Shown here one piece after another: positions 1 through 11,443 of a stretch of DNA of 11,443 nucleotides (positions within the stretch are counted from its first letter, which is position 1; each line of letters begins with the position of its first letter). Source of the stretch: Azonexus sp. (lineage in GTDB: Bacteria; Pseudomonadota; Gammaproteobacteria; Burkholderiales; Rhodocyclaceae); the NCBI GenBank assembly GCA_030697085.1, contig JAUYQT010000349.1:1-11443 (forward strand), given 5' to 3'. The notes under the pieces are model-generated. The model worked only from the letters and a program-made list of their open reading frames with translations. It searched no databases and was not told the origin of the DNA. Made by a program: the position numbers and the translations under genes.

Positions 1-1469
1 TGGACTTCGGAGAAATCGTTGTCTCTGGCCTGGCGAATGGCTTTTTCTGCCAGCCAGTTGCGCAATACGTATTTGGGGTTAGCGGTGAGCATGGCGGCTT
101 GGCGCTCGGTGTCGGCCCACGGCGTTAAGGCCAGACGGGCGCGCCAGTGGGCGAGCCAGACATCACAAGCGGCCCGGTCGATAAACAGGTCACGCAGTGG
201 AGCATCGATTTTTGCCTGCTTTTCGCGGTTGACCGTACGGCCAGCCGTTGCTTCTATGGTCCTGGGGCCAGCCGTTGCTTCTATGGTCGTAGGGTCTGCT
301 GTTGTCTTCAGCGTTGTGGCCGGTAGTTTCGACAAGGTGCGGAAAAATAACGTGAAGTCGGGGCGATGTTGTTGCAGGAAAGCAAATGTTTCGCCGATGA
401 AGTTTTCGTCATCCGGCAGGCCGCTGAGTAGGCCAAGTTTGGCCCGCATCAGGCGTTCGAAGGTGGCGGCGAAGGCGTCGCCATAGGTTTCGTCGACCGC
501 GGTGCGCGCTTGTTGCGGGCGCTTGATCAGCGGCAAAAATGCGTCCGCCAGACGATACAAATTCCACTGCCCGACATGCGGCTGGTTGCGGTAGGTATAG
601 CGGCCCTGATGGTCGGAATGGTTGCAGATGTGGCCGGCGTCGAAGGCCTCCATGAAGCCGAAGGGGCCGTAGTCCAGCGTCAGGCCGAGAATTGACATGT
701 TGTCGGTATTCATCACGCCGTGCATGAAGCCGACCGCCATCCAGTGCGCCATCAGTTCGCCGGTACGGCGCGAAACATCGCGCAGCAAGGCGTCGTAGGG
801 ATTCGCCTCGGCGCGGCATTCCGGCCGGAAGGTGTCGATGACGTAATCGGCCAGTTGCTGCAATTCGAGCGGTTTGTCGCGCGATGACCAATGTTCGAAG
901 GAACCAAAACGGACGAAACCGGGGGCAACGCGGGTAACGACCGCAGCGGTTTCGATCTCCTCACGGCGGACGGGATGATCGGCACCGATGACACAGAGCG
1001 CCCGGGTTGTCGGCACGCCGAGGCCGGCCATGGCTTCCGAGCAGAGAAATTCGCGGATCGAGGAACGGAGCACGGCGCGTCCGTCGGCACCGCGCGAATA
1101 GGGCGTTTTCCCCGCTCCCTTAAGCTGAATTTCCCAATGCCCGAGATCATTGCGCAGGCCGCCGAGCAGATGCGCCCGACCATCGCCCAGTTGCCCGGCC
1201 CAAACGCCAAATTGATGCCCAGAATAGACGGCGGCCAACGGTTCCGCCCCCGGCGGCAAGTGATTACCGGCGAAGATTTCGGCAAATTCGGGGCTTTCCT
1301 GCAAGCTGGGTGGCAAACCAAGCAACTCGGCCACTTCAGCGCTAACGCCAACGACGTAGGGTGCCGGCAGCGGCTGCGGCTTGAGGCGGGTGTAAAAAGC
1401 TTCGGGCAAGGCCGCGAAGCTATTGTCGAAGACGGGGAATTCGAGTGGCAAGGGTTCCGGGGCGTTCAT
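1..1469 (-). CDS. selO: Protein adenylyltransferase SelO (YdiU/UPF0061 family), 3' end cut by window edge
   Basis: SelO is a pseudokinase that transfers AMP from ATP to Ser/Thr/Tyr hydroxyls of proteins and is linked to redox stress. The reading frame is open for 489 codons to the left edge. Signatures in order: [17 protein letters not shown] (82-98), [17 protein letters not shown] (115-131), REFLCSEAM (139-147), [17 protein letters not shown] (178-194), [14 protein letters not shown] (250-263), [12 protein letters not shown] (266-277). By family knowledge (Pseudomonas syringae numbering, from memory) the key residues are K113, E136, R176, D252, N253 and D262. Here K117, E140, R180, D256, N257 and D266 sit at a constant +4 offset, so catalysis looks intact. 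About 35 C-terminal residues, including any terminal Cys/Sec motif, lie outside the window. The start ATG at 1469 gives a normal N-terminus; an in-frame ATG at 1508 is possible, and neither has a strong Shine-Dalgarno. An unusual 9-residue tandem repeat lies at codons 385-411. No operon partner is visible. Confidence 0.95.
237..317 (-). repeat. Three-copy 27-nt in-frame tandem repeat inside selO
   Basis: Three consecutive 27-nt units (291-317, 264-290, 237-263 in coding order) encode [18 protein letters not shown] and RTIEATAGR. The last two units match at 24 of 27 bases. The first matches the second at about 16 of 27, so it is an older, decayed copy. The unit is a multiple of three and keeps the frame. 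It lies just before the conserved segment that resumes at [17 protein letters not shown], so it probably lengthens a Thr/Ala-rich surface loop. Confidence 0.85.
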
Positions 1470-1657
1470 GGCTGGTTTTGTCAGGTTTCTGGCGAAAAAT
1501 TCGGGCATCCAGGCACGCAGCAAAGGGGGTGCCGGGATGTTCGCTCGTCAGAACATGAAACGCGTCAATGGTTCGCCGAATCAAAAAACAAGTGCCACAA
1601 GGCGAATTCAACGGCACGCCAGCAGCGCTGAAAGCGGCGCTCGTTTAAACTCCCACC

Positions 1658-1876
1658 ATGCGCCGCTACCCCTTCTCGTTTATCGCCCTCACTACCCTTG
1701 GCGTCCTCTGCGCCATTCCCGGTGCCATCAGCCTTGCTGGCTTCGGCGCCAGCCTTCATCCGGTGCTTGACGACCCGATGGCCGGGCTGGCCTTCATCGT
1801 TTCAGCCGTCGCGCTGATCGGCTCGGGGATTTTTCCACTGGTGATTGCCAAGCTGAAGGCGGGCGAAGAGGGCTAA
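1658..1876 (+). CDS. Small two-helix inner-membrane protein, function unknown
   Basis: This 72-residue protein does not belong to a family I recognise. Two hydrophobic stretches, about residues 7-29 and 43-63, predict a helical hairpin in the inner membrane. A short loop containing LHPVLDDP separates them, and the C-terminus is charged (KLKAGEEG). Codon use is strongly G/C at third positions, like the neighbouring genes, which argues that the frame is real. There is no clear Shine-Dalgarno before the ATG; a TTTAAACT element lies only a few bases upstream, so translation may start from a very short leader. It diverges from selO and converges on the TonB operon, so it appears to be monocistronic. 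A spurious ORF cannot be fully excluded at this length. Confidence 0.65.
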   Translation: MRRYPFSFIALTTLGVLCAIPGAISLAGFGASLHPVLDDPMAGLAFIVSAVALIGSGIFPLVIAKLKAGEEG

Positions 1877-1921
1877 GTAGTTCTTCTGCTTAATTGGCTC
1901 AATGTTGCCAACAAAACCGGT

Positions 1922-2386
1922 TCAAAAACGCAAACCAAGCGCCTTTTCAACAAACTGAGCGGAAATAACGCCGGAGACTTTCTCTTTCCGGCCAGCACCG
2001 TTGAACAGGAAGGTGCGCGGCAATTCACCCGACCAGTTCGGGTCAATCGCGTAGGCAATGGCGTCCGGATTGTCATTGCCGTAGGCATAGCGCGGACCGG
2101 GCAAGTGATAGCGGTCAAGCAGCGGCCCAAGGATGGCGCTATCAGTTTCGGCCGCCACCGTAATGACCCGTAGCTGCTTGTTGCTTTTGACCAGGGTCGA
2201 CAGCAATTCCAGATTCTTTTTGCAATGACTGCAATCGGAAGACCAAAGGGCAACGATGGTCGGCTGCCGATGACTGGCCGGGTCCAGCAACTGCGCTGCG
2301 GTCAACTTGTTTAAAGGGGTGAAATCAGCCGCTTGCACAGGCAACACCAGCAGGGCAGCGAGAAGTAAGAGCAGGTTTTTTCTCAT
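1922..2386 (-). CDS. Periplasmic thioredoxin-like protein (TlpA/AhpC-TSA type) with CSHC motif
   Basis: This is a 154-residue exported thioredoxin-fold protein. Residues 1-19 form a signal peptide with a basic start, a poly-Leu core and a VQA-A cleavage region. The active site is W48-S-S-D-C52-S-H-C55, a CxxC pair, followed by a TlpA-like pattern and a cis-Pro candidate in ELPRTFLF near the C-terminus. By family knowledge such proteins reduce or exchange disulfides, or deliver reductant or metal in the periplasm. The His inside the CxxC resembles DsbA (CPHC), although overall architecture and length are closer to TlpA. Its ATG overlaps the stop codon of the upstream BNR gene (ATGA), which indicates translational coupling. 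It is the last gene of the tonB-exbB-exbD-receptor operon, so it probably acts on the BNR protein or on the imported ligand. That role is inference. Confidence 0.85.
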   Translation of the reverse strand: MRKNLLLLLAALLVLPVQAADFTPLNKLTAAQLLDPASHRQPTIVALWSSDCSHCKKNLELLSTLVKSNKQLRVITVAAETDSAILGPLLDRYHLPGPRYAYGNDNPDAIAYAIDPNWSGELPRTFLFNGAGRKEKVSGVISAQFVEKALGLRF

Positions 2387-3597
2387 GGCAGGGGAAAGAG
2401 GCGGAAGCCTTCCTTTTCAGTACGCCAGAAGGCAAATAGCGCTTCGCCGCGACGAATCACCCTAGGCTGGTCCGAAGCGCCGTCAGTCGCCGCCAGCGGC
2501 TGCGTGCTGAAGGTTTTACCGCCATCCTCCGAACGCATGCTGTGCAATTGGGTGCGCTCGCCATCGAACTCTTTCCAGACAATCGCCAGTTTGTGGCCAG
2601 CGCTGCCAAGATCGGCGTGGGCCGCGCGCGGGCCGCCTACGGTCAACTGGCCTTCGACCTGCAATTCGCTACCCTGCGCCATCAATCGGCCGTAATGAAC
2701 GCGGCCGGCGCCTTCTTTCTGATTGAACCAGACGGCGTGGCGCACGCCATCCTTGTCCACCACCAGCGACGGGCCGTGATGCGGGCAACCATCGACTCTC
2801 CAACGGTCAAAGGTGGCGCGTTTGACGCTCTCCGGCTTGCCATCCGGCCGCAGACGGGCGATGGCGTGATCGCGTTCGTTCGGTTCAAAGACATGGCGCC
2901 ACATAAAGAGTGGCGCGCCGTCACGGTCGATGGCGCTGGTCAAGCGGCAGCATTCGCAGGAGTGATCGGCCAGCTTGTATTCCGGCTGGAAGCTGCGGCC
3001 GCCGTCGTTGGAGACGGCGGCGTAGATCGCCGCACCGCGATAAGGCGTCTTGCTTGCCTTGGCCGCTTCCAGATCGCGCTTGTCGATCCAGGCCAGCATC
3101 ACCTTGTTGTCCGGCAACACCAGCATGGACTCGAAGCGATGGGTAATCTCGGCTGTGTCCTTATGCACCGTCAGCGGCGGCGAGAAACTCTGCCCATCGT
3201 CAGCCCGCGCCAAACGGATGGCGCCGGTGTTGGGCTTGGGGAACGGATGCGTCCAGGAAACCAGCAGGCCACCATCCGCCGCGAAGGCTATTTTCGGCCG
3301 GTTTTCACCGTCGGCTGAAATTGCCTCCGGTTGGGCGTTGACCGCAGCAGGTGCCGACCAGGTTTTACCTTCGTCGGTACTGCGGTAAAGCATCACATGG
3401 TCGCCCTGCTTCGCCGCTACCAGCAGGGTGCCATCCGGCGAAAAAGTGGCTGATGCGCCAAGCTCCAACCTTGGCGCCTTTGCCTTGGCCATACCCGGCA
3501 TGGCATCGGCGGCGGATGCCGTTGGCGGCAACAGGCCGAAGAGCAACACACTCCCGAGAAGCGCCAGCAGGTTAGTAGTCAATGCGGATCTCGCCAT
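2383..3597 (-). CDS. Secreted BNR/Asp-box (sialidase-fold) protein with CECC cluster
   Basis: This 404-residue exported protein has a likely beta-propeller fold. Residues 1-30 are a signal peptide ending TASAA-D. Four Asp-box-like units are visible: STDEGKTW (73-80), RADDGQSF (131-138), SNDGGRSF (196-203) and SEDGGKTF (356-363). Automatic annotation would probably say exo-alpha-sialidase, but Asp boxes only show the fold. I do not see the sialidase Arg triad or a convincing catalytic site, so the enzyme name is not supported. A Cys cluster, HSCECCR (C214, C216, C217), and CPHH (C271, H273, H274) could bind a metal or be a substrate of the thioredoxin-like protein encoded next. I chose the ATG at 3597 because the signal peptide then begins directly and the overlap with the receptor gene is only 26 nt. 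An upstream in-frame ATG at 3630 would add 11 residues. Confidence 0.8.
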   Translation of the reverse strand: MARSALTTNLLALLGSVLLFGLLPPTASAADAMPGMAKAKAPRLELGASATFSPDGTLLVAAKQGDHVMLYRSTDEGKTWSAPAAVNAQPEAISADGENRPKIAFAADGGLLVSWTHPFPKPNTGAIRLARADDGQSFSPPLTVHKDTAEITHRFESMLVLPDNKVMLAWIDKRDLEAAKASKTPYRGAAIYAAVSNDGGRSFQPEYKLADHSCECCRLTSAIDRDGAPLFMWRHVFEPNERDHAIARLRPDGKPESVKRATFDRWRVDGCPHHGPSLVVDKDGVRHAVWFNQKEGAGRVHYGRLMAQGSELQVEGQLTVGGPRAAHADLGSAGHKLAIVWKEFDGERTQLHSMRSEDGGKTFSTQPLAATDGASDQPRVIRRGEALFAFWRTEKEGFRLFPLP

Positions 3598-5842
3598 GAA
3601 TAGTGCGCTGCGGGTAGGGGTGGAAGGCATAGTATTTTTCGTTGGTCAGGTTATCGACGCCAAAGGCCGCCCTTACTTGCTTGGCGACACGATAAGAAAC
3701 CTTGGCATCAAAAGTCGAGAACTTGCTGTTGCCGCCGTAGGTATCCGGCCATTCGTCGGAGTTGTCCGGGTTGTTGTACTGCTTGCCGCTGTATTTGTAC
3801 CCGAGCGAGGCCGTCCACCGGTCGTCGATGTGATACGCGGCAAACAGGCTGGCTCGCCAATCCGGCACCCGGACCATCCATTTGCCTACAGTCACCGGAT
3901 TCAGCTGATTTTCCAGCACGCGGGAATGGACGTAGGTCATGCTCGCGGTGAGATCGAGTCCGCGCATGACATTGGGTGCCACATAGGCCACTTCAGCCCC
4001 GCGTGCCCGCAGTTTGTCCACGTTCTGGTTGCGTGAGGTATTGGTGTAATCGGTAAAGCTGTAAAGCGCGTCCTCCACCACTTCCTCAAATAGCGAGATG
4101 CGCAAAACGCCGTTGCCAACAGCGCCTTCTGCCGTCAAATCCTTGGCAAAAACCTTCTCCGGCTTCAGATTGGGGTCGCTGATGCTGGTCGTCGAACCCT
4201 TTTTTTCCGTCTGGAACAGTTCCGTCACAGTCGGGAAGCGGAAGGCCTTGCCGAGGGAGGCGCGGAGATTCCAGTCCGGCGTCGCCTGCCAGGCCACGGT
4301 CAGTTTTGGCGAGGTGCCGGACTCTTCACGATCCTTGAAATTGTTCTGGCCCAGCGTCGTCGAATAAATACTGCCATCGCTCGCTTTCCAGCGCTCTTGC
4401 CGAACGCCGGCAATCAGGCGGAAACGCGGCGCAAACTTCCACTCGTCCTGAATGTACAAAGCCTCGGTGCTGGTCCGGCCACGATTGGCTGAGGTTAGCG
4501 CCGTCTTGCTTGCCTCATCCTGCCAGCGGGAAACGCTGTATTGATCACTGACAAATTTATAGGCGTCCTGATGGAAACCCACCGTCAGCGTATGCCCGGC
4601 CTTGCCGCCATCCGGCCGCCAGATGGCACGCAGATCAACATTGTTCCAGCCGGTGTCGTCACCAAACGTCGCCGTCCCGCCACTCGCACTGGCACTGCTC
4701 GCCGAACGACTGATGTCGGTCGGCGTCTGGTACAGCGAGAAGGCCGACTCCACGCGCCAGTCCTGAGAAATACGACTGTCAAAAGTGAGGCCGAAAAGGC
4801 GGTTGACCGTGTTACTGCTGGTCGGCGCGAAGTTGGCGGCGGTCAGCGTATAGCGCTGGCCGTTGATCAGGATGGCGCTACTGTTGGTTGCCGTGGTAAC
4901 CGTCTGGCCGGCGGCATTTTTCAGATAGCTATCGGCGCGACTCTCCGAATCGTTGCGCCACTCACCGAATGTAAAGGCAAGGCGGGTATCGGGCGAAAAG
5001 TCATAAGCGACACGCACCTTGCCAACATTTTGTACGGTGTGATCCATGCCGTAGGCGCCGAGAATGACCCGCTCCGCGCCGGTCGGATCCTTGTCGATGA
5101 CATAACCACTGACCGGCGTGCCGCCCGAACCGCTGGTCGCTTTCGAGGCCGTGGCAAAGCTCATCGGCGGGCCATAGCTGTCGAGGTGCGTCGCCAGCAT
5201 CGAAATGCTCAGATTGCCGCTACGCACCGAGCCGCTGCCCTGCTCCTGATGACCATGGGCAGTCATCTTGGTGTTGTATAGATTGAAGTGCGAGGAGAAG
5301 GCCTGGGCACGGGCATGAACCTCGACGCCTTCTTCCGGCCGCCGGGTCGTCATCAGGATCGTGGCGCCAGCCGAGTTACCGGGCAACATCGCGGAAAATG
5401 GCCCATAAAGGACGTCGACCGTATCGATTTCCTCGCTGCCGACCAGACTCCAGCGCGCCGGGTAACCGAAGCTGTTGCCGAGCAGATTGGAGAGCAGCAG
5501 CCCGTCCGCATAAACCAGTGAGCGGGCGCTCTGCACGGTGCCGGTGGTACGCGCCGCGATGATCGCATTGCGGTCGCCAATGTAGCGTTTGCGAATCTGC
5601 AGGCTGGGCAGGTATTTGACGATGTCTTCGGTATTGACCACATTCATTTGCCGCGCCTGCTCGCCGGTCACTTCGGCTTGCGGCGACGGGTTCTGTACGG
5701 CAACCGTCGGCCGCGCCTGGCGCACGGTCATTCCAGCGAGTTCCTTCGCGGGTTCGTCGGCCACATCGGCGGCCAGCAAAGGGCCAGAGGCGAAAAGGGA
5801 AACGATCGCCAGTGTGAGCGGCTTGAGTCGGTGCAGGTTCAT
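3572..5842 (-). CDS. TonB-dependent outer-membrane receptor, ligand unknown
   Basis: This is a 756-residue outer-membrane gated channel. Residues 1-24 are a signal peptide (LLA-AD). A TonB-box-like stretch is MTVRQA (38-43). The plug domain spans about 50-170 and includes the hallmark segment VDVLYGPFSAMLPGNSAG (142-159). The rest is a 22-strand barrel ending in an aromatic residue, GEIRIDY, as required for BAM-dependent insertion. By family knowledge it imports a ligand such as a siderophore, heme, cobalamin or metal chelate using energy from TonB. The sequence shows no feature that names the ligand. It starts 15 nt after exbD, with AGG about 9 nt before the ATG, and lies upstream of two exported partner genes. 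Residues 195-207 are His/Gln/Ser-rich, a possible extracellular loop. Confidence 0.93.
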   Translation of the reverse strand: MNLHRLKPLTLAIVSLFASGPLLAADVADEPAKELAGMTVRQARPTVAVQNPSPQAEVTGEQARQMNVVNTEDIVKYLPSLQIRKRYIGDRNAIIAARTTGTVQSARSLVYADGLLLSNLLGNSFGYPARWSLVGSEEIDTVDVLYGPFSAMLPGNSAGATILMTTRRPEEGVEVHARAQAFSSHFNLYNTKMTAHGHQEQGSGSVRSGNLSISMLATHLDSYGPPMSFATASKATSGSGGTPVSGYVIDKDPTGAERVILGAYGMDHTVQNVGKVRVAYDFSPDTRLAFTFGEWRNDSESRADSYLKNAAGQTVTTATNSSAILINGQRYTLTAANFAPTSSNTVNRLFGLTFDSRISQDWRVESAFSLYQTPTDISRSASSASASGGTATFGDDTGWNNVDLRAIWRPDGGKAGHTLTVGFHQDAYKFVSDQYSVSRWQDEASKTALTSANRGRTSTEALYIQDEWKFAPRFRLIAGVRQERWKASDGSIYSTTLGQNNFKDREESGTSPKLTVAWQATPDWNLRASLGKAFRFPTVTELFQTEKKGSTTSISDPNLKPEKVFAKDLTAEGAVGNGVLRISLFEEVVEDALYSFTDYTNTSRNQNVDKLRARGAEVAYVAPNVMRGLDLTASMTYVHSRVLENQLNPVTVGKWMVRVPDWRASLFAAYHIDDRWTASLGYKYSGKQYNNPDNSDEWPDTYGGNSKFSTFDAKVSYRVAKQVRAAFGVDNLTNEKYYAFHPYPQRTIHGEIRIDY

Positions 5843-5857
5843 GGAATGCCTAGTGGA

Positions 5858-6268
5858 TCAGGGATTGGGTTGGGTCAAAAAAGCGATCTTCACGATATTG
5901 GCGCGCTGTGCTGCAGCCATCACATCGGCCACCTTCTCGTATTGCACCTTGCGATCAGCCCGCAGGTGCAGCTCGGGCTGCCGAGCGCTGACCGCAGCAA
6001 AGCGGGCATCGAGCGCGTCGCGGTGAATGGCCTCGCCGTTGAGGAAAATCAGGCCGTCGGCATCAATCGCCAGCTGGATGACTTCCGGCTTGTCATCCAG
6101 CTTGGTCGCGGTGACTTGTGGCAGGTCAATCGGCACCGCCTGATGAAAGAGCGGCGCGGTGATGATGAAAATGACCAGCAAAACCAGCATCACATCGACC
6201 AGCGGCGTCGTGTTGATTTCGGCCATCGGCTGGGTAACGCCGCCTTCGTCGAAGCTTCCGAAAGACAT
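5858..6268 (-). CDS. exbD: ExbD/TolR-family proton-motive-force transducer
   Basis: This 136-residue bitopic inner-membrane protein works with ExbB to energise TonB. The N-terminus is followed by the conserved segment MAEINTTPLVDVMLVLLVIF (15-34). D25 is the protonatable Asp at the same position as in Escherichia coli ExbD. One transmembrane helix spans about 25-44, and the rest is periplasmic and ends in LTQPNP. TolR is the alternative, but the adjacent tonB and receptor genes favour ExbD. The ATG lies 2 nt after the exbB stop, which indicates tight coupling. Confidence 0.94.
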   Translation of the reverse strand: MSFGSFDEGGVTQPMAEINTTPLVDVMLVLLVIFIITAPLFHQAVPIDLPQVTATKLDDKPEVIQLAIDADGLIFLNGEAIHRDALDARFAAVSARQPELHLRADRKVQYEKVADVMAAAQRANIVKIAFLTQPNP

Positions 6269-6270
6269 GA

Positions 6271-7005
6271 TCAGGCCTGCCGACTGGCGCGGGCGGCGCC
6301 GATATCGACCAGATTGACGTTGCCGCCGACGCGCACGCCGGTCGTCAGGTAAGCGTGCAGATCATGGGCAAAACCATCGAGCTGCACAGCAACCAGCCGA
6401 TTGGCGCGAGTGAAGGCGTTATAGGCAAGTACCGCCGGAATCGCGACAAACAGGCCGGCGGCGGTCATGATCAGCGCCTCGCCAACCGGGCCGGCGACCT
6501 TGTCGAGTACCACCTGCGTCGCGCCGGAGAGTCCGACCAGCGCGTGATAGATCCCCCAGACCGTACCGAAAAGACCGATAAAGGGTGCGGTCGACCCGAC
6601 AGAAGCGAGAAAAGTAAGACCGCGCTCGATCCGCGATTGCGTATTGACGATGTGCGAACGCATCGAACGGGTCAGAAACTCGCTGGCATTGACCCCGGCA
6701 CCGATTCCCCGTGCGGCGTTTTGCTGATGCGCCTGGGCGGCATGCGCGCTGGTCAGCGCCAGACCGGCGAAGATGCCGGATGGATCGTCGCGGCGCAGCG
6801 ATTCAAGGGCCTCAGGCAATGAATTGGCGCTCCAGAAGCCGGTCAGCGCACGCTCCTGCGAGCGCGAGGCGCGTAGCGTCGACATTACTTTGCCGATGAT
6901 GACTGACCACGAGGCCAGCGATAACAGCGCCAGAATAATGGCGGTGGTGTGGGTAACCAGGTCTCCCTGGTTCCAGAAGTGGGCGAGGCCCATTGGCGAT
7001 TCCAT
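6271..7005 (-). CDS. exbB: ExbB/TolQ-family proton channel subunit
   Basis: This 244-residue inner-membrane protein belongs to the MotA/TolQ/ExbB family. It has three predicted helices at about 20-41, 133-156 and 174-198, with a large cytoplasmic segment between the first two. Conserved motifs are ASVGSTAPFIGLFGTVWGIY (134-153) and TAAGLFVAIPAVLAYN (181-196). T139 and T181 correspond to the Thr residues lining the proton path in family members. It would form a pentamer enclosing an ExbD dimer and hand energy to TonB. The gene starts 12 nt after tonB1 with AGGA about 11 nt upstream of the ATG. A second in-frame ATG four codons on (M5) is a possible alternative start. Confidence 0.94.
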   Translation of the reverse strand: MESPMGLAHFWNQGDLVTHTTAIILALLSLASWSVIIGKVMSTLRASRSQERALTGFWSANSLPEALESLRRDDPSGIFAGLALTSAHAAQAHQQNAARGIGAGVNASEFLTRSMRSHIVNTQSRIERGLTFLASVGSTAPFIGLFGTVWGIYHALVGLSGATQVVLDKVAGPVGEALIMTAAGLFVAIPAVLAYNAFTRANRLVAVQLDGFAHDLHAYLTTGVRVGGNVNLVDIGAARASRQA

Positions 7006-7017
7006 GCGTGGCTTTCC

Positions 7018-7692
7018 TTACTCAAGTGCAAAAGTGATCGGCACAATCACCGAAGATTCAACCGGCTCATCGCCCCGCTTGGCCGGGACAAAACGCCATT
7101 GGGCAACCGCCTCGGCTGCGGCCTTGTCGAGCCGTGCGAAAGTGCTGGATTTTGAAATAGCGACATCCAGTGCCGTGCCCTGCGCACTGACGCGAACTTT
7201 CAATAAAACCTTGCCCTCCTCGGTATTTCGACGAGAAAGCGCGGGATAAACCGGTTTGGGGTTATGCAGATAATCCGCATCAAATCGCGCTGCCACGACG
7301 GCAACAGGCGGTGCGGGCGCCGCCGGGGGTGCTGCAATCGGCTGCACCGTGGGCGTTGGCGGCTGCGGGGCGACGGCAAAACTACTCGGACTGGGCTCTT
7401 TGCTTGTCACTGCCAACACCGGCTGAGCTTGCACCGGTTGCGGCCGACGCACGGGCTTGGGGGGCGGCGGCAAGGGTTTGGGCGGCTCGACTTTCTTTTC
7501 TTCCATCATCGGCAGAAGACGAACGCTGATACTTGGCGGCAACTGGATCAGATCATTCTTGACCGAAAGATAGAGCGCCCCATAGGCGAGCAATAGATGC
7601 AAAGCCACCACAACACCACCATTGACCAGACGCTCGCTCAATGACGGGCGAATTTCGGCACAATCCAGCGGCGGCAAGGCAATCGAAGTCAC
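7018..7692 (-). CDS. tonB: TonB energy-transducing protein 1 (first gene of uptake operon)
   Basis: This 224-residue protein links the ExbBD motor to the outer-membrane receptor. It has one N-terminal transmembrane helix at about 24-43 with H32, which matches the functional His of the TonB anchor. A Pro-rich spacer at about 66-133 contains repeated KP/PP elements such as KPLPPPPKPVRRP. A TonB C-terminal domain at about 135-224 has the YP motif (PVYPALSRR), EEGKVLLKVRV and QWRFVPAKRGDE. The start is a GTG at 7692 preceded by AGGAA at good spacing; an ATG at 7697 in another frame hits a stop at once. It heads the operon, so it is probably dedicated to the receptor downstream. It is a paralogue of the divergent TonB at 7902-8585. 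Confidence 0.93.
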   Translation of the reverse strand: MTSIALPPLDCAEIRPSLSERLVNGGVVVALHLLLAYGALYLSVKNDLIQLPPSISVRLLPMMEEKKVEPPKPLPPPPKPVRRPQPVQAQPVLAVTSKEPSPSSFAVAPQPPTPTVQPIAAPPAAPAPPVAVVAARFDADYLHNPKPVYPALSRRNTEEGKVLLKVRVSAQGTALDVAISKSSTFARLDKAAAEAVAQWRFVPAKRGDEPVESSVIVPITFALE

Positions 7693-7706
7693 AGCATTTC
7701 CTGATT

Positions 7707-7720
7707 TTGATACGGATCAA
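7707..7720. promoter_or_regulatory. Perfect FNR/Anr-type palindrome TTGAT-N4-ATCAA
   Basis: The bases TTGATACGGATCAA match the FNR/Anr/Dnr consensus TTGATnnnnATCAA exactly, and the dyad extends to 6-bp arms TTTGAT/ATCAAA (7706-7721). Its centre lies about 21 nt upstream of the tonB1 GTG, close to the Shine-Dalgarno. For the uptake operon it would therefore overlap the transcription start or early leader, a position typical of repression. For tonB2 the centre is about 188 nt upstream of the ATG, where activation is possible only if there is a long leader. The match is direct observation; binding and the sign of regulation are inference. Confidence 0.6.
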
Positions 7721-7723
7721 ATA

Positions 7724-7737
7724 TTGTTTAAAAACAA
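7724..7737. promoter_or_regulatory. AT-rich inverted repeat TTGTTT-AA-AAACAA
   Basis: Perfect 6-bp arms with a 2-nt spacer lie 3 nt from the FNR-type site, on the side away from tonB1. An overlapping longer pairing ATTGTT/AACAAT (7723-7741) also exists. It may be a second operator or part of the tonB1 promoter. The regulator is not recognised, and chance occurrence in AT-rich DNA is possible. Confidence 0.3.
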
Positions 7738-7901
7738 CAATTTGCGCGGCCGAATTCTAAATGGCGGCGGCAGTTTTAACGATGTGGCAAATCGTCGCAC
7801 CCCAAGTGGCGCAGCCTTGAAATGAGCCTCGTCGGCACAATCAGGTGGCTCGCCCAGCACCCGAAAAATGCGCTGCCTGCTTGAGCAAGTAAAATAGCGA
7901 A

Positions 7902-8585
7902 ATGACCATTGATCGCCTGCACCTCTCGCCAGAAACACCTGAATGGCGGCGGAGCCTTCCCTATCTGTTACTGGCGATTGCCTTGCACATTGCGGTACTT
8001 TTCTACCCAATGACGATCGTCAGCGGCATGCTGAAGACCACACCACCGCTCAGCGCCACGCTCAAAATGGAACAAGCCGCCCCAGCGCCCGTGGTCGAGC
8101 CGGCAAAAGAGCTGCCCTCGCCGCCGCCAGTAGCCAGCAGCTCGCGCCGGGAACGGCCAGTCCCCAAGCCACGTGCCGTCATTGCCATGACGCCGGAACA
8201 GGCAGCCCCCAGCGCCGTTTTTGCCGTACCAACACCCGTCGTTGCCCCGCCACTAGCCGCGCCCGCCGCCCCCGTAGTCACCAACCCTGCACCCACAACA
8301 TTCAGCCCGGCACGCTTTGACGCGGCCTATCTGCATAACCCGCGCCCCAACTACCCAGCCGTTTCCCGCCGCCTGGGTGAAGAAGGCAAAGTGCTGCTCA
8401 GGGTTCTCGTCAGCCCGGATGGCCGGGCGGCTGCGGTCAACCTGGAAAAAAGCAGTAATTTCGAGCGACTCGACGAAGCGGCCCGTCAGGCCGTGGCGCA
8501 ATGGCGCTTTGTGCCGGCCAAGCGCGGCGACGAAACCGTTGAGGCGACCATCATCATTCCGCTGGTCTTTCGACTGGAGGATTGA
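7902..8585 (+). CDS. TonB energy-transducing protein 2, divergent paralogue
   Basis: This is a 227-residue TonB-family protein. The N-terminal anchor helix spans about 19-40 with H29. A Pro/Ala-rich spacer at about 58-134 differs from that of TonB1, which uses KP-rich runs. The C-terminal domain (137-227) contains PNYPAVSRR, EEGKVLLRVLV and QWRFVPAKRGDE. Hand alignment of the 90-residue C-terminal domains gives about 61 identities with TonB1, while the spacers and N-termini have diverged. A local duplication is the simplest reading. It has no exbB/exbD of its own on this strand and would have to use the motor encoded by the divergent operon or one elsewhere. The Shine-Dalgarno before the ATG is weak. 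It converges on the tmRNA gene downstream. Confidence 0.9.
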   Translation: MTIDRLHLSPETPEWRRSLPYLLLAIALHIAVLFYPMTIVSGMLKTTPPLSATLKMEQAAPAPVVEPAKELPSPPPVASSSRRERPVPKPRAVIAMTPEQAAPSAVFAVPTPVVAPPLAAPAAPVVTNPAPTTFSPARFDAAYLHNPRPNYPAVSRRLGEEGKVLLRVLVSPDGRAAAVNLEKSSNFERLDEAARQAVAQWRFVPAKRGDETVEATIIIPLVFRLED

Positions 8586-8627
8586 GTCAGATTAATACGC
8601 GGGATTTTCAGTCAGTAGAATTGACGA

Positions 8628-8645
8628 TGGGGACCGAAGTCCCCA
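8628..8645 (-). terminator. UUCG-capped GC hairpin at 3' end of ssrA
   Basis: TGGGGAC-TTCG-GTCCCCA forms a perfect 7-bp stem with the very stable cUUCGg loop. It is not followed by a T-run on either strand (TCGTCAATTC on the minus side), so it is more likely a structural end of the coding piece or a processing/exonuclease stop than a classical intrinsic terminator. It lies between converging tonB2 and ssrA. Confidence 0.4.
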
Positions 8646-8692
8646 CCGGCTGTCTTGAGTAACAAGGCTTCAGCGGCCCCGGCTAACCGTTT

Positions 8693-8725
8693 TTAGGCGG
8701 CAATAGCGAATTGCTCATCATTGGC
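8693..8725 (-). other. ssrA: tmRNA proteolysis-tag reading frame, ANDEQFAIAA-stop
   Basis: From the resume codon GCC at 8725 the frame reads Ala-Asn-Asp-Glu-Gln-Phe-Ala-Ile-Ala-Ala followed by TAA. The ANDE start matches the SspB-binding part of known tags, and the AA end matches the ClpXP/ClpAP degron (compare ANDENYALAA in Escherichia coli). The middle QF and penultimate I are the variable positions. Confidence 0.95.
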
Positions 8726-8810
8726 AATTATGGATTTGCTTCATTAACGTCGATCGCCTGACGAGTTGCCTACTCACCTTTGCCCGCCCTGTCGAAACCA
8801 GTGCACCCCC

Positions 8811-8835
8811 ATCTAAAAGCACCGTGATGCCCTTA
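8811..8835 (-). other. ssrA: Intervening spacer of permuted tmRNA, forms a hairpin
   Basis: The 25 nt between the encoded CC and the GGGGGTG start of the coding piece can fold as TAAGGGCA / TGCTTTTA, an 8-bp stem with two G-U pairs around a TCACGG loop. It would extend the acceptor stem in the precursor and be removed during maturation, leaving two RNAs. Confidence 0.75.
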
Positions 8836-8940
8836 GGTGGAGGTGAGGGGAATCGAACCCCTGTCCAGAACGCCTCCAGATTGTCGGAATTACAACCATG
8901 GGGAGAATGGTACAGCAGCGTTCGAGGCCTTTCAATCGAA
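8836..8940 (-). ncRNA. ssrA: tmRNA acceptor piece (T-arm and 3' acceptor strand)
   Basis: This first-transcribed piece ends with T-stem/loop AGGGGTTCGATTCCCCT (8862-8846), acceptor strand CACCTCC (8845-8839), discriminator A8838 and CC (8837-8836). The next base is T, so the terminal A of CCA is not encoded and would have to be added by CCA-adding enzyme after processing. The upstream part GGAGGCGTTCTGGAC carries the 3' strand of P2. The 5' boundary near 8940 is a guess; I could not identify a convincing promoter between it and the lipoprotein stop at 8986. Confidence 0.85.
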
Positions 8941-8985
8941 TGGACACAATGGATTGTTGTTTACTTGTAACCAAAGGTAGGCGGT

Positions 8986-9507
8986 TTAATGGCCACACCA
9001 CTGGCGGCGGTCGCCCTGACCAAACGGCAAGGACTGGCGCTCGGTCAGATTCAGCGTGCTGCGCAGCTTGCCGCTGCTCCCGTCGAAAAGTACGTTGAAG
9101 CGGGCGGGCTCATTAAAGTCGTCGCACCAGCGCCATTCCCAGACCAACTCATCGCGCGCTGCAAAATACATCGTCCAATCTGGCCAGGGTGGACCAATGA
9201 TGCGTAACACTTGGTCCTGTGTCATGCCCGGCTGGAGACGGGCAAAGTGCTTTTGGTCGAGGACGTTTTCCCGACTCGTCAAGACTCCTTGTGCGTCGAT
9301 TCGCAGCATATAGGTTTGAAAACCTGCCGGCCCGCGTGGGTAGACGAGCAATTGGCTACCGTCCGGTTCCGCGAAGCGCATGGCTGGCTCGCCCATCAAC
9401 TGAATGACATCCGCGTCGCTGCTGACGCCCAACCCCAAGCCTCGCCCAGCGTAGGAGGCGCAGCCAGCAATCAGAATGGCGCAGATCAGCGTAATGATGT
9501 TTTTCAT
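8986..9507 (-). CDS. Outer-membrane lipoprotein with BamE/SmpA-like repeats
   Basis: This 173-residue lipoprotein has the signal peptide MKNIITLICAILIAGC with lipobox IAGC, so C16 would be lipidated. S18-Y19 follow rather than Asp at +2, which favours sorting to the outer membrane. Two units resemble the SmpA/OmlA (BamE) fold: about 27-92 (SSDADVIQLMGEPAMRF, then DAQGVLTSREN) and about 93-157 (LQPGMTQDQVLRIIGPPW, then DGSSGKLRSTLNL). In each, a short helix and a G-P turn are followed by strands. It is longer than typical BamE (about 110-120 residues), so it is a related lipoprotein and not clearly BamE. It ends about 46 nt upstream of the estimated ssrA 5' end on the same strand. The Shine-Dalgarno is weak (AGG about 10 nt before the ATG). 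The function is unknown. Confidence 0.78.
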   Translation of the reverse strand: MKNIITLICAILIAGCASYAGRGLGLGVSSDADVIQLMGEPAMRFAEPDGSQLLVYPRGPAGFQTYMLRIDAQGVLTSRENVLDQKHFARLQPGMTQDQVLRIIGPPWPDWTMYFAARDELVWEWRWCDDFNEPARFNVLFDGSSGKLRSTLNLTERQSLPFGQGDRRQWCGH

Positions 9508-9549
9508 GGGGTCGCCTGGACTATGTGAGCAAAGGCATTTCGATCTCTT

Positions 9550-10146
9550 TCAAAGATCCCGTTCAGCACTTAATAGCCGCTCGCAATAACGGGCGATCAA
9601 ATCAACCTCCAGGTTGATCTTGCTCCCCGCCTTAAGTTGGTTGAGCGTTGTGTTTTCCAGTGTGTGCGGAATCAGGTTGATGGTAAAAACCTGGCCGCTG
9701 ACTTCGTTGGTGGTCAGGCTTGTTCCGTTGACCGTCACTGAACCCTTGCGTGCAATATATTTGGCGATTTCCTTGGGGGCCAGAATTTCGAGCAGGCGGT
9801 TGTCGCCTATCGGGTCGAATCGCAGCACTTCGCCAACGCCATCAACATGCCCAGAAACCAAGTGGCCGCCGAGCCGGTCGGATAAACGTAGCGCCTTTTC
9901 CATGTTGATTTCACCTGGGGCATCAAGGCCAACGGTGCAGGACAGCGTTTCAGGCGAGACATCGACCATAAAATGATTGCCTTCAGTCGCTACCACGGTC
10001 AGGCAAACGCCATTGCAGGCAATCGAATCGCCCAGCGCGACATCGTCCAGGCTGAGCTGGCCGGCATCGACATGCAGGCGGAAGCCGGCTTCGCGGACGG
10101 TGAGATGCGTGATGCGGCCGACTGCCGCAATAATTCCAGAGAACAT
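9550..10146 (-). CDS. ribE: Riboflavin synthase alpha subunit
   Basis: Riboflavin synthase (EC 2.5.1.9) dismutates two 6,7-dimethyl-8-ribityllumazine molecules to riboflavin and a pyrimidinedione in the cytoplasm, as a homotrimer. The 198 residues contain two lumazine-binding repeats: repeat 1 with MFSGII (1-6), GDSIACNGVCLTV (39-51) and VSPETL (63-68); repeat 2 with GGHLVSGHVDG (93-103), KGSVTVNGTSLT (134-145) and LIPHTLENTT (158-167). The length and the MFSGII start are normal for the family. The frame is open upstream to an ATG at 10227, but those 27 residues do not resemble the family, and an AGG element precedes the ATG at 10146. No ribD, ribBA or ribH neighbour is visible, and the 126-nt gap to the divergent gene shows no FMN-riboswitch-like elements. 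Confidence 0.96.
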   Translation of the reverse strand: MFSGIIAAVGRITHLTVREAGFRLHVDAGQLSLDDVALGDSIACNGVCLTVVATEGNHFMVDVSPETLSCTVGLDAPGEINMEKALRLSDRLGGHLVSGHVDGVGEVLRFDPIGDNRLLEILAPKEIAKYIARKGSVTVNGTSLTTNEVSGQVFTINLIPHTLENTTLNQLKAGSKINLEVDLIARYCERLLSAERDL

Positions 10147-10272
10147 GGTTGAACCTGTGGAGAGCAAAAGGGAAACTTTATCACGCCTGCTTCCGCCGGC
10201 TGATTGCAGAAAATGACAAATGGGCATAAGGTCATGAGCTGCATGTAATTTATCGGCCGAGGGGGGAGAAAA

Positions 10273-11412
10273 GTGAAGAAGACACTGCTTGCGACGCTGT
10301 TTTTGGCAATCACCAGCGGCGCCTTGGCCGACATCACGATTGGCGTCACCCTCTCGCTGACCGGGCCGGCTGCCTCGCTCGGCCTGCCAGAAAAAAACAC
10401 CATCGAGCTGTTACCCAAGGTGATCGCCGGACAGACCGTCAATTACCTCATTCTCGACGATGCTTCCAATCCGGCGACGGCGATCAGCAATACGCAAAAG
10501 CTGATCGGCGAACACCAGGTCGATCTGATCATCGGCTCGACGACGGTTTCAAACTCGCTGGCCATGATCGACCTCGTCGCCGAGAACGAAACGCCGATGA
10601 TCTCCCTGGCCGCCGCCGCCCGCCTCATCGCACCGATGGATGCCCAGCGTCAATGGGTGTTCAAGACAGCGCACGACGACACCCAGATGTCGACGGCGAT
10701 CATCGAGCACATGACCAATCATGGCGTTAAGAGCGCCGCCTATATCGGTTTTTCCGACGCCTATGGCGACACCTGGTGGCAGGCGTTCTCCTGGCTGGCC
10801 GAAGTGCGCCGGATCAAAATGCTCGGCAACGAACGCTTTCACCGCGCCGCTACCGACGTCAGCGAACAGGTACTGAAGCTGCTCGCCACGCAGCCGGATG
10901 CGGTGCTGATTGGCGGCGCCGGCTCGCCGGCAATGCTGCCCGCGCAAGCGCTCAGGGAACACGGATACACCGGCCTGATCTACCAGACGCACGCCGTCGC
11001 CAATGACAATTATCTACGTGCTTGCGGCCCGGCTTGCGAAGGTACCCTACTGCCGAGCAGCCCCTTGCTGGTCGCCGAACAGTTGCCGGCCGACAATCCG
11101 GTAAAGCCGGCGGCGCTGGCCTATATCAAGCAATACCAGGCCGCGTATGGCGCGGGCAGTATCAATGCCTTTGGCAGCTACGCCTGGGATGCCGGATTGT
11201 TGCTCGGTAACGCCGCGCCCATCGCGCTGAAAACAGCACCGCCGGGCAGTCGCGAATTTCGCGTTGCCCTGCGTGATGCGCTGGAAGGCACGACCAATCT
11301 GGCAGCCGCCAATGGCGTCTTCAACATGAGCGCCAACGATCACCTCGGTTTGGACCAGCGCGCCCGCGTCATGGTCACCATTCGGCAAGGCCGCTGGAAA
11401 CTGGTCCACTGA
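10273..11412 (+). CDS. Periplasmic ligand-binding protein, LivK-like (Peripla_BP_6)
   Basis: This is a 379-residue substrate-binding protein of the branched-chain amino acid/amide ABC transporter type. Residues 1-19 are a signal peptide cleaved at ALA-DI. The mature start, ITIGVTLSLTGPAASLG (21-37), is the family hallmark, and YLILDDASNPATA (58-70) matches the following strand-turn. IIGSTTVSNS and PMISLAAAARL complete lobe 1. YIGFSDAYGDTWWQAF lies at the lobe hinge, and FGSYAWDAGLLL lies in the second lobe. Two Cys (CGPAC, about 261-265) may form a disulfide. The start is a GTG at 10273 with GGGGGGAG upstream as Shine-Dalgarno. The ligand is unknown; amino acids, amides or aromatic acids are typical. 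Only 31 nt follow the stop, so the permease and ATPase genes may lie to the right or be absent. Confidence 0.92.
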   Translation: MKKTLLATLFLAITSGALADITIGVTLSLTGPAASLGLPEKNTIELLPKVIAGQTVNYLILDDASNPATAISNTQKLIGEHQVDLIIGSTTVSNSLAMIDLVAENETPMISLAAAARLIAPMDAQRQWVFKTAHDDTQMSTAIIEHMTNHGVKSAAYIGFSDAYGDTWWQAFSWLAEVRRIKMLGNERFHRAATDVSEQVLKLLATQPDAVLIGGAGSPAMLPAQALREHGYTGLIYQTHAVANDNYLRACGPACEGTLLPSSPLLVAEQLPADNPVKPAALAYIKQYQAAYGAGSINAFGSYAWDAGLLLGNAAPIALKTAPPGSREFRVALRDALEGTTNLAAANGVFNMSANDHLGLDQRARVMVTIRQGRWKLVH

Positions 11413-11443
11413 GCATTTTACCAGACCACGCTTGCCGCCCCGG

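Follow-up and report, generated by a model that had tools for sequence, protein, structure and literature searches.

Permuted ssrA genes, in which the acceptor half of tmRNA is encoded before its 5' half, are described lineage by lineage in the review PMC3985003. According to the same source, the two-piece form is functional in Caulobacter, and permuted precursors are "probably" processed by RNase P and tRNase Z. Two covariance models represent such genes, namely RF01850 (beta_tmRNA) and RF04321 (tmRNA_permuted), the latter being a merged model of 2025 (PMC11915505), while RF00023 represents the standard one-piece gene. Genomic islands that integrate into ssrA also constitute a known class, as stated in PMC11915505 and PMC4131195.

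The window, by which we mean the whole analysed stretch of DNA (11,443 nucleotides, the entire contig C34), contains a complete circularly permuted ssrA gene at 8622-8948 on the minus strand. RF01850 matches it end to end (8948-8622, model positions 1-331 of 331, 298.8 bits, E 5e-97), far above the cut-off of 84 bits, RF04321 matches 8897-8693 at 175.9 bits (cut-off 47), and ARAGORN calls a "tmRNA*" (permuted) at 8927-8602 with the tag ANDEQFAIAA. RF00023 produced only two sub-threshold fragments at the locus (31 and 23.2 bits, cut-off 47). The pattern of an acceptor 3' strand, 25-55 bases and an acceptor 5' strand with D-loop occurs here once and in none of 200 shuffles. The preliminary description had read the locus as a permuted tmRNA at 8628..8940, and this was right in kind and, within a few bases, in position; the strand, which it did not give, is minus. 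Three other identities were ruled out: i) a chance match or tRNA fragment, by the RF01850 and RF04321 scores, the ARAGORN call and the shuffles; ii) a one-piece tmRNA, by both RF00023 fragments being below cut-off; and iii) an ssrA pseudogene that has lost a helix, the tag or a terminus, by the intact helices and tag.

With RF01850 genes the window gene shares gene order, acceptor and T-arm, P2, tag position, 3' hairpins and promoter region. Nothing of note differs: the spacer is 25 nt long, and the final A of CCA is unencoded, as in 21 of the 26 genes that we aligned, in which CC is followed by C or T. The tRNA-like domain and the permuted order are shared with RF04321 as well, although that model omits lineage-specific ends. 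The functional parts and the type of tag are also those of RF00023, the form found in 12 of the 76 genomes from the host's genus, but the order of the standard gene is unpermuted. The gene is a further member of a described family and is in itself ordinary, in agreement with the preliminary description, which did not regard the class as new. The same description expected that a pipeline built on one-piece models could miss the gene; this is true of RF00023, but ARAGORN, RF01850 and RF04321 call the gene whole.

The host assembly (3.42 Mb in 868 contigs, 91.66% complete, 5.65% contamination) contains this single RF01850 match. A search of it for a standard ssrA, which the preliminary description had proposed, returned no RF00023 match over cut-off; with an assembly so fragmented, another ssrA may be absent from it and the binning may be imperfect. 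A single copy of smpB is present (G000:C854:1664-2092, 180.6 bits against a cut-off of 119.1). Judged from its sequence, the locus is almost certainly a betaproteobacterial-type permuted ssrA that is intact, with the mechanism proposed below.

Anatomy and proposed working of the gene

Along the minus strand, the promoter-like site is followed by the T-arm with the 3' acceptor strand, a 25-nt spacer, the 5' acceptor strand GGGGGTGCACTGGTTTCGAC, the tag and the 3' hairpins:

8930..8935, minus strand: -35-like element TTGAAA (consensus scan; the RF01850 model extends over this stretch)
8907..8912, minus strand: -10-like element TACCAT (consensus scan)
8836..8900, minus strand: acceptor piece, the tRNA-like 3' half (5' end predicted from the position of the -10 element)
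8846..8862, minus strand: T-arm, 5 bp (100% of cells paired and three of five pairs changed on both sides in 26 sequences)
8839..8845, minus strand: 3' strand of the acceptor stem, CACCUCC, including U8841 of G3-U70 (model fit and alignment)
8811..8835, minus strand: intervening sequence of 25 nt, predicted to be removed
8622..8810, minus strand: coding piece with the acceptor 5' strand (8810-8804), D-loop-like region, tag frame and 3' hairpins
8785..8791, minus strand: P2 strand of the coding piece, 7 bp with 8866-8872 of the acceptor piece
8693..8725, minus strand: tag frame ANDEQFAIAA with stop UAA (ARAGORN)
8627..8646, minus strand: last of two 3' hairpins, 9 bp, terminator-like without a T run

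The promoter-like site (TTGAAA-17-TACCAT, 8935-8907) is sigma-70-like, with nine of twelve consensus matches and a spacer of 17 nt. The strand GGGGGTGCACTGGTTTCGAC (GGGGGUG in RNA) pairs with 8845-8839. All seven acceptor pairs are formed, the third of them being G8808-U8841 (G3-U70), so that the 7-bp stem with the alanine G3-U of the preliminary description is borne out; its P2-like helix is upheld across the 26 aligned genes, as are the T-arm and the last 3' hairpin, and its tag is the one read by ARAGORN. P2 is continued by further pairs up to 8764/8897. At its 3' end, the acceptor piece has the discriminator A8838 followed by CC (8837-8836); the next base is U, so that the gene does not encode the final A of CCA. 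No terminator with a T run was called at the 3' end of ssrA. Mature pieces of about 65-70 nt (acceptor, given the predicted 5' end) and up to 189 nt (coding, before 3' trimming) are suggested by this anatomy, in place of the roughly 100 and 180 nt expected earlier.

The structure was examined in an alignment of 26 permuted genes, i.e. the window gene and 25 others that we selected. Of 1297 cells, 93.7% pair, and both partners have changed in 23 of the 50 pairs. In each of the five measures, pairing and covariation were higher than in any of the 500 shuffles or the six slid controls; as this structure was obtained by fitting the Rfam consensus to the window, percentage paired by itself favours the unslid version. 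Across relatives, pairing is lower in helices 6 and 7 (80.8% and 78.3% of cells). Five of the seven acceptor pairs are invariant, which speaks neither for nor against them, and G3-U70 is kept in all 26 sequences, the window included. The folding z of the gene is -3.59. In an unconstrained fold of the uncut precursor the acceptor stem was formed, and the strands of the T-arm were paired elsewhere.

From this anatomy and from what is known of permuted tmRNA, we infer how the gene would be transcribed, cleaved, charged and used in tagging. A single transcript would start from the sigma-70-like promoter just upstream of the acceptor half. RNase P would cut at G8810, the 5' terminus, the spacer would be cleared from the acceptor end by further enzymes of tRNA processing, probably tRNase Z, and CCA would be completed. 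The two RNAs, presumably held together via the acceptor stem and P2, would be charged with alanine via G3-U70, SmpB would help to bring them into stalled ribosomes, and ANDEQFAIAA would be appended as a degradation tag.

Distribution of the two forms and their neighbourhood

In an order-wide sample, four of 150 genomes, the host included, reached the RF01850 cut-off. In a sample of 297 genomes from the host's family, RF01850 was over cut-off in 114 genomes and RF00023 in 159; counted by hand, two genomes (G161 and G271) contained both forms and 26 neither. Among the 68 genera of this sample, both forms occurred in 13, only the permuted one in 21, only the standard one in 31 and neither in three. 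The host's own genus (Azonexus/Dechloromonas, 76 genomes) comprised 57 permuted and 12 standard genomes, seven with neither form and none with both (E at most 1e-20). Single-contig genomes were found on both sides (G427, G258 and G443 permuted; G293, G368 and G448 standard). As the genus holds both forms, these counts suggest that the form of ssrA is no reliable marker within it, and the expectation that the gene would be taxonomically informative fails at this level.

The neighbours of ssrA that served for comparison are located in the window as follows:

7902..8585, plus strand: second tonB (tonB2; TonB_C PF03544 and synteny), convergent with ssrA, a neighbourhood anchor in the genus
8986..9507, minus strand: BamE-domain gene (PF04355 and synteny), upstream of ssrA on the same strand
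9550..10227, minus strand: riboflavin synthase-like gene (ribE; Lum_binding PF00677, scanned over 9550-10146, and synteny)

In the window, ribE thus has the direction of ssrA. A TonB system occupies 1922-8585, with a TonB-dependent receptor, ExbD, ExbB, TonB and the second tonB that faces ssrA; the same region also encodes a BNR-repeat protein and a small protein that has no Pfam match.

We read the neighbourhood, up to 7 kb per side, in 59 of the 69 ssrA-bearing genomes (47 permuted, 12 standard); ten permuted genomes, several with ssrA near a contig end, were left out. ARAGORN found ssrA in 56 of these 59 loci (45 permuted, 11 standard), the uncalled G470, G455 and G478 being absent from the orientation count. 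The orientation of the window, with ssrA on the strand of ribE and convergent with tonB2, was present in 36 of 45 permuted loci and in no standard one, and the opposite orientation in four permuted (G496, G465, G490 and G443) and seven standard loci, while the anchors ribE/tonB2 were missing from five permuted and four standard loci. Form and orientation are associated (Fisher p 5e-6, a statistic that ignores relatedness). A tonB2 within some 600 bases of ssrA was located on one side in 23 permuted loci and on the other side in two permuted and five standard loci. Wherever these anchors could be located, permuted and standard genes share one tonB/ribE neighbourhood, in most cases with opposite strands. 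As for G368 and G460, "same neighbourhood" is a safer term than "same site", since other genes lie between the anchors and the standard ssrA. Two ARAGORN calls were taken as false, namely a one-piece call in L099, which overlaps a permuted call, and a call in G456 with an odd tag, which marks tonB; the G456 row was dropped from the ssrA trees and kept in the synteny count. This alternation of both forms within one genus and one neighbourhood contrasts with the lineage-by-lineage picture of the literature consulted.

Genes for rpoB were found in 60 of the 76 genomes, of which 58 were used (43 permuted, 10 standard, five with neither form) and two with partial rpoB left out. On the resulting tree the form of ssrA needs six changes, five of them forced by well supported branches. 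Shuffled forms needed 9.3 changes on average, and one of 500 shuffles was as low as six, so the form is clustered, yet not confined to one clade. This first tree contained two branches near 5 changes per column. A 49-row tree, omitting four permuted rows behind long branches and the five rows of no known form, again required six changes and rejected a single standard clade (p-AU 0.00018), with G488 still a long row and the AU test assuming a group named before the tree was seen. On the tree of standard-form ssrA, which includes three long rows, one probably a false call, the 12 standard genes belong to two lineages. In the tree of 131 permuted genes, long branches meet and five Gallionellaceae-type rows are placed oddly inside Azonexus; for this reason, only its accessory-gene split was used, and with care.

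An island within ssrA and the possible origin of the patchwork

In two genomes, G505 (uncultured Dechloromonas, putative) and G443 (putative Dechloromonas agitata is5), an island interrupts the native permuted ssrA at its T-loop (L286:6932-7657 and L328:1-9527 in G505, L317 and L329 in G443; L212 and L163 are the corresponding records). On the first side, the native gene ends with ...CTGGACAGGGGTTC and is joined to the island end TTATCTAAGG; on the other side, it resumes after CCTTAGATAAG with GGTTCGATTCCCC (AGTTC in G443). In an uninterrupted relative, G463, the sequence on either side is about 90% identical to that of G505 as far as the split point, and the G505 insert measures about 9.7 kb. 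The island encodes a tyrosine recombinase (PF00589, 66.5 bits, with a weak GmtY match below the GmtY cut-off), a DUF6262 protein over the Pfam cut-off (its VPA1267 match is below the respective cut-off), a RecD2-like helicase (below the RecD2 cut-off) and proteins of 1162 and 213 aa without family; the cargo differs between G505 and G443. Near the other end, on the opposite strand, there is an intact permuted ssrA of the island's own (RF01850, 249 bits) with a promoter-like stretch.

Integrating islands usually restore their target via a short gene fragment. The island of G505 and G443 resembles those that integrate into ssrA in its tyrosine recombinase and its placement in the T-loop, but it differs from them in that the native gene is left in two pieces and a separate, complete permuted ssrA, divergently oriented, is carried along. 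Replacement of ssrA by ssrA-carrying islands was not found among the literature matches listed (titles and starts of abstracts), and an earlier description, e.g. in Sharkady and Williams 2004 or Mao et al. 2009, is possible.

Between the two genomes, two shared blocks of the island are 97.4% and 98.7% identical. Of the chromosomal flanks, the parts that align are 86-90% identical next to ribE and 81% next to tonB; apart from the ssrA remnant, no more than 1.8 kb of the 7.2 kb towards tonB can be aligned. The two native ssrA remnants are 95% and 93% identical. Since the island is 97-99% identical and the aligned flanks 81-90%, a movement of the island separate from its surroundings is suggested by these sequences, and the arrangement can be read as the displacement of one ssrA by another, caught at a single moment.

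How the patchwork of forms arose can be explained in two ways. The first, which we consider reasonably probable, is that ssrA was replaced repeatedly at this site by incoming genes, brought either by ssrA-carrying islands or by homologous recombination. Repeated replacement is suggested by the six form changes on the rpoB tree with the rejected single standard clade, by the islands of G505 and G443, which carry a permuted ssrA of their own into the resident gene at its T-loop, by the difference in identity between island and flanks, and by the four permuted genes in the standard-type orientation. However, the island exchanges permuted for permuted both times, without a change of form, and none of the island genes was found next to a standard ssrA. 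Moreover, this vehicle was seen in two genomes only, since island genes occurred at no ssrA locus of the other genomes examined (many with 1.5-kb flanks only) and the recombinase, searched at E 1e-60, had a single relative in the 297 family genomes, a distant one without ssrA in 19.9 kb. No copy of the recombinase was found on plasmids. In the stretch with the distant relative (L353 of G429), three island proteins, among them the recombinase, have distant counterparts at 30-42% identity, encoded at 5318-10723; no Rfam match or tRNA gene was detected in its 19.9 kb, and no ssrA of either form is listed for G429.

More tentatively, the tonB-ribE site might be a hotspot of ssrA replacement in the genus, with self-sufficient islands as one vehicle and the host becoming dependent on the island. 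If so, the island's cut at the T-loop should abolish the resident permuted ssrA, the island would supply a complete one, and the host would depend on it for ribosome rescue. Repeated rounds of island integration or recombination would then explain why the two forms alternate from one close relative to another while occupying opposite strands of a single neighbourhood. The comparison within the genus is of more consequence than the gene itself: it provides close species pairs, some of them cultured, that allow testing of what the two-piece form changes, and an example of the way in which an RNA gene of importance can be exchanged.

The second explanation, an ancestor with standard and permuted ssrA side by side from which each lineage lost one, appears unlikely. 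It would agree with the use of one neighbourhood on opposite strands and with two stretches (L160 and L184; Gallionellaceae, Sideroxyarcus) in which both forms are located about 280 bases apart. On the other hand, none of the 76 genomes keeps both forms, the standard genes of Azonexus fall into two lineages, and no remnant of the other form was detected at E 1e-3 around 11 standard and 45 permuted loci, although matches to the false G456 row, which mark tonB, could hide a remnant overlapping tonB. The only second copies around these loci are the permuted ones of G505 and G443. As for the window gene itself, it is very improbable that it is a decayed relic in a cell relying on another ssrA absent from the assembly: the assembly is incomplete and in 868 contigs, and two relatives do have a broken native permuted ssrA at the equivalent site, but helices and tag are intact here, the score of 298.8 bits is among the higher ones of the family sample, whose best is 335.9, and the two forms coincide in none of the 76 genomes of the genus.

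Other permuted genes

A pattern scan of genome contigs gave 65 stretches. Eleven of them, picked for odd tags, match RF04321 at 97-151 bits and come from Stenotrophomonas (three), Herbaspirillum (three), Noviherbaspirillum (two), Herminiimonas, Aquabacterium and one proteobacterium (L176, L189, L208, L182, L211, L199, L200, L203, L151, L162 and L168). Their ARAGORN tags are unlike ANDExFAxAA, and some may be wrong calls. A full standard ssrA at 189-219 bits is present in all eleven genomes; RF00023 was over cut-off in 16 of 18 genomes searched, in two of these weakly (68.3 and 56.5 bits).

RF01850 matches were also present on plasmids, with no annotation beneath them: Cupriavidus taiwanensis NZ_CP016951 (L245, 287 bits) and Pandoraea oxalativorans pPO70-1 (L247, 131.6 bits), both typed conjugative, and Cupriavidus sp. 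USMAHM13 (L246, 231.7 bits), typed non-mobilizable. A literature search by phrase gave no papers on plasmid-borne or second tmRNA genes. Four records of Gallionellaceae and kin (L160, L184, L197 and L198) contain standard and permuted tmRNA matches each, on the same strand in the closely spaced pairs of L160 and L184 and separated by some 2 kb in L197 and some 5 kb in L198; the standard matches are cut by the stretch end in L160, L184 and L197 and weak in L198. In L287 (G455), the permuted ssrA at 6958-7249 is without about 39 bases around the resume codon and ARAGORN is silent, which may reflect decay, a variant or an assembly error.

Spacers were compared in 140 permuted parses, some genes being parsed twice. 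Counted from CC, 135 had spacers of 24-50 nt and four of 4-5 nt, the one at 72 nt being a parse in a standard locus. In 24 short-spacer genes (L354-L373, L315, L324, L326 and L327), 20 of which were picked for short length, the spacer is 4-7 nt long and its first base is A in all 24, so that CCA is complete. For these genes, one RNase P cut followed by short trimming would probably be enough.
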